Source: Microcella sp.
Lineage (GTDB): Bacteria > Actinomycetota > Actinomycetes > Actinomycetales > Microbacteriaceae
Direction: 5' to 3'
DNA: 64,000 nt
Assembly: GCF_019739195.1 (NCBI RefSeq)
Contig: NZ_JAHHDS010000003.1
Span: forward strand, 1,674,001 to 1,738,000
Shown here: positions 1-64,000 of the stretch, piece after piece
How positions within the stretch are numbered: position 1 is the stretch's first letter
How the letters are laid out: the number at the start of each line of letters is the position of its first letter
Notes under the pieces: model-generated
What the model saw: only the letters and a program-made list of their open reading frames with translations
Told to the model about the DNA's origin: nothing
Database searches by the model: none
Made by a program: the position numbers and the translations under genes

Positions 1-182
1 CGCCGGCACCGGCGCAAATCTCGACGACTTCTAGGTCGCTCACAAGTAACGCTCCCACTCCTGAGACAACAAGGTCTCGTAGCTATATTGTGCTGCCATT
101 CGGACGGGAACCTGACTCCGTCGGCACCCGTGTCCGGCCGAGTTCGCTGGTTTGTGTCCGATCTGTCACGGCGTCGAGGTAG
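1..182. other. Left edge and upstream region, no gene called
   Basis: A forward frame runs in from outside the window and stops at a TAG at 31-33, encoding only the tail AGTGANLDDF. This could be the end of an upstream gene, but ten codons cannot be assigned. The rest of the stretch shows no convincing coding sequence. It leads into the SOS-type box and the HNH gene. Any methyltransferase or other partner of the defence operon lying further upstream would be outside the window. Confidence 0.4.
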
Positions 183-198
183 TCGAACACATGTTCTA
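183..198. promoter_or_regulatory. LexA-type SOS box
   Basis: The 16-mer TCGAACACATGTTCTA matches the actinobacterial LexA operator TCGAAC-N4-GTTCGA at 11 of 12 arm positions. A TAAGGT hexamer (197-202), acceptable as a -10 element, overlaps its right end, so a bound LexA would block the promoter. The first downstream start codon is the HNH gene's. The match is seen directly; LexA regulation of this operon is inferred. No second box of this quality was noticed in the window. Confidence 0.7.
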
Positions 199-221
199 AG
201 GTACATCGTTGCCCAGACAAT

Positions 222-983
222 GTGCGTTTGATAGGCCAGAATCCAACTACAACTCATGTTGATCTCAAGGAGTTTCCGTTGCCAATAGACCCGATGCGCC
301 CCAAGTCGTCGAAGGCGAGGGTGGCTGCCTTCGTAGCTCTGGTCGGCGAGGGCAACAAGTTCTCGAAGCTTGAGATGTTCAATGCGGTCCCTGGCGTTTC
401 GCAGGCTGACCGGCGGATGCGCGATCTCCGTGAGATCGGATGGGTGATCGACAACTACAAGGGGAACCCGACACTCAAGCCCGACGAGTACCTCGTGCGG
501 AAGATTGGCATTCGCGTCGACCTCGGCGAAAAGCCGCCAGTTTCATCGGGTCGCAAGTCGGTGACTGGAGCTAAGCGCCGTCGCATCTTCGATAGAGATG
601 GCAATACGTGCCAGGTGTGCTTTATCGCTGGTGGTAGCGAATTCGCAGATGCCCCTGGCCGCCGCGCGACTCTGACGATCGGCCACATCATTCCAGTCGC
701 GAGGGGCGGATCGGATGACGACGACAACCTGCGTACCGAGTGCCAGCGCTGCAACGACGAGTCTCGCGACGCGACATTGAATCCCCCTGACAAGAATGAA
801 GTGTTGACTCGAGTTCGGAACGTGGGCGGCCGCGCCGACAAGCTGGAGCTCTTCCAGTGGATGCAACGCGGTAGCCGACCTTTGACGGACAAGGAGCGCA
901 TATTTACGGACTGGGCTCGCCTTCCGGTTTCTCAGCGCATTGAACTGATGGCCGAACTCTCTCGCGAGGTTCACGGGTCTTGA
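222..983 (+). CDS. HNH endonuclease, first gene of putative defence operon
   Basis: A 253-aa protein with a zinc-stapled HNH nuclease domain in its middle. A CxxC pair (C130, C133) precedes GHIIPVARGG, whose H155 is the likely catalytic base, followed by N169 and a second CxxC (C174, C177) with N178 in the third motif position. About 100 residues before the domain are unassigned and may bind DNA or a partner. The start is uncertain. GTG at 222 has no clear ribosome site, but TTG at 279 sits 6 nt after a perfect AAGGAG (267-272) and would give a protein 19 residues shorter. An SOS-type box lies just upstream. The next gene follows after 179 nt in the same direction. The nuclease family call is firm; its part in the system is inferred. 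Confidence 0.85.
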   Translation: MRLIGQNPTTTHVDLKEFPLPIDPMRPKSSKARVAAFVALVGEGNKFSKLEMFNAVPGVSQADRRMRDLREIGWVIDNYKGNPTLKPDEYLVRKIGIRVDLGEKPPVSSGRKSVTGAKRRRIFDRDGNTCQVCFIAGGSEFADAPGRRATLTIGHIIPVARGGSDDDDNLRTECQRCNDESRDATLNPPDKNEVLTRVRNVGGRADKLELFQWMQRGSRPLTDKERIFTDWARLPVSQRIELMAELSREVHGS

Positions 984-1162
984 ACCGCATCGCTTCGGCC
1001 TGGTCTTGGCGTCTGAAGAGTCCATAGTCAAGACTGAGCCTCCAGCCAGCGCCTTGTTGCTCTCAGATAAGCCGCTTCAACAGCGAGGCGGCGCGAGGCG
1101 ACAGGATTGTCTGCGTTTCAAGATAACCTCACATCAAAATTGTTGCAGGAGGGTCTGGCGCG

Positions 1163-3214
1163 ATGATGGGCGACTACGAGGATTGGCAAAAGGTGCTTTC
1201 CTCCGCCTTCTTGCTTCGACACGATGGCCCAACTGTGCTTTTTCTTGACGAGAGTGAGCTCACTCGGCTCCGACCGGACGCCGAGAATGCATCAGATGAC
1301 CTTGCCCATGCGGTGCGCAGTCGGCTCCGACTCGCGCACGGCCGTTTGATGTTCGAGCCCATCATGGCCTACTACAGGAAGTGGCAGCGGGGCACGCAAC
1401 TTGATGCGCCACCGGTGCTGCCAGTGATAGCCCTGACGGTGCTCGCTGCGACCAGGATGCGATCCGACGCGGAGGCGCGCTCCACCAACTACTACCTTCG
1501 GCTCGCGCAAGCGCTCACCCCAGTTGCCGACCCGGGCACCATCGAGTCTCTGCGTAAAGACCTAAGGGAGGGCGGTGCTTTCCTTGACGCGGTCGAGATG
1601 TGGCGCGGGTTGCACGAGTGGATTGAAAGGCAAGACGGTGCTGTAGGGGCCTCGACGATCCGGGACCACCCGCATCTTCAGCGGATCGGATACCCACTCT
1701 CACAAGCCCTCGTGCGACAGAGCGATCGCATTGCGCTCACCCGCTTCTTCCAGGCACTCGACTTCTCTCCCGGCGAGACACCTGATGCCCTCGTCATCGC
1801 CCGTGCGCTCGACATTTGGACGGCAGCGGCCCAGAACCGGCTGAGTGAGACCTTTATGCGTGCGCTAAGCGACGCGGATCTTCGCCAGCTGCTCGCCGAG
1901 GTTGTCGAAGCCCATGCGCGATCGTGGGACGGCCGGGTGCTGACCAGTGATGGGAAGCAAAGGATCGCAATGCGGCTCAAAATCGATCTTGATGCATGGC
2001 TGGTTAGCTGGCTGTTCCCCATCCCGCCAGGCGGGCCTGAGCAGCTCACAGTTCTCTCGCTGGACGGCGACCGGGAAGTCAACCTCACCGCCTTGGCTGG
2101 CCTGGAATACTACTCTGTTGAGGGAAGCCCGGCCGTAACTCCCGGTTTGCTGACTTCCGGATTCCAGCTGCGCGGTAGCGAGTTCACGGCTGAGTTTGCG
2201 CCATCACCTGTGATCTTCTTGCGACCTGATCCACAAACGGGTGCTTGGACTTCAACTCCGGGGATACTTCCCTTCGAGGAGCATCTGGTCGCGATAGGCG
2301 CCCCGCACGTCACGGAGTTTCAAGAAGTTCTCAGCCAGGCCGCCGCAGAGGGTTGGCGTGTCGTGCCTCAGCGCGGGTCCGTTCTCCTCTCCGGTTACGC
2401 CATGTTCGAAAAAGTCCGCTTCACCGACGGCCAGTCCCTTCAGCGAGCACTGAACGGAATTCCGGGCCTGCGCCGCATAGGTGTCACCCCCGCTGTGATT
2501 CCTCGCGCACGGCTTGTTCGCGGGCTTCCCATCGCCACTTCAATCTCTGCGACGCATTATCTGGTCGGCGGCGAACCGGACCTACTACTTCCTTCCGGAG
2601 TCGATCCGCGCCCCGCGACCGTAATTCTCGACGGTCGTCGTGAGCAGCTCCAGGCGAATGGTTTCCCGCTTGAACTGCGTCGCTTCATCAGCGAGGCAGG
2701 AGGCCATGTCGTCGATGCTGACGGGCAAGAGCTCTCCTTCACCACCCTGGAAGAGGGACCAGCTCCTTCCCCGCCCCCAGGTACCGCTACCCTCGGCTGG
2801 ACCAGTGACATAGAGATGAGTGGGAAGGACGAGCAGATCGCCGTAACAGGCGCCAGCGTTCATGACCCCGCCAGCTCTCACCTGGTACTCGCGCGCCGCG
2901 GCCGTGACGAGTCCTGGCTCTTGCACGACGATGGGCGCACCGAGCGCCTGGCGGAACCCGAACCGCCTACGTTCCTCTCGAGTATCGACATCGAGATCCA
3001 CTCGTCGCGCTTCGAGATTGGTGCACCTGCGAGCGCCTGTTGGCTGGCCCAGCGTCGCGGGTCGCATTGGCGCCTCACGGAGATCGGCGCTTCAGAACCG
3101 AAAGAGCACGACATCGAAATTGACGTTCTAGAGGCATGGAAGCGTGCATGTAGCGACCCGAATGGCGCGCGACTCTGGATGATGCAGCTAAGTATGGCCG
3201 GGGGTGCGGCATGA
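1163..3214 (+). CDS. Unrecognised 683-aa protein of putative defence operon
   Basis: I do not recognise this family. The start is supported by AGGAGG at 1147-1152, 10 nt before the ATG. The first ~300 residues look helical and rich in Leu/Arg, with a stretch reading YYLRLAQAL near residue 112 and LSQALVRQSDRIALTRFF near 175-195. The rest alternates short hydrophobic and polar segments, suggesting beta-rich domains, with a Pro-rich linker (PAPSPPPG) near residue 535. No nuclease, ATPase, methyltransferase or membrane motif was seen. It overlaps the next gene by 4 nt (ATGA), so the two are probably made together. It may be an adaptor or DNA/virion-recognition subunit for the large helicase downstream, but that is guesswork from context. 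Confidence 0.7.
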   Translation: MMGDYEDWQKVLSSAFLLRHDGPTVLFLDESELTRLRPDAENASDDLAHAVRSRLRLAHGRLMFEPIMAYYRKWQRGTQLDAPPVLPVIALTVLAATRMRSDAEARSTNYYLRLAQALTPVADPGTIESLRKDLREGGAFLDAVEMWRGLHEWIERQDGAVGASTIRDHPHLQRIGYPLSQALVRQSDRIALTRFFQALDFSPGETPDALVIARALDIWTAAAQNRLSETFMRALSDADLRQLLAEVVEAHARSWDGRVLTSDGKQRIAMRLKIDLDAWLVSWLFPIPPGGPEQLTVLSLDGDREVNLTALAGLEYYSVEGSPAVTPGLLTSGFQLRGSEFTAEFAPSPVIFLRPDPQTGAWTSTPGILPFEEHLVAIGAPHVTEFQEVLSQAAAEGWRVVPQRGSVLLSGYAMFEKVRFTDGQSLQRALNGIPGLRRIGVTPAVIPRARLVRGLPIATSISATHYLVGGEPDLLLPSGVDPRPATVILDGRREQLQANGFPLELRRFISEAGGHVVDADGQELSFTTLEEGPAPSPPPGTATLGWTSDIEMSGKDEQIAVTGASVHDPASSHLVLARRGRDESWLLHDDGRTERLAEPEPPTFLSSIDIEIHSSRFEIGAPASACWLAQRRGSHWRLTEIGASEPKEHDIEIDVLEAWKRACSDPNGARLWMMQLSMAGGAA

Positions 3215-4137
3215 TCGGCGACCTCCTGCTGGCCTGGATCAGCGAAGCCGGAAACGGCACGATCGCCGACTTCCGCGCCCGTGCCGCGTGGCTTGCACGG
3301 ACTGAGAACCTCGATCTGCACGAGAGCGCCACGGGAAGATGGCTTCGAGACGCCTCAGCGCTTGGCCATTGCGAAGTCGATTGGAAGCACGGGAAGTGGT
3401 CTGTTGCTCCGCCAGTTATCACCAGGCTCCCGCTCGCCGATGGCCTCGCGGTCCTAGTCGGGGCACGACGGCAACGGCTGCTCCGCGCAATCGACGAAGA
3501 GGGGGTTTACGCGGAGCAAGCACGACGACTTGGCTCCAGCCGAGACATCCCCCCTCCGTGCACGATCCTCATGCCTTACGAGCGAACCCGCGACCTCGAG
3601 GAGTACGCTGCAGCACTCGGCGCGGTTTACTCTGGCTGCGCGGCAGCCGCAATAGCAGCCTTGCTCGGGACCACAGCCCCTGCCAAACCGACGGCACCTC
3701 CAGCCTACGACTCGCCATTCGAGCACCTCTCCAGCTTCAGCCCACAAACGTGGGCGCCGACATTGCCCAGCCGACCGAATCCCAGCGAGGGCCTACACCG
3801 CGAGCAGGTCAACGGCCGCTGGCAACACTTACTGCGACGCGAGGGCGGCTGGTACGCCACCGACCTCTCAAGAGGAGTCTTCGCCGAGCTCGCACGGCGG
3901 GGCGAGACCGTCATCCGCTGGCGGCCCGACGGCGATCACCGAACCAGAACAGGCACAGTCATAGTCGACTGGGGAGCGTCGTTGCCGCCGCTCCAGGCGC
4001 GCGCACTCGTGCTCTGTAGCGGGTTTGTGCCGCGATTCGGAAGTGCCGCTGAGACCTCCCTTTACGACAATGTCCCCCGAGAAATCGCCGCCCGAGTCGC
4101 CTCCTCGCTTGGGCAGACGCTGCAGACCAGCAGCTAA
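3211..4137 (+). CDS. Unrecognised 308-aa protein, possible winged-helix N-terminus
   Basis: Coupled to the preceding gene by an ATGA overlap and 21 nt ahead of the helicase gene. The first ~75 residues resemble a small helical/winged-helix domain (TGRWLRDASALGHCEVDWKHG followed by a hydrophobic strand). An Ala/Pro-rich linker spans about residues 140-175. The C-terminal domain (about 190-308) contains WQHLLRREGGWYATDLSRG and IVDWGASLPPLQARALVLC, ending in LYDNVPREIAARVASSLGQ. No catalytic motif was identified. The fixed position between the 683-aa protein and the helicase suggests a structural or DNA-binding subunit of one complex. The function is unknown to me. Confidence 0.7.
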   Translation: MIGDLLLAWISEAGNGTIADFRARAAWLARTENLDLHESATGRWLRDASALGHCEVDWKHGKWSVAPPVITRLPLADGLAVLVGARRQRLLRAIDEEGVYAEQARRLGSSRDIPPPCTILMPYERTRDLEEYAAALGAVYSGCAAAAIAALLGTTAPAKPTAPPAYDSPFEHLSSFSPQTWAPTLPSRPNPSEGLHREQVNGRWQHLLRREGGWYATDLSRGVFAELARRGETVIRWRPDGDHRTRTGTVIVDWGASLPPLQARALVLCSGFVPRFGSAAETSLYDNVPREIAARVASSLGQTLQTSS

Positions 4138-4158
4138 GCAGAGAGACCCGGTCCGCAC

Positions 4159-7100
4159 ATGACCAGTACAACCAGGAACTTGGACGCGATCCAGACGTTC
4201 GAGCACCTACGCGACGCCTATTTCCGCTACTACGACACGCCATTCGGCCTCGCCGACGAACGCCTTCAGGCCGAACGCCGAGCGCTCCTCGACCGCGACG
4301 GTGGCGCGTACCGCAAACCTCTGATTGAGCTCCGGGCCGAGTACGAAAGCACAGGCCGCAGCCTCGCTGATTCCGCCGCAGCCGCGGGCGCAGATCCTGA
4401 CCTGGCGGACTTCATCAACGCCGGCTTGATGCAGGGCGTCCCCTCGCTCTATCGGCATCAGGAAGAAGCCCTTACTGCGGGATTGCAGCGCGGTCGGCAT
4501 ATGGTGATCACCGCGGGAACCGGCTCAGGCAAGACTGAGTCGTTTCTTATGCCGCTCTTGTCCTCGATGTTGAGCGAATCGCGCACCTGGACAGGGAGTG
4601 GAGCCTCCGCGTCTGACTGGTGGACTGGCGGTGACAACTCATTCCATACTCAGCGCGACGGGGAGAACGGTCGCGAAACTGCTGTCCGCGCGATCGTTCT
4701 TTATCCGATGAACGCGCTAGTTGACGATCAGCTCATCCGCCTGCGTCGCGCTCTCGACAATGACGACATCCGCGCCTGGCTCGACGCGAACCGAAACAGT
4801 CACCGTTTCTACTTTGGCCGGTACACCGGGGCTACTCCAGTTACAGGCAGTCGTGTCAACAGTCTCGCCCTCGGCGAACTGCGCCGCTACCTGCGTCAGA
4901 CCGACCAGCGCGGAGCCAGAGCGCGCCAGATCGCAGTCGACAATGATGACGACGATCTTCGCTACTTCGTGCCGCGCCTGGACGGGGCCGAGATGCGCTC
5001 CCGCTGGGACATGATCGATTACCCACCCGACATTCTCATCACGAACTACTCAATGCTGAACGTGATGCTGCTTCGCGAGCGGGACGGCCATTTCTTCGAC
5101 TCCACGCGCCGATGGCTAGACAACCCCGCCAACGTCTTCACCCTCGTCGTTGACGAGCTGCACACCTACCGTGGAACCGCGGGCACCGAGGTCGCTTATC
5201 TGCTCCGGACACTGAAGCGCCGCCTCGGCCTGCACGATCGACCCGAGCAATTCCGAGTCCTCGCGGCTTCAGCCTCGCTTGATCCCGCACGAGACGAGGA
5301 ATACTTGCACCAGTTCTTCGATGTCGAGCCCGGTACGTTCAACTTTGTCGCTGGAGCCAGCGCGACCCCGGACGGATACCAGATACCCCCTGCTGTCGAC
5401 CCGGAGATTCTCGCCGTCGCAGATGCGGCGGCCGCTGCTGCAGACGGGAGAACTGCGGGTGTGGTGAGCGCTATTCGCGGTGTACTTCACGCCGATGGGG
5501 CTGGCGGGGCTATGACGCTCAGCCAGGTCGCTCAAGAGATCTTCCCCGGGACCCCCAGCGAAGTGTCGGAGCCCGCAATCGCGAATGTCCTTGCCGGGCT
5601 CGCCCAAGAGCCGCAGCCGCACGATCCGAAGTTTCGCGCTCATCTCTTCTTCCGCAACGTAGTCGGTATGTGGGCATGCAGCGACCCTGCCTGTTCAGCC
5701 GTCGTCGACCCGCAGGCAGATCGCACCGTGGGCAGACTTTATGCCGAACCGGCAACTCGGTGCGAGTGCGGCGCTAGGGTACTCGAACTGCTCTATTGCC
5801 AAAACTGTGGCGACGTCCTCCTTGGTGGCTTTGCCCCCGAAGGCGAACTCCAAAAGCCGGCAGTTAAGACGATGCTGCTTGCAGACGTACCGGAACTCGC
5901 TAAATTGCCCGACCAGGTCACGTTGCAGCGCACCGCCGACAACTACCTTGTTTACTGGCCGCGCCCGGAGGGCGCCTTGACCAATCTCGATTCGACCACC
6001 TGGGGCCGCGACAACAATGCCGTCGCATACGCTTTCCGACCGAGCAAGCTCATCCCGGCGTCAGGCGAGATTAGCAACATTGCCGAGGGATTCACTGGAT
6101 GGAGTTTTCACGCCCGCATCGCCAAAAACAGCACAACTGGTGAACTGCGCCGCGCCCCAGAGACCGTGAGCCCATTCCCAACGCAGTGTCCGAACTGTGG
6201 GGATGACTGGGAGATCCAGTTCGGTCGCAATGGAAGGCTGGCGGCAACAGATCCAGCCACCCAGCGCTCCCCCATCCGGCAGATGCGAACTGGCTTCGAA
6301 AAGATCAATCAGGTGCTCACTACTGAGCTCGCCAATGACCTTCCAGATGCAGACCGCAAGCTGATCGTTTTCACCGACAGTAGACAGGATGCCGCGAAGC
6401 TCTCTGCCGGTCTGAGTTTGCGGCATTACCAGGACCTCCTGCGTCAGTTGCTGTACACAAGACTTGCCAGCTCGGGCGTCAGCGTGAGTGATGTCGAACT
6501 GGCTGAGGGTCACGTAGTTCGTAACGAGAAAACTCCCGAGTCTTTCGCCGCTCTCGAGCGGCTCAGGAAGCGCAACGCCTCATCGCTTGACGAACTCCGA
6601 AACGTGTGGGACGGGAAGCCCGGAACAGGCCTCGCCGACGCCGAGCGACTCAAGGCCGCGCTCGCCGCCCCGCCATCTCTGAGGGAGCTCGTCGCCGAGG
6701 TTTCTTCCGATCTGCTCAAGCTTGGAATGAACCCTGGAGGCCCGCGCGCTCGCCTCCGCGAGACCGCCGAAGATCCCGCTGTGCCATGGTCCGAGCTATA
6801 CGACTGGAGCTCCACGCCGCCCACGCCAAAGCCAGGACTCACTGACCCGCAGAAGTCTCTACTTAGTGACATCGCCCGCTCCCTTGAGGAGGAGCTTCTA
6901 GAGGGGCTGTTTTCAGGCGGGGGGCGCGATTTCGAATCCCTCGGCCTTGGCTGGCTAGCGCTTGCATCCGACACCTCACCAGCCGAAACTCCGGCTGATC
7001 CTGCCACCGGACAGGCACGCGCGGCCTTGCGCATCCTTGCCGATCAGCGTCGGTTCTTTGGCTTGCGCACTCGCCGCGACGAGCCGACCCCCAAACTCCG

Positions 7101-9588
7101 AAAGTTCTGGACAGCAGTGGCAGCCGCAGGAGCATCCACCATAGATGGCCTCCGCGACGACGCCTTGAGCAGAGCCGACACCGCAATAACGGAGTATCTG
7201 ATCGACCCCTCCGCTGTCGTATTGCGGGTTGGTGAAGGACGTGCCTGGATATGCAACAGATGTAGCCGCCAACACCTGAGCACTGGTAATGGTTACTGCA
7301 CGAAGTGTGCTAAGCCGCTGCCCGCCACTGCTGTCCCTATTGACCTGACCCAGGACTACTACTCGTGGAAAGCCATCCGGGACGACGGCAGGTTCCGTCT
7401 CAATTCCGCAGAGCTGACTGGCCAGACTGATCGCATCGATGCGCAGTCCCGCCAATCACGCTTCCAGGACGTCTTCCTGGGCTCTGGCGAGAATGAGCTA
7501 ACTGATGCCATTGACATCCTCTCGGTGACCACGACGATGGAAGCCGGAGTCGATATCGGCGCGCTCTCGGCAGTCGTCCTCGGCAATATGCCACCGAGCC
7601 GGTTCAATTATCAGCAGCGGGTCGGCCGCGCGGGGCGCCGCAACTCGCCAGTCGCGATCGCGCTGACCGTCTGCCGCGGCCGCAGCCACGACGAGTATTA
7701 CTTCGAACGACCGGATCGCATCACGAACGACCCGACACCGAAGCCTTACCTCGCCCTAGATCGGCCCGAGATCTTCTCCCGCTCGCTCCGCAGTGAGATA
7801 CTCCGCCAGGCGTCGTCTGACTTCATCTCCGCAGAGGCCGGCGAAGACGCTAGCGCGAACGTGCATGGCGCGTTCGGTAAGGCCGCCGACTGGCAAACGA
7901 TGCTCCGGCCCAGACTCGAAGACTGGTTGCGAAACAACACAGATGTTGCTCGGGAAACTGCGCGATCTCTCGCCCGAAGTACGGCATTCCAGGGCAGCGC
8001 AGAAGAGGAGGCAGCGAGGTGTGCAAGCACCCTTCTCGACGACATCGATAACGCGGCTCGGACCCAGCGCCACGCGGATCTCAGTCAGCTGCTCGCCGAA
8101 AGTGGTCTACTGCCAATGTTCGGCTTCCCCACTTCGGTCCGGTACCTCTACCTGAAGCGGCCGCAGCGCTCCTACCCATGGCCGCCAGCTGGGGTCATCG
8201 ACCGCGACTTGAGCATGGCCGTCAGTCAGTTCGCTCCCATGAGCGAAGTCGTTCGTGATGGAACCGTCTACCCAGTTGTTGGGATCACCGCGTTTAAGCC
8301 ATTCGGTCCGCGCCCCCAGGCCGAAACTGAACCGCTCGGCGCTGAATCGCTGTTGTCCGTTTGTCGCGCCTGCTCCTATCTCGGCGAACAGCAGATCGTC
8401 CTCACATGCCCAAGATGTGGCGCCGGACCCGGCTCATACAACACCATCCCGCTCCGTGAACCTTTGGGGTTCCGAAGCGCGCCCGGCACGGATTTCGATG
8501 GCAACTTCTCGTGGAGCCCCCGCGCTATGGCTGCACGAGCAATGACCGACATGGACGCCCTCGCCCGTCAGACTCCCGGCAACGCCTTGATCTTGGCCGG
8601 CCCCGGCTCTCGGTACGTCATCAACGACAACGGTGGACAGCTCTTCTCTCTCCGCCGGGCGACTCCGGGCGGCCCCGAATGGGGCGGCTACGTCTCGACT
8701 CGCGCGATCGACGCCGGACTGCTCCATTCGTCATTCGCCATTGGCGACCCCATAAACGTCGCCCTCGGCGCGATCCAACACACCGATTTCTTCTTTGCCG
8801 GCGCCGCTGCACCTACGGACTCCAAAGCTGGGCTAAGGCTAAACCTCGTCTCGGGCGTCCGCCAGCCGTATGGCGCTGACGAAGTCACCGATAGCAGACG
8901 TGCCGGCTGGTACTCGCTTGCGTTCCTCTTGCGCACCGTCGCCTCCGCGGCACTCGACATTCAGCCCCTAGAGTTGGCGGCCGGCATTTACTCAGGCGTC
9001 ACTGGAACTGAACCCTCAACATATGCATTTCTCGCGGACACCCTCGAGAACGGTGCAGGGTTCTGCACCCGACTCGGCTCACAGGAGTTCCTGCCCGAAT
9101 TCCTCGGCGCGATCGACACCTACCTGACTGAATTGGAGGAGCCCTCGCACGCGGATGATTGCAGTTCTTCGTGCTACCGCTGCTTACGGGACTACGGCAA
9201 CATGGCCTATCACGCCCTACTCGATTGGCGGCTCGCTAGGGACCTGTTTCGCCTGCTACAGGGGCGGCCACTGAATGTCGATCGCGTCACAGAAATGGCC
9301 GCCATCAAACGCTGGGCGCGCGCCTACAATGCGAAGTTGATCGGCAACAACGTCCCGGTCGCACGATACGACAGCCCCAGCGCCGGTTCATTCGCATTGA
9401 TCGCCCGCCACGCCTTCGAGGCTTCAGAAGAGACTCTCATTGCGTCACGTCTCGCCGAGACGATGGCCGAGATCGAGGCGTCCGAAAAGGGGCTCAATGG
9501 TGTGGTCTTTGTCGACTCCTTCACCCTCGATCGCGATCCGCGCCGTGTACTTAAGCTCATCTCCGACTCCGAGTTAGCAGGTGCATGA
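4159..9588 (+). CDS. DruE/DISARM-like giant helicase with DUF1998-type C-terminus
   Basis: An 1809-aa superfamily 2 helicase. Motif I GTGSGKT is at residues 120-126, motif II is a DELH box at 332-335, and motif VI QQRVGRAGRR starts at 1152 with an upstream TTTMEAGVDIG. The two helicase lobes are separated by about 800 residues that hold a Cys cluster (C507, C512, C535, C537, C547, C550), a CPNC at 677-680 and a four-Cys ribbon (C1032, C1035, C1047, C1050). A further ribbon (C1402, C1405, C1417, C1420) and C1668/C1672/C1675 in a CSSSCYRC motif are typical of the DUF1998/MrfA-type C-terminal region. Size and layout fit Druantia DruE. DISARM splits the same parts into DrmA and DrmB. Likely role: ATP-driven DNA translocation in phage defence or damage processing. 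The nuclease gene after it overlaps by 4 nt. Confidence 0.85.
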   Translation: MTSTTRNLDAIQTFEHLRDAYFRYYDTPFGLADERLQAERRALLDRDGGAYRKPLIELRAEYESTGRSLADSAAAAGADPDLADFINAGLMQGVPSLYRHQEEALTAGLQRGRHMVITAGTGSGKTESFLMPLLSSMLSESRTWTGSGASASDWWTGGDNSFHTQRDGENGRETAVRAIVLYPMNALVDDQLIRLRRALDNDDIRAWLDANRNSHRFYFGRYTGATPVTGSRVNSLALGELRRYLRQTDQRGARARQIAVDNDDDDLRYFVPRLDGAEMRSRWDMIDYPPDILITNYSMLNVMLLRERDGHFFDSTRRWLDNPANVFTLVVDELHTYRGTAGTEVAYLLRTLKRRLGLHDRPEQFRVLAASASLDPARDEEYLHQFFDVEPGTFNFVAGASATPDGYQIPPAVDPEILAVADAAAAAADGRTAGVVSAIRGVLHADGAGGAMTLSQVAQEIFPGTPSEVSEPAIANVLAGLAQEPQPHDPKFRAHLFFRNVVGMWACSDPACSAVVDPQADRTVGRLYAEPATRCECGARVLELLYCQNCGDVLLGGFAPEGELQKPAVKTMLLADVPELAKLPDQVTLQRTADNYLVYWPRPEGALTNLDSTTWGRDNNAVAYAFRPSKLIPASGEISNIAEGFTGWSFHARIAKNSTTGELRRAPETVSPFPTQCPNCGDDWEIQFGRNGRLAATDPATQRSPIRQMRTGFEKINQVLTTELANDLPDADRKLIVFTDSRQDAAKLSAGLSLRHYQDLLRQLLYTRLASSGVSVSDVELAEGHVVRNEKTPESFAALERLRKRNASSLDELRNVWDGKPGTGLADAERLKAALAAPPSLRELVAEVSSDLLKLGMNPGGPRARLRETAEDPAVPWSELYDWSSTPPTPKPGLTDPQKSLLSDIARSLEEELLEGLFSGGGRDFESLGLGWLALASDTSPAETPADPATGQARAALRILADQRRFFGLRTRRDEPTPKLRKFWTAVAAAGASTIDGLRDDALSRADTAITEYLIDPSAVVLRVGEGRAWICNRCSRQHLSTGNGYCTKCAKPLPATAVPIDLTQDYYSWKAIRDDGRFRLNSAELTGQTDRIDAQSRQSRFQDVFLGSGENELTDAIDILSVTTTMEAGVDIGALSAVVLGNMPPSRFNYQQRVGRAGRRNSPVAIALTVCRGRSHDEYYFERPDRITNDPTPKPYLALDRPEIFSRSLRSEILRQASSDFISAEAGEDASANVHGAFGKAADWQTMLRPRLEDWLRNNTDVARETARSLARSTAFQGSAEEEAARCASTLLDDIDNAARTQRHADLSQLLAESGLLPMFGFPTSVRYLYLKRPQRSYPWPPAGVIDRDLSMAVSQFAPMSEVVRDGTVYPVVGITAFKPFGPRPQAETEPLGAESLLSVCRACSYLGEQQIVLTCPRCGAGPGSYNTIPLREPLGFRSAPGTDFDGNFSWSPRAMAARAMTDMDALARQTPGNALILAGPGSRYVINDNGGQLFSLRRATPGGPEWGGYVSTRAIDAGLLHSSFAIGDPINVALGAIQHTDFFFAGAAAPTDSKAGLRLNLVSGVRQPYGADEVTDSRRAGWYSLAFLLRTVASAALDIQPLELAAGIYSGVTGTEPSTYAFLADTLENGAGFCTRLGSQEFLPEFLGAIDTYLTELEEPSHADDCSSSCYRCLRDYGNMAYHALLDWRLARDLFRLLQGRPLNVDRVTEMAAIKRWARAYNAKLIGNNVPVARYDSPSAGSFALIARHAFEASEETLIASRLAETMAEIEASEKGLNGVVFVDSFTLDRDPRRVLKLISDSELAGA

Positions 9589-10559
9589 CTTCCGTTGATG
9601 AAGCGCCGCGATGGTGGTCAGCGACAGCCACTTGGCGCCTCTTGTCTTGCCCCGCCTCCGCCTCGCCTACTGCGGCTCCGGCAAAGCCGCCCGAGCACAG
9701 CGCAAGCAACGCTGGCGCGGTGGCGCACCTCGCGTTGCAAGCCTGGGCTGAAGCAGGAGAGTGGTCGTTTCCAGACCCAGGAGGGCGACTGCAGGAACGC
9801 TTTGACGAAGTCGCGGAAGTGCACGGTGCGGAGCCGGCGCGCATGCCCCAGGCAATCATCACGCGGGCACGCCTGAAGTCCAGGGGGAAGGAACTTGCAG
9901 CGATACTCGGCCGCGCGAGTGAGCGTACGGGGCTCCTGAGTGAACTGATGCTTGTCGACGACCAGGAGCATCTATTCGGCATCGTTGACCTAGTAGCTCC
10001 CGGCCCCGGCGGACTCATCGTCGATCTCAAGACTGGACGCGACGCCTCTGTGCTGTCATCGCCAGCGATAGAGCACCAGATGAGGTTCTACGCGCACCTC
10101 TTCCAGGCGACCTACGGCTCGCTTCCGCAAAGTGCGATCGTGTTCAGCCTCCAGAGCGGACCCGTAGAGATCGGTGTGACCCCCTCAGCAACTGCCGAGC
10201 TCCTCAGCGACATCCGAACCGCGAGGCTGTTGGCTGGCATCACCGCCCGCCCTGATGCAGCCACGTGCCGATTCTGCCCGAAACGCATGATCTGCCAGCC
10301 GCATTGGGAAGCCCTCTCCACCTGGGATCACGCTGACGCGATCGAAGGCAGAATTGTCAGCATCGAGCACTCGACTTCGGGAACCGTTGCACTGCTTGTC
10401 GGCAGCGATTGGCTTACGGGAATACCCGCAGGCCTCCTTCCGGAGGGCGCCACGCCCGGTCAGTTCGTCCGCGCCGTCCGAATCCGGCGGCGTAGAGACA
10501 GCCCATTAGGGGACTGGTGCGCCACCAGCAGCACACGCCTCCACATCGCGCCTGCGTAA
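9585..10559 (+). CDS. Cas4/AddB-type PD-(D/E)XK nuclease with Fe-S cysteines
   Basis: A 324-aa RecB-family nuclease. The start overlaps the helicase stop (ATGA), implying translational coupling. Catalytic features are GIVD (D135), the DLK motif (D147, K149) and QxxxY (Q165, Y169). Four cysteines, C22 near the N-terminus plus C228, C231 and C237 (C-x2-C-x5-C), have the spacing used by Cas4 and AddB to hold a [4Fe-4S] cluster around the nuclease fold. Residues after ~250 form an extra domain (GRIVSIEHSTSGTVALLVG) that looks like a small beta-barrel and may bind nucleic acid. It probably cuts or trims DNA opened by the preceding helicase. The nuclease call is confident; the partnership is inferred from coupling. 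Confidence 0.85.
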   Translation: MTSVDEAPRWWSATATWRLLSCPASASPTAAPAKPPEHSASNAGAVAHLALQAWAEAGEWSFPDPGGRLQERFDEVAEVHGAEPARMPQAIITRARLKSRGKELAAILGRASERTGLLSELMLVDDQEHLFGIVDLVAPGPGGLIVDLKTGRDASVLSSPAIEHQMRFYAHLFQATYGSLPQSAIVFSLQSGPVEIGVTPSATAELLSDIRTARLLAGITARPDAATCRFCPKRMICQPHWEALSTWDHADAIEGRIVSIEHSTSGTVALLVGSDWLTGIPAGLLPEGATPGQFVRAVRIRRRRDSPLGDWCATSSTRLHIAPA

Positions 10560-10601
10560 CGGCTAACCTTTCAGTTCAAGCGTTGAGCGCCACAACGCCG
10601 T

Positions 10602-10637
10602 CGCGAATGCCTGATTTCCCAAGTCGGGCATCACGCG
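10602..10637. terminator. Hairpin between convergent genes
   Basis: Arms ATGCCTGA (10607-10614) and TCGGGCAT (10624-10631) pair with one G-U, flanked by CGCG on both sides. The hairpin lies in the 154-bp space where the defence operon and katG converge, so it may terminate from both sides. There is no run of T, hence low confidence. Confidence 0.35.
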
Positions 10638-10713
10638 TATGCCAGGAGAAAAGTGAGTCCAGGAGTCCATCGACTCCCCTGGCCGAGCATCCAATGGCCG
10701 GACGCGCTGGTGG

Positions 10714-12969
<2,256 letters not shown>

Positions 12970-14214
12970 CTAGTTCCAGAGCGCTGACACGGGCGCGCCA
13001 TATAGCCGATCGGCATAGCGATAACCCGTCTCGGAGGTGTTGAGTACGATGCCGGCGACAAACTTCGAGCCGAGAGCGTCGCGCATTCGGGCGAGCCCCG
13101 TGAACTGTCGGGCAGTGAACGAGCTCGCCGACTTCACTTCGATGCCGATCACGCTGCCGTCGTTGAGCTCGATGACGATGTCGACCTCGCCGCCGTCGCG
13201 GTCGCGCCAATGAAAGATGTCGTACGGCCGCGCCGACCACGTGCGCTGCTTCAAAAATTCGGCGGCCACGAACGCTTCGAGGAAGGCACCGAACGCCTCA
13301 CCGTACTCCAGTCGGCCGAGTTGGTCTGGGGTTACCCGTGCGAGCCAGAGGGCGAGCCCCGAATCGGCAATGAAGGTCTTCGGTCGACCGATCTCGCGTT
13401 TGGCGAGGTTGGGCGTCCACGGCGGAAGGCTCGCGACCAGACCGACGTCATGTACGAGGTCGAGGTAGCCCGTGATGGTGGTTGCTGGCACCGTAGTCTC
13501 ACTGGCCAACGTCGCCTTGACGAGTTCTGCTGATTGTCGCCCCGCTAGCGTGCGCAACACTGCCATCGACCGGGCAGGCCGCACTTCGCGCTTGAGCTCT
13601 GACATGTCTCGCTCGACGACACCTCGAACGTAACCCTCAAACCACGCTGTACGCACGCGAGGTGTTGCGGCGTAAATCTCGGGGTAGGAGCCAGCCGCAA
13701 GCAGGGCTGCGTAACCGGTGCGGGTGTAGTGAGACTCGGCGCTCGTGATGGTCTCGATTCCGTCGATCACCGTGCTGACGAAGTCATCCGCAGTGCCCAT
13801 GATTTCGCCGCGGCTCAGGCCATGCAGGTTCATCCGACCCACGCGACCCGCCAGGCTGTCGACCGTGCCCCGCACCCGAAGCAGACTTGCTGATCCCGTG
13901 AGAATGAACCGCCCCGGTCTACGGTCTCGGTCGATCGACGCCTTGATCGCGAGCGTCAGTGATGGCATCCGCTGGATCTCGTCGATGACCTGCTGACGCT
14001 CGCCGCTTTCGGCGATGAACCCGGCGGGGTCAGCGATGGCCGCTGCCCTGACTTGCTCATCATCGAGTGTTCGGATCAGTGCGTCTGGCTGGGCGATCTC
14101 CTGCGCGAGGGTGCTCTTGCCGACTTGGCGTGCCCCTTCGATCACGATGCCGGGGAAATGCTCGAGGTACTCTCTCGCGACGGGGGCCGCGTGTCGTGGG
14201 AGAAAGTCCGTCAC
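12970..14214 (-). CDS. AAA ATPase with DUF4143 domain
   Basis: A 414-aa protein of the common AAA_14/DUF4143 family. The Walker A is EGARQVGKST near residue 28, the Walker B-like segment is QQVIDEIQRMP, and sensor-like FILTGSAS follows. The C-terminal DUF4143 region includes FHWRDRDGGEVDIVIE and GIEVKSASSF, which resembles a PD-(D/E)XK-type core (D, E-x-K). The GTG at 14214 is preferred because homologues start close to LPRH and the longer frame runs through three direct repeats. The molecular function of the family is not established. It is often accessory, and here it lies beside a tRNA cluster. Confidence 0.8.
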   Translation of the reverse strand: MTDFLPRHAAPVAREYLEHFPGIVIEGARQVGKSTLAQEIAQPDALIRTLDDEQVRAAAIADPAGFIAESGERQQVIDEIQRMPSLTLAIKASIDRDRRPGRFILTGSASLLRVRGTVDSLAGRVGRMNLHGLSRGEIMGTADDFVSTVIDGIETITSAESHYTRTGYAALLAAGSYPEIYAATPRVRTAWFEGYVRGVVERDMSELKREVRPARSMAVLRTLAGRQSAELVKATLASETTVPATTITGYLDLVHDVGLVASLPPWTPNLAKREIGRPKTFIADSGLALWLARVTPDQLGRLEYGEAFGAFLEAFVAAEFLKQRTWSARPYDIFHWRDRDGGEVDIVIELNDGSVIGIEVKSASSFTARQFTGLARMRDALGSKFVAGIVLNTSETGYRYADRLYGAPVSALWN

Positions 14215-14234
14215 CCCGCGAGAGTATCGCAAAC

Positions 14235-14291
14235 TCGTAGATTCGCGACACCGAATCCGTACATTTGCGGAGCCCAATTCGTAGATTCGCG
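14235..14291. repeat. Three direct repeats with 22-bp period upstream of ATPase gene
   Basis: TCGTAGATTCGCG occurs at 14235-14247 and 14279-14291, with a diverged copy (CCGTACATTTGCG) at 14257-14269. The spacing is exactly 22 bp, about two helical turns, so all copies face the same side of the helix. They sit 20-80 bp upstream of the GTG of the DUF4143 ATPase gene and look like an operator array. Confidence 0.55.
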
Positions 14292-14338
14292 GTAGCCGCC
14301 CACAAGAGTCTCATGCTGACGAGAGAGAGAGAGAGAAG

Positions 14339-14414
14339 TGGTGGCTCCGACGGGCGTCGATCCCGTGACCTCACGATTTTCAGTCGTGCGCTCTACCAAC
14401 TGAGCTACAGAGCC
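14339..14414 (-). tRNA. tRNA-Phe (GAA)
   Basis: A complete cloverleaf reads on the minus strand from GGCTCTGTAGCTCAG. The anticodon loop CTGAAAA gives GAA, and GTTC-type T-loop bases (here GATCGAC) are followed by GGAGCCA and an encoded CCA. It is the last of three tRNAs in one array. A (GA)8 tract lies just beyond it. Confidence 0.95.
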
Positions 14415-14473
14415 AGAAGGCCTGGAGGCCCTCTTACGGAACAAGCCCCCTCCGAAGAGAGGGCTCATCGCCG

Positions 14474-14550
14474 TGGCGACCCTGACCGGACTTGAACCGG
14501 CGACCTCCGCCGTGACAGGGCGGCGCGCTAACCAACTGCGCTACAGGGCC
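14474..14550 (-). tRNA. tRNA-Asp (GTC)
   Basis: The 5' acceptor GGCCCTG pairs with CAGGGTC. The anticodon loop CTGTCAC gives GTC. The T-arm GGTTCAAGTCC is standard and CCA is encoded (14474-14476). It is the middle gene of the minus-strand tRNA cluster. Confidence 0.96.
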
Positions 14551-14577
14551 AAACATATTCAGTTGTAAGCGGTGCGC

Positions 14578-14656
<79 letters not shown>

Positions 14657-14689
14657 AGGTGGCGCGAGCCGCAGAGCAACCGAGGCACA

Positions 14690-14719
14690 AGCATACGGGT
14701 CGGGTGCGCAGTTTGCCAA
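14690..14719 (-). promoter_or_regulatory. Promoter of the tRNA-Glu/Asp/Phe cluster
   Basis: On the minus strand TTGGCA (14719-14714) and TATGCT (14695-14690) are separated by 18 nt, a good housekeeping sigma factor promoter. It is placed so that transcription would begin about 27 nt before tRNA-Glu. Confidence 0.6.
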
Positions 14720-14726
14720 ACTGCGC
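14706..14726. promoter_or_regulatory. Perfect 9-bp inverted repeat over the tRNA promoter
   Basis: GCGCAGTTT and AAACTGCGC are perfect complements separated by GCC. The palindrome covers the -35 hexamer of the tRNA promoter, so it could be an operator or a hairpin. Between here and the M23 gene start at 15001 nothing further was recognised except scattered TTGATA-like hexamers. Confidence 0.45.
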
Positions 14727-15000
14727 GGCGGCCGCCGGTCGAGTGCGTTCGGCGACGAACCGGATGACCTCCCGCTCGAACGTCTGCCCGCGGGTTAGCG
14801 TCGCCGCAGGGGTGTGCGCTCGAAACTCAGGCTGCGCCCTCTGCGGCGTGCGGTGCGAGGCCTGGCCGAACGCGGCATCCGTTGATACTGTTTTCAATGG
14901 TGCGGGTGTGACAGTTGCGACATAACGCGTTTCGACTGGAGCAGCGCACCGGAATCGGATAGGCACGATGCAGTCACACGCACGCTGGGGGAGCGGAACG

Positions 15001-16260
15001 ATGACGACGGCGACGCCGGCAACGGCGAGCACGGCGGGGGATGCTGCGGCACGTCCGCGCCGTCGTCGCGCCAGTGCGTTCACCGCTGCGATCGCGGCGC
15101 TCGCTCTGCTCGTGACGGGTTCAGTCACCGCCGCAGAGCAGCCCGCCTATGCCGTCGACTACCCGTCGTGGAACGACGTGCTCGAGGCGCGGCGCGATGT
15201 GGCGGCGGCGCAAGCGAAGATCCGCGAGATTCGTGCGGCCATCGCCGCGATCGCAGCCGAAGTCGAGCGCACGCAGGCCATCGCCGAAGAGGCGGGCAAC
15301 CTTTACTACGAAGCGCAACTGGCCTTCGACGAGGCCGCCTACAACGCCGAGCAGCTGCAACTGCAGGCCGACGAGGCGCAGGCGCGCGCCGACGAGTCGC
15401 GCCAGCGCGCCGGCCAGTTCGTCGCCGAGCTCGCGCGTTCGGGCGGCAGCGACATCTCGGCGGCCCTCTTCAGCAATCCCGGCCAGGCTGACTCGCTGCT
15501 CTCGAGGCTCGGTTTCGCGAGCAAGATCACCGAGCAGGCCGACGGCATCTACGCCGCGGCGTTGCAAGACCAGAATGCCGCGCAGTCGCTCACCGACCAG
15601 GCGAACGTCGCCAAAGAGATTCGTGACCAGCTGCGCATCGAGGCCGAGGCCGCCTATGCGGCAGCGCAGGCCGCGGCCGAAGAGGCGCAGGCCGCCTTGG
15701 TCGCTCAACAGGAGAACCAGGCTCGACTTGAAGCCCAGTTGGCGGTGCTCGTCGAGAATCGTGCCGCCACCGAGGCCGACTACGCCGCCGGGGTTGCCGC
15801 GCGCCAGGCCGAATCAGGTGGTGGCAGCTTCAGCACCGGTCAGGTGGCGAACGGCTGGACGGTGCCGGTCAGCGGCTGGATCTCGTCGCACTACGGCAAC
15901 CGCGTGCACCCCATCAGCGGCACGGTGCGATTCCACGCGGGCACCGACATCGCCGCACCCTGCGGCCGCGTGATGTACGCCGCGGCGGGTGGCACCGTCG
16001 AATACGCCGGATGGAACGGCGGCTACGGCTACTACGTGCGCATCAACCACGGCGACGGCATCACCACCGCATACGGGCACATTCAGAGCGGCGGCATTCT
16101 GGTGAGCATGGGCCAGTCGGTCGCCGTGGGGCAGAGCATCGCCCGCGTCGGAACGACCGGCAGTTCGAACGGCTGCCACCTGCACTTCGAAGTGCGGCAG
16201 AGCGGATCGCCCACCAACCCCGTGCCCTACTTGCGCAACAAAGGGCTCTCGATTGGGTAG
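15001..16260 (+). CDS. Secreted M23-family peptidase with coiled coil
   Basis: A 419-aa secreted cell-wall endopeptidase. An Arg-rich N-region and a hydrophobic helix (FTAAIAALALLVTGSVTAA) form a signal peptide. A long Ala/Glu/Gln-rich coiled coil (about 50-280) follows, then a LytM/M23 domain with zinc ligands H312 and D316 (HAGTD) and H393/H395 (HLHFEV). It likely cleaves peptidoglycan cross-bridges, with the coiled coil acting as a regulator or an anchor to FtsEX-like partners. The ATG at 15001 follows GGGGGAG by 7 nt; an upstream ATG at 14968 would add 11 residues. It is 9 nt from the NlpC/P60 gene, which has the same coiled-coil plan, so the two form an operon. Confidence 0.92.
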   Translation: MTTATPATASTAGDAAARPRRRRASAFTAAIAALALLVTGSVTAAEQPAYAVDYPSWNDVLEARRDVAAAQAKIREIRAAIAAIAAEVERTQAIAEEAGNLYYEAQLAFDEAAYNAEQLQLQADEAQARADESRQRAGQFVAELARSGGSDISAALFSNPGQADSLLSRLGFASKITEQADGIYAAALQDQNAAQSLTDQANVAKEIRDQLRIEAEAAYAAAQAAAEEAQAALVAQQENQARLEAQLAVLVENRAATEADYAAGVAARQAESGGGSFSTGQVANGWTVPVSGWISSHYGNRVHPISGTVRFHAGTDIAAPCGRVMYAAAGGTVEYAGWNGGYGYYVRINHGDGITTAYGHIQSGGILVSMGQSVAVGQSIARVGTTGSSNGCHLHFEVRQSGSPTNPVPYLRNKGLSIG

Positions 16261-16269
16261 CCGACTCTG

Positions 16270-17640
16270 ATGCGTCGCCTCGGGCGTCGCGGCATCGGAG
16301 TCGTCGCCCTGGTGACGGCTCTGGTTCTCGCGCTCGGGGTCGACAGCTCGTCGCACCGCACGGCCGTCGCGGCGCCCGGCGCGCCCACCTGGGATGAGGT
16401 CGAGCAGGCAAAGGGTGACGTCGAAGCGACCGAGATCGCCATCTCACGCATCATCGACACCGTGCGCGGGCTCGAAGAGCAGTACGCCGAGACCGCCCGT
16501 GATGCGCTCGCTCGCGGTGAAGCGCTGCAGCTCGCGCAACTCGCCCTCGACGACGCCGACCTCGCGCTCGCCTCGATCGAACGACGGCGCGACGCCGCCC
16601 TCGAGCGCGCCGACACCACGGGGCGCCAGGCCGCACAGGTGGTCGCCCAACTGTCACGAGCCGGCGGAGGTGACGTCACTGCGGCGCTGCTGACGAGCGG
16701 CGACGGGGCGGATGATCTTCTCTACCGACTCGGAACCATGAGCGCCCTCGGCACTCGCGCCGACGCCGTCATGGCGCTCGCGACGCTCGACCGCAACGCG
16801 GCCACGGCTCTCGCGCAGCAGGCCGAGCTCGCTCGCGGCGAACGAGCGGCCCTCGCGGGTGAGGCCGAGCAGGCGCTCGCGGAGGCAAACACCGCAGCAC
16901 AGCAGGCCGAAGCACGCGTGGCCGCGCAAGAAGCCGCGCTGGGCGAGCTGTCAGCACAGCTCGCAACGCTCACCGGGCGCAGTGCGGCCCTTGAGCGTGA
17001 GTACCTCGACTCGCTCGGCGGTTCAGGGGGTGGCGGTGCAGGCGGCGACGGTTCTGGCGGAAGCGGCGCGCCCGCGCCGAACCCGAGCCCGAGCAGCCCC
17101 GCACCGGGCGCCCCCGCGCCAAGCCCGAGCGCGCCCAACCCGGCGCCCTCACCGAGCAGCCCGCCGCCCCCGGCGCCGAGCCCCAGTGCCCCTGCCCCCT
17201 CACCGAGTACGCCCGCGAGCCCGCCGCCAGCATCCGTCGGCCCGCCGAATGCAGCCGTCGTCAACGCGGCGATTGCGTTCGCGCGCGCTCAGCTCGGCGA
17301 GCCGTACCTGTTCGGCGGCAGCGGCCCGAACGCGTGGGACTGCTCAGGGCTCACGATGATGGCCTACTCGGCCGCGGGCCTCGCGATCGGAGGGCACTCG
17401 GTCTCGGCGCAGTACAACCGCGCAGCGACGCGGGGCCAGCTGCTGCCCTACGCGCAGGCGCAGCCCGGCGACCTCATCTTCTACAGCTACGGCGGCTCGG
17501 CCTCGGGCTCGAAGTACCACGTGGCGATCTACATCGGCGGCGGCCAGATGCTCGAAGCGCCATCGCCGGGCAAGCCCGTGCGCATCGTGACGGTGCGCAA
17601 CTACGACCGCATTCCGGTCGTCGCGCGCCCCAGCGCCTGA
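16270..17640 (+). CDS. Secreted NlpC/P60 peptidoglycan hydrolase (RipA-like)
   Basis: A 456-aa protein with a signal peptide (VVALVTALVLALG), an Ala-rich coiled coil to about residue 245, a Gly run, a long Pro/Ser/Ala linker (about 255-320) and a C-terminal NlpC/P60 domain. The catalytic Cys is C358 in WDCSGL and the His is H417 in YHVAIY. It probably cuts D-Glu-mDAP or equivalent bonds during daughter-cell separation. The coiled coil parallels that of the M23 gene just upstream, suggesting paired, similarly regulated hydrolases. The low-complexity linker has strongly biased codons but is in frame throughout. Confidence 0.93.
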   Translation: MRRLGRRGIGVVALVTALVLALGVDSSSHRTAVAAPGAPTWDEVEQAKGDVEATEIAISRIIDTVRGLEEQYAETARDALARGEALQLAQLALDDADLALASIERRRDAALERADTTGRQAAQVVAQLSRAGGGDVTAALLTSGDGADDLLYRLGTMSALGTRADAVMALATLDRNAATALAQQAELARGERAALAGEAEQALAEANTAAQQAEARVAAQEAALGELSAQLATLTGRSAALEREYLDSLGGSGGGGAGGDGSGGSGAPAPNPSPSSPAPGAPAPSPSAPNPAPSPSSPPPPAPSPSAPAPSPSTPASPPPASVGPPNAAVVNAAIAFARAQLGEPYLFGGSGPNAWDCSGLTMMAYSAAGLAIGGHSVSAQYNRAATRGQLLPYAQAQPGDLIFYSYGGSASGSKYHVAIYIGGGQMLEAPSPGKPVRIVTVRNYDRIPVVARPSA

Positions 17641-17646
17641 GCGAGG

Positions 17647-18141
17647 CTAGTGGCCAGCGGGCGGCACGTAGGCCGCGATGCCGGCCTGAATGATCGCCTC
17701 GGCCTCGGCGGCGTCGCCCCAGCCCTCGGTCTTGACCCACTTGCCGGGCTCGAGGTCTTTGTAGTGCTCGAAGAAGTGCTCGATCTCTTTCTTCGTGAAC
17801 TCCGACACGTCGCCGACGTCTTGAATGTGCGACCAGCGCGGGTCTTTCGCCATGACGCAGACGACCTTGGCGTCGCTGCCGCCGTCGTCGGTCATCTTGA
17901 AGACGCCGACGGGGCGCACGTCGAGGCCCACGCCCGGAAAGAGCGGGTACTCGGTGAGCACGAGCGCGTCGACCGGGTCGCCGTCGAGTCCGAGGGTGTT
18001 CTCGAAGAAGCCGTAGTCGGTCGGGTAGACGAACGAGGTGAAGAGCACGCGGTCGAGCATGACGCGACCAGTCTCGTGGTCGATCTCGTACTTGTTGCGG
18101 CTGCCCTTGGGCACTTCGATGATGACGGGGTAGGCGCCCAC
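17647..18141 (-). CDS. ppa: Inorganic pyrophosphatase
   Basis: A soluble family I pyrophosphatase of 164 aa. It hydrolyses PPi to two phosphates and pulls biosynthetic reactions forward. The signature DGDPVDALV supplies the Mg-binding aspartates, and YEIDHETGR is also typical. The GTG start follows AAGGAG by 7 nt. It is convergent with the NlpC/P60 gene and divergent from tilS, sharing a 78-bp intergenic region. Confidence 0.97.
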
Positions 18142-18219
18142 GGGGGTGCTCCTTCGACGATGAGAATCAGCGGAAAATCGGCAGGGTCACGCGCGCGAGA
18201 CCGGCTCTAACCTTAGTGG

Positions 18220-19314
18220 ATGCCCCCCTCACTGCCCGCGGCCTCAGAGCGTAGACCGCGGCTCACCCCCGCGGTCGCCGACGTGCGCCGCGCGGTACGT
18301 GACAGCCTCGCCGAGCTCACCGCGGGTCACTCGGGCTCGGCGGAATCGCGACCCCTCGTGCTCGTCGCGCTCAGCGGCGGGCCCGACTCGATGGCCCTCG
18401 CCGCGGCGACCGCGTTCGAGGCTCCACGACTAGGGCTGCGCGCCGGCGCCGTCATTGTCGACCACGGCCTGCAGGCCGAGTCGGCCGCGGTCGCGCAGGC
18501 GGCTGCACAGGCTGCCCGTGACCTCGGCTTGGAGCCCGTGCGCATCGAGCGCGTCGACGTCATCGGGGCGGGCGGCCCCGAAGCCGCGGCACGAGACGCC
18601 CGGTATGCGGCCTTCGAGCGGTGCGTGCGCGAGTGGGGCGCGATCGCCGTGCTGCTCGGGCACTCGCTCGACGACCAGGCTGAAACCGTGCTGCTCGGGC
18701 TGGCGCGCGGCAGCGGCACGCTGAGCATCGCGGGCATGGCCGCCGTGGCAGACGACCTCTACCGCCGACCGTTGCTCGGCGTGCGCCGGCACACCTTGCA
18801 GCAGGCCTGCGACGACCAGTACCTCGAGCCGTGGCACGACCCGCACAACGACGACACCCGCTTCGCACGCGTTCGAGTGCGGCGCACGATTCTTCCGCTG
18901 CTCGAAGACCAGCTCGACGAGGGAATCATCGAGGCGCTCGCCCGCACCGCCGCGATCGCCCGCGAAGACGCCGAGGCCCTCGATCATCTGGTCGACGAAG
19001 TGGCCGAAGACCTCACCGAACTGGCCGAGGGGGGATGCTCGCTCTCGGTCGCCGGCCTCGCCGCGAACCCCGCGGCGATCCGGCACCGCCTGATCAGGCT
19101 CATCGCCCGCGGGCAGTTCGGTGTGTCGATCTCGCGGGCGCAGACCCTCGAGGTCGCGCGGCTCGTGACCGACTGGCACGGGCAAGGGCCGGTGCACCTG
19201 CCCGGCGTTAGGGTGGAGCGCACGGGAGCCCGCATCGTCTTTTCGCTGGCCCTCGAGAACGAACACCTGCCGGACTATCGCGAGCCCGACGACCACGAAC
19301 CCGACCGCCCCTGA
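18220..19314 (+). CDS. tilS: tRNA(Ile)-lysidine synthetase
   Basis: This enzyme adds lysine to C34 of the CAU-anticodon tRNA-Ile so that it reads AUA. The N-type ATP pyrophosphatase P-loop SGGPDS is at about residues 46-51, followed by VDHGLQ and GHSLDDQAET, all standard for TilS. Length 364 aa. The ATG lies only 6-12 nt after a TAACCT -10-like element, so the message may be leaderless. It is followed closely by hpt, the usual tilS-hpt-ftsH order. Confidence 0.95.
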   Translation: MPPSLPAASERRPRLTPAVADVRRAVRDSLAELTAGHSGSAESRPLVLVALSGGPDSMALAAATAFEAPRLGLRAGAVIVDHGLQAESAAVAQAAAQAARDLGLEPVRIERVDVIGAGGPEAAARDARYAAFERCVREWGAIAVLLGHSLDDQAETVLLGLARGSGTLSIAGMAAVADDLYRRPLLGVRRHTLQQACDDQYLEPWHDPHNDDTRFARVRVRRTILPLLEDQLDEGIIEALARTAAIAREDAEALDHLVDEVAEDLTELAEGGCSLSVAGLAANPAAIRHRLIRLIARGQFGVSISRAQTLEVARLVTDWHGQGPVHLPGVRVERTGARIVFSLALENEHLPDYREPDDHEPDRP

Positions 19315-19333
19315 ACCGCCGAAGGAGAACTCC

Positions 19334-19888
19334 GTGGACGTCGAAGACATCCGCTCTGACCTGACCGAGGTGCTCATCACCGAGCACGAGATTCACGCCA
19401 AGCTCGCCGAGCTCGCGCGCCGGGTCGAGGCCGACTACGGCGACACGCCTCCCCTGCTGGTCGGCGTGCTCAAGGGCGCCGTCATGGTCATGGCCGACTT
19501 CGCGCGCGAGCTCGCCGTGCACGTCGAGATGGACTGGATGGCCGTCTCCAGCTACGGCGCGAGCACGCAGTCGAGCGGCGTCGTGCGCATTCTCAAAGAC
19601 CTTGACACCGAGATCGCCGGCCGCGACGTGCTCATCGTCGAAGACATCATCGACTCGGGGCTCACGCTCTCGTGGCTGCGCGCCAACCTCGAGTCGCGCG
19701 GCGCGAACAGCGTCAAGATTCTCGCCCTGCTGCGCAAGCCCGAGGCGGCGAAGGTCGAGGTCGACGTCGAATACGTGGGCTTCGACATTCCGCCCGCCTT
19801 CGTCGTCGGGTACGGGCTCGACTACGCGGAGAAGTACCGCAACCTGCGCGCGGTCGGCGTGCTCGCCCCCCACGTCTACCAGGACTAG
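19334..19888 (+). CDS. hpt: Hypoxanthine phosphoribosyltransferase
   Basis: A purine salvage enzyme joining hypoxanthine or guanine to PRPP. The PRPP-binding motif VLIVEDIIDSGLTL is clear, as is LVGVLKGAVMVMADFAREL. The length of 184 aa is normal. The GTG start has AAGGAGAA 8 nt upstream. It lies 19 nt after tilS, so the two are probably cotranscribed, and it ends 300 bp before ftsH. Confidence 0.96.
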   Translation: MDVEDIRSDLTEVLITEHEIHAKLAELARRVEADYGDTPPLLVGVLKGAVMVMADFARELAVHVEMDWMAVSSYGASTQSSGVVRILKDLDTEIAGRDVLIVEDIIDSGLTLSWLRANLESRGANSVKILALLRKPEAAKVEVDVEYVGFDIPPAFVVGYGLDYAEKYRNLRAVGVLAPHVYQD

Positions 19889-19958
19889 TTCGTCGAGAGC
19901 TCTCACTCGCACGACGCGGGCCTCGCAGCGCTCAGCGGGAGTCTTGCTCCTGACGCAA

Positions 19959-19999
19959 TGTGCCTCTCGCGGCACATGCCGCCGGAGGCACACTGCCTC
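19959..19999. promoter_or_regulatory. Mutually exclusive hairpins between hpt and ftsH
   Basis: A strong stem pairs TGTGCCTC (19959-19966) with GAGGCACA (19985-19992), with an inner GCGGC/GCCGC stem. The same GAGGCA (19985-19990) can instead pair with TGCCTC at 19994-19999. Three segments competing in this way resemble an attenuator or antiterminator. No T-run follows. Apart from this, the 300-bp space 19889-20188 shows no gene; short frames here lack codon bias. Confidence 0.4.
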
Positions 20000-20188
20000 A
20001 GCGGCGACCTGGATGCCGAGCGGACGCCTGCAGTCGTGGCGGTATCAAGGGGACGCTGGGCGAGACCTGCGCCCGCGACGGCTGTGCCCTGGGTTCGCCG
20101 CTATGCCCGCGGCGAACATCCAGCGGTCGCATTGGCGACGCGCGATAGCCTGACAGGCACGTTCCACCGATAGAAAGGTGCGCGCCCG

Positions 20189-22216
<2,028 letters not shown>

Positions 22217-22223
22217 GCCTGGC

Positions 22224-22805
22224 ATGCCCCCGATCGACCGAGCACGCATCGAGGCGGCCGTCGCCGAGATTCTGGCCGCGATCGGTGAGGATGCGCAGCG
22301 CCCCGGCCTACTCACGACCCCGCAGCGGGTCGCCGAGTCGTACACCGAGTTCTTCGCCGGCGTCGGCGTCGACCCCGTGCCGCTGCTGAGCGACGAAGTC
22401 GAGATGCAGACCGACCCGGGCGAGCGCGGCGAGCTCGTTCTGTTGCGCGACATCGCGCTGCGCTCGATCTGCGAGCACCACCTGCTGCCCTTCACCGGAG
22501 TCGCGCACGTCGCCTACCTGCCCGCCGAGCGGCTCGTCGGCATCGGCCGCATCGCGCGCGTCGTCGAGACAGTCGCCTCGCGTCCGCAGCTGCAAGAGCG
22601 CCTCGGCGAAGACGTCGTCGCGGCGCTCGACACTGGGCTCGCCCCGCACGGCGTGCTCGTCGTCATCGATGCGCGGCACGGCTGCGTCGGCGCCCGGGGC
22701 CCGCGGCAGGCCGAGAGCACGACCGTGACGGTCGCCTCGAGCGGAGCCCTCGCCGACCCGGTGCGCCGCGCCGAGGTGATGGCCCTCATCGGCGGGCGCG
22801 GCTGA
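22224..22805 (+). CDS. folE: GTP cyclohydrolase I
   Basis: The first step of tetrahydrofolate synthesis, GTP to dihydroneopterin triphosphate. 193 aa. Zinc and catalytic residues lie in CEHHLLPF and in GCVGARG, with GRIARVVETVASRPQLQERL matching the conserved helix. The ATG at 22224 gives the usual start (MPPIDRARIEAAVAEILAAIG) 7 nt after ftsH. Its TGA overlaps the folP ATG (TGATG). Confidence 0.96.
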   Translation: MPPIDRARIEAAVAEILAAIGEDAQRPGLLTTPQRVAESYTEFFAGVGVDPVPLLSDEVEMQTDPGERGELVLLRDIALRSICEHHLLPFTGVAHVAYLPAERLVGIGRIARVVETVASRPQLQERLGEDVVAALDTGLAPHGVLVVIDARHGCVGARGPRQAESTTVTVASSGALADPVRRAEVMALIGGRG

Positions 22806-23647
22806 TGAGCCTGGCCGGGGGCGCCGCCCACGTGCGCCCGCAGCTGTGGGGCATTCTGAACGTCACGCCCGACTCGTTCAGCGACGGCGGGCGCTTCGTC
22901 GAGGTCGATGCCGCCGTCGCACAGGGGCTGCACCTGGTGGCTGAGGGCGCCTCCGTCATCGACATCGGCGGCGAGTCGACCCGGCCGGGTGCCGAGCCCG
23001 TGGCGCCGAAGGTCGAACGCGAGCGCGTGGTGCCCGTGGTGGCGGCGCTCGCTGCGGAGGGCATCCGCGTGTCGATCGACACCATGCACGCCGCGACCGC
23101 AGCCGCTGCGGTGGATGCCGGTGCCGTCATCGTCAACGACGTGAGCGGCGGGCTGCACGACCCCGACATGGCGGCTCTCGTCGCCGAGCTCGAGGTCGAG
23201 TTCGTGGCGATGCACTGGCGAGGGCCCAGCGATCAGTGGGATGCCGTGAGCACCTATGAGTGGGCCCCCCACGATGTGCGTGACGAGCTGCGCGCGCGGC
23301 TCGACGCCCTGCTCGAGGCGGGCATCGCGCCGCGCCGCCTGTGGGTCGACCCGGGGCTGGGGTTCGCGAAGCACCCCGAGCACAACTGGCAGCTGCTCGC
23401 GCACCTCGCCGAGCTCGACGTGCTCGGCGCGCGCGTGCTGGTGGGCGCCTCGCGCAAGCGTTTCATTGGCGCGCTGCTGCCCGATGACGCGCCTCTCGAC
23501 GAGCGCGACCTGCCGACGGCGGTCATCGGCGCGCTCGCTGCGGTCGCGGGGGTGGATGCTCTACGCGTGCACGACGTGCGCTCGAGCGCCCGCGCACTCG
23601 ATGTGGTCGAGGCTTGGCGCAGCGGCTGGGGCGGGGGTGCGCCGTGA
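22805..23647 (+). CDS. folP: Dihydropteroate synthase
   Basis: Condenses 6-hydroxymethyl-dihydropterin pyrophosphate with p-aminobenzoate; the sulfonamide target. 280 aa TIM barrel with GILNVTPDSFSDGG, DIGGESTRPGA and a conserved VDPGLGFAK. It overlaps folE by 1 nt and folB by 4 nt (GTGA), so the folate enzymes are translationally coupled. Confidence 0.97.
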   Translation: MSLAGGAAHVRPQLWGILNVTPDSFSDGGRFVEVDAAVAQGLHLVAEGASVIDIGGESTRPGAEPVAPKVERERVVPVVAALAAEGIRVSIDTMHAATAAAAVDAGAVIVNDVSGGLHDPDMAALVAELEVEFVAMHWRGPSDQWDAVSTYEWAPHDVRDELRARLDALLEAGIAPRRLWVDPGLGFAKHPEHNWQLLAHLAELDVLGARVLVGASRKRFIGALLPDDAPLDERDLPTAVIGALAAVAGVDALRVHDVRSSARALDVVEAWRSGWGGGAP

Positions 23648-24015
23648 GTGTGCCGCGCGATGCCATCACTCTGACGGGCCTGCGGGCGCGGGGGCACCAC
23701 GGCGTCTTCGAGCACGAGCGCCGCGACGGGCAAGACTTCATCATCGACGTGCGCGTGACGCTCGACCTCGCCCGTGCCGCCTCGAGCGACGACGTCGCCG
23801 ATACTGTGCACTACGGCGAGCTCGCAGTCGCGGTGGTCGAGGCCGTCGAGACCGACCCCGTCGACCTCATCGAGACGGTTGCCGAGCGGGTGGCGGCCAT
23901 CGCGCTGGGGTACCCCGCAGTGCACGAGGTCGAGGTGACTGTGCACAAGCCGCAAGCACCGATACCCGTGCCCTTCGACGACGTGAGCGTCACGATCGTG
24001 CGAGGCCGGCCGTGA
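23644..24015 (+). CDS. folB: Dihydroneopterin aldolase
   Basis: Cleaves dihydroneopterin to 6-hydroxymethyl-dihydropterin and glycolaldehyde. 123 aa. Conserved GLRARGHHGVFEHER holds the pterin-site residues, and VHKPQAPIPVPFDDV carries the catalytic Lys region. GTG at 23644 was selected: it overlaps the folP stop and gives the family's normal N-terminus. Confidence 0.95.
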   Translation: MSVPRDAITLTGLRARGHHGVFEHERRDGQDFIIDVRVTLDLARAASSDDVADTVHYGELAVAVVEAVETDPVDLIETVAERVAAIALGYPAVHEVEVTVHKPQAPIPVPFDDVSVTIVRGRP

Positions 24016-24521
24016 CGCATGCCCATGCCGCAACCGCCGTCATCGCACTCGGCAGCAACCTCGGCGACCGGCAGGCGACGCTCGAGCACGCGGTGACTGC
24101 GCTCGACGCGTTGCCCGACTCGAGCATCCTCGCCGTCTCGTCGTGGCATGGCACGGTGGCTTTGACGGTCGACGGGCTCGACCCCGACCGGCCGGCATAC
24201 CTCAACGGCGTCGCCCTGCTGCAGACGCGGCTCGACCCCTACACACTGCTCGACGCCATGCGCGCGATCGAGACGGCCAACGGTCGCGAGCGCGACGAAC
24301 GATGGGGCGACCGCACTCTCGACCTCGACCTCATCGCGCTCGACGCGCTAGAGATCGACTCGGAGGTGCTGCAGGTTCCGCACCCGCGTGCGCACGAGCG
24401 CGACTTTGTGCTCGCGCCCTGGCTCGAAGTGCAGCCTGACGCCGAGCTGCCCCACCACGGTCCGATTGCGGCGCTGCTCGCCCGGCTGCGTGAGATGCCG
24501 AACCCCGAGGCCGCCCCGTGA
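24012..24521 (+). CDS. folK: Hydroxymethyl-dihydropteridine pyrophosphokinase (HPPK)
   Basis: Transfers pyrophosphate from ATP to 6-hydroxymethyl-dihydropterin. 169 aa. IALGSNLGDRQATL opens the protein, and the signature RWGDRTLDLDLIAL and PHPRAHERDFVLAPW are intact. The GTG at 24012 overlaps the folB stop by 4 nt. Confidence 0.96.
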   Translation: MTHAHAATAVIALGSNLGDRQATLEHAVTALDALPDSSILAVSSWHGTVALTVDGLDPDRPAYLNGVALLQTRLDPYTLLDAMRAIETANGRERDERWGDRTLDLDLIALDALEIDSEVLQVPHPRAHERDFVLAPWLEVQPDAELPHHGPIAALLARLREMPNPEAAP

Positions 24522-24979
24522 GCCGCACGCAACCGCTAGCGCTGCTCATCGCGGCGCTCGCCGGACTCGCCGCGCTCTACCTCGTGAACATCGTGCTCGC
24601 GATGCGCGGCGTCGCCGTGCTCGTGCCGCCCGTGTCGCTTGCCGTGGCTCTCGCACTCATCGCCGTGCTGCTCGTCGCCTTCGCGTGGCCCGTGCGCAGC
24701 GCCGCCAAAGGCGAGCGCCGCATCGACCCTTTCTTCGCCACCCGCGTGGTCGTGCTCGCCAAGGCGAGCGCGCTCGCGGGTGCGCTGCTCGCGGGGGCCG
24801 CGGCGGGCATCCTCATCTATCTGCTCAGCCGAGCCGTCGTGCCGTTAGGCTCGTCGCTGACCGCGGGGGCGACGCTGGTGGCCGCGGTGGCTCTCGTGGC
24901 CGCCGCCCTCGTGGCCGAGCACTGGTGCTCACTGCCGCCCGACGAGCCGACCGACGAACTCACGCAGGAGTCAGCATGA
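24518..24979 (+). CDS. DUF3180 membrane protein
   Basis: A 153-aa protein with four hydrophobic helices (about 6-26, 32-53, 75-98, 105-132) and an acidic C-terminal tail. DUF3180 proteins sit after folK across actinobacteria, as here, but their function is unknown. It starts with GTG overlapping the folK stop. Confidence 0.88.
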   Translation: MSRTQPLALLIAALAGLAALYLVNIVLAMRGVAVLVPPVSLAVALALIAVLLVAFAWPVRSAAKGERRIDPFFATRVVVLAKASALAGALLAGAAAGILIYLLSRAVVPLGSSLTAGATLVAAVALVAAALVAEHWCSLPPDEPTDELTQESA

Positions 24980-25473
24980 CCACGACCCCCGAACCGCACC
25001 GACTCGAGCGGCCCGAGACCGAGTGGCAGCGGGTGTCGCCGAAATACATCACCGTCGACATGATCTCGACGCTCATCTTCGGTGCCATCGTCACGGCCGC
25101 CGGCTTCCTACCGTTCTGGCTCGGCTGGCAAGAGGGCTGGTTCATCGGGGCGGCGCTCGGGGCGATCTTCCTGCTCACCCTCGCGCTCACGCCGCGACGC
25201 GTTCGCGCCATCGGCTACCTGCTGCGCGACGACGACCTGCTCTTTCGCCGCGGCATCATGTTTCAACGCTTCGTCTCGGTGCCCTACGGGCGCATGCAGC
25301 TCGTCGACATCAACCGCGGGCCGCTCGTGCGCGCCTTCGGGCTCGCCGAGCTCAAGTTCGTCACGGCGGCGGCGTCGAGCGGCGTGACCATTCCCGGTCT
25401 GCCCTTCGAGACCGCCGAGCAGCTGCGCGACCACCTCGTGGCGGTCGCCGAGACCCGCCGGGCAGGGCTGTGA
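24976..25473 (+). CDS. Bacterial PH-domain membrane protein (YdbS-like)
   Basis: 165 aa. Two membrane helices (about 27-47 and 50-70) precede a bPH2 domain with DDLLFRRGIMFQRFVSVPYG and MQLVDINRGPLVRAFGLA, typical of YdbS. An ATGA overlap links it to the preceding gene and a GTGA overlap to the larger PH protein, so the two probably act together at the membrane. Exact role unknown. Confidence 0.88.
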   Translation: MTTTPEPHRLERPETEWQRVSPKYITVDMISTLIFGAIVTAAGFLPFWLGWQEGWFIGAALGAIFLLTLALTPRRVRAIGYLLRDDDLLFRRGIMFQRFVSVPYGRMQLVDINRGPLVRAFGLAELKFVTAAASSGVTIPGLPFETAEQLRDHLVAVAETRRAGL

Positions 25474-27107
25474 GCACGATCGAGCCGGAGTCGCAGGCAG
25501 AGTCGCAGCCCGAGCGGCCCGCCGACCCGCAGCAGGGCGACGCGGCACCGGCGCCGACGACCGTGCCAGCATCCGCCCTCGCGACCGACTACGCCGACGG
25601 TGAGTGGCACCGGCTACACCCCGCGACGCCGCTGTTCCGCGGCGGGCTCGCGTTCATCGCCATCATCGGCGTACTCATCGTCAACCTGCGCGACCGGTTC
25701 ATCGAACTGTTCTTCGGCGGCGGCGACGACATCTTCATTCCCGGCCCTCCGGGCGGCGACCTCGAGTCTGACGCGATCGACTTCATCGTGCGCGAAGAGC
25801 TCATTATCGTGGCGCTGTTCGTCGGGCTCGGCGTGCTGCTGCTCATCGTCGCCGGGTTCTGGCTGTCGTGGCGCATGCACACCTTCCGCATCACCGACGA
25901 GGTCGTCGAAGTGCGCTCGGGCATCGTCTTTCGCACGAACCGCAAGGGCCGGCTCGACCGCATTCAGGGCATCAACATCGGTCGTCCGTTCATCCCCCGC
26001 CTGTTCGGCGCAGCCAAGCTCGAAGTTTCATCGGCCGGCAACGACGCCAACGTGCAACTCGCCTACCTGCGAGGTCGCGACGCCGACGCCCTGCGCCGCG
26101 ACATTCTGCTGCTCGCCTCAGGGGCCCGCCGCGAGGCCGCCGTCGACAGCGCGGAGGGCACGACGCCGAGCGGGATGCTCGACGCACGCGTCTCAGAACT
26201 GCTCGCCCCCGAGCTCGACGTCGAACTGACCGCACCCGAGTCGGTCGTGCGCATGAACCCCGGGCGACTGATCGGCTCCACGCTGCTGAGCGAGACCACG
26301 ATCATCCTCGTCGGGCTCATGATCGGCCTTGCGATCTTCGTCGGTATCACGGGCGAGCTGTTCTTGCTGTTCGCGATGTTCCCGACGCTCATCGGTCTCG
26401 GCGGCTTCGCGATCGCGCGCATCACGCGGTCGCTGCGCTACTCGATCGCCTCGACCCCCGACGGCGTGCGCGTGGGCTTCGGCCTGCTCTCGACGACCAA
26501 CGAGACCCTGCCGCCCGGGCGCATCCACTCGGTGCGGGTCAGTCAGCCGCTGCTGTGGCGGCCCGCTGGCTGGTGGCAGATCGCCGTCAACCGCGCCTCT
26601 CGCTCATCGCAGAACGGCGCGGCCGGCCAGCAGCAGACGACGATCTTGCCTGTCGGCAACCTCGACGACGTGCGCGCCGTGCTGGGCCTGCTGCTGCCCG
26701 ACGTGGCTACCGACGAGGCGCGGGCGACGCTCGAGCTCGGCCTGCTCGGCTCGGGTGACGAGGGAGGCTTCACGATCTCGCCACCGCGAGCGCGCGCGAT
26801 GCGCTGGTTCTCGCGGCGACGCAACGGCTTCGCGCTCACGCCGGCCGCCGTTCTGCTGCGCACGGGTGCGATCTGGCGCGGGCTCACCATCGTGCCCTTC
26901 GCCCGCCTGCAGTCGGTGTCGGTCAACCAGGGCCCACTGCTGCGCTCGTTGCGGCTCGCCGACGTACACGCCCACACTGTGGCCGGGCCCATTTCGCCCA
27001 CTCTCGGCGCCCTCGACCGCACCGACGCGATGACCTTCTTCGACACCGTGCTCGATGCAGCCATCGCGAGCGCTGACACCGACCGCACACACCGCTGGCG
27101 CTCGTGA
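25470..27107 (+). CDS. Large PH-domain membrane protein (YdbT-like)
   Basis: 545 aa starting at GTG 25470, which overlaps the preceding stop. A Gln/Glu/Pro-rich N-terminus is followed by paired membrane helices near 55-75 and 105-130, a bPH2 domain (VRSGIVFRTNRKGRLDRIQG), a second helix pair around 270-320, and two more PH-like segments (VGFGLLSTTNETLPPGRIHS and RTGAIWRGLTIVPFARLQ). Partner of the smaller YdbS-like protein. The family has no settled biochemical function. Confidence 0.88.
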   Translation: MSTIEPESQAESQPERPADPQQGDAAPAPTTVPASALATDYADGEWHRLHPATPLFRGGLAFIAIIGVLIVNLRDRFIELFFGGGDDIFIPGPPGGDLESDAIDFIVREELIIVALFVGLGVLLLIVAGFWLSWRMHTFRITDEVVEVRSGIVFRTNRKGRLDRIQGINIGRPFIPRLFGAAKLEVSSAGNDANVQLAYLRGRDADALRRDILLLASGARREAAVDSAEGTTPSGMLDARVSELLAPELDVELTAPESVVRMNPGRLIGSTLLSETTIILVGLMIGLAIFVGITGELFLLFAMFPTLIGLGGFAIARITRSLRYSIASTPDGVRVGFGLLSTTNETLPPGRIHSVRVSQPLLWRPAGWWQIAVNRASRSSQNGAAGQQQTTILPVGNLDDVRAVLGLLLPDVATDEARATLELGLLGSGDEGGFTISPPRARAMRWFSRRRNGFALTPAAVLLRTGAIWRGLTIVPFARLQSVSVNQGPLLRSLRLADVHAHTVAGPISPTLGALDRTDAMTFFDTVLDAAIASADTDRTHRWRS

Positions 27108-27808
27108 TGAGCGCGCGCGACGGCCGGCTCGGCGTCGGCATCATCGGCGCGGGTCGCGTAGGACCCGTGCTCGGCGCAGCCCTCGCGGGCGCCGGGCACG
27201 CGCTCGTCGGCATCTCGGCCGCCACCGACGACGAGCGCGATCGCGTCGAGAGCATGCTGCCGGGGGTGCCCGTGCTCGAGGTGCCGAGCATCGTCGAACG
27301 CAGCGAGCTCGTCATCATCGCGGTGCCCGACGACCAGTTGAGCGATCTCGTCGCGGGCCTCGCGGCCCTCGGGGCGTGGCAGCCGGGCCAGCTCGTGCTG
27401 CACACCGCGGCCGCCTTCGGCGTGGCGGTGCTCGACCCCGCGCGGGCTGCGGGTGCGATACCGCTGGCGGTGCATCCGGCCCTCGCGTTCACCGGCACGA
27501 GCGTCGACCTGGCCCGCCTCCGCGACGCGTGGTGCGCGGTGACGGCACCGACGCCCGTGCTGCCCATCGCTCAGGCGCTCGTCGTCGAGATGGGTGCCGA
27601 GCCGATCGTCATTGACGAGCACGACCGCGCCGCGTACGCCGAAGCCGTCTCGGCCGCCTCGCAGTTCTCGACCGCGATCGTCGGCCAGTCGGTCGAGGCT
27701 CTGCGCGCGATCGGAGTCGAGCAGCCCGGGCGCGTGCTCGGCGCCGTGGTGCGCTCGGCCGTCGAGAATGCGCTGCAGAGCGCGACCGTCGATAGCATCG
27801 ACCGGTGA
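27104..27808 (+). CDS. Rossmann-like/DUF2520 oxidoreductase-like protein
   Basis: 234 aa. The N-terminal Rossmann fold has GIIGAGRVGPVLGAAL and IIAVPDDQLSDL; a DUF2520 helical domain follows. Proteins of this type usually lie directly before panC, as here (GTGA overlap), and have been suspected of a ketopantoate-reductase-like step in pantothenate synthesis. That remains an inference. The start may be GTG 27104 or ATG 27107. Confidence 0.85.
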   Translation: MMSARDGRLGVGIIGAGRVGPVLGAALAGAGHALVGISAATDDERDRVESMLPGVPVLEVPSIVERSELVIIAVPDDQLSDLVAGLAALGAWQPGQLVLHTAAAFGVAVLDPARAAGAIPLAVHPALAFTGTSVDLARLRDAWCAVTAPTPVLPIAQALVVEMGAEPIVIDEHDRAAYAEAVSAASQFSTAIVGQSVEALRAIGVEQPGRVLGAVVRSAVENALQSATVDSIDR

Positions 27809-28668
27809 CCGCCTCTGCTCCTCCCGCCGTCGAGACGACCATCGCCGGTCTGCGGTCTCGGCTCGATGCTGCCCGCGACGCCGGGTCGACCATCGCTCTC
27901 GTGCCGACCATGGGCTCGCTGCACGACGGCCATCTCGCCCTCGTCGAGCGCGCGCGCGAGGTTGCCGACATCGTGATCGTCTCGATCTTCGTCAACCCGA
28001 TGCAGTTCGGGCCCAGCGAAGACTTCGACAAGTACCCTCGCGACCTCGACGCCGATCGGGATGCCCTCATCGGGCACGGCGTCACCGCCGTCTTCGCCCC
28101 CGCCGTCGACGAGATGTACCCCTCGGGTGCGGTGCAGATTCACGTAGCGGCGGGCGCGGCGGGCGAGCGCTTCGAGGGCCGCTCGCGCCCCGGGCACTTC
28201 GACGGCATGCTCACTGTGGTGGCGAAACTGCTCGGCATCGTGCAGCCGCACCTCGCCCTCTTCGGCGAGAAAGACGCGCAGCAGGTCTACCTCGTGCAGC
28301 GCATGGTGCGCGACCTCGACATTCGCACCCGCATCGAGGTCGTCGAGACCGTGCGCGCCGATGACGGTCTCGCGCTCTCGAGCCGCAACCAGTTTCTGGG
28401 CGAGCGGCAGCGCCGGGCGGCGCGGGCGATTCCCGACGCGCTCGAAGCGGCGCAGTCGGCCGCCGACCGCGGCATCGACGCCGTGATCGCCGCCGCCCAA
28501 GGCGTCATCATGGGGGCCGACGGCGTCGAGCTCGACTACTTCGCCGTCGTGCGGCCCGACACGTTCCAGCCCGTCGACGACGACCACCGCGGGCCCGCGC
28601 GAGCGCTCATCGCCGCACGGGTCGGCGAGACGCGGCTCATCGACACTGAGCTGCTGCACATAGGCTGA
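27805..28668 (+). CDS. panC: Pantothenate synthetase
   Basis: Joins pantoate and beta-alanine using ATP. 287 aa. VPTMGSLHDGHLALV (HIGH-type), FVNPMQFGPSEDFDKYPR and LSSRNQFL (KMSKS-like) are conserved. GTG start overlapping the previous gene; lysS follows after 21 nt. Confidence 0.97.
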   Translation: MTASAPPAVETTIAGLRSRLDAARDAGSTIALVPTMGSLHDGHLALVERAREVADIVIVSIFVNPMQFGPSEDFDKYPRDLDADRDALIGHGVTAVFAPAVDEMYPSGAVQIHVAAGAAGERFEGRSRPGHFDGMLTVVAKLLGIVQPHLALFGEKDAQQVYLVQRMVRDLDIRTRIEVVETVRADDGLALSSRNQFLGERQRRAARAIPDALEAAQSAADRGIDAVIAAAQGVIMGADGVELDYFAVVRPDTFQPVDDDHRGPARALIAARVGETRLIDTELLHIG

Positions 28669-28689
28669 AACGCTGAACCGAGGAGCCTG

Positions 28690-30204
28690 ATGACCGAGAA
28701 CACTGCCGCACCTGCCGAGCACGCCGCCGAGCCGACGATCGAGGAGATCGCCGAGCAGAAGCAGGTGCGTCTCGACAAGCGGCAGCGCATGCTCGATGCC
28801 GGCATCGACCCTTACGCGGTCGGCCTCGAGGTGACCACGACGATTCCGGATGTTCGCGAGCGGTTCCCCGACCTCGATGTCGACACCACCACGGGTGAGC
28901 GGGTTGCTCTGGCGGGCCGTGTCGTCTTCAGCCGCAACACCGGCAAGCTCTGCTTCGCGACCTTGCAGTCAGGCGAGGGCAGCCGCCTGCAGGTGATGGT
29001 GAGTCTCGCCGAAGTGGGCGAGACGTCGCTCGACCGCTGGAAAGAGTTCGTCGACCTCGGCGACCACGTCTTCGTCGAGGGCGAGGTCATCACGAGCAAG
29101 CGTGGTGAGCTCAGCGTCATGGTGTCGAGCTGGGCGATCGCGGCGAAGGCGATTCTGCCGCTGCCGAACCTGCACAGCGAGCTCAACGACGAGACGCGCG
29201 TGCGCCAGCGCTACCTCGACCTGATCGTGCGCGAGCAGGCGCGTCAGACCGTGCGCGCCCGGGCCGCGGCCGTCGCGAGTCTGCGCAGCACGTTCGCGAG
29301 CCACGGCTATCTCGAGGTCGAGACGCCGATGCTGCAGACGATGCACGGTGGAGCATCCGCTCGCCCCTTCGTCACCCACTCGAACGCCTTCGACACCGAG
29401 CTGTTTCTGCGCATCGCGCCCGAACTGTTTCTCAAGCGCGCCGTCGTCGGCGGCATCGAGCGGGTCTACGAGATCAACCGCAACTTTCGCAACGAGGGCG
29501 CCGACTCGACCCACAGCCCCGAGTTCGCGATGCTGGAGGCCTACCAGGCCTACGGCGACTACCACCAGATGGCCGATCTGACGCAAGAGATGATTCAGAA
29601 CGCGGCGCTCGCCGTCTCGGGCTCGCACGTCGTGACGTGGGCCGACGGCACCGAGTACGACCTTGGCGGCGAGTGGGATCGCCTGAGCATGTACACGAGC
29701 CTCAGCGGCGCGGCCGGGGTCGAGATCACGCCCCAGACCTCCATGGCCGAGCTCAAGAAGCTGGCGGATGCGGTCGACATCGAGATCGAGCACCCGCTGC
29801 CCGGCAAGTACGTCGAAGAGTTGTGGGAGCACTTCGTGAAGGGCGACCTCGTGCGCCCGACCTTCGTCATGGACTTCCCCGTCGACACGAGCCCGCTCGT
29901 GCGCGAGCACCGCAGCATCGCGGGCGTCGTCGAGAAGTGGGATCTCTACGTGCGCGGCTTCGAACTCGCCACCGCCTACTCTGAGCTCGTCGACCCGGTC
30001 GTGCAGCGCGAGCGGTTCGTCGCGCAGGCGGCGCTCGCCGCGGGCGGCGACCTCGAGGCGATGCAACTCGACGAGGCGTTCCTCACCGCGCTCGAGCACG
30101 GCATGCCCCCGAGCGGCGGCATGGGCATGGGCATCGACCGCCTGCTCATGGCGCTCACGGGTCTCGGCATTCGCGAGACCATTCTCTTTCCGCTGGTGAA
30201 GTAG
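28690..30204 (+). CDS. lysS: Lysyl-tRNA synthetase (class II)
   Basis: 504 aa. An OB-fold anticodon-binding domain (about 70-180) precedes the class II core with motif 2 RVYEINRNFRNEG and motif 3 GMGIDRLLMALTG. GAGGAG lies 5 nt before the ATG. It is the last large gene of the ftsH-fol-pan block. Confidence 0.97.
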   Translation: MTENTAAPAEHAAEPTIEEIAEQKQVRLDKRQRMLDAGIDPYAVGLEVTTTIPDVRERFPDLDVDTTTGERVALAGRVVFSRNTGKLCFATLQSGEGSRLQVMVSLAEVGETSLDRWKEFVDLGDHVFVEGEVITSKRGELSVMVSSWAIAAKAILPLPNLHSELNDETRVRQRYLDLIVREQARQTVRARAAAVASLRSTFASHGYLEVETPMLQTMHGGASARPFVTHSNAFDTELFLRIAPELFLKRAVVGGIERVYEINRNFRNEGADSTHSPEFAMLEAYQAYGDYHQMADLTQEMIQNAALAVSGSHVVTWADGTEYDLGGEWDRLSMYTSLSGAAGVEITPQTSMAELKKLADAVDIEIEHPLPGKYVEELWEHFVKGDLVRPTFVMDFPVDTSPLVREHRSIAGVVEKWDLYVRGFELATAYSELVDPVVQRERFVAQAALAAGGDLEAMQLDEAFLTALEHGMPPSGGMGMGIDRLLMALTGLGIRETILFPLVK

Positions 30205-30213
30205 GGTCGCGAC

Positions 30214-30369
30214 ATGGTCTTCAACCGCGACGACGAGCTCAAGCTGCCGGGCGACGACGAGAAGAAGACGGGCCCGAGCATGAACCGACTCGCGCTCTGG
30301 CTGGTCGTCGGCGGCATCGGCGCCTACCTGCTCATCTCGGGCATCGTCGGCATTCTCGCCAAGGGCTGA
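30214..30369 (+). CDS. Small membrane protein (51 aa)
   Basis: A short gene 9 nt after lysS. The acidic/lysine-rich cytoplasmic head (MVFNRDDELKLPGDDEKK) is followed by one strong membrane helix (LALWLVVGGIGAYLLISGIV) and a short AKG tail. Spacing and codon use suggest cotranslation with lysS. Function unknown. Confidence 0.65.
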   Translation: MVFNRDDELKLPGDDEKKTGPSMNRLALWLVVGGIGAYLLISGIVGILAKG

Positions 30370-30385
30370 GATTCTCTCGCCGTCT

Positions 30386-30401
30386 ACCCCCTAAGGGGGG
30401 T
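30386..30401. promoter_or_regulatory. Inverted repeat ACCCCC-TAAG-GGGGGT
   Basis: A 6-bp perfect inverted repeat 17 nt after the small membrane protein stop and ~100 nt before the secreted protein gene. It may be a terminator for the lysS transcript or an operator for the next gene. It differs from the CsoR-like sites at 57373 and 59514, which carry ATA flanks. Confidence 0.35.
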
Positions 30402-30503
30402 CTGTGCGCGTCGCTGGCCCCGGCCTAGCCTGAGGGCACCCGAATCACGACGCCTGCCACCCCGACGGTCGGCGTCGATCGCCTGACCCGAACGGCAACC
30501 CCC

Positions 30504-31082
30504 ATGCTGTCTCACCGACTCCGCGTTCTCGGCGCCCTCGTGCCCGTGCTCGCCCTCGCAGGCCTGCTCGTCGCCAGCCCGAGCCTCGCTGCTCAGTCGC
30601 TGCGCATCACGAGCCCCGTTTCAGGCACGACCGTCAGCGGGCTGTTCGACGTCACAGGCACCGCCGACGGTGACGCCTCTGCCGAGATCGCCGTCGCGCT
30701 CGCGCCGCAGACCTTCGGCGACTGCGCGGCTCCCGTGCTCGAGCGCGACGCCGTGGTCGACGCTGCGGGCGGCTTCGTGGCGAGCATCCCGAGTGCCGCC
30801 GTCGCCGACGGCGTCTACTGCGTCATCGTGACTCTCGGCAACGGACGCCTCTCGACCGCCGTCGGCGACGTCACCGTGCGCAACGCGTCGAACCTCGACG
30901 AGTCACTCGAGGGGCCGCAACTGCCGACCGAATCTCTCGACGACGAGACCGTGTCGACGGATGCTGCGCTCGCGCCCCTCGCCGACACCTACCTGCTCGC
31001 CCCGCTCGTGGTGGGGGCCGCGGCGACGCTCGCGCTCATCGTGCTCGTGCTCGCACTGCTGCAGCGCCGACGCTCTGAGTAG
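30504..31082 (+). CDS. Secreted Ig-like protein with C-terminal membrane anchor
   Basis: 192 aa. Signal peptide (LGALVPVLALAGLLVASPSLAA), then a domain starting ITSPVSGTTVSGLFDVTGTA that looks like a bacterial Ig/CARDB-type fold with one Cys pair, an acidic linker and a C-terminal helix (APLVVGAAATLALIVLVLAL) ending RRRSE. It is probably surface exposed and anchored by the helix. No function known. Confidence 0.75.
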   Translation: MLSHRLRVLGALVPVLALAGLLVASPSLAAQSLRITSPVSGTTVSGLFDVTGTADGDASAEIAVALAPQTFGDCAAPVLERDAVVDAAGGFVASIPSAAVADGVYCVIVTLGNGRLSTAVGDVTVRNASNLDESLEGPQLPTESLDDETVSTDAALAPLADTYLLAPLVVGAAATLALIVLVLALLQRRRSE

Positions 31083-31137
31083 GCCCAGCTTGCCCGCACT
31101 CGACACGCGTGCAGTCGAGTGGTCGTAGGGTGGTGCC

Positions 31138-31323
31138 ATGCCTGAAGACTTCTGGGGCAATGCGATCTTCTCGGTGACCCCGACGATCCTGCTCGGACTC
31201 ATCTTCTGGTTCGCCATGCGCGCGATCATCCGCGCCGACCGGGCCGAGCGCCAGACCTACTCGCAGATCGAGGCCGAAGAGCGCGCCCGACTCGAGAAGC
31301 TCGGCGCCGACCCGCACGAGTAG
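31138..31323 (+). CDS. Small membrane protein (61 aa)
   Basis: One hydrophobic helix (FSVTPTILLGLIFWFAMRAI) followed by a charged cytoplasmic tail rich in Arg and Glu. 11 nt before glsA and on the same strand. Small proteins like this are common near actinobacterial core genes. Function unknown. Confidence 0.7.
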   Translation: MPEDFWGNAIFSVTPTILLGLIFWFAMRAIIRADRAERQTYSQIEAEERARLEKLGADPHE

Positions 31324-31334
31324 GGGCGGCAACC

Positions 31335-32384
31335 ATGCTGCATGATCTGCCCGCGTCGGTGGGCGACGCGTTGCAGACCGTGCACGACGAGCTGCTCGAG
31401 GTCGACGACGGCGAGCTGCCCGACTACATTCCGCCACTCGCCGAGGTCGACCCGCGCCAGTTCGGCCTGGCTGTGTGCACGCCCGACGGCGGCTTCGCGG
31501 CGGCTGGTGACCACGATGTCGCCTTCACGGTGCAGTCGATCTCGAAGGTCTTCACGCTGGCTCTCGCGCTCGTCGACCGCGGTCTCGATGGCGTGCTGCA
31601 GCACGTTGGCGTCGAGCCGAGCGGCGAATCGTTCAACGCCGTGAGCCTCGAAGAAGGCACCGGCAGGCCCGACAACCCGATGATCAACGCCGGGGCGATC
31701 GTCACGTGCTCGCTCGTCAAGGCCGACTCGGCCGACGCGCGGTTCGAGCGCATCCTCGGGGTGCTGTCTGCGTGCGCGGGGCGCGAGCTCGAGGTCGACG
31801 AGAAGGTCTACGAAGAAGAACTCGCGACCGCCGACCGCAATCGAGCACTCGCCTACTTCATGCGCAGCGCCGGCTCGATGACGGCAGACGTCGACGAGAC
31901 CCTCGAGGTCTACTTGCGGCAGTGCGCCGTGCTCGTCACCGCGGGAGACCTCGCGGTCATGGCGGCGACGCTCGCCGCCGGAGGCCGCAACCCGGTCAAC
32001 GGCGACCGCGTGTTCTCGAGCGAGGTCGCGCGGCACGTGCTGACCATCATGGTGACGTGCGGCATGTACGACGCCTCGGGCGAGTGGATGCTGCGGGTCG
32101 GCAGCCCCGCGAAGAGTGGCGTCGCAGGGGGCATCATCACGGCGAGCCCCGCTCAGTTCGGCCTCGGCCTCTACAGCCCGCTGCTCGACGAGAAGGGCAA
32201 CAGCGTGCGCTCCGTGCAGGCCTGCGAACGCCTCGCCGACCGATTCTCGTGGCACGCGCTCGCTCTGCCCGAAGACCGCCGGTTGCCTGCCGCCCTCGAA
32301 GAAGGCGACGCTGAGGCGACCGACGACGACGAGGCCGACGAGTCGGGGGCCGTCGATACCGGGTCGATAGATACCTCGGCCTAG
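31335..32384 (+). CDS. glsA: Glutaminase A
   Basis: Hydrolyses glutamine to glutamate and ammonia. 349 aa with the serine-dependent core: SxxK at S68-K71 (SISK), NPMINAGAI and the YMRSAGS-like FMRSAGSM. The extra C-terminal ~35 residues are acidic (EEGDAEATDDDEADESG) and probably disordered. It converges with the pirin gene; the two stop codons share the palindrome CTAG. Confidence 0.95.
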   Translation: MLHDLPASVGDALQTVHDELLEVDDGELPDYIPPLAEVDPRQFGLAVCTPDGGFAAAGDHDVAFTVQSISKVFTLALALVDRGLDGVLQHVGVEPSGESFNAVSLEEGTGRPDNPMINAGAIVTCSLVKADSADARFERILGVLSACAGRELEVDEKVYEEELATADRNRALAYFMRSAGSMTADVDETLEVYLRQCAVLVTAGDLAVMAATLAAGGRNPVNGDRVFSSEVARHVLTIMVTCGMYDASGEWMLRVGSPAKSGVAGGIITASPAQFGLGLYSPLLDEKGNSVRSVQACERLADRFSWHALALPEDRRLPAALEEGDAEATDDDEADESGAVDTGSIDTSA

Positions 32385-33355
32385 TCCCGGGGCTTCAACC
32401 TCACGGTGGGCAGCGCAGGGGCAGGCAAGGCCGAGCCCGGCCAGCCTTCGACCCGCCCGAACCGCCCATCAGGGTCGGCGCCGTCGATGACCTCGCCCTG
32501 CCACTGCTCGCGAAACGCGACGATCTCGTCGTGGTCGCGGCCGATGAAGTTCCACCACATGACGATGGGCTCGCCGAGCGGCTCGCCGCCCAGCAGCAGC
32601 GCCCGCAGGGGAGCGTCGCCCGCGGTGATGCGCAGCCTGCCGCTGCCCGGCGCGCGGTAGCCGAGGTGGTCGCGGGGCACCTCGGTGTCGTCGAGCAGCG
32701 CCGTGCCAGCATCCACGAGAAGTCCGTGCTCGAAGCGCGGGTCGACAGGCAGGTCGATGCTCGCCCCGGCAGGCAGGTCGAGCTGCGCACCCACGAGTGC
32801 GGTGAAGGTGCGCACGGGGCTCGGCGCCGAGCCGGCCAGCTCGCCGACGAAGACTCGCAGCGTCGCATCACCGACGGTGATGGGTGCGGGCTCGGCGTGC
32901 TCGAAAAACGGCGCGACGTGCCGGTCGCGGTCGGGCAGGGCGACCCAGAGCTGCGCGCCATGCAGGCGCTTCGTGGCCGGTGTCGACACTTCGGAGTGTT
33001 GAATGCCGCTGCCTGCCGTCATGAGGTTGACCTCGCCGGGCCGCACCATCGCGTGCGCGCCACTCGAGTCGCGGTGCTCGACCTCGCCCTCGAACAGCCA
33101 GCTCACCGTCTGCAGGCCCGTGTGCGGATGCGGCGGCACCGTCATGCCGCCCGTGTCGGCCACATCGTCGGTCCCGTAGTGGTCGACGAAGCACCAGGCG
33201 CCAATGAGGCTGCGGGCACGCTGCGGCAGGGTGCGGCGCACCGTCATGGCGCGCGGCCCGCCGAGCGGAACCTCGCGCGGCTCGAGCACCTGGATGCTCG
33301 CGGCAGGCTGCGCGTCGGCCACGAGCTCGTCGGGCTCGACCTCAAGGTTGCTCAC
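32381..33355 (-). CDS. Pirin family bicupin
   Basis: 324 aa. The N-terminal cupin has HPHTGLQTVSWLFEGEVEHRDS and the metal ligands PPHPHTG with later E and H (IQHSE), typical of pirins with quercetinase-like activity. The C-terminal cupin is followed by a Pirin_C region (PIVMWWNFIGRDHDEI). The cellular substrate is unknown. Convergent with glsA. Confidence 0.9.
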   Translation of the reverse strand: MSNLEVEPDELVADAQPAASIQVLEPREVPLGGPRAMTVRRTLPQRARSLIGAWCFVDHYGTDDVADTGGMTVPPHPHTGLQTVSWLFEGEVEHRDSSGAHAMVRPGEVNLMTAGSGIQHSEVSTPATKRLHGAQLWVALPDRDRHVAPFFEHAEPAPITVGDATLRVFVGELAGSAPSPVRTFTALVGAQLDLPAGASIDLPVDPRFEHGLLVDAGTALLDDTEVPRDHLGYRAPGSGRLRITAGDAPLRALLLGGEPLGEPIVMWWNFIGRDHDEIVAFREQWQGEVIDGADPDGRFGRVEGWPGSALPAPALPTVRLKPRD

Positions 33356-33436
33356 CCGATCACCCTACGTCGAGGCACTCTCGTGAACATTGCGCGATCC
33401 CGAAAGCTACGAGGGTATTGACAGCAGTCGTCGAAA

Positions 33437-33454
33437 TATGGAACGGTGTATCAA
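33437..33454. promoter_or_regulatory. IclR-type operator-like motif, copy 1
   Basis: TATGGAACGGTGTATCAA lies 24-41 bp upstream of the first dehydrogenase ATG, just after a TTGACA hexamer (33418-33423). It shares the pattern TATGGAACnnYGTAYCAA with the site at 34466-34483 in reverse orientation. Likely bound by the IclR protein of the island. Confidence 0.45.
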
Positions 33455-33477
33455 AAGTTGAGACAAGGAAACCCGTC

Positions 33478-34458
33478 ATGCTCACTCTTGCAGTGCTCGA
33501 CAGTTCGTACGGCGACATTGCGCTCGAGAGCGCCGCCGCGGCGGAGCACGATATCGCGGTCGTTGACGCTCGATTAACCTCGGTGAGTGCAGATGGTGTG
33601 CTCGTGCAGTACGCCACGATCGGATCAGCAGAGCTCGACGCGAACCCGAGTTGGCGCGTCATCGGACGCTACGGCGTCGGCGTGGACACGATCGATCTCG
33701 ATGCCGCCGCCGCTCGAGGTATCTCTGTTGTCAACGTTCCCGACTATTGCGAAGAAGAGGTAGCGACGCACGCGGCGGCGCTTATCCTCGGGTCAGTTCG
33801 CCGCATCCGCGAGGCCGATCTGCTCGTGAGGAGCGGGCAGTGGAGCGACTGGAGTGAGTTGCGGCCGATTGGCGCGCTTTCGACGGCGACTCTCGCGCTC
33901 ATCGGCGTCGGGCGAATTGGTCGGGAAGTGATCCGCCTGATGGCGCCCTTTTTCGGGCGCATCGTGGCATACGACCCCTTCGCCGAAGCTGTGGATGGGG
34001 CCGAGCTTGTGAGCTTCGATGACTCAATCGCCATGGGTGACGTCATCAGCCTGCACTGCCCCCTGACTGAGACCACTCGGCACATTATCGACGCAGCGGC
34101 GCTCGAGCGCATGTCGCCCGGCGCGCACATCGTCAACGTCTCGCGAGGTGGGCTGATCGACAGCGAGGCGCTCGTCGCCGCATTGACCGAGAGTCGGATC
34201 GCGGGCGCAGCCCTTGACGTTCTCGAGAGTGAGCCGCCGCATGGTGACCCCCTGCTCACGGCGCCACGGGTCACCCTCACAAATCACATCGCTTGGTATT
34301 CCGAGCAGTCGGAACACCGACTCCGGCGGCTGATCGCGGCACGTTGCGCATCAGTTCTTGTGGGCCTTGGCGCACCCACGATTGTGAACCGCGCGGCTCT
34401 CTTGGCACACGAGAGCGCCGGCACGTTTGTGCGACCCCGGCCGGAAACGCGAACGTAA
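33478..34458 (+). CDS. D-2-hydroxyacid dehydrogenase (first copy)
   Basis: 326 aa NAD(P)-dependent dehydrogenase. The dinucleotide-binding motif is LIGVGRIGREV, with IVNVSRGGLID carrying the catalytic Arg region and a late TNHIAWYSEQSEHR with the catalytic His. ATG 33478 was taken because AAGGAA lies ~8 nt before. It opens the catabolic island together with a cupin and a transporter. The substrate is probably a 2-keto or 2-hydroxy acid arising from uronate catabolism, but it is not determined by sequence. Confidence 0.88.
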   Translation: MLTLAVLDSSYGDIALESAAAAEHDIAVVDARLTSVSADGVLVQYATIGSAELDANPSWRVIGRYGVGVDTIDLDAAAARGISVVNVPDYCEEEVATHAAALILGSVRRIREADLLVRSGQWSDWSELRPIGALSTATLALIGVGRIGREVIRLMAPFFGRIVAYDPFAEAVDGAELVSFDDSIAMGDVISLHCPLTETTRHIIDAAALERMSPGAHIVNVSRGGLIDSEALVAALTESRIAGAALDVLESEPPHGDPLLTAPRVTLTNHIAWYSEQSEHRLRRLIAARCASVLVGLGAPTIVNRAALLAHESAGTFVRPRPETRT

Positions 34459-34465
34459 TCCAAGA

Positions 34466-34483
34466 TTGGTACGTTGTTCCATA
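34466..34483. promoter_or_regulatory. IclR-type operator-like motif, copy 2
   Basis: TTGGTACGTTGTTCCATA; its reverse complement matches the copy at 33437. The core TGGTAC-GTT-GTTCCA is a near-perfect palindrome (one mismatch per arm). It lies between the dehydrogenase stop and the strong ribosome site of the cupin gene, so it may control the cupin-transporter unit. Confidence 0.5.
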
Positions 34484-34504
34484 ATCTGAAGGAGGTGACA
34501 TCAG

Positions 34505-34870
34505 GTGATCGGCATATCCAACCACCTGCTCGATATCGCGGATGCCGAGCTCAGCCCGAGCGCGGCTCCCGCGCGCATCCTCTCTGGCAAGCCGGTTTGC
34601 CGTGAGCGTGTCATCCTCGACACCGGAGCGCTCGAGGTCGGCATTTGGGAGGTCACGCCCGGCGTGTTCGACTCGGTGAAAAATGACGTCGGCGAAGTCA
34701 TCCACTTCGTTTCGGGAGCGGGTCGCATCGAACACGCCGACGGCAACGTCTCTCCGATCGCTCCCGGCGTCGTCATCGCGCTCCAACCCGGGTGGAGTGG
34801 ACGGTGGCACGTCGACCAAACTGCTCGCAAGCTCTATGTCATCTACAGCGCTCCAGTGGCGCAGGCCTAG
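34505..34870 (+). CDS. Small cupin protein
   Basis: 121 aa. A single cupin of the DUF861/ureidoglycine-aminohydrolase-like type: VILDTGALEVGIWEVTPG, then EVIHFVSGAGRIEHADG and ALQPGWSGRWHV. The GTG start is backed by GAAGGAGGTGA at 34488-34498, almost the full anti-Shine-Dalgarno match. Probably a sugar-acid isomerase or accessory enzyme; no precise substrate can be assigned. Confidence 0.82.
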   Translation: MIGISNHLLDIADAELSPSAAPARILSGKPVCRERVILDTGALEVGIWEVTPGVFDSVKNDVGEVIHFVSGAGRIEHADGNVSPIAPGVVIALQPGWSGRWHVDQTARKLYVIYSAPVAQA

Positions 34871-34883
34871 GCCAGGTGAAGAC

Positions 34884-36644
34884 ATGACGTTGAGTGCCAG
34901 CGAAGCCACGACGCAGATACCCGCGACGGGAGGTCTCCGTCGGCGCGGCTCGCGCGCCCTACTCGCCCGATGGGGGCTCCTGGCGCCGATCATCGTTTTC
35001 TACGTCGTCTTCTTTCTGTGGCCCATCCTCACGATCGTGCTCCGAAGCCTCAGCCCGGATGGCCGGTTCGACAGCGAAGCCCCGAACTTCACCTTTGGCA
35101 ACTTCGCACAATTGTGGGGCGATGACTTCCTCCTGTTGATCGAAGGCCGCACGGTGCTCCTCGCGGTCAACTCGACGCTCATCACCACACTCCTAGCCTT
35201 TCCCACCGCGTACTTCATCTCACGCCTGCGGCGGCGCACCGCCGCCATCCTGCTCCTGCTCATCCTCATACCGTTTTGGGTGTCGATCGTCGTGCGGCTC
35301 TTCGCCGTCACCTCGATACTCAGTCCCAATGGCCCGATCAACCAGCTGAGTCTCGCGCTCGGTCTCGGTGAGATGACGTTGCTCTACTCGCAAGGGGGAA
35401 TTCTCGTCGGAACGGTCATGTACCTTTTGCCCTACATGATCCTCGTGCTGTACGCGGGCATGGTTGCCGTAGACAGCAACCTCATGCTTGCGGCTCGCAC
35501 GATGGGCGCGTCGGCAACCTACGCTTTCTTCCGGGTCTATTTGCCCATGATCAGATCGTCACTCATGAGCGGGGCGCTGCTCATCTTCATTCTCGCGCTG
35601 AGCTTTTTCGTCGTTCCCGCCATTTTGGGCGGCCCGCGCGATCAAACGATCGCGGTGTACATCCAACAGCAGATCGACATCTATCAGTGGGGCATTGCGA
35701 GCGCGATGGGAGTCGTACTGCTCATTGCCACCGCGATTTGCTACGTCGGAGTCGTCCGCATCGCAGGCAGCTTCCAGCCCGGAGGCGTCGGTTCTGTGCA
35801 GGCGAAGGGTGTGAGCGCGGAGATGCCGTTCCGCTGGTCGCCCGCCTTGATCGTCTCAGCAGTTCTCACGGTCGTGACCCTCGCCGTGCTCGTCGTGCCC
35901 GTGCTGTTCGTCTTTCCTCTCTCGATTGGTGAGACGGGAACAGTCGTCTTCCCGCCGCGCGGTTTCACTCTTCACTGGTTCGCACAGGTCTTCACGACAA
36001 CGACCTGGCTTGGTCCGATCATGCAGAGCACGATCGTCGGCCTCGGTACGGCAGCGCTGTCGGTGTCAATTGCCCTTGCGCTTGCGAGGTTCACGAGCGA
36101 GATGCGGTCGATCACGGGCAAAGCCGTAATCGGGGCACTTGCGTTCGCGCCCATCATCGCGCCGGGAATCCTGCTCGCGATTGGCATGTTCGATGTCTCG
36201 CTGCAACTCGGACTCACCGGTACCGTGGGCGGGCTTATCCTCGCGCATACGGTCATTGCCGCACCACTCTCGTACGCACTCATTGCCGCGTCGATGGCTG
36301 GTGCAGATCGCGGGATCGAAGCGGCAGCCTGGACGCTCGGCGCTTCGCGCACACGAGCGTTTTGGACAGTGGTCGTGCGCGGAATCCTGCCGAGCGTGCT
36401 CGGAGCCTTCGCTGTCGCGTTCGTCACGTCGTGGGACGAAGTCGTGCTCGCCCTCTTCCTGCAGACGGGTCCGACCAAGACTCTGCCCGTCACCATCTAC
36501 AAGTACCTCGAAAGCGGCATAATCCCGACCGTGCCCGCAGTCGCATCCCTGCTTATTCTGCTCGTCGTGCTCGTCGTCGTCGTGCGCGGCGTGGGCGGAT
36601 CAATGGCCGCGCGGAGGCGTGCAGCACTACAGGAGGACTCATGA
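34884..36644 (+). CDS. Fused ABC transporter permease (PotB-PotC type)
   Basis: 586 aa carrying two complete permease domains in one chain. The N-terminal half (about 25-285) and C-terminal half (about 320-575) each have six or so helices and an EAA-type loop (AARTMGASATYAFFRVYLPM and AAAWTLGASRTRAFWTVVVR). Polyamine/iron-type importers usually encode these as two separate proteins. The ATG at 34884 follows AGGTGA by 5 nt. It overlaps the ATPase gene by ATGA. It imports the island's substrate together with the next two proteins. Confidence 0.9.
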   Translation: MTLSASEATTQIPATGGLRRRGSRALLARWGLLAPIIVFYVVFFLWPILTIVLRSLSPDGRFDSEAPNFTFGNFAQLWGDDFLLLIEGRTVLLAVNSTLITTLLAFPTAYFISRLRRRTAAILLLLILIPFWVSIVVRLFAVTSILSPNGPINQLSLALGLGEMTLLYSQGGILVGTVMYLLPYMILVLYAGMVAVDSNLMLAARTMGASATYAFFRVYLPMIRSSLMSGALLIFILALSFFVVPAILGGPRDQTIAVYIQQQIDIYQWGIASAMGVVLLIATAICYVGVVRIAGSFQPGGVGSVQAKGVSAEMPFRWSPALIVSAVLTVVTLAVLVVPVLFVFPLSIGETGTVVFPPRGFTLHWFAQVFTTTTWLGPIMQSTIVGLGTAALSVSIALALARFTSEMRSITGKAVIGALAFAPIIAPGILLAIGMFDVSLQLGLTGTVGGLILAHTVIAAPLSYALIAASMAGADRGIEAAAWTLGASRTRAFWTVVVRGILPSVLGAFAVAFVTSWDEVVLALFLQTGPTKTLPVTIYKYLESGIIPTVPAVASLLILLVVLVVVVRGVGGSMAARRRAALQEDS

Positions 36645-37762
36645 CGACCGTAAGCGACACAAGCCGGGGACGCGTTGTTGCCTCGGGCGTCGGACTCGAT
36701 TACGACGGTGCGGTCGCACTCGACGACGCGTCTGTCGAGGTGCGAGCGGGGGAGTTTTTCACACTCCTAGGGCCCTCTGGCTCGGGAAAGACGACGCTGC
36801 TGCGCATCATGGCCGGGTTGTTAGAACCGCAACGCGGCCACATCGCGATCGATGATGCTGATGTCACGCACGTTCCGACCCAGAAGCGTGACATTGGATT
36901 CGTCTTCCAGAACTACGCGCTCTTCCCCCACTTGACTGTGGCCGAGAACATTGAGTTCGGTCTCAAAATTCGCAAGGTGAAGGCACAGGCCCGCGCGGCT
37001 CGACTCTCAGAGATGATCGAGCTCGTTGCTCTCGGCGGTCTCGGCGACCGATATCCCGCGCAACTGAGTGGTGGCCAGCAGCAGCGCGTCGCGCTCGGCC
37101 GGGCGCTCGCGCAGCGGCCTCGCGTGCTCCTTCTCGACGAGCCGCTCGGCGCGCTCGACCGCGCACTGCGGCAAGACCTCGGCGGGGAGATCCGCCGGAT
37201 TCAGAAAGAAGCCAATACGACGGCCGTGTACGTCACGCACGACCAGGACGAGGCCTTCATTCTCTCTGACCGGATGGGCGTCATGCGTGATGGCAGGATC
37301 TCGCAGATCGGAACACCGGAGGAGCTCTATCGCGCGCCGAACGACCTCTTCGTGGCAACGTTTCTCGGCAAGACCAACCTCTTTCCCGCCGAAATCTCGT
37401 CGGCCTCGAGAGAAGGCACAGTCGTGCGAATCGGCGACGCTCTCGTGACGGCTCGCCCCGGATCGCAGGCCGGTTCCGCGAGCGTCTACTGTTCGGTGCG
37501 CCCTGAGCAACTTGTCATCAGCGCGGGTACAGCGCCAGAAGGCCATGACGCGATCACGACGGCTGTCGTCACCGACAGTCGATTTCTCGGACAGCGCCAG
37601 AGCGTGAAGCTGACGACCGAGTTCATGGAATGTTCGGCGGATCTCGATCCCTATGGTCGAATTCCCGCCGTCGGCGATCGGGTGACACTGTCCGTTCGCA
37701 TCGGGGAATCCGCGCTCGTCCCGCGCGAATCCCCCGACCGCTCCACCCAATTCCACAACTGA
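36641..37762 (+). CDS. ABC transporter ATPase (PotA-like)
   Basis: 373 aa. Walker [10 protein letters not shown]-loop [12 protein letters not shown], signature [15 protein letters not shown], Walker [12 protein letters not shown] and switch THDQDEA are all intact. The C-terminal ~110 residues form a TOBE-type regulatory domain. Powers the fused permease; coupled to it by a 4-nt overlap and 20 nt from the binding-protein gene. Confidence 0.95.
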
Positions 37763-37782
37763 AATCGCAAACGAGGAGAGCA

Positions 37783-38877
37783 ATGAATAATACAACCAGA
37801 CGACGTTTGACCGTCGGGGCGAGTTCGCTCGTCATGGCACTTGCCGTCAGCTCATGCGCCACCGCGGATCCAGCGCCAACAGACTCGACTGACGGCATCA
37901 GCGGCGACATCCTGTTCTACGACACAAGCGGCGGCGTCGTGTTTGAGACGCAGGCCGAGACGCTGTTCGCTGACTTCACGACTGATACCGGTGTCACTGT
38001 CACGAGCGACTACAACGAGGCTGCCACGAAGTTCTTCGCCTCGGCGGACGCCGGGTCGATGCCGTGGAGCCTTGTGGTCTTCCCGACGGTCAACGACGCG
38101 GCGACGGCCGCGGAGAACGGGCTGCTCGAGCCGATAGACACCTCAATCGTGCCGGTGAGCGACCTCGGGGATGGCACCTATTCTGAGTATGGCATCGAAG
38201 TCGGAACCTTCGGCATGGTACTTGCATGGGATGACTCCGCGTATCCCGACGAAAAGCCCACCGAGATGGCGGACTTGTGGGATCTCGAAACCTTCCCCGG
38301 CACCCGCTGCTTCTTCAACAACCCTCAGTACGGCTGGACTCTTGAGGCGGCACTCATCGCGGAAGGCGTCGCCCCTAACGACCTCTACCCCCTCGATGTC
38401 GACCGCGCGCTCGCCAAGCTCGATGAGATCAAGAACAACATCACGTGGTGGACGAGTGGTGCGCAGTCGATCGAATCGTTCGAGAACGGTTCGTGCGACA
38501 TTGGCATCCTGTGGGCCAACCGTGCGTTTACCGCACTCTCCGAAAACGGCTTTCCGATGGCCATCACCTGGAACGAGGCCGGGTACTCCAACAGCGTGTG
38601 GGCGATCCCTGCCGGTGCACCGAACAGCGCTGCAGCACAGCAGTTGCTCGCGCACGTGATCAACAATGTGGATGGCCAGATCGCATTCGCATCAAGAGTG
38701 CCGACTCCGATCCCCGCTTCCCTGAAGTCACTCAGCCCCAGCGACTTCCCCGAAGACGTGCAGTCGTTCTTGCCGGTCGGATCGAATGTCGAAGGCTCTG
38801 TGCTCCAAGACAGCAACTACTACCTCGAGAACCTCGACGCGGTTCTCGACCAGTTCAACCGCTGGGTCGGTCAGTAA
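37783..38877 (+). CDS. Solute-binding lipoprotein (PotD-like)
   Basis: 364 aa. Signal peptide with lipobox AVSSC, then a periplasmic-binding fold starting ISGDILFYDTSGG and including TWWTSGAQSIESFENGSCD. The family binds polyamines, iron or small organic acids; here the neighbours argue for a uronate or keto acid. GAGGAG is 4-5 nt before the ATG. A 12-bp hairpin follows its stop. Confidence 0.92.
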   Translation: MNNTTRRRLTVGASSLVMALAVSSCATADPAPTDSTDGISGDILFYDTSGGVVFETQAETLFADFTTDTGVTVTSDYNEAATKFFASADAGSMPWSLVVFPTVNDAATAAENGLLEPIDTSIVPVSDLGDGTYSEYGIEVGTFGMVLAWDDSAYPDEKPTEMADLWDLETFPGTRCFFNNPQYGWTLEAALIAEGVAPNDLYPLDVDRALAKLDEIKNNITWWTSGAQSIESFENGSCDIGILWANRAFTALSENGFPMAITWNEAGYSNSVWAIPAGAPNSAAAQQLLAHVINNVDGQIAFASRVPTPIPASLKSLSPSDFPEDVQSFLPVGSNVEGSVLQDSNYYLENLDAVLDQFNRWVGQ

Positions 38878-38886
38878 CCATCAGTC

Positions 38887-38922
38887 GGGTTGCCCGCGCC
38901 GAGCGCTCGTCGCGGGCAACCC
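38887..38922. terminator. Strong hairpin after the binding-protein gene
   Basis: GGGTTGCCCGCG and CGCGGGCAACCC are a perfect 12-bp inverted repeat with a 12-nt loop that itself contains GAGCGCTC. There is no T-run, so it may be a partial terminator or a 3' stabiliser that raises binding-protein mRNA over downstream genes. Confidence 0.5.
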
Positions 38923-38964
38923 TGCCGGCACCCTTCACATACGCAACAGAAAGGCACCACCGCC

Positions 38965-39924
38965 ATGAGGATCGTCTGCATTGACGGCGAAGCTCAGTAC
39001 CGAGACATTGTCGAGCGTGATGTGAAAACCCCGCTTGAAAAGGAAGGCCACACGTTCGACTGGTTCGAGGAGTCGTTCGCGAACAGCGAGGCCACGATCA
39101 CGCGCGCGGCGGGATACGACGCGCTTTACGTGATCGGAGACCAAGGCCCAGTTCCTGCTGAACTCATGCGCCGCAATCCTCAGTTGTCACTCGTGAGTTT
39201 CGTCGGCACCGGGGCGCGACGCTTCGTGTCGATGGAGGAGGCGGCTGAATGTAACGTGACGGTCACCAACGTGCCGGACTTTGCGAGTCAGAGCGTCGCC
39301 GAGCACGCCATCGCTCTGATGTTCGCGGTCGCGCGCCGAGTGGTGGAAGGTGACGCCATTGTGCGGTCGGGAGGTTGGGCCAAGAATCAGGGGCTGAAGG
39401 TCGCAGGTCGTCGGCTCGGCGTCGTCGGGGCCGGCGCGATCGGGTCTCGCGTCATCGCCATGGGTCAAGCCCTCAACATGGACGTCATCTACTGGAGCCG
39501 CAACGATTCGGCTGAACGCGACGCCGAACTCGGTGCCACTCGCGTCGAGCTCGACGAGCTCTTCGACACGAGCGACGTCGTTTCTCTACACCTCGTTCAC
39601 AACACCGAGACGGACGGCCTCATCGACCGCTCGTTGCTGCAACGGTTGCGCTCGACCTCGATCCTGGTCAACACTGCGCGGGCGGAGTTGGTCGACACCG
39701 CGGCGATGAGCGAACTGCTCGCAGCCGGCGCGTTTTTCGGCGCGGGTATCGACGTCTTTGACGACGAGCCGCCCGCACTCGATTCGCTTCCCCACGCGAC
39801 GACCAACGTCGTCATGACACCGCACATCGGCTTTCACACTGACGAAGCCGACGAAGTCTTCCGGCTCGCGGGAGAGAACATCCTGGCTTTCGCAGCCGGT
39901 GCGCCGACCAACACGCTGACTTAA
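38965..39924 (+). CDS. D-2-hydroxyacid dehydrogenase (second copy)
   Basis: 319 aa. The Rossmann motif LGVVGAGAIGSRV is clear, with the NTARAELVDTAAM region and the catalytic His in TPHIGFHTDEADE. The sequence is clearly divergent from the first dehydrogenase at 33478, so this is not a recent duplication. ATG 38965 gives a standard N-terminus. Likely reduces a 2-keto acid intermediate in the same pathway. Confidence 0.88.
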   Translation: MRIVCIDGEAQYRDIVERDVKTPLEKEGHTFDWFEESFANSEATITRAAGYDALYVIGDQGPVPAELMRRNPQLSLVSFVGTGARRFVSMEEAAECNVTVTNVPDFASQSVAEHAIALMFAVARRVVEGDAIVRSGGWAKNQGLKVAGRRLGVVGAGAIGSRVIAMGQALNMDVIYWSRNDSAERDAELGATRVELDELFDTSDVVSLHLVHNTETDGLIDRSLLQRLRSTSILVNTARAELVDTAAMSELLAAGAFFGAGIDVFDDEPPALDSLPHATTNVVMTPHIGFHTDEADEVFRLAGENILAFAAGAPTNTLT

Positions 39925-39944
39925 CACACGAGAACTGAGACATC

Positions 39945-40796
39945 ATGCAGACGCGATATGCCACCCATCCTGACGACTTCAACGCCCTTTCCACCGCCGA
40001 CCTGCGCGAGCGGTTCGTCGTGGATGATCTGTTCACCGCAAATGAGGTGACGCTCGTCTACAGCCACCACGACCGCATGGTGCTGGGCGGTGCAGTTCCG
40101 ACGGCGGGCAAGCCCCTTGCCTTAACGGCGCCCGAAGGGTTCAAGAGCGCTTTTTTCTGCGAGCGCCGTGAGCTCGCTGTGGTCGGCGTGCTGGGCTCGG
40201 GTTCAGTCGTTGTCGACGGCGCGAAGTACAACCTCAATGCCAAGGACGTGCTGTACATCGGCCGTGGCGCCGAGAGCATTGTGTTGGAGACGAACGAGAG
40301 CAGTGCGCGCTTCTACCTCGCCTCGGCAACCGCGCACATGACGTACCCGACGACCCTTGTGCCGCTCTCCGAGGCACTGCGCGTCGAGGCGGGCGAGACG
40401 GCGACCGCGAACGAGCGGACGATCTATAAGCATCTGCATGAGGACGGTGTTCGCACGGCGCAACTCGTCCTCGGCATTACGGCGCTCAAGGCCGGCAACG
40501 TTTGGAACAGCATGCCCCCCCACACCCACGACCGCCGCACCGAGGTCTACCTCTACATGGACCTTCCTGACGAGCACCGTATCCAACACTTCATGGGAAT
40601 GCCCGATGCGCCGAGATCAGTCGCAATGCGCAACAACGAAGCAGTCGTCTCGCCGAGCTGGTCAGTTCACCTCGGGGCCGGAACAACCAACTATTCGTTC
40701 GTGTGGGTCATGGCGGGAGAGAACCAGAGTTTCACAGACATGGACCAGGTTTCGGTCGTGCAACTTGGCGCGCCGCCGAGAGCTGAGGCATCCTAA
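39945..40796 (+). CDS. kduI: 5-dehydro-4-deoxy-D-glucuronate isomerase
   Basis: Interconverts DKI (5-keto-4-deoxyuronate, from unsaturated uronates) and 2,5-diketo-3-deoxygluconate. 283 aa with zinc ligands H193, H195 and E200 (HTHDRRTEVYLY). Shares pathway logic with kduD, kdgK and eda in the island, which supports use of pectin, alginate or glycosaminoglycan breakdown products. Confidence 0.96.
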   Translation: MQTRYATHPDDFNALSTADLRERFVVDDLFTANEVTLVYSHHDRMVLGGAVPTAGKPLALTAPEGFKSAFFCERRELAVVGVLGSGSVVVDGAKYNLNAKDVLYIGRGAESIVLETNESSARFYLASATAHMTYPTTLVPLSEALRVEAGETATANERTIYKHLHEDGVRTAQLVLGITALKAGNVWNSMPPHTHDRRTEVYLYMDLPDEHRIQHFMGMPDAPRSVAMRNNEAVVSPSWSVHLGAGTTNYSFVWVMAGENQSFTDMDQVSVVQLGAPPRAEAS

Positions 40797-40828
40797 TCAC
40801 GTCCGCCCCATTTTTTGAGGAGCCCCCA

Positions 40829-41647
40829 GTGGCCAAAGAGAAGCCCGGCGACGATAAGTCGCCCATCGCAGGGACGCAGAGCTTGGATCGCGCGCTCGAG
40901 ATGCTCATCACGATCGCGGCAAGCCCGCAGCCTGGCATGACGCTCGCGGCGTGCAGCGCAGTGCTGCAGCACAGCAAAGCAACGACCCACCGCGTGCTGC
41001 GTACGCTTGTCGCCCGCGACTTCCTCAGCTACGACGATGACCTGCAGGTCTACAGCCTGGGCGTCGCTAATCTGCGGCTGGGCTCGGAGTACCTGCGCAG
41101 GATCGATCTGCGTCGCGTCGCGTTGCCCGCGATGCGCGAACTCGTCGCCGAGACGCGCGACACCGCGCACCTCGCGACAATCAGCGGATCAGACGTCATC
41201 TACATTGAGGTCGTCGACAGTCCGGAGCCCGTGCGCATCTTCAGCAGGGTCGGCGATGCCGTGCCCGCATTTGCGACCGCGGTCGGAAAGGCGATTCTCG
41301 CCTGGACGAGCGCGGACACACTGGATGAGCGATTGCCCGAGACGCTTGTGGCTCGCACCGCGAACACCATCACATCCCGATCGCTCCTCATCGACAACCT
41401 CGCGCTCGCCCGTGAGCGCGGATTCGCTGTCGACAATATGGAGAACCGCGAAGGCATCCGGGGATGCGCGGCCCCCATCTTCGACCACAACGACACGGTC
41501 ATCGGTGCCGTCAGCATCGCCGGACCGGCCGCCAAGGTTCCGGAGCAGAACGACAGCGCGCTCGGCAAGAGCGTCGTTGCGACGGCGCAAGCGATCTCGG
41601 CACTGCTCGGTGCATCCCCCGATGCGGCGACGGCGTTGCCACGATGA
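40829..41647 (+). CDS. IclR-family regulator of the uronate island
   Basis: 272 aa. An N-terminal winged helix (LERALEMLITIAAS-like start, then KATTHRVLRTLVARDFL) and a C-terminal ligand domain. GTG with GAGGAG 6 nt upstream. Its position inside the pathway (between kduI and kduD, ATGA overlap with kduD) and the two matching palindromes suggest it controls the island, probably released by a keto-sugar ligand. Confidence 0.9.
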   Translation: MAKEKPGDDKSPIAGTQSLDRALEMLITIAASPQPGMTLAACSAVLQHSKATTHRVLRTLVARDFLSYDDDLQVYSLGVANLRLGSEYLRRIDLRRVALPAMRELVAETRDTAHLATISGSDVIYIEVVDSPEPVRIFSRVGDAVPAFATAVGKAILAWTSADTLDERLPETLVARTANTITSRSLLIDNLALARERGFAVDNMENREGIRGCAAPIFDHNDTVIGAVSIAGPAAKVPEQNDSALGKSVVATAQAISALLGASPDAATALPR

Positions 41648-42402
41648 TCGGCAGTATCCCGCAGGGAGCCACGGCGGTTGTCACCGGGGTGAGCAGAGGG
41701 ATCGGCCTCGCGACGGCAGTCGCTCTCGCGCACGAGGGCGTTGACGTCGTCGGAATCGCGTCAACGGAGCGCACCGCTGAGGCTTCGCGCGAACCCGTCG
41801 AACGCCTCGGACGCCGCTATTGGGGAATCGGCGCCGACCTGGGCGATCGCACGTCGCTGTACCGCGCGCTCGAGAGAATTGCCGAATCTGTCGAGGTCCC
41901 AGACATCCTCGTCCACGCCGCTGGCATCAATCGGCGCGCCCCAATCGTCGATCACGGGGACGAACTCTGGGACGAGGTGCTCGCCGTCAACGTCACAGCT
42001 CCCTTTATCCTCAGCAGGGAGATCGGTCGGGGGATGGTAGAGCGCGGGTCGGGCAAGATCGTCTTTCTCGCTTCCTTGCTGAGCTTCCAGGGCGGGCTCA
42101 CGGTGCCGGGATACGCGGCGAGCAAAGGCGGTGTCGCTCAGCTCGTGAAGGCGCTCTCGAACGAGTGGGCATCGCACGGCGTGAACGTCAACGCGATTGC
42201 GCCCGGCTATGTCGACACCGACATGAACTCGGCGCTTATCGCCGACGAGGAGCGGTTCGCGCAGATCAGCGATCGCATCCCCGCCGGACGATGGGCGAGG
42301 CCTTCCGACATCGCTGGCGCGGTCGTTTTCCTCTCATCGCCAGCCTCTGATTACGTCAACGGCACCGTCTTGCCGGTCGACGGCGGATGGCTGGGGCGGT
42401 GA
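41644..42402 (+). CDS. kduD: 2-dehydro-3-deoxy-D-gluconate 5-dehydrogenase
   Basis: 252-aa short-chain dehydrogenase. Reduces 2,5-diketo-3-deoxygluconate to KDG. TGVSRGIGLATAVALA is the cofactor site, NVTAPF and YAASKGG supply the catalytic Tyr and Lys. ATG overlaps the IclR stop. The assignment to KduD rather than another SDR relies on kduI, kdgK and eda nearby. Confidence 0.88.
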   Translation: MIGSIPQGATAVVTGVSRGIGLATAVALAHEGVDVVGIASTERTAEASREPVERLGRRYWGIGADLGDRTSLYRALERIAESVEVPDILVHAAGINRRAPIVDHGDELWDEVLAVNVTAPFILSREIGRGMVERGSGKIVFLASLLSFQGGLTVPGYAASKGGVAQLVKALSNEWASHGVNVNAIAPGYVDTDMNSALIADEERFAQISDRIPAGRWARPSDIAGAVVFLSSPASDYVNGTVLPVDGGWLGR

Positions 42403-42530
42403 CCACTCCGCGTGGGAACGCACGTGCAGAGCCGCCTCGACGCAACGGTCGATGCGGCCTGCATTGTGAACTTCATGCGCGGGGGTGAGCGCATGGCGGT
42501 GAGCATAGGTTGTCGTCTCGGCCTCCGATC

Positions 42531-42545
42531 TGTCATCGTTTGACA
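42531..42545. promoter_or_regulatory. Inverted repeat TGTCA-N5-TGACA before eda
   Basis: A 5-bp perfect inverted repeat whose right half is also the last part of a TTGACA hexamer (42540-42545). It lies ~56 nt before the eda GTG and may be an operator for the eda-kdgK unit. The 198-bp gap after kduD otherwise holds only an unsupported 43-codon frame. Confidence 0.3.
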
Positions 42546-42600
42546 CTGGTCAGTTGCCGCACGTCGGCGGTGGAGCCAACTTTCGCTAGGAGGATCAACG

Positions 42601-43233
42601 GTGCCCAGCACAATGGCAGACGTGGGGCCGATTGTTCCGGTCGTCGTGATCGATGACGAAACTCGTGCGGGTGACGTTGCACTGGCCCTCGCCGAGGGCG
42701 GGATTCACTGCGCAGAAGTTACGCTGCGAACGGATGCGGGCCTCGGCGCCATTGCGGCCATCGCTGATCTCGGAATCCCTGGCTTCGTGGTCGGGGCCGG
42801 CACGGTGTTGAATCGCGACGACCTCGAGCGAAGCCTTGCGGCCGGCGCTCAGTTCATTGTCTCTCCTGGTTTCGATGACGAGGTGGTGAGTCGAGCGCTC
42901 GACGCGGGAGTCGCAGTTCTTCCGGGCGTTGCCACCGCGACTGAAGTGCAGCGAGCGATCAACGCAGGCGTCGACACCGTGAAGCTTTTCCCCGCCGATC
43001 GGTTGGGGGGCTTGCCGACCATTGCGGCTTTGGCGGCACCCTTTCGGCACACGCGCTTTGTGCCCAGCGGTGGAGTAACCGCCGACAACGCCCTCGAATA
43101 CCTCGGGCATCCGGCTGTGCCCGCCGTGAGCGGAAGCTGGATGGTGACGCGACAGATGATCGCGAGGGGCGACTTCACCGGCATCAGCAGGGTGAGCCAG
43201 GAGTTCACATCGCGTCTGGGCAGTCGGTCATGA
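42601..43233 (+). CDS. eda: KDPG/KHG aldolase
   Basis: Cleaves 2-keto-3-deoxy-6-phosphogluconate to pyruvate and glyceraldehyde 3-phosphate. 210-aa class I aldolase; Schiff-base Lys K128 in TVKLFPADRLGG, with GAGTVLNRDD and ISPGFDDE-like VSPGFDDE conserved. GTG start with AGGAGG 7 nt upstream. Final step of the uronate route. Confidence 0.95.
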   Translation: MPSTMADVGPIVPVVVIDDETRAGDVALALAEGGIHCAEVTLRTDAGLGAIAAIADLGIPGFVVGAGTVLNRDDLERSLAAGAQFIVSPGFDDEVVSRALDAGVAVLPGVATATEVQRAINAGVDTVKLFPADRLGGLPTIAALAAPFRHTRFVPSGGVTADNALEYLGHPAVPAVSGSWMVTRQMIARGDFTGISRVSQEFTSRLGSRS

Positions 43234-44174
43234 CGACGGGGGTCGTCACTCTCGGCGAAACGATGGGCCTCTTCCGAGCCGCAGAGCTCGGGTCGCTCGC
43301 CCACGTCACAGATTTCAAGCTGGCGATCGGCGGGGCAGAGAGCAACGTTGCGATTGGAGTGGCGAGACTGGGTGCACCGAGCACCTGGATCGGTCGAATT
43401 GGAGCCGACGGGCTCGGCGATCGAGTCGTTCGAGAGCTTCGTGCCGAGAGCGTGACGGTGGTCGCCGCGGTCGATGATTCGGCGAGCACCGGTCTCATGG
43501 TGAAAGAGCAGCGCACCGCCGCTGCCACCCGAGTGACGTACTACCGGTCTGTCAGTGCTGGCCGCAATCTGTCGGTCGACGATATACCTGCGGGTCTGAT
43601 CGAAGAAGCGCAGTTGGTACACGTGACCGGCATCACGGCAGCTCTCTCTGACAGTGCGCACGCCGCGCTTCACGCCGCGATCGATCGTGCACGAGACGCC
43701 GGGGTGCCGGTGTCGTTCGATGTCAACCACCGCAACACTCTCTGGCGCGGTCGAGATGCGAGCAGTGAGTATCGAGACATTGCCGCTCGTTCGAACATCG
43801 TCTTCGCGGGTCTCGATGAAGCCAGGCTCTTGGTGGCTGGCACCGATCCGGCGACACTCGCTGCCAGCATTGCGGCACTCGGCCCCACCCAGGTGGTGAT
43901 CAAGCTCGGCGAGAGGGGCTGTCTTGGCTTGATCGACGGTGAGACGCACGAGGTGGCCGCGGTTCGAATTACTCCCGTCGACACTGTCGGCGCTGGCGAT
44001 GCATTCGTCGCGGGATATCTCGCCGAGCTGCTCGCCGGACTGCCAGCGAGACAGCGGCTAGAGACCGCGGTGCGAACGGGAGCGTTCGCGTGCCTGGGCC
44101 CCGGTGACTGGGAAGGTTACGCCCGGAGAGACGAGCTCGCGATCTTGGAATCGCGTGAGCCGGTGGAGCGCTAG
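43230..44174 (+). CDS. kdgK: 2-dehydro-3-deoxygluconokinase
   Basis: PfkB-family kinase, 314 aa, phosphorylating KDG to KDPG. GGAESNVAIGVARLG near the N-terminus and DTVGAGDAF with the catalytic Asp near the C-terminus. Overlaps eda by ATGA, so kinase and aldolase are made together. Its TAG shares the CTAG palindrome with the stop of the convergent XRE gene. Confidence 0.93.
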   Translation: MTTGVVTLGETMGLFRAAELGSLAHVTDFKLAIGGAESNVAIGVARLGAPSTWIGRIGADGLGDRVVRELRAESVTVVAAVDDSASTGLMVKEQRTAAATRVTYYRSVSAGRNLSVDDIPAGLIEEAQLVHVTGITAALSDSAHAALHAAIDRARDAGVPVSFDVNHRNTLWRGRDASSEYRDIAARSNIVFAGLDEARLLVAGTDPATLAASIAALGPTQVVIKLGERGCLGLIDGETHEVAAVRITPVDTVGAGDAFVAGYLAELLAGLPARQRLETAVRTGAFACLGPGDWEGYARRDELAILESREPVER

Positions 44175-44431
44175 CGGCCACCTCCATTCGGGTCGCGCAC
44201 ATCGTCGAGCACGAGCAGCTCGCCGACCTCGCAGTCGAGCGCCTCGCAGATCGCGCGCAGCGTCGAGAATCTGATCGCCCGCGCCCGGTCGTTCTTGAGC
44301 ACCGAGAGGTTGACGATGCTCACGCCGACGAGCTCGCTCAACCGGGTCAGCGTCATGCCGCGTTGCTCGAGCAGTTCGTCGAGTCGGCAGTGGATGCCCG
44401 TCTCCTCCTCATCCGAGACCGCCGGGCTCAT
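44171..44431 (-). CDS. XRE-family transcriptional regulator
   Basis: 86 aa, a single Cro/CI-type helix-turn-helix (LDELLEQRGMTLTRLSELVG then VSIVNLSVLKNDRARAIRF). ATG overlaps the stop of the DUF2975 gene upstream, so it is the last gene of the four-gene unit. The pairing of a small XRE regulator with DUF2975 membrane proteins is known from other Gram-positives (YozG/YoaS type). It may repress its own operon. Confidence 0.9.
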   Translation of the reverse strand: MSPAVSDEEETGIHCRLDELLEQRGMTLTRLSELVGVSIVNLSVLKNDRARAIRFSTLRAICEALDCEVGELLVLDDVRDPNGGGR

Positions 44432-45135
44432 CAGACCAGCCCTTTCGTCTCGCGCTGCAAACGCTCGCCATTGCGGATGAGCCCTGCGATCACCACGAGC
44501 GCGAGCCCGACGCCGACCGGCACGACATCGAAGAAGACTGCCGGTGTGTCGTAGGTCCACCCTCCTCCGAGGGCATCGGGCCTCATGGCGAAGAGCAACT
44601 CGGCCGCTCGAGCGCCCGACAGTGCGCTGCTGATCTGAGCGGCGACCGATCCGACGGCGAGCACTGAGCCGCCGATGACGAGCAGCCGACCGAGCCGTGG
44701 CGAGAACGGTTCAGTCGAGATCGACTGTTGCGCAAGACGCGCGACCATCACGAGCAAGGTGACAATGACCGTCGTCGTGATGACGACCTCTGCCGCCACG
44801 AGAACACGAGTGAGCACGTCGAGTCCGCTGGCGGTGAGCTGCATGCTGACCTGTTCCGTTCCGCCACTGACGACCTCCGCGTCGCTGGCACGGAGATCGG
44901 CGGGCGTCAGCTCTGCCCGCGCGATGACGGGCACTCGCAAGCTGAGCGTGGGAAATGCGAACGCGGCGACGATGCCGACGATGCCGCCGACGACGTTGAG
45001 CAGGGCGAGCACGATTGCCCCGCCTGCAACGAGGCGGGGCAGCCACGGGCCGGTACGCCGTTGGCTGCCGATGCCCGCGACGAGGAGCACAGCGAAGCCG
45101 AGCCCAACGAGCAGCACGAGAGTGATCGGATCCAT
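44431..45135 (-). CDS. DUF2975 membrane protein (third in operon)
   Basis: 234 aa with four or more membrane helices (about 4-22, 36-60, 117-140, 160-185, 210-228). C-terminal tail GERLQRETKGLV matches the tails of its two neighbours. Starts with ATG overlapping the previous stop (TGATG). Function unknown; possibly an integral membrane sensor or immunity-like protein. Confidence 0.82.
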   Translation of the reverse strand: MDPITLVLLVGLGFAVLLVAGIGSQRRTGPWLPRLVAGGAIVLALLNVVGGIVGIVAAFAFPTLSLRVPVIARAELTPADLRASDAEVVSGGTEQVSMQLTASGLDVLTRVLVAAEVVITTTVIVTLLVMVARLAQQSISTEPFSPRLGRLLVIGGSVLAVGSVAAQISSALSGARAAELLFAMRPDALGGGWTYDTPAVFFDVVPVGVGLALVVIAGLIRNGERLQRETKGLV

Positions 45136-45770
45136 CAAATCAGGCCTTTCGTGTCGTTCTGCAGCTGTCGTGCACCGAGGTACACGAGACCGGCCAGCAG
45201 CAGCACGGTGCCCAGCACGAGCAACGGGCCGTCGATGCCTCCGAGGTCGTAGCGGTGCACCTGCACCCACTGCTCGCCGCCGCTCGTCGCGTAGCCCAGT
45301 TGCTCGAGCGCAATTGAGTCGGCCCGGTGTCGAAGCCACGGGGCGAGCCACGCGGTGACGAGGGCGAGCACGGCGAGGATCAGGAGGCCGGTTGCCGCCG
45401 AGGTCGCGAAGGTGCGCCCTGTCCACAACCGTCGGCAGAGCAGCAGGATCACCACGGCCGCCGCCACGAAGGTGAGCGTGGTGACCCAGATGGCGAGCGC
45501 TTGCAGCTGCTTCGGCCCCTCCAAAGGCTCGAAGCTCGAGATAAGGACGGTCCAGTAGTACGAGCTGGATAGAGAGCTGTCGCCGGGAATACTCGCCGGC
45601 ACCCCCATCGGTGACCCGAGGCCGACTTCGAGATCGTAGGCGCCTTCGAGCAGGTACACCGTGCGCACGATGTCGTTGAGCAGCATGGCGAGTGTGAGAA
45701 GTGTCGTGACCCCCGCAACGGTCAGCAGGATCAGACGGCCGCCAACCCGGCCAGGTGTTGGCGTATTCAT
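45135..45770 (-). CDS. DUF2975-like membrane protein (second in operon)
   Basis: 211 aa, four helices (about 11-33, 92-112, 125-145, 180-200) around a loop that contains SSYYWTVLISSFEPLEG. Ends ARQLQNDTKGLI. It is the most divergent of the three. One-nt overlaps (TGATG-type) with both neighbours show tight coupling. Confidence 0.78.
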   Translation of the reverse strand: MNTPTPGRVGGRLILLTVAGVTTLLTLAMLLNDIVRTVYLLEGAYDLEVGLGSPMGVPASIPGDSSLSSSYYWTVLISSFEPLEGPKQLQALAIWVTTLTFVAAAVVILLLCRRLWTGRTFATSAATGLLILAVLALVTAWLAPWLRHRADSIALEQLGYATSGGEQWVQVHRYDLGGIDGPLLVLGTVLLLAGLVYLGARQLQNDTKGLI

Positions 45771-46426
45771 CAGACGAGGCCTTCCGTGTCGCGCTGTAGT
45801 CGTTGACCGAGCTCGAAGGCGCTCGCGATGACGAGCAGGGCGATTCCCCAGCCGATCGGCGCGAGGTCGAGGTTGAGGCCGAAAGCGACAAAGCCCTCGT
45901 AGCTCGGGTTCTCTGCGTTGCCGCCTGCGGTGAGCTTGTCGGCACCCAAGAAGCTCACCACTTCAGCGTGACCGAGCGCTGCAGCCGTCTGCTCGATCAG
46001 ACCGCACGCCGTGACGACGATGGCGGTGCCGCCGAGCGCGACAGTTGCAGATCGCACGAAGGGGCGGCCCGCTGCGAGGCGCAAGGCCACCCAAGCGACG
46101 ACGAGCGCGAGCCCGAGAGTCAACAGTGTCGCGGCGAGGTGCTCGGTCACCAGCCACGCGCGGGCTTCGCCGCTGAGGCCAGTCACCGTCGCGCTCACGC
46201 TGTCGTAGCGAGCGTCGGTGATGGCGTCGCTCCTCTCGGTGAACGCCGGCGTCTCGGCATTGGCGATGAGCATGCCTGTCACGTCGACCCGTTTGTCGTT
46301 GGCGATGGACGCGGTTCCGACGACGGCTGCGACGACGGCCAGAGCTGCCACGAGCAGAGCACCGACGGCGATGACGCGCAAGAACACGCGTTCGATGCGG
46401 GTCGGCGGAGTGGGCGATGTCGGCAT
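45770..46426 (-). CDS. DUF2975 membrane protein (first in operon)
   Basis: 218 aa. Four helices (about 16-38, 92-115, 128-150, 185-205) and the tail GQRLQRDTEGLV. ATG 46426 was chosen since AAGGA lies 5 nt before; an ATG two codons earlier is inside that ribosome site. Opens the four-gene operon that ends with an XRE regulator. Confidence 0.82.
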   Translation of the reverse strand: MPTSPTPPTRIERVFLRVIAVGALLVAALAVVAAVVGTASIANDKRVDVTGMLIANAETPAFTERSDAITDARYDSVSATVTGLSGEARAWLVTEHLAATLLTLGLALVVAWVALRLAAGRPFVRSATVALGGTAIVVTACGLIEQTAAALGHAEVVSFLGADKLTAGGNAENPSYEGFVAFGLNLDLAPIGWGIALLVIASAFELGQRLQRDTEGLV

Positions 46427-46434
46427 GAGCATCC

Positions 46435-46466
46435 TTATCGTTGATCGTTATTATCGACTGTCGTTA
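46435..46466. promoter_or_regulatory. Repeated TTATCG/ATCGTT motifs before the DUF2975 operon
   Basis: TTATCG occurs at 46435-46440 and 46451-46456, and ATCGTT at 46437-46442 and 46444-46449, followed by TCGTTAA. Short repeats so close to the first start codon suggest an XRE operator and autoregulation. Confidence 0.4.
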
Positions 46467-46503
46467 ACATACGGATGCTCTCGCTGAAGCGCAACCTCCG
46501 TCA

Positions 46504-46517
46504 CGCCTAGGGCGAAC
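46504..46517. promoter_or_regulatory. ClgR-type box upstream of clpC
   Basis: CGCCTAGGGCGAAC fits the published actinobacterial ClgR core CGCYNANRGCGWWS at every specified position. It lies 87 bp before the clpC ATG. ClgR is the known activator of clp genes in actinobacteria. The clgR gene is not in the window. Confidence 0.55.
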
Positions 46518-46603
46518 AGGGGCAGTTAACCCAGGGTGCTCTGGTTACCCTCGATACAGCGGCACCAAACCCAGTTGACGGTGTCGCGTGAGGAGAGTGC
46601 GAG

Positions 46604-49102
46604 ATGTTCGAACGGTTCACCGACCGTGCCCGTCGTGTGGTGGTCTTGGCGCAAGAAGAAGCCAAGATGCTCAACCACAACTACATCGGCACTGAGCACA
46701 TTCTTCTCGGCCTCATCCACGAGGGCGAGGGCGTCGCCGCCAAGGCGCTCGAGTCGCTCAACATCTCGCTCGACGCCGTGCGCGAGCAGGTGCAAGACAT
46801 CATCGGCCAGGGGCAGCAGCAGCCGACCGGCCACATTCCCTTCACGCCGCGCGCGAAGAAGGTGCTCGAGCTGAGCCTGCGCGAAGCGCTGCAGCTCGGC
46901 CACAACTACATCGGCACCGAGCACATCCTTCTCGGCCTCATCCGCGAGGGCGAGGGCGTCGCCGCGCAGGTGCTCGTCAAGCTCGGCGCCGACCTCAACC
47001 GCGTGCGTCAGCAGGTTATCCAGCTGCTCTCGGGCTACCAGGGCAAAGAGGCCGTCGCCGTCGGCGGCGACAGCCCCAGCCCCGACAAGGGTTCGCAGGT
47101 GCTCGACCAGTTCGGCCGCAACCTCACGGCGGCCGCGCGCGAAGGCAAGCTCGACCCCGTCATCGGTCGCGAGAAGGAGGCCGAGCGGGTCATGCAGATT
47201 CTGTCGCGCCGCTCGAAGAACAACCCCGTGCTCATCGGCGAGCCCGGCGTCGGCAAGACCGCCGTCGTCGAGGGCCTCGCCCAGGCAATCGTCAAGGGTG
47301 AAGTGCCCGAGACGCTCAAAGACAAGCAGCTCTACTCGCTCGACCTCGGCTCGCTCATCGCCGGCAGCCGCTACCGCGGCGACTTCGAAGAGCGCCTCAA
47401 GAAGGTCACCAAGGAGATCCGCACTCGCGGTGACATCATCGTCTTCATCGACGAGATTCACACCCTCGTGGGCGCCGGAGCTGCGGAGGGCGCGATCGAT
47501 GCGGCGAGCATCCTGAAGCCTCTCCTCGCCCGCGGTGAGCTGCAGACGATTGGTGCGACGACGCTCGACGAGTACCGCAAGCACTTCGAGAAGGATGCCG
47601 CGCTCGAGCGCCGCTTCCAGCCCGTGCAGGTTAACGAGCCCTCGTTGCCGCACTCGATCAACATCTTGAAGGGGCTGCGCGACAAGTACGAGGCCTTCCA
47701 CAAGGTGTCGATCACCGACGGCGCGATTGTCGCCGCGGTGAATCTCGCCGACCGCTACGTGCAAGACCGCTTCTTGCCCGACAAGGCCATCGACCTGATC
47801 GACGAGGCCGGCGCCCGCCTGCGCCTGTCGATTCTTTCGGCGCCGCCCGAGCTGCGCGAGTTCGACGAGAAGATCGCCGGCGTGCGCACCGAGAAAGAAC
47901 TGGCGATCGAGAACCAAGACTTCGAGAAGGCCGCGAGCCTGCGCGACGACGAGAAGAAGTTGCTCGGCGAGCGGCTGCGTCTCGAGAAGCAGTGGCGCGC
48001 GGGCGAGGTGGCCGCGAGCGGCACCGTCGACGAGGGCGTCATCGCCGAGGTGCTTGCTCAGGCCACGGGCATCCCCGTCTTCAAGCTCACCGAAGAAGAA
48101 AGCTCTCGCCTCATCTTCATGGAGAAGGCCCTGCACCAGCGGGTCATCGGCCAGGAGGAGGCGATCTCGGTGCTCGCCAAGACGATCCGCCGCACGCGCG
48201 CGGGCCTGAAAGACCCGAAGCGCCCGAGCGGCTCGTTCATCTTCGCTGGCCCGACCGGTGTCGGAAAGACCGAGCTCGCCAAGGCGCTCGCCGAGTTCCT
48301 CTTCGACGACGAGGGCGCGCTCATCGCGCTCGACATGTCGGAGTACGGCGAGAAGCACACCGTCTCGCGACTGTTCGGTGCCCCTCCCGGCTTCGTCGGG
48401 TTCGAAGAGGGCGGCCAGCTCACCGAGAAGGTGCGTCGCAAGCCGTTCTCGGTCGTGCTCTTCGACGAGATTGAGAAGGCGCACCCCGACATCTTCAACT
48501 CGTTGCTGCAGGTGCTCGAAGAGGGTCGACTGACCGACGGTCAAGGCCGCGTCGTCGACTTCAAGAACACCGTCATCATCATGACGACCAACCTCGGCAC
48601 GAAAGACATCACCGGTGGACCCGTCGGCTTCACGCTCGAGGGCAACGCCGCGGCGTCGTACTCGGCCATGCGCTCGAAGGTCGTCGAAGAGCTCAAGAAG
48701 CACTTCAAGCCCGAGTTCTTGAACCGTGTCGACGAGACGATCGTCTTTCCGCAGCTCAACGAAGAAGAGCTCATGCAGATCGTCGGCCTCTTTATCAAGC
48801 GGCTGCGCGAGCGCCTGCTCGATCAAGACATGACGATCGAGGTCTCCGACGCCGCGAAGGCTCAGCTCATCAAGATCGGCTGGGACCCTACGCTCGGCGC
48901 CCGACCCCTGCGCCGCGCAGTGCAGCACGAGATCGAAGACGCGTTGAGCGAGCGCATTCTGCACGGCGAGCTCAACGGCGGCGACCACGTCGCGGTCGAC
49001 TTCGTCGACGGCGAGTTCACCTTCGTCACCACGCAGAAGCAGCTCGCGGCAGTCGAGGCGGGCGCCCCGGCGTCGGCTGGTGAGCTTCCAGTCGCGGACT
49101 AG
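46604..49102 (+). CDS. clpC: ATP-dependent Clp protease ATPase ClpC
   Basis: 832-aa Hsp100 unfoldase that feeds ClpP. Two N-terminal Clp_N repeats (both containing [14 protein letters not shown]), first AAA domain with [14 protein letters not shown], a UVR-type middle segment ([18 protein letters not shown]), second AAA domain with [14 protein letters not shown]. The ClpP-docking LGF-type loop is not obvious at first reading. GAGGAG 8 nt before ATG. Confidence 0.97.
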
Positions 49103-49141
49103 GCCAGAGCGGGCATCCTGCAACGGATGCCTGATGTCACG

Positions 49142-49216
49142 AATCACGGAACTTCGCCCTGATCTCAGCGGGCCCATGCGGCGAGCGAGAGGATGCTGGC
49201 GCGAAGTTCCGTGATT
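49142..49216. repeat. 16-bp perfect inverted repeat after clpC
   Basis: AATCACGGAACTTCGC (49142-49157) and GCGAAGTTCCGTGATT (49201-49216) are exact complements with a 43-nt loop. Not a classical terminator (long loop, no T-run). It could be a protein-binding site, a recombination remnant or a structured 3' end of clpC mRNA. Confidence 0.6.
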
Positions 49217-49248
49217 TGTCACGGCTGGCGCGGCTCTAGGCTGGTGCG

Positions 49249-49770
49249 GTGACGGCGAGACAGTTCAGCGTGCGCGAAGCGCGCACGGGCGATGTGCGGG
49301 CGATCAAGCGGCTGGTCGAGCCGCTTGTGCAGCAGCGCATTCTGCTCGGCAAAGAGCTTGTCGTGTTCTTCGAGTCGCTGCAAGAGTTTCGCGTGGCGGT
49401 CGACGACGCAACCGGCGAGGTCATCGGCTGCGGGGCCCTGCACGTCATCTGGGAAGACCTAGGCGAAGTGCGCACTCTCGCCGTCGCTGACGACTGGCGC
49501 GGCGCAGGCGTCGGGCACGCGCTGCTCACCTCGCTCGAGGCCGAAGCGACCCGACTCGGGCTACGCCGACTGTTCTGCCTCACGTTCGAAGTCGACTTCT
49601 TCGAGCGGCACGGGTTCGCGGCCACCGACGAGCAGCTGCTCGTCGACCCCGAGGTCTACAGCGAGCTGCTGCGCTCGCCCGACGAAGGCATCGCCGAGTT
49701 TCTCGACCTCTCGCGCGTGAAGCCCAACACCCTCGGCAACACGCGCATGCTCAAGTCGCTCACGGCCTAA
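49249..49770 (+). CDS. GNAT acetyltransferase, probable N-acetylglutamate synthase
   Basis: 173 aa. VREARTGDVRAIKRLVEPLV start, VRTLAVADDWRGAGVGHALL acetyl-CoA loop and FFERHGFAA. Closest in my memory to the short ArgA-type enzymes of actinobacteria (Rv2747-like), which acetylate glutamate for arginine synthesis. The exact substrate is not proven by motifs. GTG start. Confidence 0.78.
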   Translation: MTARQFSVREARTGDVRAIKRLVEPLVQQRILLGKELVVFFESLQEFRVAVDDATGEVIGCGALHVIWEDLGEVRTLAVADDWRGAGVGHALLTSLEAEATRLGLRRLFCLTFEVDFFERHGFAATDEQLLVDPEVYSELLRSPDEGIAEFLDLSRVKPNTLGNTRMLKSLTA

Positions 49771-49843
49771 GAGAGCACTGCGAGTCGGGGCCACGCCGCG
49801 CGAGCATCCCGCTTCGGCCGCCCCGCGGGCCTACCCTGTGGTC

Positions 49844-50473
49844 ATGTCGACGCTGCGTCATCCGGTCGGACCGCAGCCGCCCGAGGTCTACTGGCGGCGG
49901 CGCCTCATCGTGGGCCTGGGTCTGCTCGCGGTCATCGTGATCATCGTGCTCATCATCGTGCGCCCCGGGTCGGGAGACCCTGCGGCCGAGCCGACGCCTG
50001 ATCCGGAGACGACCGAGACGACCGAGCCCGGTGGCGAGACCGACCCCACCGACCCGACCGATGTTGTCGCATGCATCGCGACGCAGGTCGTCGTGACGCC
50101 CGTCACCGACGCCGCGAGCTACCCCGCCGACCAAGAGCCGCTGCTGTCGTTCACGCTGCTCAACACCGGCGCGGCCGCGTGCTCGCTCGAGGCTGGCCCT
50201 GACGTGCAAGAGTTCGTGATCGTCTCGGGCAGCGATCGCATCTGGGCCTCGACCGACTGCCAAGACCCCGGCGTGCCCGCGCCGCTCGTGCTCGAGCCCG
50301 GTGTCGAGGTCGAGAGCACGCCCTTCGCGTGGAGCCGCACCCGCTCGACACCTGGCGACTGCGACGTCGCTGACGACCGCCCGAGCGTCATTGCGGGCGG
50401 GGCGACCTACCGGCTGAGCGTCACGGTGGGCGAGTTCGAGAGCGCGGACGACCGGCCGTTCATCTTGAACTAG
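49844..50473 (+). CDS. Membrane-anchored secreted protein
   Basis: 209 aa. Short cytoplasmic part with PPEVYWRRR, one helix (LIVGLGLLAVIVIIVLIIV), a Thr/Pro/Glu-rich spacer, then an extracytoplasmic domain with four cysteines, probably beta-rich. The ATG at 49844 is preferred; a GTG two codons upstream is possible. No function known. Confidence 0.75.
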   Translation: MSTLRHPVGPQPPEVYWRRRLIVGLGLLAVIVIIVLIIVRPGSGDPAAEPTPDPETTETTEPGGETDPTDPTDVVACIATQVVVTPVTDAASYPADQEPLLSFTLLNTGAAACSLEAGPDVQEFVIVSGSDRIWASTDCQDPGVPAPLVLEPGVEVESTPFAWSRTRSTPGDCDVADDRPSVIAGGATYRLSVTVGEFESADDRPFILN

Positions 50474-50493
50474 GGCCGCGTAGGCTGGTCGGG

Positions 50494-50943
50494 ATGCCGA
50501 AGAAAAAGCCCCCGAAGCGATCAGGCTCACCCGCTCGACGAGCTGCCGCGGCCGCGCTGCCGCCGTCGACTCTGCCGCCTGAGCTGAGGCTGGATGCCGC
50601 CCTCGATCGTCAAGATGCCGCGGCCGTGGCGTTTGCTCTGCGCAACGACCACGTGATCGTGCCGCTGCTGCCCGTCGATGGGCCGCCGCAAGTGCGCGTC
50701 TTCAGGCGGGGCGAGGCCGATAAGTACATGCTGTTGCTCTTCTCGGCGCCCGAGAACTACGCGGCGATGACGCCCGGTGAGGCTGAGCATCGCGTGCTCG
50801 CGTACGACGGTGCGACCCTCGCAGAGTTTCTCGAGCAGAACATCGGCGTGCTCGAGGCCGTGTGGTTCGACGTCGCTGGCCCGCACGCGATGCAGGCCGA
50901 GCCGCAAGACGTGCTCGATGCTTTGCGCTTGACCGCCGAGTGA
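50494..50943 (+). CDS. SseB-like hypothetical protein
   Basis: 149 aa. Lys/Pro/Arg-rich N-terminus, then a domain with VIVPLLPVDGPPQVRVFRRGE and MLLLFSAPENYAAM that resembles the SseB N-terminal fold. Ends 1 nt from the stop of the convergent radA. Weak family call. Confidence 0.6.
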   Translation: MPKKKPPKRSGSPARRAAAAALPPSTLPPELRLDAALDRQDAAAVAFALRNDHVIVPLLPVDGPPQVRVFRRGEADKYMLLLFSAPENYAAMTPGEAEHRVLAYDGATLAEFLEQNIGVLEAVWFDVAGPHAMQAEPQDVLDALRLTAE

Positions 50944-50944
50944 C

Positions 50945-52291
50945 TCAGAACTCGGGTACGTCGAGCTTCTCGTCGTGCGCGCTCGCGAACGCGCGCCGCA
51001 CGGCTTCGCGCAAGTGCAGCGCTGAGGCGTCGATCACCGTGGTGTAGCCGAGGCGCGCACCCTCGGCGGCACGCTGCGGCGCTCCCGACACCGCGCGGAT
51101 CTCACCGGCGAGACTGATTTCTCCGATCGCGGCGAGGTGAACATCCAGAGCCTTCTCGCGACGCGCACTCGCGACGGCCAGCGCGATCGCGAGGTCGGCC
51201 GCGGGTTCGGTGAGGCGAATGCCGCCGACCGTCGAGACGTACACGTCGAACCCGCTGAGCGGCATGCCGCAGCGGCGCTCGAGCACGGCGAGCAGCATCG
51301 CGACCCGCGACGAGTCGACGCCGTTGACGACGCGCCTCGGCTGCGGAGCATTCGAGGCGACGATGAGCGCCTGCACCTCGACGGGAAGAGCGCGGCGGCC
51401 TTCCATGGCGATGGCGACGCACGTGCCGCTGACGGGCGTGCTCGACCCCGACCGGAACAAGACTGAGGGGTCGGCGACCTCGGCGATGCCGTCGCCCGTC
51501 ATCTCGAAGCAGCCGACCTCGTCGGTCGGGCCGAAGCGGTTCTTGAGCGCGCGCACGAAGCGCAGCGCGGTCTGGCGGTCGCCCTCGAACTGGCAGACGA
51601 CGTCGACGAGGTGCTCGAGCAGACGCGGGCCCGCGATCGTGCCGTCTTTCGTGACGTGGCCGACGAGCACGACGGGAATGTCGCGGTCTTTCGCGATGCG
51701 GATGAGCGTCGCCGCGACCTCGCGCACCTGGCTGACCCCGCCAGCGAGCCCATCGACGAGCGACGAGGCGACGGTCTGCACCGAGTCGACGATGACGAGC
51801 GCGGGCTGCATTTCGTCGATCTGGCCGAGAATCGTGGCAAGGTCAGTCTCAGAGGCCAGGTAGAGCTCGGCGGTGAGGGCACCCGTGCGGCCGGCACGCA
51901 GCCGCACCTGGGCGACAGATTCTTCGGCACTCACGTAGAGCACGCGCTGGCCGAGCTTCGCGGCGCGCGCGGCGACCTCGAGCAGCAGCGTCGACTTGCC
52001 GACGCCGGGCTCGCCCGAAAGCAGAATGGCGGCGCCGGGCACGATGCCGCCGCCGAGCACGCGGTCGAACTCGGCGATGCCGGTGGGCGTGTGACTCTCG
52101 CCCCGCGGCTCGATCGACGTGATGGGGCGAGCGGCCCGGCCCTCGGCAACTCGGGCCGGCGCGGTGTGCCGCGTCGGAGCATCCTTCTCGATGACGGTGC
52201 CCCACTGCTGGCATTCGCCGCAGCGCCCAGCCCATTTCAAGGTCGACCACCCGCACTCGGTGCAGACGAAGTTCGCGGTGGGCTTGGCCAT
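50945..52291 (-). CDS. radA: DNA repair protein RadA
   Basis: 448 aa. Four-Cys zinc finger C10, C13, C24, C27, RecA-like ATPase with GEPGVGKSTL and VIVDSVQT, the RadA-specific KNRFG motif, and a C-terminal Lon-like domain (GGIRLTEPAADLAIALAVAS). Helps process recombination branches. ATG 52291 gives the family N-terminus (MAKPTANFVCTECGW). Confidence 0.97.
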   Translation of the reverse strand: MAKPTANFVCTECGWSTLKWAGRCGECQQWGTVIEKDAPTRHTAPARVAEGRAARPITSIEPRGESHTPTGIAEFDRVLGGGIVPGAAILLSGEPGVGKSTLLLEVAARAAKLGQRVLYVSAEESVAQVRLRAGRTGALTAELYLASETDLATILGQIDEMQPALVIVDSVQTVASSLVDGLAGGVSQVREVAATLIRIAKDRDIPVVLVGHVTKDGTIAGPRLLEHLVDVVCQFEGDRQTALRFVRALKNRFGPTDEVGCFEMTGDGIAEVADPSVLFRSGSSTPVSGTCVAIAMEGRRALPVEVQALIVASNAPQPRRVVNGVDSSRVAMLLAVLERRCGMPLSGFDVYVSTVGGIRLTEPAADLAIALAVASARREKALDVHLAAIGEISLAGEIRAVSGAPQRAAEGARLGYTTVIDASALHLREAVRRAFASAHDEKLDVPEF

Positions 52292-52401
52292 GGTGGCTTC
52301 AGAATACGGCGCTGCACCGACCTCGGCGCGCCTGCGCACGGTTGCCGGTCTCGAGCGCCCCCCGTAGGGTCGACGCAACGCACCCGAGCGGAGGATTCAT
52401 C

Positions 52402-52908
52402 ATGCCTACCCGAGTTGCCCGCCTCGCCATTGCCCTCGCCGCCCTGGTTCTGCTGAGCGGATGCTCGCCCGCGGCCCCCGAACCAATAGCCGAACCGGCG
52501 CCGGTCGTCGAGTCGACCGAACCGCTGAGCGAGATCGCCCAGCAGGCCGCCCAGTCGTGTGCGGGGGAGGCTCCCGCGGTCGAGCCCGATGCGCCGCCGC
52601 TCATCGACTGCATCTTCCCTGACGAAGAGTTCTTCATGTTCTGCTCGGGCGCCAATCGCCAGGTGCCGCTCGTCTTCAAGTGGTCAACGTCTGGTGCCGA
52701 GACGGTCTGGTTCGCGCTCGGCCGCGTCGATGACGCGGAGGCGACGAGCTTCAGCGGGCCGCTCGAGGCGAACGCGCAGTACAGCGGCGAGCCGGCCGAC
52801 TCGCTGCGGTTCGACTGCCAGTGGCCGTTCACCGACTACACGATGACGGCCGAGGGTCCGGGCGGTCGCACGACCGAGCAGTTCTCGCTCTTCCGCCGCA
52901 TTCCCTAG
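52402..52908 (+). CDS. Lipoprotein of unknown function
   Basis: 168 aa. Signal peptide with lipobox LLSGC, Pro/Glu-rich linker, then a small domain with three further cysteines. ATG chosen after GGAGGA with 6-nt spacing. Its TAG interlocks with the stop of the convergent cupin (CTAG). Confidence 0.75.
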   Translation: MPTRVARLAIALAALVLLSGCSPAAPEPIAEPAPVVESTEPLSEIAQQAAQSCAGEAPAVEPDAPPLIDCIFPDEEFFMFCSGANRQVPLVFKWSTSGAETVWFALGRVDDAEATSFSGPLEANAQYSGEPADSLRFDCQWPFTDYTMTAEGPGGRTTEQFSLFRRIP

Positions 52909-53276
52909 GGGCGCAGCTGCCTCTCGATCGGCACCGTGCGCTCGACGACCACATCGCCCGTGTGGGCCGTCGTCACGGTCTCGATGAGCACGATCTCGAC
53001 CTCCTCGTCGGCGACGGGGTTGTGACGCACGCCGCGCGGCACGACGAAGAACTCGCCGGGATCGAGCACGACCTCGTCACGGCCCTCGAGCTGAATACGC
53101 AGTCGGCCCGAGACGACCCAGAACAGTTCGTCTTCGTTCTCGTGCGCGTGCCAGACGAGTTCGCCGAGAAGCTTCGCCACCTTGACGTACTGGTCGTTGA
53201 CCTGGCCGATGATGCGCGGAGTCCAGTGGTCGGTGACCTGCGCGAGTTCGGCGGCGATCGTGGTCTTCTCCATCAT
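52905..53276 (-). CDS. Cupin domain protein
   Basis: 123 aa single cupin. Metal site from WHAHENEDELFWVVSGR (HxH...E) and later VPRGVRHNP. Small cupins of this kind are often metal-dependent isomerases or sensors; no substrate is indicated. Confidence 0.85.
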   Translation of the reverse strand: MMEKTTIAAELAQVTDHWTPRIIGQVNDQYVKVAKLLGELVWHAHENEDELFWVVSGRLRIQLEGRDEVVLDPGEFFVVPRGVRHNPVADEEVEIVLIETVTTAHTGDVVVERTVPIERQLRP

Positions 53277-53288
53277 GCACGCATCCTC

Positions 53289-53930
53289 TCAGCCGAGGGC
53301 TCGCGCTCGCGTCGCGAGCGCGCCCGCAAACGCCGACTCCCACACGCGATAGCCGAGGGCCGAAGGGTCAAATTGGTCCCAGGTGAATTCGGGCCATGAC
53401 CCCCAGCCCCGTCGCTTCTCGGTGACGCGGTGCAGCGGCGCGAAGGGCAGACCGCGGGCGCGCACGAGGTCGGCGATGATGCGCGAGGCGGTCACAGCAT
53501 CCCGTTCGCGTTCTCCGAAGTGGAAGCACGGCAGGTCGGCGACGATCGAGTGCGGCGGCAGCGCGGCGATGATGCGCGTGATGCCAGCGCTGAACGCGGC
53601 GTCGTCGAAGTGCACCATGTCGTTCGATCCGATCGCGACCGTGACGACGTCGGGGTCGAGGTCGGCGAGCAGGGGCACCTGTCGCTCAATCGCGTCGTTG
53701 AGGCGCGCGCCGTAGCGCGAGAGGTTGACGACGCGCACCGTGCGCCCGCTCAGCCGCTCGAGGCGCGAGGTGAGCCTGCCGACGTAGCTCGCGTCGAGGC
53801 GGAGCGCCCCAACCCCTTGTGCTGCCGAGTCGCCGACCGCAACGTAGAGCAGCTCGCCGGGCTGCTGTGCCCGTCGCGCCCAGGCCCGTCGCCGCGCGTT
53901 CGTGAACGGAGTGCGCAACGACCAGGCCAT
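53289..53930 (-). CDS. SGNH/GDSL-hydrolase family protein with altered block V
   Basis: 213 aa. Block I VAVGDSAAQGVG holds the nucleophile Ser, block III is GSNDM. In the last block, where the family has D-x-x-H-P, this protein reads DQFDPSALGY: the catalytic His is an Asp (GAC codon). All else is intact. It may be inactive, use another base, or be a lipid-binding relative. Confidence 0.82.
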   Translation of the reverse strand: MAWSLRTPFTNARRRAWARRAQQPGELLYVAVGDSAAQGVGALRLDASYVGRLTSRLERLSGRTVRVVNLSRYGARLNDAIERQVPLLADLDPDVVTVAIGSNDMVHFDDAAFSAGITRIIAALPPHSIVADLPCFHFGERERDAVTASRIIADLVRARGLPFAPLHRVTEKRRGWGSWPEFTWDQFDPSALGYRVWESAFAGALATRARALG

Positions 53931-54017
53931 GCACGCATCGTAGCCACGACGAGTGGATGCTCAGCCGCGGTCGCCCCCGGTTCGACCCGCCCGCGCGCCT
54001 GTACTAAACTCTGTCGC

Positions 54018-54105
54018 GGTGACGTGTCCGAGCGGCCGAAGGTGCAACTCTCGAAAAGTTGTGTGGGTGTTGAGCCCACCGTGGGTTCAAATCCCACCGT
54101 CACCG
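54018..54105 (+). tRNA. tRNA-Ser (CGA)
   Basis: 88-nt class II tRNA with long variable arm. Acceptor GGTGACG pairs with CGTCACC. Anticodon loop CTCGAAA gives CGA. T-arm GGGTTCAAATCCC is normal. CCA is not encoded. The HEPN/MNT module lies just downstream on the opposite strand. Confidence 0.95.
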
Positions 54106-54110
54106 CGTTG

Positions 54111-54127
54111 TGTCCTGTCTCAGGACA
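54111..54127. repeat. 7-bp inverted repeat beside tRNA-Ser
   Basis: TGTCCTG-TCT-CAGGACA starts six bases after the tRNA end. It could be an end remnant of an inserted element or a processing hairpin. The matching second copy expected of an inserted element was not found. Confidence 0.35.
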
Positions 54128-54131
54128 TAGG

Positions 54132-54162
54132 AAACCCTCGAACCTAATGGTTCGGGGGTTTT
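54132..54162 (+). terminator. Rho-independent terminator of tRNA-Ser
   Basis: AAACCCTCGAACC and GGTTCGGGGGTTT form a 13-bp stem (one G-U) with a TAAT loop, followed by a T-rich tail (TTTTCTTGTT). The best intrinsic terminator in the window. Confidence 0.85.
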
Positions 54163-54246
54163 CTTGTTCTCTGGGGCCCTTTCGGTCGTCCTGTGAGCTG
54201 ATAGTCGCGGCTGGAAACGATCGTGAGCTCGCGGAAAGCCTGGTCG

Positions 54247-54651
54247 TCATGAACCGGCCATCGACGCTCGTGCTGCTTGCAGAATCGCCTCGTGCGCGCG
54301 TAAGGCAGTCTGAACATCGGCCGCTGACGCCGGAGTCGGCGAGTACCCTGCCTTTGTCTTGATCGCGAGCAGTCGCTGAAGGCTCGTGCTCGCGGCCGGA
54401 TGAGCGCGCTTGAGCAACTGCACTGCCTCGCCATGGTTGCCGGAAGCGGAGTACTCGCCGAGCGTCACAATGCAAATCGCGTCGGCTGCGGCGATGCCGC
54501 AATGCACCGCGTTGGTGACGTAGACGTCGGGATACTGGGCCGTCGCTGTCGACACGTCATAGAGCGCGGCAGCGGTTTCTGCGAACTCCTCGGCTACAGC
54601 GAACCTTGCCGCAGCGTCTGAGCGCCCCGCGGCTCGAGTCGGCGGGGTCAC
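54247..54651 (-). CDS. HEPN-domain protein (toxin-like partner of MNT)
   Basis: 134 aa, all helical, with NAVHCGIAAADAICI typical of HEPN proteins paired with nucleotidyltransferases. GTG start overlapping the nucleotidyltransferase stop (GTGA). A clear R-x4-6-H ribonuclease motif is not seen, so it may not be an active RNase. Confidence 0.72.
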   Translation of the reverse strand: MTPPTRAAGRSDAAARFAVAEEFAETAAALYDVSTATAQYPDVYVTNAVHCGIAAADAICIVTLGEYSASGNHGEAVQLLKRAHPAASTSLQRLLAIKTKAGYSPTPASAADVQTALRAHEAILQAARASMAGS

Positions 54652-55262
54652 TGCGGCCTGATCAGGGCACGAAACGCCTCTCGGTCTCCGTAGAGAGTGA
54701 TGGCGTGATTCAAGATGTCTACCAAGACCGGCTCATTGGCCTGTTGCCCCCGAATTTCGGCTTCAGTCAGGCTCAAGACGCGACAGTCGTTCCCCGTCCA
54801 TAGCGAGATGTCGTGCTCCAATGCAGCGATCTCGTTTTCCCTTGGTTCCGTCGAGGTACCGCGGTGGATAAGCGCGATGTCAATGTCGCTGTGCTCCGTC
54901 ATGCTGCCGCGCGCGGCTGAACCGAACATCGCGGCGAACAGGGGCGGATCGGGCGATTCCTCGAGCGCATGGGTGATGCGTGTGCGAAGCGTTGATGGGA
55001 TTGCGCTGAGCTCAACGATGGCGTTCGCTGCAAGGTGGTCGACATTCAGCCGATAGGCAATCGAGCGGCCCACGTGGCGATTGAGCACGACGCCCTGGGC
55101 GACCAGACGGTGGAGCGCGCGCCGAATGCCCTCGCTCGACCGACTGTCGATGATGCGTCTGAGGTCTGCGACTGTGTGCTCGGAATCGCTTCGTGCCAAC
55201 ACGCTGAGAACATCGCCATCGACCGAAGCAGTGACGGTGCGCAGGGGTGCATCAAGCTGCAT
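54648..55262 (-). CDS. MNT-type nucleotidyltransferase with N-terminal wHTH
   Basis: 204 aa. N-terminal winged helix (VLARSDSEHTVADLRRIIDS), then a polymerase-beta-type nucleotidyltransferase with FGSAARGSMTEHSDIDIAL: the GS and the D-x-D metal ligands are present. ATG 55262 follows AAGGGGGGAG by 8 nt. In HEPN/MNT pairs such enzymes modify and silence the HEPN toxin; the added wHTH suggests it also represses its own promoter. Confidence 0.82.
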   Translation of the reverse strand: MQLDAPLRTVTASVDGDVLSVLARSDSEHTVADLRRIIDSRSSEGIRRALHRLVAQGVVLNRHVGRSIAYRLNVDHLAANAIVELSAIPSTLRTRITHALEESPDPPLFAAMFGSAARGSMTEHSDIDIALIHRGTSTEPRENEIAALEHDISLWTGNDCRVLSLTEAEIRGQQANEPVLVDILNHAITLYGDREAFRALIRPQ

Positions 55263-55298
55263 GACGCGGCTCCCCCCTTCTGTGGTTACTGCACGATA

Positions 55299-55314
55299 GT
55301 ACGCATATACGTAC
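55299..55314. promoter_or_regulatory. Palindrome upstream of the MNT gene
   Basis: GTACGCATATACGTAC, 14 of 16 positions symmetric, 37-52 bp before the start of the nucleotidyltransferase gene. A likely operator for the wHTH domain of its product. Confidence 0.45.
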
Positions 55315-55346
55315 AAAAGTGGGCGTGGACGCAGCATCGCGCAACG

Positions 55347-56348
55347 TCATGACATCCAGTGCGGGTAGTGCGCCTCGACCACGTTCGGGTGCGAGCGCAC
55401 GCGGCTCTTGAGCCAGTTGACGCCGAATACGGGGTGCAGGGGGTTGCCGGGGTCGACCGTCACGCCCCGCGCCGAAGCCGCAAGCTCGGGCGGCAGCTCG
55501 ATCGTCGGAATCTCTGCGTCGAGCGCCGGGCCGAAGAAGAACGGCACTGAGATGCGCGAGTCGCCGGCGGGGGGCGACTGCACGCGGTGCAGGGTGGCCT
55601 TGAGGTAGCCGTTCGTGGCGATCTCGAGCAGCTCGCCGATGTTGACCACGAATGCGCCGGGCACCGAGGGGGCGTCGATCCACTCGCCGTCTTTCTCGAC
55701 CTGCAGACCGCCCTTGCCCTCTTCGACATAGAGCAGCGTGAGCACGCCCAGGTCTTTGTGCGCGCCGACGCCCTGCGTGCCCTCGGTCTGCTCGCGCCCC
55801 GGGTATCGTGCGATCTTGAGGTGCGGCGAGGCGTTGCTCGCGAAGGCGGCATCGAAGGTGTCGGCGGGTGCTCCGAGCGCCTCGGCCCACGAGCGCAAGA
55901 GGGTGACACTGATCTCGCCGAGCCGGTCGATCCACTCGGTCGCGACCTCGCGCAGGGCGGGCAGCTCGGCGGGCCACAGGTTGGGGCCCTCGAGCGCCCA
56001 GAAGTCGGGCACTCCTGAATCGAGCGGCACAGCATCCCGTTCGGCACCGATGTCGATCTGCTCGCGCCAGTCGGTCGCGCCCTGCGTGAGCTCGCCGCCC
56101 ATGCGGGTGTAGCCGCGAAAGTGCGGGCTGTGGGTGTTCTCGATGGCGAGCTTCGCATCGACCGGCAGCGCGAAGAAGTCGCGCGCTGTCTGCATCATCC
56201 GGTCGATGAGCTCGGGGCTCAGGCCGTGGCCGACGAGGTAGAAGAAGCCGACCTCGTGGGTGGCGCGCCGCAGCTCGTCGCGGAAGCGGGCGGCGTCGTC
56301 GGCCGAGCCGGCGAGTAGGGAGAGGTCGAGAATGGGCAGCGTGCGCAT
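55347..56348 (-). CDS. Isopenicillin-N-synthase-like Fe(II)/2-oxoglutarate dioxygenase
   Basis: 333 aa. DIOX_N-type N-terminus (GFFYLVGHGLSPELIDRM), Fe ligands in GAHKDLGVLTLL (H-x-D) and HRVQSP, and the 2-oxoglutarate Arg in RISVPFF. ATG 56348 gives MRTLPILDLS. Substrate unknown; family members act in secondary metabolism, ethylene formation or amino acid oxidation. Confidence 0.9.
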   Translation of the reverse strand: MRTLPILDLSLLAGSADDAARFRDELRRATHEVGFFYLVGHGLSPELIDRMMQTARDFFALPVDAKLAIENTHSPHFRGYTRMGGELTQGATDWREQIDIGAERDAVPLDSGVPDFWALEGPNLWPAELPALREVATEWIDRLGEISVTLLRSWAEALGAPADTFDAAFASNASPHLKIARYPGREQTEGTQGVGAHKDLGVLTLLYVEEGKGGLQVEKDGEWIDAPSVPGAFVVNIGELLEIATNGYLKATLHRVQSPPAGDSRISVPFFFGPALDAEIPTIELPPELAASARGVTVDPGNPLHPVFGVNWLKSRVRSHPNVVEAHYPHWMS

Positions 56349-56412
56349 GGGTATTCCTGTTCGTGAGTCGTGCTGTCGGGAGGGGCGGGCGCAGAGAAGG
56401 CGCACCGAGGGT

Positions 56413-56433
56413 CTAGTTCGCGAAGGGAACTAG
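56413..56433. terminator. Hairpin between PPK2 and dioxygenase genes
   Basis: CTAGTTC and GAACTAG pair perfectly over a 7-nt loop, 66-86 bp after the PPK2 stop on the minus strand. A short direct repeat of AGCGACAAC follows. Possible terminator, without T-run. Confidence 0.35.
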
Positions 56434-56498
56434 CGACAACAGCGACAACAGAACAGAGTGCTCACGATGCGACGAGAGTAGCAGTCGTCGAGGCGCGT

Positions 56499-57311
56499 CT
56501 ACGAGCCCAATCTGCTCGCCACATCGGGCACGTGCTGGTGCTGCTCGCGCGGGGGCCGCTGGTAGTCGGTCGCGGGGGGTCGATCGGGAATCGCGACCAG
56601 TTCGGGCTCAGAGCGCTCGTGGCGGATCTCACCGAGCAGGTGGCTGATGACATTGATGCGGGATGCTCGCTTGTCGTCGCTCTCGATCGTCCACCACGGC
56701 GCCTCGGGTATGTCGGTTGCGGCGAACATGGCGTCTTTCGCGCGCGAGTAGTCTTCCCATCTCTTGATCGACTCGAGATCGGTGGGGGAGAGCTTCCATC
56801 GGCGCAACGGGTCGTCGACCCTCGAGGCGAAGCGCTTCTGCTGCACGTCGTCAGAGACCGAGAACCAGTACTTGAGCAGGATGATGCCGTCTTCGACGAG
56901 CATGCGCTCGACGACGGGCACTTGACGCAGAAAGCGCTGGTATTCGTCGTCGCTCGAGTAGCCCATGACGCGCTCGACGCCAGCGCGGTTGTACCACGAG
57001 CGGTCCATGAGCACGATTTCGCCGGCGGTCGGCAGCAGCTCGATGTAACGCTGGAAGTACCACTGGCCACGCTCGCGCTCGGAGGGTTGCGGCAAGGCGA
57101 CGATGCGCGCGTGGCGCGGGTTGAGGTACTGCATGACGCGCTTGATCGCGCCGCCCTTGCCCGCGGCATCGCGACCTTCGAAGATGACGAGAACGCGTCG
57201 CCTGGTCGCGATGACCCACTGCTGCATCTCGACGAGTTCGATCTGCAGGCGCTTGAGTTCCGCTTCGTAGAGCTTCTTGGGCACTCGCTTCGGGTGCTTC
57301 TTCTTCGCCAT
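56499..57311 (-). CDS. ppk2: Polyphosphate kinase 2
   Basis: 270 aa PPK2-family enzyme, transferring phosphate between polyphosphate and nucleoside diphosphates. Walker A FEGRDAAGKGGAIKR and Walker B-like DRSWYNRAGVERVMG are intact; KYWFSVSDDVQQKRF and RRWKLSPTDLES are also typical. ATG 57311 (MAKKKHPKRVPKK); an open frame continuing upstream is only antisense to the copper ATPase gene. Confidence 0.95.
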   Translation of the reverse strand: MAKKKHPKRVPKKLYEAELKRLQIELVEMQQWVIATRRRVLVIFEGRDAAGKGGAIKRVMQYLNPRHARIVALPQPSERERGQWYFQRYIELLPTAGEIVLMDRSWYNRAGVERVMGYSSDDEYQRFLRQVPVVERMLVEDGIILLKYWFSVSDDVQQKRFASRVDDPLRRWKLSPTDLESIKRWEDYSRAKDAMFAATDIPEAPWWTIESDDKRASRINVISHLLGEIRHERSEPELVAIPDRPPATDYQRPPREQHQHVPDVASRLGS

Positions 57312-57372
57312 GGGTGCTCCTCGCCTTGACCGCACTGTACGCCCCTTCCGGTCGAGAGGAAGGGGTTGACTC

Positions 57373-57389
57373 ATACCCCAGGGGGGTAT
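57373..57389. promoter_or_regulatory. CsoR-like operator of the copper ATPase
   Basis: ATACCCCAGGGGGGTAT, 7-bp perfect arms with a 3-bp centre, lies between TTGACT (57366) and TATACC (57387), i.e. inside the promoter. It matches the G/C-tract operators of copper-sensing CsoR repressors and recurs at 59514. Confidence 0.7.
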
Positions 57390-57401
57390 ACCGTAGCCGC
57401 C

Positions 57402-59468
57402 ATGAACGAGATGACAACGCACGATCACCACGCCGAGCAGACTCTTCACGACGACCACAGCACGCACAGCGACCACAGCGGCCACGCAGGCCATGGCGGG
57501 CACGGCGACCATGTCGCGCAGTTCCGGCGACTGTTCTGGTGGAACCTGGCTCTCGCGATACCGGTGATCGCCTTCAGCCCGATGTTCGGGATGCTGCTGG
57601 GCTACGAGCTGCCGGCCATTCCCGGCCTTGCGTTCATCGCGCCCGTGCTCGGCACCATCATGTACGTGTGGGGCGGCCGCCCCTTCTTGACCGGTGCGCT
57701 CGACGAGCTGAAGGCCCGACGCCCCGGCATGATGCTGCTCATCGGGCTCGCCATCACGACCGCGTTCATCGCGAGCATGGGCGCGAGCCTTGGCCTGCTG
57801 CCGCACGAGCTCGAGTTCTGGTGGGAGCTCGCACTGCTCATCGTGATCATGCTGCTCGGGCACTGGATCGAGATGCGCTCTCTCGCGCAGACCACGAGCG
57901 CGCTCGACTCTCTCGCCGCGCTGCTGCCTGACGAGGCCGAGCGCGTGACAGAAGAGGGCGTCGAGACGGTGAACCCCGCCGACCTGGCTGTCGGAGACCT
58001 GGTGATCGTGCGGCCCGGCGCCCGCGTGCCCATCGACGGCGAGATCGAAGAGGGCTCGGCAGCCTTCGACGAGTCGATGATCACCGGCGAATCGCGCACG
58101 GTGCGCCGCGAGCCAGGCGACCACGTCGTGGCCGGAACTGTGGCCACTGATTCGGGCGTGCGCGTGCGTGTCACGGCGGTGGGTGACGATACGGCTCTCG
58201 CGGGCATCCGTCGCCTGGTCGCCGATGCGCAGGCCTCGACGTCGCGCGCACAGCGCCTTGCCGACACCGCCGCGGCGTGGCTGTTCTGGTTCGCCCTCGG
58301 GGCGGCCGTGATCACCGCGATCGTGTGGAGCGCGCTCGGCATGCCCGGCGACGCGATCGTGCGCACCATCACCGTGCTCGTGATCGCCTGCCCGCACGCA
58401 CTCGGGCTCGCGATTCCGCTCGTCGTGTCGATCGCCACCGAGCGCGCGGCCCGCGGCGGAGTGCTCGTGAAAGACCGCCTCGCTCTCGAGCGCATGCGCT
58501 CGGTCACCGCGGTGCTGTTCGACAAGACCGGCACCCTCACGATGGGTGCCCCGACGGTGACGGCGATGGAGACCACGGGTTCGCGCAGCGACGACGAGGT
58601 GCTTGCGCTCGCCGCAGCGGCTGAGGCCGACAGCGAGCACCCGCTCGCGCGCGCGATCGTGCGCGCGGCCGAAAAGCGCGAGCTGAGCATCCCGAGTGCC
58701 TCTGACTTCACGTCGAGCCCCGCCGAGGGCGTGACGGCCAAGGTCGACGGGCGCCGAGTGAGCGTCGGCGGCCCTTCGATGCTCGAGCGCCACGGCGCCA
58801 GCGCGCTCGCTGCTTCCGACAGCTGGCGCGAGAACGGGTCGATCATTCTGCACGTGCTGGTCGACGACGAGGTGGTCGGCGCGCTCGCGCTGGCCGATGA
58901 GGTGCGCGCCGAATCGCGGCAGGCTGTGGATGCTCTGCGCGAGCTCGGCATCACTGTCGTCATGATCACCGGCGACGCCGAGGCCGTGGCGCACTCGGTC
59001 GCCGCCGACCTCGGCATCGACCGCGTCTTCGCCGGGGTGCGCCCCGACGACAAGGCCGCGAAGGTCGACGAGTTGCAGGCCGAAGGACTCGTCGTGGCGA
59101 TGGTCGGAGATGGCGTCAATGATGCTCCGGCGCTCGCGGCCGCCGATGTCGGCATCGCGATCGGCGCAGGCACCGACGTCGCCATCGGCTCGGCCGGCGT
59201 CATCTTGGCCAGCGACGATCCGCGCTCCGTGCTGTCGGTGATCGAGCTTTCGCGGGCGAGCTACCGCAAGATGAAGCAGAACCTGTGGTGGGCCGCGGGC
59301 TACAACCTGCTCTCGGTTCCGCTTGCGGCGGGCGTTCTCGCGCCCATCGGGTTCATCCTGCCCATGTCGATCGGCGCGCTGCTCATGTCTGCCTCGACCG
59401 TTGTCGTGGCGCTCAATGCGCAGCTGCTGCGGCGGCTCGATCTGCGGCCTGAGCGCCTCGGCGAATAG
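57402..59468 (+). CDS. Copper-transporting P1B ATPase (CopB type)
   Basis: 688 aa. N-terminus rich in His (HDHHAEQ, HSDHSGHAGHGGHGDH) instead of CxxC domains; transmembrane CPH motif C330-P331-H332; phosphorylation site D374 in DKTGTLT; MVGDGVNDAPAL hinge. CPH pumps of this type export copper. The CsoR-like box in its promoter supports copper control. Confidence 0.93.
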   Translation: MNEMTTHDHHAEQTLHDDHSTHSDHSGHAGHGGHGDHVAQFRRLFWWNLALAIPVIAFSPMFGMLLGYELPAIPGLAFIAPVLGTIMYVWGGRPFLTGALDELKARRPGMMLLIGLAITTAFIASMGASLGLLPHELEFWWELALLIVIMLLGHWIEMRSLAQTTSALDSLAALLPDEAERVTEEGVETVNPADLAVGDLVIVRPGARVPIDGEIEEGSAAFDESMITGESRTVRREPGDHVVAGTVATDSGVRVRVTAVGDDTALAGIRRLVADAQASTSRAQRLADTAAAWLFWFALGAAVITAIVWSALGMPGDAIVRTITVLVIACPHALGLAIPLVVSIATERAARGGVLVKDRLALERMRSVTAVLFDKTGTLTMGAPTVTAMETTGSRSDDEVLALAAAAEADSEHPLARAIVRAAEKRELSIPSASDFTSSPAEGVTAKVDGRRVSVGGPSMLERHGASALAASDSWRENGSIILHVLVDDEVVGALALADEVRAESRQAVDALRELGITVVMITGDAEAVAHSVAADLGIDRVFAGVRPDDKAAKVDELQAEGLVVAMVGDGVNDAPALAAADVGIAIGAGTDVAIGSAGVILASDDPRSVLSVIELSRASYRKMKQNLWWAAGYNLLSVPLAAGVLAPIGFILPMSIGALLMSASTVVVALNAQLLRRLDLRPERLGE

Positions 59469-59513
59469 CTGCCCGCGCTCAGGGCCCACTCATAGCTGAC
59501 GTCAAGATGGCAC

Positions 59514-59529
59514 ATACCCTGGGGGGTAT
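59514..59529. promoter_or_regulatory. CsoR-like operator, second copy
   Basis: ATACCCTGGGGGGTAT, upstream of the DUF2202 lipoprotein gene. Shares GGGGGGTATACCGT exactly with the site at 57373, so both genes likely answer to the same copper-sensing repressor. Confidence 0.68.
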
Positions 59530-59559
59530 ACCGTCGAGGTGATCCCCAGGAGGAACACC

Positions 59560-60204
59560 ATGACTCTCACTCGCACTGCTGCCGCTCTCGTCGCCACGCC
59601 GCTCATCGTGCTCATGGCGCTCGCCGGATGCTCGACCTCCGTCGACTCAGAGCTCGACCCGTCGACTCAGAGCTCTACCCAGACACCCGTCGCGCTCGCC
59701 GAGCCCGATCCGGGCATCGCCCTGCCGGCAGCGCCCGCGACGACCGCGCTGCCTGCCGGCGTCGAGCCCGAGAGCGATGCGGCGCTCGCGTGGGATGCAC
59801 TCATGTCGCCCGTCGGAGAATATGCCGCCGCGGCGTCGTACCTTGCCGTGCTCGACAGCTTCGGCATGGTCGAGCCCTACGCGACGATTCTCGAAGGTGA
59901 GCTGCGGCACATTGACGCGCTCACGCGGCAGCTCGAGCGGGCCGGCATCGAGGTTCCTGAGAACCCCTACATCGGCATCGTGGTCGCGCCGGCCGATCTG
60001 CAGACCGCCGCCGAGGCATGGGCGCAGGGCGAGATCAACAACGTGGCGCTGTACGACGAGTTGCTCACCCAGGCCGATGACGCGCGGCTCGTGAAGGTTC
60101 TCGGCAACCTGCGCCGGGCATCCCTCGAATCGCACCTTCCGCTCTTCGAGGCCGCCGCGGCCGCCGGGGGCACGCTCGACGAGCTTCCGGCCCACACACC
60201 GTGA
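59560..60204 (+). CDS. DUF2202 lipoprotein, likely copper-responsive
   Basis: 214 aa. Lipobox ALAGC after a clear signal peptide; mature part begins acidic and Ser-rich, then a ferritin-like helical DUF2202 domain (YLAVLDSFGMVEPYATILEGELRH near 110-130). Possible extracytoplasmic metal-binding protein. AGGAGG 6 nt before ATG. Adjacent to the copper ATPase and under the same type of operator. Confidence 0.8.
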   Translation: MTLTRTAAALVATPLIVLMALAGCSTSVDSELDPSTQSSTQTPVALAEPDPGIALPAAPATTALPAGVEPESDAALAWDALMSPVGEYAAAASYLAVLDSFGMVEPYATILEGELRHIDALTRQLERAGIEVPENPYIGIVVAPADLQTAAEAWAQGEINNVALYDELLTQADDARLVKVLGNLRRASLESHLPLFEAAAAAGGTLDELPAHTP

Positions 60205-60256
60205 TCGTCGAGGGCCCGCACCGTTCGCGTCCAGCATGGCCACCTACGCTCAGATC

Positions 60257-60742
60257 ATGACGACCCTCGCGGATGCTCCACTCACGATGCTCGACGGGCG
60301 CGAGACGACCTTCGCCGAGTTCACCGATCACGTCGTACTCGTCGTCAACGTGGCGTCGCGGTGCGGGCTCACCCCCCAATACGAGCGGCTCGAGCGGTTG
60401 CAGAAGGCGTACGGCGATCGGGGATTCACCGTGCTCGGCCTGCCCTCGAACCAGTTTCTGCAAGAGCTCTCGAGCGAGGAGAAGATCGCCGAGTACTGCA
60501 GCACCACCTGGGGCGTGACCTTCCCGATGACCGAGAAGGTCAAGGTCAACGGCAAGAAGCGGCACCCACTCTATGCGGCACTCGTCGAGACGAAAGACGC
60601 GCACGGACTCGCCGGCCCGATCACCTGGAACTTCGAGAAATTCGTCGTGCTGCCCAGCGGCGAGGTGCACCGCTTCCGCCCGAACGTGGTGCCCCACGCG
60701 CCCGAAATCGTGGCCCTCATCGAGGCCAATCTGCCGCGCTGA
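60257..60742 (+). CDS. Glutathione/thioredoxin peroxidase family protein
   Basis: 161 aa. Catalytic Cys in VASRCGLTPQY, Gln in LPSNQF, Trp in WNFEKF, the glutathione peroxidase triad. Reduces peroxides, in actinobacteria probably with thioredoxin. ATG 60257 gives the standard N-terminus; an upstream ATG at 60236 would add seven residues. Confidence 0.9.
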   Translation: MTTLADAPLTMLDGRETTFAEFTDHVVLVVNVASRCGLTPQYERLERLQKAYGDRGFTVLGLPSNQFLQELSSEEKIAEYCSTTWGVTFPMTEKVKVNGKKRHPLYAALVETKDAHGLAGPITWNFEKFVVLPSGEVHRFRPNVVPHAPEIVALIEANLPR

Positions 60743-60745
60743 ACG

Positions 60746-61308
60746 CTATCGACGTGCGGCGATCCAGTCGCGTGCCGCGTCGACCTCGCTGCGATCGATG
60801 CCGTGGCCGCCGGGGCGCGTGGTGCGTGTGACGGATGCTCCGCGCGAGCTCGCCGCACGTTCGAGCACGTCGACGCTCGCCGCGGGCGCCATCGGGTCTG
60901 CGCTGCCGTTGAGCAGCAGCAGCTCGACCGCACTGACGTCGCCGATCGGCTCGCGGTCGCCGAACGGGTACATGCCGCTGAACGCGACGACGCGGGATAC
61001 CACGTCGGGATGCAGCAGCGCCGTCGCGAGGGCGATGTTGGCGCCGTTCGAGAAGCCCGCCGCGATCAGCTCGCGTCCCTCGAGCGCATACCGCGACCGC
61101 GCGGCGACCACGAAGGCGGCGAGCTCTGCGGCCCGCACGATGACGTCGTCGACGTCGAAGACGCCCTCGCCGAGGCGCCGGAACCATCGGTTCGCGAGGC
61201 CCTCGCGAACCCGGCCGCGCGGCGAGAGCACGGAGTGCGCGTCGGCCGTGGTGCCCTCGGTGAAGAGGTGGGGCTACTCGTCGAGGTTGACGACCCGAAG
61301 TCTACTCA
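60746..61308 (-). pseudogene. Decayed alpha/beta hydrolase (phospholipase/carboxylesterase type)
   Basis: The intact part (from MLSPRGRVREGLANRWF on) has the FSNGAN nucleophile elbow, a late Asp and HGIDR His. Upstream in the same frame VVNLDE, a TAG stop, then PHLFTEGTTADAHS reads into VLSPRG. Homologues have a Tyr where the stop is and about 25 residues with the HGTGG oxyanion loop after TADA. So there is one nonsense codon and one in-frame deletion. A truncated product from an inner start is possible but would lack the oxyanion loop. Confidence 0.6.
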
Positions 61309-61403
61309 AGCTGCGTGTGCACCGAGTTTGACTACTGACAGCGTGGGAGTGACGCCCCAGGGTTTGATGAAGGGAACGCTGACGAAACCCGCGATGACGT
61401 CAT

Positions 61404-62054
61404 TCACGCTGGTACCTCCTCGAGATCGATATCGAAGTTTGCTCCGGTGTCCGCGCGAATCGCGTCGACGTTCTCGCCGTCGGCGAGCCGGCGCAGCACC
61501 AGGCCGTGGGGGGTCACGTCGAAGACCGCGCGGTCACTGATAATGCGATGCACCACGCCCTTGCCGGTCAGCGGTAGCGTGCACTCGGCCACGATCTTCG
61601 CGGTACCGTCTTTCGCGTTGTGTTCGGTCAGCACGATGACGCGGGGGACACCGGCGACGAGGTCCATTGCGCCGCCCATGCCCTTGACGAGCTTGCCGGG
61701 AATCATCCAGTTCGCCAGATCGCCCGAACCCGACACTTGCAGGGCGCCGAGAATGGCGAGAGCTACGTGACCACCGCGAATCATGCCAAATGAGGTTGCT
61801 GAGTCGAAGAACGACCCACCTGGCAAGATCGTCACCGTTTGCTTACCCGCATTGATAAGGTCGGCGTCTTCCTCGCCCGCCCACGGAAACGGGCCCATTC
61901 CGAGCAGCCCATTCTCGCTCTGAAGGGTCACCGTGGCTCCGGCGGGAACATGATTGGCGACCAGCGTCGGAATGCCAATGCCGAGGTTTACATACTGTCC
62001 ATCACGCAGTTCTTCTGCGGCGATCGCCGCCATCTCGTTTCTCGTCCAAGCCAT
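61404..62054 (-). CDS. 3-oxoacid CoA-transferase subunit B
   Basis: 216 aa. [10 protein letters not shown] carries the catalytic Glu; GGAMDLVAG is conserved. Starts one nt after subunit A's stop (TGACATG). With subunit A it moves CoA from succinyl-CoA to acetoacetate or 3-oxoadipate; the thiolase and IclR regulator nearby would suit either ketone-body use or the beta-ketoadipate route. Confidence 0.93.
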
Positions 62055-62055
62055 G

Positions 62056-62787
62056 TCAGCGGGCTCCCGCTTCGACATCCGAAGCATTGCGATGCCTTAC
62101 GGTGCGTTGCTCGATAGGCTTCTCGCGAGGTGCGGCGACGACGACATGTTGCACGAAAATGCCAGGTGTATGAATCTCGTCGGGGTCGAGCCAGTCGTTC
62201 TCGACTATTTCGGTTTCGGCAACGGTAACGCGCCCGCACATAGCGGCGAGCGGATTGAAGTTGCGTGCTGTCTTGCGGTAGATCAGATTGCCTTCGGGGT
62301 CGGCGCGGTATGCCTTGACGAGCGCGACGTCGGCGACGATGCCGCGCTCGAGCAGAAAGTCAATACCGTCGAAAGTTGTGATGGGTTTGCCCTCGGCGAC
62401 GAGTGTGCCCACTCCTGTGCGGGTGTAGAAGCCTGCGATGCCAACGCCTCCTGCGCGCATTCGTTCGGCGAGAGTCCCCTGAGGGGAGAACTCGACCTCG
62501 AGCTCACCTGAGATGAAATGCTCGGCAAACAACTTGTTCTCGCCGACGTAGCTCGAAATGACCTTGCGCACCTGTCTGCTTTCGATGAGCAACCCGAGGC
62601 CGACTCCATCGATCCCCATGTTGTTGCTCACGATCGTGAGGTCACGCACCCCTGTGTCGCGCAGGGCTTCGATCAGGTCGGTCGGGTTTCCGCTCATCCC
62701 GAACCCTCCGACTGCGATGGTTTGCCCGTCCATCACGATTGTGCGCAGAACTTCAATGGCTGAATTCCGAACCTTGTAGTTTCCCAC
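62056..62787 (-). CDS. 3-oxoacid CoA-transferase subunit A
   Basis: 243 aa. [16 protein letters not shown] glycine motif and the ScoA-like [11 protein letters not shown] near the C-terminus. GTG 62787 preferred (GAGGGA upstream); a longer start at 62820 is possible. Divergent from the IclR gene, with 142 bp between. Confidence 0.92.
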
Positions 62788-62841
62788 GGAGCATCCCTCG
62801 CTAGTCCCTGACCGCACCAATTAGGTCGACCACATGGCGCA

Positions 62842-62860
62842 TAGGCGTGACGCTAGGCGT
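62842..62860. promoter_or_regulatory. TAGGCGT direct repeats between CoA-transferase and IclR genes
   Basis: TAGGCGT occurs twice with a 12-bp period in the divergent promoter region. Possible operator for the adjacent regulator. Confidence 0.3.
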
Positions 62861-62929
62861 AATTGAGTGGACGGATCAAGTTCCGCTCTCTATGTGGCGA
62901 GTGGGTTCGAATGCGTTCATAATGTGGAC

Positions 62930-63712
62930 ATGAAGGGTGACAATGCTCGCGCTGGAACTCAGGTGGTCGCTCGAATCAGCACCCTTTTGCGAGCCGTGAG
63001 TTCCCACGCTCCGAAGGCCCTGTCGACAACCGAGCTCGCGGCGACGACTGGTCTTACGCGCCCGACGACATATCGCCTTCTGGCCGCGCTAGCTGATGAA
63101 GGCTTTCTCGATAGACAGGGCATGGCGTGGGTACCGGGACCCGAACTGTACCTTCTTGGGACTGTCGCCACCGAACGGTATGACATCACTGAGTTGGCCC
63201 GCGAACACGTGCGTGACCTCGCCAGGTTGACAGGGGAGAGCGCCTTCTTTTCAGCGCGGAGAGGCTACGAGACAGTGTGCCTATTGCGCGAAGAGGGTAG
63301 TTTCCCGATTCGATCATTCGTATTGCATGAGGGGATCCGCCTCCCCTTGGGTGTCGCGAGCGCGGGTCTGGCGATTCTCGCTTTCATGACCGCAAGCGAG
63401 CGCCAAGCCTACCTTGATGGCATCGATCTCACTTCGGAGTGGGGCGAAGAACATGGACGCGAGGCTCTAGTGGCTCGGCTGAGGAAGGTTCGGGAGAGCG
63501 GGTGGTCGCTGAACCCTGGGCTTGTTGTCGAAGGTAGCTGGGGCATGGGAGCGGCCGTATTCGACAAGCGAGGTGAACCGGCGTGGGCGCTATCGCTGAC
63601 GGGAATACAGCCGCGGTTTCGCCCTGACCGGCAGCGTGATCTTGGCAACGCTTTGCTGCAGCATGCTCATGCCCTCAGCCAAGCAGTCCGGGCGCGCAGA
63701 GTCCAAGCGTGA
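62930..63712 (+). CDS. IclR-family regulator of the CoA-transferase/thiolase cluster
   Basis: 260 aa. wHTH (LSTTELAATTGLTRPTTYRL) and IclR ligand domain ending GIQPRFRPDRQ. ATG 62930 is only 7 nt after a CATAAT -10-like element, so the mRNA may be leaderless. Sits between the divergent CoA-transferase genes and a thiolase start, the arrangement of PcaR-type regulators. Confidence 0.88.
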   Translation: MKGDNARAGTQVVARISTLLRAVSSHAPKALSTTELAATTGLTRPTTYRLLAALADEGFLDRQGMAWVPGPELYLLGTVATERYDITELAREHVRDLARLTGESAFFSARRGYETVCLLREEGSFPIRSFVLHEGIRLPLGVASAGLAILAFMTASERQAYLDGIDLTSEWGEEHGREALVARLRKVRESGWSLNPGLVVEGSWGMGAAVFDKRGEPAWALSLTGIQPRFRPDRQRDLGNALLQHAHALSQAVRARRVQA

Positions 63713-63886
63713 AATCCGAAGACTTCTCGTTTGATGACGTGAGTACGGTCACCCATACCCTGCCGAAGGGTCTCGATGAATCGAACGGCAACAATGTTCC
63801 GTAAGGCCACACCTAGAACTCGATATTCAACGACTGGTGGATGGCGGGGACGTGCAGTTGTGTCTGGGAGAGGAGCGGGCTAAGCT

Positions 63887-63902
63887 ATTTCAATGTTGAA
63901 AT
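63887..63902. promoter_or_regulatory. Palindrome upstream of the edge thiolase
   Basis: ATTTCAA-TG-TTGAAAT, perfect 7-bp arms, 63 bp before the thiolase ATG. A good IclR-type operator candidate. The rest of the 252-bp gap 63713-63964 shows no gene. Confidence 0.5.
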
Positions 63903-63964
63903 GAAATTTGACGACGCGGGAAAGCGGCGAGCCACGGAATGCCCACAATATGGAGGGGCCCCTT

Positions 63965-64000
63965 ATGACGGAGCTTCGAGACGTCGTATTCTGTTCGCCG
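63965..64000 (+). CDS. Probable thiolase, first 12 codons only
   Basis: Encodes MTELRDVVFCSP up to the window edge. GGAGGGG lies ~8 nt before the ATG. The start resembles acetyl-CoA acyltransferases, which open with a short V-F-x-x-P segment before VRTPxG. With the CoA-transferase pair and IclR gene next door, a 3-ketoacyl-CoA thiolase is the natural partner. Partial, so tentative. Confidence 0.5.
   Translation, partial: MTELRDVVFCSP

Follow-up and report, generated by a model that had tools for sequence, protein, structure and literature searches.

This locus raises the question of whether five genes that run in one direction in the genome of a Microcella sp. form a new defence system. The window, meaning the whole stretch of 64,000 nucleotides that was analysed, carries on its plus strand an HNH gene (222-983, 253 aa, GTG start), followed by druF (1163-3214, 683 aa), druL (3211-4137, 308 aa), druE (4159-9588, 1809 aa) and druK (9585-10559, 324 aa). 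The gap between the HNH gene and druF is 179 nt, druF and druL overlap by 4 nt, druL and druE are 21 nt apart, and druE and druK overlap by 4 nt. A previous sequence-only reading had described this layout correctly, as it had the HNH, SF2 helicase and PD-(D/E)XK nuclease domains, which are matched in Pfam by PF01844 (E 4e-9), by DEAD and Helicase_C (E 3e-16 and 2e-7) and by PDDEXK_1 (PF12705, E 6e-13), respectively. It was also right in placing a Cas4-like nuclease in a defence-like operon with a DruE-type helicase, and the 683- and 308-aa proteins, which it did not recognise, have no match in Pfam.

However, the new variant or relative that it had proposed matches a system that already has a name. 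When all five proteins were compared with the PADLOC models, the HNH protein matched REase_II (E 1.4e-10), while the other four matched Druantia type IV models over their full lengths, so that the four-gene set is not new. DruF matches DruF4 PDLC00052 (E 3.1e-262) and DruF2 PDLC00017 (E 2e-288), DruL matches DruL4 PDLC00057 (E 1.7e-123, 1-307 of 308), and DruK has its own PADLOC model, PDLC00059 (E 8.6e-116). Residues 6-1804 of DruE, a YprA-family SF2 helicase, align with positions 2-1826 of 1829 in DruE4 PDLC00051 at 2553 bits. Judged by these profile matches, the genes druF-druL-druE-druK, which span window positions 1163-10559, make up an operon of Druantia type IV, as named by PADLOC in 2021, and the locus itself is one more instance of it. 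In its accessible text, the PADLOC paper defines type IV by DruE, DruF and DruL, counts 168 instances in 11 phyla, and states that the type is without DruM and DruG (PMC8565338). DruE, DruF and a DruL encoded by a separate gene are all present here, and DruG is absent among the best 25 PADLOC matches of each of six window proteins and two left-hand neighbours. In the searchable literature, which leaves most subscription journals outside, the name “druantia type IV” or “druantia IV” occurs in PMC8565338 only, and no experimental work on the type was found.

For comparison, we assembled 89 loci with DruE-like helicases, of which 80 are public loci and nine, the window included, come from whole genomes. 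Two DruE peptide patterns had yielded 415 stretches, confirmed by tblastn, of which the 80 best were kept as the public loci; these lean to relatives of the window, many of them interrelated. The compact order druF-druL-druE, the same as in Druantia type IV, is not due to chance: druF and druL are no more than 60 nt apart in 63 of the 64 loci where the gap can be measured, and druL and druE in 64 of 67. Homologues of the 683- and 308-aa proteins do co-occur with the helicase, and the HNH gene is mostly missing from such loci.

The partners of the helicase differ from those of Druantia types I-III, as had been listed. Type II is nevertheless close in several respects: DruE scores 2080 and 1696 bits against the DruE2 models, DruF matches both DruF2 PDLC00017 and PDLC00020 in full length, and a DruM-like methyltransferase adjoins the operon. 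Type II combines DruM and DruG with DruE and DruF, and membership was rejected since no DruG match is listed among the best 25 for any protein scanned. The locus differs from type IV as published in that a C5 methyltransferase scoring with DruM models is located close by, here and in many relatives; at this locus, it is part of a separable pair with the HNH enzyme.

The Druantia proteins

DruL has so far been regarded as an uncharacterised kind of protein that takes the place of DruM and DruG. In addition to its own model, it matches the C-terminal ends of the long DruF2 models, at positions 768-1027 of 1030 in PDLC00016 and 947-1007 of 1011 in PDLC00023. Four loci (L037, L038, L040 and L099) encode long DruF proteins that are type II-like by length. 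A profile of 49 separate DruL proteins matches the C-terminal 275-324 residues of all four (E 9e-25 to 6e-36), and their N-terminal parts match a profile built from 48 stand-alone DruF proteins (E 4e-46 to 4e-65). By these profile matches, DruL is therefore the C-terminal third of a long, type II-like DruF that is encoded as a separate gene. The two proteins are thus separate in the window, whereas the long DruF2 models of 1011 and 1030 aa hold both. This relation between DruL and DruF is new from the present comparison.

The predicted structure of DruF (pLDDT 85.7) is helical in residues 1-254 and rich in β-strands in the remainder, and that of DruL has a pLDDT of 94.8. The DruL model has no match at E 0.001 or better in the PDB or BFVD. 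The only PDB match to the DruF model is an S-layer protein (4uic, E 1.3e-4), which was disregarded because of its TM-scores of 0.07, and the sequence profiles of DruF and DruL reveal no relative of known structure (E 0.6 and 0.066 at best). A role as sensors can be proposed for the two proteins by analogy only, because their models match no solved fold credibly.

The helicase motifs of DruE, which are Walker A (residues 120-126), DELH (332-335) and motif VI (1153-1160), are kept in 82-85 of 85 relatives. The DUF1998-type C-terminus that had been read from the sequence is borne out: the MZB domain, at 22.2 bits, falls short of the Pfam cut-off (24.2), yet 84 of the 85 relatives keep its three cysteines, C1668, C1672 and C1675. 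Altogether, 20 cysteines are kept in at least 90% of the relatives. Past residue 1695, only H1751, P1752 and P1794 reach 90%, and this C-terminal tail contains no acidic or lysine residue conserved among the 85 relatives. The small number of kept residues is in line with the inactive Vsr domain predicted at the C-terminus of types I and II DruE by Bell and colleagues, in the accessible text of their paper (PMC12458937). For type III, the accessible part of another report describes DruE as engaging 3'-tailed DNA and DruH as the likely sensor (PMC13192584). When five DruE sequences were combined into a profile, the solved structures that it matched were 9wae (E 7.5e-292), 9tu7 (E 6.7e-89) and 6znp (YprA/MrfA, E 2e-19). 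The first two are the nearest solved relatives of DruE, and their depositors named them only “Helicase” and “DEAD/DEAH box helicase”.

DruK is a RecB/Cas4-type PD-(D/E)XK nuclease by its conserved residues. Among 29 relatives, C22, H48, D135, Y169, C228 and C231 are kept in all, C237 in 28, and D147, K149 and Q165 in 27. The protein thus has the histidine, the aspartate, the D-x-K and QxxxY motifs and the four cysteines of the family, a pattern that we take to be that of Cas4/AddB-type nucleases. The four cysteines probably bind an Fe-S cluster. DruK has the residues expected of a nuclease that partners DruE, since the nuclease domain at the C-terminus of the helicase itself appears inactive. 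Of the 82 loci with enough downstream sequence to be judged, 32 contain druK and 50 lack it, and therefore DruK cannot be the universal effector.

The methyltransferase and HNH genes and their chromosomal site

The statement that no methyltransferase was in view holds for the window itself, but not beyond it. Positions 1-43 contain, on the minus strand, the initial codons of a gene for a C5 DNA methyltransferase, which runs leftwards from position 43 across the window edge (L035:17793-19043, contig C3 1672793-1674043; 416 aa in full). The protein is DruM2/MTase_II-like: it matches PF00145 (E 2e-53), PADLOC DruM2 PDLC00032 (E 1.8e-200, 665 bits) and MTase_II PDLC03304 (E 2.7e-173, 575 bits), contains the PC, ENV and GAGG motifs, and is the sole PF00145 match in its genome. 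The gene is on the strand opposite to druF, 1.1 kb upstream of it, and is divergent from the HNH gene, with 178-179 nt between them.

The HNH protein is probably the restriction enzyme of this methyltransferase. In the congener G791, the same site contains a DUF1801-like gene, the methyltransferase (94% identical), the HNH gene (82% identical) and katG, without druFLEK. Methyltransferase and nuclease thus stand side by side, as in a type II restriction-modification system, and also occur on their own. The similarity to G791 ends at window position 952 and resumes at 10676 (blastn), and G791 carries about 1.1 kb with two small ORFs where the window has 953-10675. This stretch was either inserted here or lost in G791. 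Since the pair stands alone at the same site in G791, the HNH gene is, by this comparison of gene content, a separate unit outside the Druantia operon.

Counts across genomes agree. Among 398 genomes of the family, the HNH protein was found in 12 (E 1e-10 or better) and the methyltransferase clade in 25 (E 1e-40 or better). The two genes are at most 0.7 kb apart in eight of the 12 HNH genomes and 4.3 kb apart in a ninth (G624), and the remaining three have no methyltransferase match at 1e-40. Only the genome studied here (G000) has a type II/IV-grade DruE among the 12, and G784 has a more distant helicase. Conversely, a type II/IV DruE match is lacking in 22 of the 25 genomes that have the methyltransferase clade. 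Of the 89 DruE-like loci, 11 have an HNH homologue in the vicinity of DruE, with place and strand varying; 10 of these homologues are within 430 nt of a C5 methyltransferase, and the other (L045) is without one. No HNH gene is present near DruE in the two nearest relatives of the window, one in which druF was found (L044) and one in which it was lost (L055). A five-gene unit that includes the HNH gene, as proposed from the sequence alone, was rejected in view of G791 and these neighbourhood counts. Co-transcription of druF with the HNH gene is possible; no promoter-like site was found by consensus scan in the gap between them, and the scans for promoters and terminators did no better than shuffled sequences (1 versus 1.7 and 4 versus 6.9).

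The site itself is a defence hot spot, because four congeners show four different contents there. In addition to the window and G791, G790 contains a type IV methyl-directed restriction protein with another HNH protein, and G700 contains Mza genes with a methyltransferase. DruF4 is found in one of 26 genomes of the genus, and the G+C content of the genes is 59-66%, compared to 69% for the left flank and 67% elsewhere in the window, both as expected for import.

Further features are located in the vicinity. On the other side of katG, an AAA_14/DUF4143 ATPase gene (window 12970-14277) matches the PADLOC candidate PDC-S01 (E 3e-144) and looks like a second accessory insert, because it is missing from G791 and G790. 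Beside it, genes for tRNA-Phe, tRNA-Asp and tRNA-Glu lie in a row (window 14339-14656) and are a possible integration site. To the left of the hot spot is a PemK/MazF-like toxin gene (L035:15690-15947, 85 aa, PF02452 E 2e-12).

C5 methyltransferases near Druantia II/IV loci and the readings they allow

The DruE II/IV clade comprises 87 of the 89 loci, while L042 and L043 fall outside it and were placed with the controls. A C5 methyltransferase is located within 5 kb in 30 of the 54 loci of the clade that have at least 5 kb of sequence on both sides, and not in the other 24; the window's own methyltransferase was added to the neighbourhood count by hand. Looser inclusion gives 49 of 75, an inflated figure since positives were accepted with any flank and negatives only with at least 4 kb on both sides, so that 30 of 54 is the fair one. 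Among the 49, the methyltransferase gene is upstream in 17 loci on the opposite strand and in 14 on the same strand, and downstream in 10 and eight, respectively. Its presence changes at least 12 times on the DruE tree. These data suggest that Druantia II/IV-type defence often stands beside a C5 methyltransferase.

The C5 enzymes form several far-apart clades in a FastTree phylogeny, which, given its long-branch warnings, shows distance only. The methyltransferase of the window is in one clade with those beside NaeI (12 of 13 NaeI loci, the fragment in L078 being unplaced) and NgoMIV (L101), with the difference that the partner here is an HNH enzyme. Restriction enzymes nearby were profile-checked for selected genes, and NaeI was confirmed by profile in two of the 13 loci (L044 and L115). 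The target of NaeI is GCC/GGC. A published text gives G/CCGGC for NgoMIV and prints the NaeI target as GCC/CCG (PMC4081073). From the partner enzymes of its clade, the methyltransferase of the window is predicted to act on GCCGGC. This site occurs 67 times in the window against 75.7 expected, which is uninformative on avoidance.

Our preferred reading is that a Druantia IV operon sits in a defence hot spot and adjoins an independent pair of C5 methyltransferase and HNH enzyme. By analogy with type III, DruF and DruL would detect infection or the phage DNA itself and then load DruE or license it, and DruE would translocate along DNA with tails or nicks, as the type III protein is reported to do. 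DruK, recruited in trans, would degrade the unwound strand much as RecBCD or AddAB does, a step suggested by its conserved residues, and other proteins would stand in for it at loci without druK. The neighbouring methyltransferase would mark self DNA for its HNH enzyme, and perhaps for Druantia too. At this locus, the stand-alone pair in G791 favours protection against the HNH partner only, while the wider neighbourhood counts are compatible with protection against Druantia as well. Taken together with its mechanism, we regard this reading as evenly poised.

A wider reading, which we put forward tentatively and with the balance against it, is that Druantia II/IV is a modification-guarded form of restriction: for the host to be spared, the DruF-DruL-DruE core would need a DNA methyltransferase encoded nearby, in most cases a C5 enzyme, from one or another of several interchangeable lineages, and cutting would fall to an exchangeable nuclease, either DruK or another protein. 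If so, type IV would amount to type II in which DruF has been divided into DruF and DruL, and many type IV loci would have an overlooked component in their modification gene. If a C5 methyltransferase guards the host from Druantia II/IV, the way in which this defence distinguishes self from non-self would become testable.

Alternatively, Druantia IV and restriction-modification genes might share defence islands with no functional tie, a possibility that we consider rather doubtful. In line with it, the hot spot holds the methyl-directed enzyme in G790 and the Mza genes in G700, the methyltransferase is found on either side and either strand of the DruE loci, and some islands contain further defence genes, such as AbiEii, pAgo and PDC-S02. 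However, no C5 methyltransferase is present within 5 kb in any of 21 loci with other DruE-like helicases, all from the same family and five with less than 4.5 kb of sequence on at least one side. In a sample of the phylum, 43 of 149 genomes have such an enzyme and 106 have none anywhere. Furthermore, among 59 loci with at least 4 kb on both sides, 35 have a C5 enzyme, 11 a type I-like amino-methyltransferase (identified as HsdM by eye, and in eight of the 11 from one Streptomyces clade), 13 have neither, and none has both. Fisher tests on these loci and on the neighbourhood counts take no account of relatedness.

It is unlikely that the six genes form one system in which the methyltransferase provides the self-mark and the HNH protein is the initiating nuclease, as in type II Druantia with DruM. 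DruM2 gives the methyltransferase a higher score than MTase_II does, its gene lies directly upstream of druF here, and the 30 of 54 loci with a C5 enzyme include several in which methyltransferase, druF, druL and druE form one operon in that order, with front gaps of at most 122 nt (L110, L114, L116 and L120, which span Kerfeldbacteria, Cyanobacteria and Planctomycetota). Against this stand the pair without Druantia in G791, the 22 family genomes with the methyltransferase clade and no type II/IV DruE, and the rarity and changing position of the HNH gene, including its absence from L044 and L055.

Finally, a DISARM-type system in which a single chain combines DrmA and DrmB, to which the sequence-only reading had likened the helicase, is refuted by the comparison of models: although DrmA belongs to the same helicase family as DruE according to the accessible text of PMC12458937, the matches to DrmA are weak and partial (E 5e-10 at best, over 75 residues, whereas DruE4 reaches 2553 bits over the whole protein), DrmB and DrmC have no match among the listed PADLOC families of the window proteins, and the products of druF, druL and druK match Druantia models and not DISARM ones.

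Genes downstream of druE in related loci

In 15 loci, nearly all from Streptomyces, druE is followed by a gene for a protein of about 580 aa and mostly then by GrpE-like and Hsp70-like genes (L039, L061, L062, L064, L065, L066, L069, L071, L073, L075, L076, L079, L082, L083 and L086). The one member scanned (L065) has no Pfam or PADLOC match, and the labels GrpE and Hsp70, as well as HsdM above, were assigned by visual inspection of the sequence and of an NPP[FY] motif. A chaperone-linked Druantia variant in the place of DruK is possible in these 15 loci. Another five loci (L089, L093, L094, L095 and L117) encode a 515-aa ATPase after druE, followed by a second gene; the ATPase matches PDC-M01A and PtuA1 and is Septu-like, as assigned from L095.

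Three loci are decayed or rearranged relatives: druE is in two pieces in L055, where neither druF nor druL was found, druK is in fragments in L045, and druL and druF are located behind druK on the opposite strand in L118. In a Planctomycetota bin (L116:2981-16342), methyltransferase, druF, druL, druE, druK and a Vsr gene follow one another in a single run with gaps of at most 20 nt, and a PLD-type, NgoFVII-like gene ends at the start of the methyltransferase. The Vsr assignment was confirmed by profile for this one of 16 cluster members. Beside another DruE locus, a Vsr-like gene adjoins a class II prokaryotic Argonaute (L109:15463-18206; pAgo_II E 5e-256).
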